Assembly (NCBI GenBank): GCA_022560365.1
Contig: JADFTG010000017.1
Span: 1 to 10,696, forward strand
DNA length: 10,696 nucleotides
Source of the DNA: Chloroflexota bacterium
GTDB lineage: Bacteria > Chloroflexota > Dehalococcoidia > SM23-28-2 > RBG-16-64-32
Reading direction: 5' to 3'
Shown here: positions 1 through 10,696 of the stretch, piece by piece
How positions within the stretch are numbered: position 1 is the first letter of the stretch
Layout of the letters: each line of letters opens with the position of its first letter
Translations under genes and position numbers: made by a program
The notes under the pieces: generated by a model
The model's database searches: none
Told to the model about the DNA's origin: nothing
Seen by the model: only the letters and a program-made list of their open reading frames with translations

Positions 1-107
1 ACTGCGACGGCCTCGATCCAGTGGACGCAATCCTGCTGCTGCGCTTCGACGCCGGCCTGCCGGTCCAGGCGCCGGCCGGCTGCCCCGGCCTGGGCGAACT
101 GGTCTAG
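1..107 (+). CDS. C-terminal fragment of a dockerin-like repeat protein
   Basis: Only the last 34 codons are present, read from base 3 to a TAG at 105-107. The peptide contains DGLDPVDAILLLRFDAGLP followed by a short tail with GCPGLGELV. The spaced Asp residues, the hydrophobic ILLLR helix and the AGLP turn match the end of a type I dockerin-like calcium-binding repeat. In Chloroflexota such repeats commonly close large secreted proteins with a Cys pair (here Cys in CDG and Cys in GCP). The parent protein is therefore probably exported, but its main domain lies outside the window and cannot be named. The gene converges on the crotonase gene: both stop codons share the CTAG at 104-107. Reading frame and motif are seen directly; the family call is by resemblance. 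Confidence 0.7.
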   Translation, partial: CDGLDPVDAILLLRFDAGLPVQAPAGCPGLGELV

Positions 108-871
108 GCGCGGCCTTCCTTTTCCAGCCGGGCCTTGCGCTGCGCCATGAGTCGCGTGTAAAGGAGTATGTCCTGGTCGCTATAGGCCGCCTCGCCCATC
201 TCCGATCCCCGCTTGAGCGCCTTCATGGTCGCCTTCGTCAAGGCGACCGGTAGCGCCGGGTTCGAAATGATCGCATCCGCCAGCGCGCGGGCCTTCGCCT
301 CGACACCGTCGTCCGGCTCGAGGTGCGTCACGAGACCGTACTCGTAGGCGCGCCTGGCGTCGAAGCGCTCACAGGTGATCGTCAGCTCCAGGGCACGGGC
401 GTGGCCCATCTCCCGGGCCAGCCTCGGCAGGGCGTTCCAGCCGAGCGGCAGGCCCAGCTCCACCTCCGGGATCGAGAACCACGTACTCTCACCGGCGACG
501 CGCAGGTCGCAGCAGACCGCCAGGACGAGGCCGCCGCCGATCGCGAACCCCCGCACAGCGGCGATCGTCACCTGGCCCAGGTTCTCGATGTCGCCGGACG
601 TGCGGCTGCCTACTCCCGAGACGTGGCGCACCTCAAGCTCGTTTGGCGATCCGGGATCGCCCCATTCGCTGGTGTCGGCGCCGGCGGAGAAGACCTCCCC
701 CTCGCCGCTGAAGATCACGACGCGCGTGTCGGTGTCGTCGCGCAGCTTGTGGCAGAGATCCTGCAGGTCCGCGTGCATCTGCCGGTTGATCGCGTTGCGC
801 TTTTCGGGCCGGTTCAGGCGAACAGTCAGGAGAGCGCCGTCCCGGCCCAGTTTGATCGTCTCGTAGTCCAT
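104..871 (-). CDS. Enoyl-CoA hydratase/isomerase family protein (crotonase fold)
   Basis: This 255-residue protein has the usual crotonase length. The oxyanion-hole segments are FSAGAD (61-66) and AIGGG (110-114), and the family block from CDLRVAG (121-127) to PEVELGLP (135-142) follows. It would act in the cytoplasm on a CoA thioester. Of the two acids used by classical hydratases, the second is present (Glu136 in PEV), but the position of the first, normally in GGGxE, is Val116. Simple water addition is therefore doubtful, and an isomerase or other crotonase reaction is possible. The ATG at 871 is chosen because GGAGG lies 5 bases upstream; the longer open frame to 1018 would overlap the MFS gene and reads as Arg-rich noise. 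It is the last gene of the minus-strand operon, 28 bases after the MFS gene. Substrate is unknown. Confidence 0.9.
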   Translation of the reverse strand: MDYETIKLGRDGALLTVRLNRPEKRNAINRQMHADLQDLCHKLRDDTDTRVVIFSGEGEVFSAGADTSEWGDPGSPNELEVRHVSGVGSRTSGDIENLGQVTIAAVRGFAIGGGLVLAVCCDLRVAGESTWFSIPEVELGLPLGWNALPRLAREMGHARALELTITCERFDARRAYEYGLVTHLEPDDGVEAKARALADAIISNPALPVALTKATMKALKRGSEMGEAAYSDQDILLYTRLMAQRKARLEKEGRA

Positions 872-876
872 GTCTG

Positions 877-881
877 CCTCC
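877..881 (-). promoter_or_regulatory. Shine-Dalgarno site of the crotonase gene
   Basis: Minus-strand GGAGG stands 5 bases before the ATG at 871. It decides this start over the longer upstream reading frame. Confidence 0.75.
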
Positions 882-899
882 GGCGCACAGTCTACACCG

Positions 900-2168
900 C
901 TACGGCTCAGAGGGCGCTGGCGACGGCGCCCTCTCGTCGATCGGGGTCGAACGCGTCGAGCGCACTGCGGGCAGAAGCGCGATCGCGCCGCCGAGGATCG
1001 TGCCCGCGCAGCCGACAAGGAGCGCCGCGCGCAGGCCCGCCAGTTCGCCGATGACGCCGCCGGCGAGCGAGCCGACCAGCATCGCCGCCAGCGAAGCCTG
1101 CCGCAGAGCGGCGTTGACGCGGCCGAGGAGCCGCTCCGGCGTCACCGCCTGGCGGATCGTCATCTCGTTGACATCGGCGGCGGTCCAAAAGCCGTCACCT
1201 AGTTGTTGACCGATGAGGAACGCGCCGGCGACGATCGAGGCGTCCTGTGCCACGGGGAGAAACAGCATGAACGCGCCGAGCGCCATCCGGCCGAGAGCGA
1301 TCGTCGGGCCGGCACCGATCCGGCGAGCGGAGCGTCCCGCGGACAGAGACCCGATCAGCGAGCTGACCCCGCCGACGGCGAAGATGAAGCCAAGCACACC
1401 AGGTTCGAAGCCCAGCTCCTTCGTGACGAAGAGCATGTAGACCGCGCCGTAGACGCTGAACGAGAACGACACCATGACCTCGCTCGCGCCGAGGACGCGC
1501 AGCACAGAGTGCTGCCTGATCGTGCGCAGGCCCTCCGAGACCTCGGCGCGAAGACCGGGGCGCTCCTCCAGCCGTTCGATCGGCTTCTCCGGTTTGCGAA
1601 TGAAGAGCGTGAAGACGGAGGAGATCAGGAACGAGAAGGCGTCGACGAGCACGGCGATCGGCGCGGTCAGCGCCTGAACGAGCAGGCCGGCTGCGCTGAA
1701 GGCGCCGATCTCAGCGATCGAGTTCGACGCCGCAACCTTTGAGTTGCCTTCGAGGAGCTGCTCCTTTGGCAGGAGCGACGGCACGTAGGCGAAATATGCG
1801 ACGTCGGAGAAGATCGTGAGCGCGCCCGTGCCGACCGCGACGGCGTAGAGGTGGCCCATCGTCAGCGCGTCGAAGGCGTACGCCAGCGGCACGGTCAGGA
1901 GCAGCGCCGCCCGGCCGACGTCTGTCGCGATGAGGATCGGGCGACGGTGCAACCGGTCGACCCAAACGCCGGCGAGGAACCCGAACGCCAGCCCGGGCAC
2001 AATGTCGGCCGCGGCGAGCAGTCCGACTTCGAGCGCGCCAGCGTCGAGCACGAGCACGGCCGCGAAGATCAGTGAGGTGCGTCCGATCAGCGACCCGAAG
2101 ATCGAGATCGTCTCGCCGATCCAGAGCTTCAGGAAGTCGTCGTTGGCCCAGATGCCGGTGCGCTTCAT
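900..2168 (-). CDS. MFS exporter of the macrolide-efflux (DHA3/MFS_3) type
   Basis: A 422-residue integral membrane protein with about 12 hydrophobic segments. The N-terminus FLKLWIGETISIFGSLIGR and the loop 2-3 motif GVWVDRLHRRP (67-77, motif A with Asp71 and Arg72) are typical of the MefA-like / MFS_3 group of proton-driven exporters. A degenerate copy of motif A, SAGRSARRIG, occurs in the second half, and a short Pro/Ser-rich cytoplasmic tail ends the protein. Its ATG overlaps the methyltransferase TGA by 4 bases (ATGA at 2165-2168), and there is no Shine-Dalgarno sequence, so translation is probably coupled. The family has drug exporters and siderophore exporters, so the substrate cannot be read from sequence. 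The neighbouring ABC exporter and amino-sugar methyltransferase favour a drug or secondary metabolite (inference). Confidence 0.9.
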   Translation of the reverse strand: MKRTGIWANDDFLKLWIGETISIFGSLIGRTSLIFAAVLVLDAGALEVGLLAAADIVPGLAFGFLAGVWVDRLHRRPILIATDVGRAALLLTVPLAYAFDALTMGHLYAVAVGTGALTIFSDVAYFAYVPSLLPKEQLLEGNSKVAASNSIAEIGAFSAAGLLVQALTAPIAVLVDAFSFLISSVFTLFIRKPEKPIERLEERPGLRAEVSEGLRTIRQHSVLRVLGASEVMVSFSFSVYGAVYMLFVTKELGFEPGVLGFIFAVGGVSSLIGSLSAGRSARRIGAGPTIALGRMALGAFMLFLPVAQDASIVAGAFLIGQQLGDGFWTAADVNEMTIRQAVTPERLLGRVNAALRQASLAAMLVGSLAGGVIGELAGLRAALLVGCAGTILGGAIALLPAVRSTRSTPIDERAPSPAPSEP

Positions 2169-2896
2169 GATGGATCAAGCGTGGCTACGTCGGCACGGCG
2201 ACCGATGAACAGTCCGCGACCGTTAAGGCCTACGGGATCGTGCTCCAGCGAAAGTCCGCCCGCGTCAGACGTCTTAGCGTAATCGTCCGCGCAGAATGCC
2301 CCGAGCGTGCGCTTCTCTCGAACGTGCTCGACGACACCCTCGCTGATCAGGAGATAGTGGCTATCCTGATGCCAGTAATCACCCTCCAGCTGCGTGCTCT
2401 CAACGCATACTAGCGTCCCCTGCTCGTCGTCAACGCGCTGCAGCCAGGGCGGGGTTGGCGCGGGATTTGTCGGTGGTTCGTCCCACGGCTCAATTATCAA
2501 GAGCCCACCGTCGTTGAGATGACGCGTCATGGCGCCCACTGCTGTCCCTAACCTGGCGCGCGTCGGAAGACAGGCGATCGCCGAGAACAGACAGGTCACA
2601 ACGTCAAACGATCGGCCCAGGTCGAACCCGCTCATGTCCTCGACGTGCAGCGGCACGTCCGGAAGCCGCCTCCGGGCGGCAGTTAGCATCTCTGGCGAAC
2701 TGTCGAGGCCCTCGACCGAATACCATCGCCGCAGCGCCTCCAGATGCCGCCCCGTACCGCAGGCCACGTCAAGCAGCGATTGCGCTCGCGGCGACCTGGA
2801 CTCGATGATCAAGCGAAGCTTCAAAGCCTCAGCGGCGTAGTCCTTCGCCGCGAAGAGACGGTCGTACAGATCCGACCGCCAGGCGCCCGGTGACAT
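2165..2896 (-). CDS. SAM-dependent methyltransferase, TylM1/DesVI-like
   Basis: A 243-residue class I methyltransferase. SAM-binding motif I is LLDVACGTGR (41-50), the ribose-binding acid is Asp65 in VEGLD, and EDMSGFDL (86-93) is the motif III region. The start (YDRLFAAKDYAAEA), the middle (VTCLFSAIACL, IIEPW) and the ending GRGLFIG (226-232) resemble the N-methyltransferases of antibiotic amino sugars (TylM1, DesVI), which dimethylate a sugar 3-amino group on a dTDP-sugar. That resemblance is recalled, not computed; another small-molecule N-methyltransferase remains possible. The ATG at 2896 is used because the upstream frame runs through the permease gene and is not protein-like. It overlaps the MFS gene by 4 bases. 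Codon use differs from its neighbours: 17 of the last 40 sense codons end in A or T, against 4 of the first 40 in typA, which suggests separate ancestry. Confidence 0.85.
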   Translation of the reverse strand: MSPGAWRSDLYDRLFAAKDYAAEALKLRLIIESRSPRAQSLLDVACGTGRHLEALRRWYSVEGLDSSPEMLTAARRRLPDVPLHVEDMSGFDLGRSFDVVTCLFSAIACLPTRARLGTAVGAMTRHLNDGGLLIIEPWDEPPTNPAPTPPWLQRVDDEQGTLVCVESTQLEGDYWHQDSHYLLISEGVVEHVREKRTLGAFCADDYAKTSDAGGLSLEHDPVGLNGRGLFIGRRADVATLDPS

Positions 2897-2915
2897 CCGC
2901 CCTAGCCCTGCCTCT

Positions 2916-3755
2916 TCAACTTCCCGGTGCGCTTCGCCCAGCGCTCCGCCACCGCGAACACAAAGACGGAAAACGGCACCACAGAGCGCCAAAGAGCGCG
3001 AGGATCGCCAGCGTCTCGGCCAGCGCGCCCACGCCCTCGCCTTCGATGATCGCCCCACGGATGCCGTCGAGGATGTAGGTGGCGGGCGAAGCGTATGACA
3101 AGATCTGCAACCAGCCGGGCAGCACTTCGACGCTGTAGTAGACGCCGGAGATCAGCAGGACGACCGCCTGCACCATGAACGACATCTGCGTGCCGCGCTC
3201 CGGATAGAGCAGCGGCAGCACGCCGGCGAGGATGCCCAGCCCGGCGATGCTGACGCTACCGACGGCCATGACGGCGACCGCGGCCAGCCAGTCTGCCTGG
3301 GAGAAGTCGACGGCGAAGAACGGCAGAGCGATGGCGAAGATGAGGAGCGTGCGCACTATCGCGTGCAGCACGCCGAAGACGGACATGCCGACCAGGTGCA
3401 CCCAGCGAGGTACCGGCGCCATGAGCGTATGCTCGATCGTCCCTTCCCAGCGCTCCCAGGTGATGACAAGGCTGATGTCGTCGAGGACGGCCGAGAGGTA
3501 GGCCCAGACGAGCGTGCCCAGGAGGAGGAAGAGGACGAGATCGTTGGCATCGCGGGCGCCGGCGATCCCGGCCTGCTCCACCTCCCTGGCGATGAACGTG
3601 ATCGCCAGCGTGTTGACCACGCCGTAGACCAGCCACACCAGCTCCCAGGCCCAGTAGCGCTTCCAGAGGTTCGTCTGCCGCTCCACGAACGCCCAGGCCA
3701 GGATTACCGGCCCGGTCGAGCGCGAAGCGGCCATCGGATTCGTGAAGCTAGCCAT
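2916..3755 (-). CDS. ABC-2 type transporter permease, apparently frameshifted near its C-terminus
   Basis: As sequenced this is 279 residues: the membrane half of an ABC-2 (DrrB-like) exporter, with five clear membrane segments and the loop WERWEGTIEHTLMAPV after the second, which fits the family coupling region. From residue 260 the frame turns into CRFPSLCSRWRSAG and so on, which is unlike a permease. Adding one G to the GG at 2979-2980 moves the reading to a hydrophobic stretch and then AERWAKRTGKLKRQG, a natural basic C-terminus of about 284 residues stopping with TAG at 2902-2904. The lost base may be a sequencing error or a real mutation; the real form would lose most of the sixth membrane helix. 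The start overlaps the ATPase gene by 8 bases, with GGAG 9 bases upstream of the ATG. It partners the ATPase directly before it. Confidence 0.85.
   Translation of the reverse strand: MASFTNPMAASRSTGPVILAWAFVERQTNLWKRYWAWELVWLVYGVVNTLAITFIAREVEQAGIAGARDANDLVLFLLLGTLVWAYLSAVLDDISLVITWERWEGTIEHTLMAPVPRWVHLVGMSVFGVLHAIVRTLLIFAIALPFFAVDFSQADWLAAVAVMAVGSVSIAGLGILAGVLPLLYPERGTQMSFMVQAVVLLISGVYYSVEVLPGWLQILSYASPATYILDGIRGAIIEGEGVGALAETLAILALFGALWCRFPSLCSRWRSAGRSAPGS
2979..2980 (-). other. Likely one-base deletion in a G run of the permease gene
   Basis: The minus strand reads CTGTGGTGCCG here. With three G in place of two, the frame continues Leu-Trp-Val-Pro-Phe into a hydrophobic helix and a basic tail, and ends 5 bases before the methyltransferase ATG, matching the tight spacing elsewhere in the operon. 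Confidence 0.75.
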
Positions 3756-4659
3756 GGGCCGCCATCTCCGCCGGCGCTTCGTCCTCTTCGAGGTCGTGGC
3801 CGGTCAGCTCCATGAAGACGTCTTCCATGTCGATCTCCTCCACTGGACGGCCGCGCGCAACCCGCTCGCGCAACTCGAGCGGCGTCCCGCTGGCGACTAT
3901 GCGTCCGCCGGCGATGAACGAGATGCGGTCGCAGAGGATCTCCGCTTCCTCCATGTCGTGGGTCGTCAGGAGGATCGTCACGTCGTGGTCGCGTTGGACA
4001 TCGCGAATGAAGCGCTGGACGTCGCGCCGCGAGCGCGGGTCGAGGCCGGTCGTTGGCTCGTCCAGCAACATCATGACCGGCGACGTGAGGAATGAGCGCG
4101 CGACCGCCACCTTCTGCTGCTGGCCACGAGAGAGGTGGTTCATCGGCTCGCTCGCCATCTCCTCCTTGAAGCCGAGGCGACGCAGCACTTCCGGCACCAG
4201 CACCCGGATCTCGCCGGGAGAGAGGCCGTAGATGCGCCCGAAGAAGAGCAGGTTCTCGTACGACGACATGTTGCGAAAGAACGAAGGGTCGGCCGACACG
4301 CGGTTGATCAGCGCGCGCACGGAGCCCGATGCTTTGACGACGTCGTGGCCAAACACCTCGACGCTGCCGCTGTCGGGCAGGAGCAGCGTGCTGAGGACGC
4401 GCACCAGCGTCGACTTGCCGGAGCCGTTGGCGCCGATGAGGCCGAAGACCTCGCCTCGCCGCACCTCGAACGAGACGTCCCGCAGCACGTGCGCCACCGC
4501 CGGCCGGCTCGCGGTCACCGGCAGACACCACGACACGAGCTTGCGGTAGTCGAAACCGCCGCCGAAGTATTTGCTTACGTTGGTCACCTTGAGTGCTTGC
4601 TGTTCCATCTCAGCCTCCCTGCTGGTCTCCGGGCTCGCTGGTTCGAATGATCGGCTCAT
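3748..4659 (-). CDS. ABC transporter ATP-binding protein (drug-export type)
   Basis: With the start used here the protein has 303 residues. Walker A is GANGSGKST (76-84), the signature is LSRGQQQ (176-182), Walker B is VMMLLDE (195-201) and the switch His is His234 in LTTHDMEEAE. It is the cytoplasmic motor of an ABC-2 exporter formed with the next gene. The Q-loop lacks its usual Gln: the segment reads VSADPSFF, a variant also known in an ATPase subgroup of ABC-2 exporters. Two starts are credible. ATG 4659 has GGAGG 6 bases upstream; ATG 4608 (286 residues, starting MEQQALKVTNVSKYF, where family similarity begins) has AGGGAGG 5 bases upstream. A GTG at 4719 is rejected because it lies in the terminator tract. 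It is the first structural gene of the operon, 60 bases after that terminator. Confidence 0.92.
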   Translation of the reverse strand: MSRSFEPASPETSREAEMEQQALKVTNVSKYFGGGFDYRKLVSWCLPVTASRPAVAHVLRDVSFEVRRGEVFGLIGANGSGKSTLVRVLSTLLLPDSGSVEVFGHDVVKASGSVRALINRVSADPSFFRNMSSYENLLFFGRIYGLSPGEIRVLVPEVLRRLGFKEEMASEPMNHLSRGQQQKVAVARSFLTSPVMMLLDEPTTGLDPRSRRDVQRFIRDVQRDHDVTILLTTHDMEEAEILCDRISFIAGGRIVASGTPLELRERVARGRPVEEIDMEDVFMELTGHDLEEDEAPAEMAAHG

Positions 4660-4670
4660 GGCTTGCCTCC
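4614..4670 (-). promoter_or_regulatory. Two alternative ribosome binding sites of the ABC ATPase gene
   Basis: Minus-strand GGAGG (4666-4670) lies 6 bases before ATG 4659, and AGGGAGG (4614-4620) lies 5 bases before the in-frame ATG 4608. Both are well placed, and the 17 residues between them (MSRSFEPASPETSREAE) are polar and outside the family domain. Both starts may be used. Confidence 0.6.
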
Positions 4671-4719
4671 GCTGTGTCAGTGGCACTTGCTGCGTGAATT
4701 CGGCCGTCTTCGGGCACAC

Positions 4720-4751
4720 AAAAAACCCACTACGCCGATGCGGTAGTGGGT
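4720..4751 (-). terminator. Intrinsic terminator in the operon leader
   Basis: A perfect 9-bp inverted repeat, ACCCACTAC (4725-4733) and GTAGTGGGT (4743-4751) with a 9-base loop, is followed on the minus strand by six T (4725-4720). No T run follows on the plus strand, so it works only for leftward transcripts. It lies about 165 bases after the probable transcription start and 60 bases before the ABC ATPase gene, so as drawn it would stop the operon transcript before any structural gene. That placement suggests an attenuator. It could instead simply end a transcript of the 46-codon ORF upstream. Confidence 0.85.
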
Positions 4752-4820
4752 CGAGAATCGTGATCCGCTCAGGCTAAGTTAGGTAGACGCCTCCGAGCTG
4801 AACGCACTCGTCCCACATAC
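4743..4820 (-). promoter_or_regulatory. Candidate antiterminator pairing of an attenuator
   Basis: Minus-strand GTATGTGGG (4820-4812), inside the leader ORF at codons 24-26, can pair with CCCACTAC (4750-4743), the 5' arm of the terminator. This gives 8 base pairs with one bulged T, and the two structures exclude each other. A ribosome covering codons 24-26 would permit the terminator; one halted earlier would leave the segment free and allow readthrough. The pairing was found by eye with no energy calculation. Confidence 0.5.
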
Positions 4821-4889
4821 GCGCACGACACCGAGCAGCGCGGTCGCCGCGCCGTGCGGGTCGCTGAGGATGCCGTTGCATACGCGCAT
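4779..4889 (-). CDS. Putative 36-residue leader peptide
   Basis: A short ORF begins MRVCNGILSD, continues with LLGVVRVCGTS in its middle and ends FSSEAST, stopping with TAA 27 bases before the terminator hairpin. AAAGGAG lies 11 bases before its ATG, a rather long spacing, and the ATG is only about 27 bases from the predicted transcription start. Thirty of its 36 sense codons end in G or C, as in real genes here. There is no run of one amino acid, so an amino-acid starvation sensor is not suggested. Position and overlap with the antiterminator segment suggest that its translation, rather than its product, matters, as in drug-inducible attenuators. A six-codon frame (MKGALV, ATG at 4910) ends directly before its ATG. 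Confidence 0.5.
   Translation of the reverse strand: MRVCNGILSDPHGAATALLGVVRVCGTSAFSSEAST
4816..4888 (-). repeat. Short direct repeat TGCGCGTATG within the leader ORF
   Basis: The 10-mer TGCGCGTATG occurs at 4888-4879 and again at 4825-4816 in the same frame, so Arg-Val-Cys is encoded twice (codons 2-4 and 23-25). The second copy overlaps the antiterminator segment. It may be chance in GC-rich sequence. Confidence 0.5.
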
Positions 4890-4922
4890 CTAAACGAGTG
4901 CTCCTTTCATGGATTCCAGCGC

Positions 4923-4951
4923 AGCGTAACAGCGGCGCAGAAGGCTGTCAA
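4923..4951 (-). promoter_or_regulatory. Sigma70-type promoter of the export operon
   Basis: The minus strand has a perfect -35 box TTGACA (4951-4946), a 17-base spacer and a -10 box TACGCT (4928-4923). Transcription would start near 4916, placing the leader ORF and terminator in the first 200 bases of the transcript. There is no other convincing promoter before the ABC ATPase gene. Confidence 0.7.
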
Positions 4952-4969
4952 CGGAAGTCCGGCACAGCG

Positions 4970-5110
4970 TCACTGCGTGTAGCGCACGTCGGTTACCTCG
5001 CCGTCCACGAGGCTGACGCGCACGTGCGGCTCGCCGCCGCGTATCGCCGTGTCGGAAGACGGAAAGTAGACGTGCAGGACGTCGCCGAAACCTGTCAATC
5101 GTGCCGCCAT
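4970..5110 (-). CDS. Small hypothetical protein (46 residues)
   Basis: An ATG-started frame encodes a peptide that contains GFGDVLHVYFPSSD near its start and HVRVSLVDGEVTDVRYTQ at its end. The alternating hydrophobic and polar pattern looks like a small beta-sheet protein, and most codons end in G or C. No signal peptide or membrane segment is visible, and I recognise no family. No clear ribosome binding site precedes the ATG. It ends 19 bases before the -35 box of the operon promoter and is divergent from typA, whose start is 42 bases away. It may be a genuine small gene or the remnant of a larger one; in-frame reading upstream meets a TAG 8 codons before the ATG. Confidence 0.45.
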   Translation of the reverse strand: MAARLTGFGDVLHVYFPSSDTAIRGGEPHVRVSLVDGEVTDVRYTQ

Positions 5111-5132
5111 CGCTCGTAGGCGGGGCCACCGC

Positions 5133-5138
5133 TACACT
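5133..5138 (+). promoter_or_regulatory. Candidate -10 box of typA
   Basis: TACACT fits the TANNNT form and ends 14 bases before the typA ATG, so the transcript would start about 7 to 10 bases before the gene. No good -35 box is seen, and there is no Shine-Dalgarno sequence before the ATG. Confidence 0.45.
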
Positions 5139-5152
5139 GGTAAGTACCCCCT

Positions 5153-6985
<1,833 letters not shown>

Positions 6986-7080
6986 ATCCGCCGCGAAATC
7001 ACGTAAACACGCAAGGGCGCAGCGCTCCCCCGCCTACCAGACAATGAGGAAACGCGCCGCGCGTGCCGTAAAATAGAGGC
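6986..7080 (+). other. Intergenic gap between typA and pdxT
   Basis: No convincing hairpin with a T run follows typA. The only feature I can support is the TAAAAT box at 7069-7074 that serves pdxT. Confidence 0.5.
7069..7074 (+). promoter_or_regulatory. Candidate -10 box giving a leaderless pdxT transcript
   Basis: TAAAAT, close to the consensus TATAAT, ends 6 bases before the GTG at 7081. Transcription would start on or next to the start codon. The AGAGG just after the box lies one base from the GTG, too close to act as a Shine-Dalgarno site. No clear -35 box is seen. Confidence 0.6.
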
Positions 7081-7692
7081 GTGACCACTATCGGCGTCCT
7101 CGCCCTGCAGGGTGACTTCCTCGAGCACGCCTCAGCGTTGCGGCGGATCGGCGCGGAGGCCCGCGAAGTGCGCTCCGCCGATCAGTTGCGCGCGCTCGAC
7201 GGCCTGATCATCCCCGGCGGCGAGAGCGCGACGTTCGGCCGGTTGATGGAGGACTTCCATCTGTACGAACCGCTGCGCGTCTTCGCCCACTCAGGGATTC
7301 CGACATGGGGTACCTGCGCCGGCATGATCGCGCTCGCCCGCCACGCCTCCAACCTGCCGTTCCCAACGCTGGAAGCGATCGACATAGAGGTCGATCGAAA
7401 CGCCTACGGGCGTCAGGTCGACAGCTTCGAGACGGACCTGGACGTCCCCGCGCTGGGCGCCGAGCCGTTCCACGCCGTCTTCATCCGGGCGCCGGTGGTG
7501 ACCAGCGCCGGCGAGGATGTCGAGGTGCTGGCCACCGTCCAGCACGACGGTGAGCCAGCCGCACCTGTCGCCTTACGACAGGGCGCGCTGCTGGCGACGT
7601 CGTTCCACCCGGAGCTGACGCCGGACATCCGTTTCCACGAGTACTTCCTGGACATCGTCCGCTCGCAGAGGAGGATATCCGCAGCCAAATGA
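7081..7692 (+). CDS. pdxT: Pyridoxal 5'-phosphate synthase glutaminase subunit PdxT
   Basis: A 203-residue class I glutamine amidotransferase of the PdxT type. It opens with IGVLALQGDFLEH, has the GGES substrate loop (46-49) and the nucleophile Cys79 in WGTCAGM, and completes the triad with His176 and Glu178 in SFHPE. It releases ammonia from glutamine and passes it to the synthase subunit PdxS, which makes the vitamin B6 cofactor. No pdxS is in the window, so the partner is encoded elsewhere. The start codon is GTG, immediately before TTIGVLALQ. Its stop overlaps the next gene by 4 bases (ATGA at 7689-7692), making it the first gene of a plus-strand operon ending in tmk. Confidence 0.97.
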   Translation: MTTIGVLALQGDFLEHASALRRIGAEAREVRSADQLRALDGLIIPGGESATFGRLMEDFHLYEPLRVFAHSGIPTWGTCAGMIALARHASNLPFPTLEAIDIEVDRNAYGRQVDSFETDLDVPALGAEPFHAVFIRAPVVTSAGEDVEVLATVQHDGEPAAPVALRQGALLATSFHPELTPDIRFHEYFLDIVRSQRRISAAK

Positions 7693-8609
7693 CCTCCGCT
7701 CGACACCCACTTCCCACCGACATCGTCGCGCTCGTCTCCTTCGACGGACGCGTCTATCCGAACGAAGCGAAGCCGCTCGACCGCCTCGGCCTCGGCAACG
7801 ACAAGCCACACGCGCTGGAGACGGCGCTGGAGCAGTGGTTCTCCTTCGCGACCGGCAAGCACACCTGGGTCAGCGTACACGGGGCGACGATCCGCGGCCT
7901 GATCTCCGCCCGTCCGCGCAAAAAGCGCACGGCCTGGGAGATCGAGGTGCTGATCAACACGACCGGCGACGACTCTGTCTGGCAGTCGCTATTCACGCGG
8001 ATGCTAAGCGGCATCGGCGAGCACGGCGCGGAACGCATCTTCCTGCGCGTCCAGCTGGACAGCCCGGTGCGTGAGGCCGCGCGCGCCGCCGGCTTCTTCG
8101 CCTACGCGGAGGAGACGCTGCGACGGCGCCCCGCTCTGCCGCCACCCCCGAAGAGCGACCTGCCCGTGCGCCGCAAGGCGAAGTCGGAGGCGCTGGGCGT
8201 GTTTCAACTCTACAGTCGCGAGATACCGGCGAACGTCCGCGCGATCGAAGGCGCGACGTTCCGTGAGTGGCAGGCCGCCCAGGAGAAGTGGGGCGGACGC
8301 TTCAGCGACCTGGTAGTCGAGGAGGACAGCGTCATCGGCGCCTGGACACGTGTAGTTCTGGGCCAGGTGAACCGCCTGGCGGCGCTTTCAGAGAGCAGCT
8401 ACGATGACATCGTCTCGGCGGCGCTGCAGCTGGTCGGCGAGCGCGAGGCCCACTGCCTCGCGCCCAGACACGCGCCCAGCCTCGTGTCGGCGCTCGACCG
8501 GTTGGGCTTCGAGCCGGCCGGGGAGTTTTGCGCTATGGCGAAGCGCCTGGCGAAGCCCGCCGCAGAGCTGACGCCGGAGTCGGCCAAAGAAGCGATCACC
8601 GTGAGCTAA
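7689..8609 (+). CDS. GNAT-like protein of unknown function, possibly two tandem domains
   Basis: A 306-residue cytoplasmic protein without signal peptide or membrane segment. Residues about 45-145 resemble the GNAT acetyltransferase fold: strands around HTWVSVHGATIRGLISAR and WEIEVLI, then RIFLRVQLDSPVREAARAAG and FFAYAEETLRR, the usual last strands and helix. A basic, Pro-rich stretch (147-165) follows, and the second half ends APSLVSALDRLGFEPAGEFC and AMAKRLAKP, which resembles the end of another GNAT domain. The acetyl-CoA pyrophosphate motif (Q/RxxGxG/A) is not evident in either half, so catalytic activity is uncertain. It overlaps pdxT by 4 bases; AGGAGG at 7669-7674 is 14 bases before the ATG, rather far, so coupling is likely. 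It is 4 bases from the next gene. I do not recognise a named family. Confidence 0.75.
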   Translation: MTSARHPLPTDIVALVSFDGRVYPNEAKPLDRLGLGNDKPHALETALEQWFSFATGKHTWVSVHGATIRGLISARPRKKRTAWEIEVLINTTGDDSVWQSLFTRMLSGIGEHGAERIFLRVQLDSPVREAARAAGFFAYAEETLRRRPALPPPPKSDLPVRRKAKSEALGVFQLYSREIPANVRAIEGATFREWQAAQEKWGGRFSDLVVEEDSVIGAWTRVVLGQVNRLAALSESSYDDIVSAALQLVGEREAHCLAPRHAPSLVSALDRLGFEPAGEFCAMAKRLAKPAAELTPESAKEAITVS

Positions 8610-8613
8610 ACAG

Positions 8614-10176
8614 ATGCTGAACATCACCGACGACCTCGACACACTCCTCGAAGTGCTTCCGGGGCACGTCGCCGACGCCGTGCGCAAGCGGACGAACAAC
8701 TTCGCCCTGCTGGAGATCGTGCTCGACCTCGGCCGGCTGCCGGAGGCGCGCTACCCGCACGAAGAGGCGATGCTCAGCGAGACCGAAGTGACGGAGGCGG
8801 ACATCGACTTCGTCGTCTCCCGCATCGGCATGTTCACCAGCGACAACCGCGCCGGCATCGAGCGTACGCTGCACCGCATCTCCTGCCTCCGCAACCGGCA
8901 GGGGCGCATCATCGGCCTCACGCTGCGCGTCGGCCGCGCCGTCTTCGGGACTATCCACATCATCGAGGACCTCGTGCGCGACGAGAAGAGCGTCCTGCTC
9001 CTCGGGCGTCCGGGCGTCGGCAAGACGACGATGCTGCGCGAGGTCGCGCGCTTCCTCGCCGACGACCAGAACAGGCGCGTGATCGTGGTCGACACGTCTA
9101 ACGAGATCGCCGGCGACGGCGACATCCCGCACCCGGGCATCGGCAGCGCCCGCCGCATGCAGGTGCCCTCACCAGAACTGCAGCACGCCGTGATGATCGA
9201 GGCCGTGGAGAACCACATGCCGGAGGTCATCATCATCGACGAGATCGGCACAGACCTCGAGGCCTCCGCCGCGCGGACGATCGCCGAGCGCGGCGTCCAG
9301 CTGATCGCCACCGCGCACGGCAACACGCTCGAAAACCTGGTCATGAACCCGACGCTGTCGGACCTGGTCGGCGGCATCGAGTCCGTTACCCTGAGCGACG
9401 AAGAAGCGCGCCGCCGGGGCACGCAGAAGTCGATCCTCGAACGCCGCGCACCGCCCACCTTCGAGATCCTCGTCGAGATCCAGTCATATAACCAGGTCGC
9501 CATCCACAAGAGCGTCTCCGAGACCGTCGACTCGATCCTCCGTGGCTACCAGATGCCGCCTGAGATGAGAGAGCTTGACCCCGAGGGCGAGGTGAAGATC
9601 GCCAAGGGACCGGCGGGCAAGGAGCGGCGCAGCGCGGAGAGCGCTGGCCTCGCCGCCGATCCCGGCGCTGAGCTCGCCGACGGGGCTGGCGCTCGCCTGC
9701 CGTCAGAGCCGGGATCAGAGCGGCGCATCTACCCGTTCGGCGTCTCCCGCCAGCGCCTGAAGCAGGCGATGCGCGAGACGCAGTTCACGGGCTCGCTCGT
9801 CGATCACCTCGACGACGCCGACGTGTTGATCACGCTCAGGCCGTACTACCGTCGCAAGCCGCAGACGCTGCATGACGCCGAGGCGCGCTCCATCCCCATC
9901 TACGTCGTCAAGAGCAACACGGTCGTCCAGCTGGAGCAGGTGCTCCTCACGATGCGCAGCGAGCGGGCTGGCGACCCGGTAACGACGGCCCTGAGGGAGG
10001 CCGAGGACGCGATCGGGCACGTGCTCAACAAGTACCGCCCGGTGGACCTGAACCCGCAGAACGCCTACATCCGCCGTCTGCAGCACATGACCGCCCAGCG
10101 TTACAACCTCACGTCGCGCAGCATCGGCAAGGATCCCAACCGCTTCGTCCGCATCACTCCCGGCGGGGCCAGCTAG
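8614..10176 (+). CDS. R3H domain-containing AAA ATPase (Ycf45/SpoIIIAA-like)
   Basis: A 520-residue protein. The N-terminal part (1-110) holds the family motif DFVVSRIGMFTSDNRAGIE, followed by an ATPase core with Walker A GRPGVGKTT (131-139), DTSNEIAGDGDIPHP (160-174) and Walker B VIIIDEIGTD (205-214), then TAHG (233-236). The core is related to SpoIIIAA and chloroplast Ycf45, close to secretion-type ATPases. A low-complexity Ala/Gly/Glu linker (about 335-368) leads to a second domain (371-450, IYPFGVSR to VVKSNT), and the protein ends with an R3H domain: Arg487 and His491 in RRLQH, then SRSIGKDPNRFVRI. R3H domains bind single-stranded nucleic acid. The cellular role is not established. It lies 4 bases after the GNAT-like gene and 3 bases before tmk, an arrangement I recall from other Chloroflexota. 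Confidence 0.9.
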   Translation: MLNITDDLDTLLEVLPGHVADAVRKRTNNFALLEIVLDLGRLPEARYPHEEAMLSETEVTEADIDFVVSRIGMFTSDNRAGIERTLHRISCLRNRQGRIIGLTLRVGRAVFGTIHIIEDLVRDEKSVLLLGRPGVGKTTMLREVARFLADDQNRRVIVVDTSNEIAGDGDIPHPGIGSARRMQVPSPELQHAVMIEAVENHMPEVIIIDEIGTDLEASAARTIAERGVQLIATAHGNTLENLVMNPTLSDLVGGIESVTLSDEEARRRGTQKSILERRAPPTFEILVEIQSYNQVAIHKSVSETVDSILRGYQMPPEMRELDPEGEVKIAKGPAGKERRSAESAGLAADPGAELADGAGARLPSEPGSERRIYPFGVSRQRLKQAMRETQFTGSLVDHLDDADVLITLRPYYRRKPQTLHDAEARSIPIYVVKSNTVVQLEQVLLTMRSERAGDPVTTALREAEDAIGHVLNKYRPVDLNPQNAYIRRLQHMTAQRYNLTSRSIGKDPNRFVRITPGGAS

Positions 10177-10179
10177 AAC

Positions 10180-10696
10180 GTGGCCGGCGACGGCCGACGC
10201 GGAACGTTCATCACTTTCGAGGGCGGCGAAGGCTCCGGCAAATCCACGGTCGCCGAGCGCGCCGCCGCCCGGCTGCGCGAGCAGGGACACGACGTGCTGC
10301 TCACCCGCGAGCCGGAGGGGACGGAGCTCGGCCGCCACATGTGGGCCTTCTTCCGTGATCTGGCGGCTGCAGGCAAGAACGTGACGGCCGAGGCAGAACT
10401 CTTCCTCTTCGCAGCAGCACGCGCGGAGCACACGCGCACCATCATCGCGCCCGCGGTCGATTCCGGACGGGTCGTCCTCTGCGACCGCTTTGCCGACTCC
10501 ACAACCGCGTACCAGGGATACGGCCGAGGCGTCGACCTGTCGACCGTCGAGGCCGCGAACCTCGCCGCCTGCGGCGGCCTCTCCCCCGACCTGACGCTGA
10601 TCCTCGACGTGCCTGTGACGGAAGGCCTGCGCCGGGCACGGGCGCTCGAAGCGGACGAGGACAAGAAGCCGGACTCCATCGGGTCTGAGTCGCCGG
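10180..10696 (+). CDS. tmk: Thymidylate kinase, N-terminal 172 residues (cut by the window edge)
   Basis: The frame opens with GTG three bases after the ATPase stop and stays open to the end of the window. It phosphorylates dTMP to dTDP with ATP in DNA precursor synthesis. Walker A is GGEGSGKST (15-23), the DRX motif is DRFADSTTAYQGYGRG (102-117), and LILDVPVTEGLRRA (140-153) precedes the lid region. The substrate-loop motif, usually REPGGT, reads REPEGT (43-48), with Glu46 in place of the first Gly; the Pro and second Gly are kept. No Shine-Dalgarno site is seen, so coupling to the preceding gene is likely. About the last 40 residues are missing only because the window ends. Confidence 0.95.
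   Translation, partial: MAGDGRRGTFITFEGGEGSGKSTVAERAAARLREQGHDVLLTREPEGTELGRHMWAFFRDLAAAGKNVTAEAELFLFAAARAEHTRTIIAPAVDSGRVVLCDRFADSTTAYQGYGRGVDLSTVEAANLAACGGLSPDLTLILDVPVTEGLRRARALEADEDKKPDSIGSESP

Follow-up and report, generated by a model that had tools for sequence, protein, structure and literature searches.

The exporter operon in the window, by which we mean the whole 10,696-nucleotide stretch of Chloroflexota DNA that was analyzed, follows a leader that is probably (at roughly 0.78) a transcription attenuator controlled by a short leader open reading frame (ORF). Such a leader would turn the pump on when ribosomes are slowed, for example by antibiotics. An attenuator at this place had been proposed in the sequence-only reading, and comparison with relatives supports it: the leader ORF and the terminator are conserved, the putative antiterminator shows compensatory changes, and the leader is present in 18 of 18 genomes of the class that have the ATPase and DNA upstream of it.

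The leader and its operon in the window

The promoter, Shine-Dalgarno sequence, 36-codon ORF, hairpin and ATPase ribosome binding site described in the sequence-only reading are all confirmed, on the minus strand. The sigma-70-type promoter (4923..4951) consists of TTGACA (4951-4946), a 17-nt spacer and a weak -10 element, TACGCT (4928-4923), which matches TATAAT at three of six positions. The Shine-Dalgarno sequence AAAGGAG (4907-4901) overlaps segment 1, GGAGCACTCGT (4904-4894), the two together covering 4894..4907, and segment 1 is capable of pairing with segment 2 in this leader. The leader ORF (4779..4889; MRVCNGILSDPHGAATALLGVVRVCGTSAFSSEAST) begins with the ATG at 4889 and has 36 sense codons and a TAA ending at 4779. 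Within it lies the conserved core, or segment 2 (GTATGTGGGACGAGTGCGTTCA, 4799..4820), which contains the putative antiterminator strand, GTGGGACGAG (4816-4807). The last base of the TAA stands 35 nt from the core, and a second stop, TAG, follows two bases on in another frame (both stops, 4774..4781). Segment 3 (CTCGACCCAC, 4746..4755) has two possible partners: segment 2, in an antiterminator, and segment 4, with which its part from 4751 onward would form the terminator. The intrinsic terminator (4720..4751) has its stem at 4751-4743 and 4733-4725, its loop at 4742-4734 and its T run at 4725-4720; the stem, ACCCACTAC/GTAGTGGGT, is perfect, with 9 bp, a 9-nt loop and six T, and folding of the window's leader gives a minimum free energy of -20.0 kcal/mol for the region from the stop to the T run. 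A consensus scan of the window reported no promoters, and the leader terminator is missing from its list, the scan allowing loops of at most 8 nt where this one has 9. Judged without relatives, the parts of the window's leader are weak evidence.

The first gene after the terminator (3748..4659, minus strand) encodes a DrrA-type ABC ATPase, with its ATG at 4659 and its ribosome binding site, GGAGG, at 4670-4666; it scores over the cut-off of PF00005, and its best NCBIfam model, TIGR01188 (drrA), gives 224.8 bits, under the cut-off of 312. There follow on the same strand a second gene for an ABC-2 type permease (2916..3755; PF01061, 58.4 bits), a SAM-dependent methyltransferase with an uncertain start (2165..3058; PF13649, 55.9 bits), an MFS transporter (900..2168; PF07690, 93 bits; TIGR00900, 181 bits, under its cut-off), and an enoyl-CoA hydratase/isomerase family protein whose true start is probably 3' of the listed TTG (104..1018). 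The methyltransferase had earlier been called amino-sugar-type, a label we drop: it matched only general methyltransferase domains, with NCBIfam models under their cut-offs.

Distribution and conservation among relatives

Homology searches and two covariance models, whose E-values are rough by the tool's own statement, yielded 22 distinct leaders, of which 21 come from the window's class of Chloroflexota and one (G696) from another class; the genus of G696 supplied two further leaders on top of the 22. The presence in two classes is compatible with common descent and with transfer alike. Every one of the 18 class genomes with an ATPase match at E<=1e-85 and upstream DNA present has the leader upstream of the ATPase; a nineteenth ATPase genome, G001, was left out because its contig begins within the gene. 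An operon retained without leader ORF and hairpin, the counterexample named in the sequence-only reading, was sought, and none was found among these 18. A leader profile built from six peptides and run against 393 class genomes recovered its own six source leaders and returned 11 other weak matches (E 2.1e-4 to 0.0065), none of them at a place where a leader was later found; leaders of other families escaped it but were picked up by the covariance models. Five candidates (L125, L128, L129, L135 and L136) were set aside for want of a full set of promoter, ORF and terminator. Rfam, T-box and riboswitch families included, gave no match at the leader, either for the window (E up to 1) or for seven related loci (E up to 0.1). 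With at most two mismatches allowed, the core matched its own genome at 24 places, against 33 for a reversed control, and the sole exact match was the leader.

An exporter follows the leader in all 22 cases. A DrrA-type ATPase stands behind 21 of them, its permease having been seen in 20 (G239 not read so far); the G133 operon has an MsbA-type ABC pair, and G079 has an MsbA-type pair as well as the DrrA type. The gene run of G008 includes one protein of the ABC-F ribosomal-protection-like kind (NF000355, 415 bits against a cut-off of 380) and one that is RtcB-like (models under their cut-offs), and G011 has ORFs similar to both. Because the cargo consists of exporters, joined in some operons by ABC-F and RtcB-like proteins, the inducer may well be slowed translation, caused most simply by ribosome-targeting drugs.

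All 22 leaders have TTGAC[AT], a spacer of 17-18 nt and a -10 element starting TA, the promoters of G213 and G696 having been read by eye. The leader ORF, 33-42 codons long, has an open frame in all 22, whereas over the same span the other two frames are open in 2 and 10 of them; an SD-like sequence precedes the ORF in 20. A hairpin and T-rich run are likewise found in all 22, with the T run interrupted in G106. These counts are not independent, because the leaders are related; by sequence comparison, the leader parts set against their relatives are confirmed to exceed chance. A complete unit of promoter, ribosome binding site, ORF and terminator ahead of an exporter could also represent an independent small gene that ends at its own terminator, with the exporter promoter lying downstream. 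The gap behind the terminator is at least 100 nt in at least five genomes (218-230 nt in G008, G009 and G011, 492 in G079 and 103 in G106), long enough to leave room for another promoter. In 12 of the 22 leaders, however, at most 45 nt separate the T run from the first candidate start codon of the following gene (20 nt in G133, 25 in G203 and in G239, 26 in G092), a distance too short for the usual kind of separate promoter; the window's own gap is 60 nt, and in these counts the G006 gap is without a value. With exporters behind every leader as well, and compensatory change linking the ORF to the terminator arm, a separate gene is very unlikely.

The spacing between core and stop is 35 nt in 20 of the 22 leaders, a second stop follows the TAA in 20, and the core occupies the same ORF frame in the 18 leaders compared. 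Its consensus, GUGGGUsGGAYGAGUGYGYCC, is conserved at third codon positions, beyond the needs of pairing between segments 2 and 3 (17 leaders). Pooled pN/pS for the leader peptide is 0.50, against 0.84 and 1.47 in the other frames (three close pairs with few changes), a sign that coding constraint on the peptide is weak, which counts against the attenuator reading. Such third-position conservation and slight peptide constraint, together with a 2:3 pairing that free nascent RNA is predicted to favor in 17 of the 22 leaders without any ribosome, would suit a factor-bound antiterminator or riboswitch, in which the core and the TGANNTAG block would be the binding site of a protein, a small RNA or a ligand, and the ORF would play no part. 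An incidental ORF would hardly be expected to keep its frame, its SD-like sequence, and its register and spacing relative to the core so widely; nor did Rfam match the leader in the window or the seven related loci, and we regard this explanation as unlikely.

The motif V-G-G-[TMI]-S-[AV] occurs in 10 of the 22 peptides, and looser forms in the rest, at a nearly constant distance to the stop. Peptide-specific arrest in the style of Erm, MsrD or TnaC, with the nascent peptide and a particular drug stalling the ribosome at one codon, possibly the stop, could produce this pattern, and arrest at the stop codon would explain the fixed 35-nt spacing. The same residues are expected, however, from RNA constraint on segment 2, and flanking residues vary freely among families. 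The macrolide-arrest motif [RK]x[RK], absent from the window's own leader peptide, is not enriched either (9 of 22 peptides, against 7.2 expected by shuffling), and arrest of this kind seems quite improbable. An amino-acid-sensing attenuator of the trp or his type would present its parts in the same order, but the longest run of a single residue in any of the 22 peptides is three and the first genes encode exporters rather than biosynthetic enzymes, leaving that explanation with hardly any probability. In the -1 frame, W-D-E-C-[AV] was read by eye at the core of 12 of the 22, with changes there mostly synonymous; C/T changes in that frame are not telling, because pairing would produce them just as readily. 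In G154 the frame lacks a start and reaches its stop after only 13 open codons, which makes coding there doubtful.

Alternative pairings and the proposed switch

The pairing of segments 2 and 3 joins the 3' part of the ORF, GUGGGACGAG, to the 5' arm of the terminator, CUCGACCCAC. Across the 22 leaders, with pairs taken from each leader's predicted duplex, cognate segments averaged -20.1 kcal/mol against -17.7 for permuted ones, and 0 of 100,000 permutations did as well. The figure was 1 of 100,000 for 19 non-redundant leaders and 2 of 100,000 when permutation was kept within families (mean -18.4 kcal/mol). One standard pair replaces another at core positions -2 (UA/CG/UG), -1 (GC/CG), +3 (CG/UA/UG/GC), +4 (GC/CG) and +6 (GC/GU/AU/CG). 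These compensatory changes support a putative antiterminator overlapping the 5' arm of the terminator. The predicted duplex is weak in G696, from the other class (-11.4 kcal/mol, or -10.6 with a shorter window), and reaches -15.0 and -12.9 kcal/mol in its two relatives. A local hairpin placed at the core by RNAalifold (model R1) could not be made out by eye in the f68 leaders, and model R2 was built without it. Folding with a ribosome footprint on the start codon left segments 2 and 3 paired in 21 of the 22 leaders, and in none of the 22 once the P site was placed about ten codons short of the stop; with segment 2 shuffled in the start-stalled RNA, 35% of 110 controls paired above the same cut-off, and because of this the folding profile is supporting evidence only.

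Strong pairing of segment 2 with the ribosome binding site region, segment 1, is predicted for the window's own leader and appears favored in its free RNA; termination would therefore be expected there without a ribosome as well. Over the 22 leaders, 28,561 of 100,000 permutations were as good as the cognate 1:2 pairing. A start-anchored window against segment 2 was equaled by 8,478 of 20,000 permutations and narrower start windows by 2,506 of 20,000. Core-relative windows gave mixed results in 36 tests: the best of them, around the start, was equaled by 103 of 20,000, not significant after correction, and codons just 5' of the core paired with their cognate segment 2 no better than with others and often worse (up to 19,968 of 20,000). 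Because the permutation tests across leaders gave no support, the 1:2 stem is not claimed as conserved. The sequence-only reading had suggested looking for a conserved leader ORF and two covarying alternative stems: the ORF and terminator proved conserved and the antiterminator covaries, whereas the anti-antiterminator, strong in the window's leader, gained no support across the set.

In the attenuator model, the predicted transcription start lies some 26 nt ahead of the leader ORF. Once RNA polymerase had passed the ORF, segment 2 in its 3' part and segment 3 in the terminator 5' arm could pair; while they did, segment 3 would be unavailable to segment 4, no terminator would form and the exporter genes would be transcribed. 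A ribosome arriving on time would mask segment 2 as segments 3 and 4 emerged, so that the terminator formed and the operon stayed off. If the ribosome were instead stalled at the start or on the early codons, segment 2 would stay free for the antiterminator and the operon would come on. Because the ORF is conserved, we infer that it is translated and that the position of ribosomes on it acts as the sensor that sets the switch.

This attenuator model assigns no role to the tandem stop or to the fixed 35-nt distance from core to stop. It is possible, though doubtful, that the family is an old one, present in two classes, with a geometry set by the stop codon, and that it sounds a general alarm when translation stalls. 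A ribosome that terminated without delay would then sit between segments 2 and 3 and keep them apart, the 35-nt distance and the second stop would serve that placement, and the switch would sense timely completion and leaving of the ORF rather than one codon or one drug. Such an alarm would switch on export and, in some genera, ABC-F ribosome protection and RtcB-like RNA repair.

Comparison with known systems

Drug-responsive attenuators with upstream ORFs (uORFs) have been worked out mainly in Firmicutes, with Streptomyces and E. coli cases also named; the Chloroflexota are a phylum known chiefly from uncultured genomes, and now have an attenuator family supported by covariation. The leader could be used as a marker of exporter operons that may respond to stress on translation, and with its fixed geometry it lends itself to a clean test of ribosome position as a determinant of termination. 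Four-segment attenuators of the trp type have mutually exclusive segment pairings before a T run, and the Chloroflexota leader resembles them in this. It has no run of regulatory codons, however; its segment 2 lies within the ORF, whereas that of trp-type attenuators lies behind it, and its 1:2 pairing is not general. T-box leaders also set an antiterminator against a terminator before an operon; unlike them, the Chloroflexota leader has an ORF, and no T-box matched it in the Rfam scans.

The vmlR leader of Bacillus subtilis (PMC9226507) and rli80-hflXr of Listeria (PMC6310831) resemble the Chloroflexota leader in having a uORF, antiterminator and terminator; they also have an anti-antiterminator, which in the Chloroflexota is predicted for the window's own leader, and in both a ribosome stalled on the uORF is reported to lead to antitermination. 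The vmlR leader adds a hairpin that sequesters the SD sequence and RNA polymerase pausing (PMC9226507), and the rli80 ORF encodes 14 residues that include an RLR motif (PMC6310831), a kind of motif not enriched in the Chloroflexota leaders. The downstream gene there is ABC-F or HflXr (PMC9226507, PMC6310831), whereas two Chloroflexota operons have ABC-F as a later gene (G008, and G011 by its similar ORF).

The bmrB leader of the B. subtilis multidrug ABC exporter bmrCD, is reported to be induced by a subset of ribosome-targeting antibiotics and likewise places a short ORF, an intrinsic terminator and a predicted antiterminator ahead of its ABC multidrug exporter; an anti-antiterminator is predicted there too (PMC4191407), as it is for the window's own leader. 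It belongs to a different phylum and mostly a different exporter class, and the two were compared by description, not by sequence. The bmrB terminator lies inside the 53-codon ORF (PMC4191407), that of the Chloroflexota leader past the ORF stop. Removing the bmrB start codon is reported to lower reporter expression (PMC4191407), whereas most Chloroflexota leaders are predicted to be on when untranslated; the bmrB result counts against our model because a default-on antiterminator predicts otherwise. Set beside these systems, the leader is a new, unnamed family, and the kind of control is one already known.

Leader anatomy and distribution

The sequence-only reading described a promoter, a ribosome binding site (RBS), a 36-codon ORF, a hairpin followed by six T and then an ABC ATPase gene, and all of these parts are found on the minus strand of the window, at 4951-4659. 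Taken without relatives they would not convince, since the -10 element matches at three of six positions, a consensus promoter scan of the window found no promoter, and the terminator, because its loop is 9 nt, is missing from the terminator scan list. The window is an entire contig (C18, 10,696 bases); the assembly it belongs to totals 1.65 Mb over 343 contigs and is 76% complete. Just 5' of the leader promoter lies a small-ORF remnant, GDVLHVYFPSSDTAIRGGEPHVRVSLVDGEVTDVRYTQ (4970-5089, minus strand), whose relative in G002, a genome of the same genus, is a 71-residue ORF (locus L002, 1802-2017). Divergent from the leader is typA/bipA, for a ribosome-associated GTPase (5153-6985, plus strand); its start is likewise divergent, by eye, in G009 and G008.

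The leader of G002 is 83% identical and has a 36-codon ORF, MHICTGIFSDPHGAATALSGVVRVRGASAFSLEATT. The ATPase occurs at E<=1e-60 in 7 of 15 genomes of the window's family, six of them with upstream DNA present; promoter, ORF and terminator occur in each of these six. A covariance model built from these six leaders, R1, has matches at E<=0.01 in 20 genomes of the 393 searched in the class. Full leaders are present in 17 of these, the six model leaders included; the other three matches were dropped. A second model, R2, built from the 17 leaders, matched 21 of the 393 class genomes with a full leader in every one, and an additional match in G006 was dropped. Among 400 genomes drawn from the phylum R2 gave seven matches: five known before, one in G471 that was dropped, and one in G696, from another class, that was kept. 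In the genus of G696 the leader is present in three of three genomes at E<=0.1 (21 genomes of the family searched). The statistics below rest on 22 distinct leaders, that of G696 and 21 in the class, spread over families f1, f21, f68, f54 and f30; leaders found later in G743 and G744 stand outside this set.

Linkage to the exporter and operon content

A search of 294 class genomes with the window ATPase finds 19 that match at E<=1e-85. One, G001, whose contig starts within the ATPase gene, was left out of the leader count. The remaining 18 all carry the leader, so that the comparison with relatives proposed in the sequence-only reading came out in its favor. An ATPase scan of a named genome collection (84,980 species) gave a best 80 loci, of which 79 were scanned with R1 (L105 left out). 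R1 matches six; a seventh leader, at L034, was recognized by eye and is that of G231, which R2 matches. These seven loci among the best 80 hold ATPase orthologs of 63-92% identity, the named ones labeled Chloroflexota, Chloroflexi or Dehalococcoidia, while the other 72 scanned loci, at <=43% identity and some with little upstream DNA, show no R1 match at E<=0.1. The leader therefore accompanies this exporter, not ABC ATPases in general.

The sole exception in cargo is G133 (locus L152), with an MsbA-type ABC exporter pair behind the leader in place of the DrrA type; G079 (L154) has both kinds in a row, the MsbA-type pair behind the DrrA/DrrB-type pair. A permease was observed in 20 of the 21 genomes having the DrrA-type ATPase. 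One gene run in G008 includes an ABC-F protein, scoring 415 bits against the NCBIfam cut-off of 380 for ribosomal-protection-like ABC-F, and an RtcB-like protein with model matches under cut-offs; G011 has similar ORFs. The order behind the leader at L138 (G008) and L139 (G011) is ATPase, ABC-F, permease, RtcB-like, MFS and enoyl-CoA hydratase, with families tested for the ABC-F and RtcB-like proteins of G008 and the MFS protein of G011 and the others assigned by eye. Because exporters stand behind 22 of 22 leaders, and some of the operons contain ABC-F and RtcB-like genes, gene content points to drug induction as the likeliest use of the predicted attenuator.

Two side observations concern these operons. 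At L003 (1605-1823) and in G006, G008 and G011, the terminator and the ATPase gene have between them an ORF rich in Lys and Arg, very roughly 55-70 residues long (partly by eye). The permease ORF of the window ends (2916-2980, minus strand) in ~20 residues unlike the relatives' C-terminus, as if the frame had shifted close to its 3' end, whether in reality or by assembly error.

An improbable alternative is that the exporter genes start from a promoter of their own beyond the terminator. The gap between the T run and the downstream gene's first candidate start, measured in every leader but that of G006, is <=45 nt in 12 of 22 leaders and 47-62 nt in four (60 in the window), but 103 in G106, 218-230 in G008, G009 and G011, and 492 in G079. 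By length, a separate downstream promoter could be accommodated in these last five and perhaps in G006.

Leader ORF and alternative pairings

The leader ORF spans 33-42 codons. Its frame is open in all 22 leaders, against 2 and 10 of 22 for the two alternative frames over the same span, and an SD-like sequence is present in 20. The peptides are variable, with V-G-G-[TMI]-S-[AV] exact in 10 of 22 and looser in the rest, and coding constraint on them is weak: three pairs pooled give a pN/pS of 0.50, the other frames 0.84 and 1.47. Conservation is strongest at the RNA level: in 17 leaders a core, GUGGGUsGGAYGAGUGYGYCC, is conserved including third codon positions, as is a block at the stop codon, UGANNUAG. 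The start codon lies at a variable distance from the core (70-94 nt in 18 leaders), whereas the core GG stands 35 nt from the end of the stop codon in 20 of 22 (29 in G092, 32 in G696). In 20 of 22 leaders tandem stops in two frames close the ORF (4774-4781 in the window), the second lying two bases on. Read by eye in the -1 frame (4799-4816 in the window), the core gives W-D-E-C-[AV] in 12 of the 22, with mostly synonymous changes; several leaders have no start codon for that frame.

The core (segment 2) can pair with segment 3, the terminator 5' arm, as a putative antiterminator. In the window, minus strand, GUGGGACGAG (4816-4807) pairs with CUCGACCCAC (4755-4746), which takes in the first part of that arm, through nine pairs and one A-A mismatch. 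Over 18 leaders the cognate mean is -19.6 against -17.6 kcal/mol for non-cognate pairs, with 2 of 20,000 permutations as good (7 of 20,000 for 15 non-redundant leaders); over all 22 the means are -20.1 and -17.7 kcal/mol, with 0 of 100,000 as good (1 of 100,000 for 19 non-redundant leaders). Permutation restricted to families, a control that preserves family relatedness, leaves 2 of 100,000. Two-sided changes occur at core -2, -1, +3, +4 and +6, and the weakest duplex is that of G696 (-11.4). Terminator regions differ widely in sequence and retain the hairpin (-17.8 to -26.8 kcal/mol).

Pairing of the core with segment 1, at the RBS, is strong in the window and in several leaders of families f1 and f21; in most of those from f68 it is weak. 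Across the leader set this pairing found no support, and the stem may be a local refinement. Free folding of the window's own leader RNA prefers it (GGAGCACTCGU with ACGAGUGCGUUC), with 2:3 near zero, at 0.08 against 1.52 in the start-stalled state (units of eight pairs), making this leader a clean predicted switch.

Predicted ribosome control and known systems

Nascent RNA was folded as far as segment 3 with a 32-nt ribosome footprint masked codon by codon. The 2:3 pairing is predicted in 21 of 22 leaders when a ribosome occupies the start codon, and in 17 when the RNA carries no ribosome; it disappears while the P site moves from roughly 17 to 7 codons ahead of the stop, a span of about eleven codons, and partially returns at the stop. 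Because 35% of 110 start-stalled foldings with segment 2 shuffled still exceed the cut-off, we treat this profile as illustrative only, and covariation as the evidence. A ribosome parked on the stop codon would sit between segments 2 and 3, an obstacle the folding program ignores; since it would separate them, timely termination might itself hold the two apart, a reading we consider rather unlikely.

As far as anatomy and evolution go, the evidence supports interpreting the leader as a transcription attenuator. No family among the Rfam covariance models matches at the leader. Among the open-access papers listed for attenuation, leader peptides and antiterminators in Chloroflexi, Chloroflexota or Dehalococcoidia, judged by title and start of abstract and with most subscription papers outside this scope, none describes such an element. 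One of them mentions Chloroflexi in its references alone, and in PMC2965389 and PMC8632094 the word does not occur in the main text. The known systems bmrB-bmrCD (PMC4191407), vmlR (PMC9226507) and rli80-hflXr (PMC6310831) share their logic with the Chloroflexota leader.
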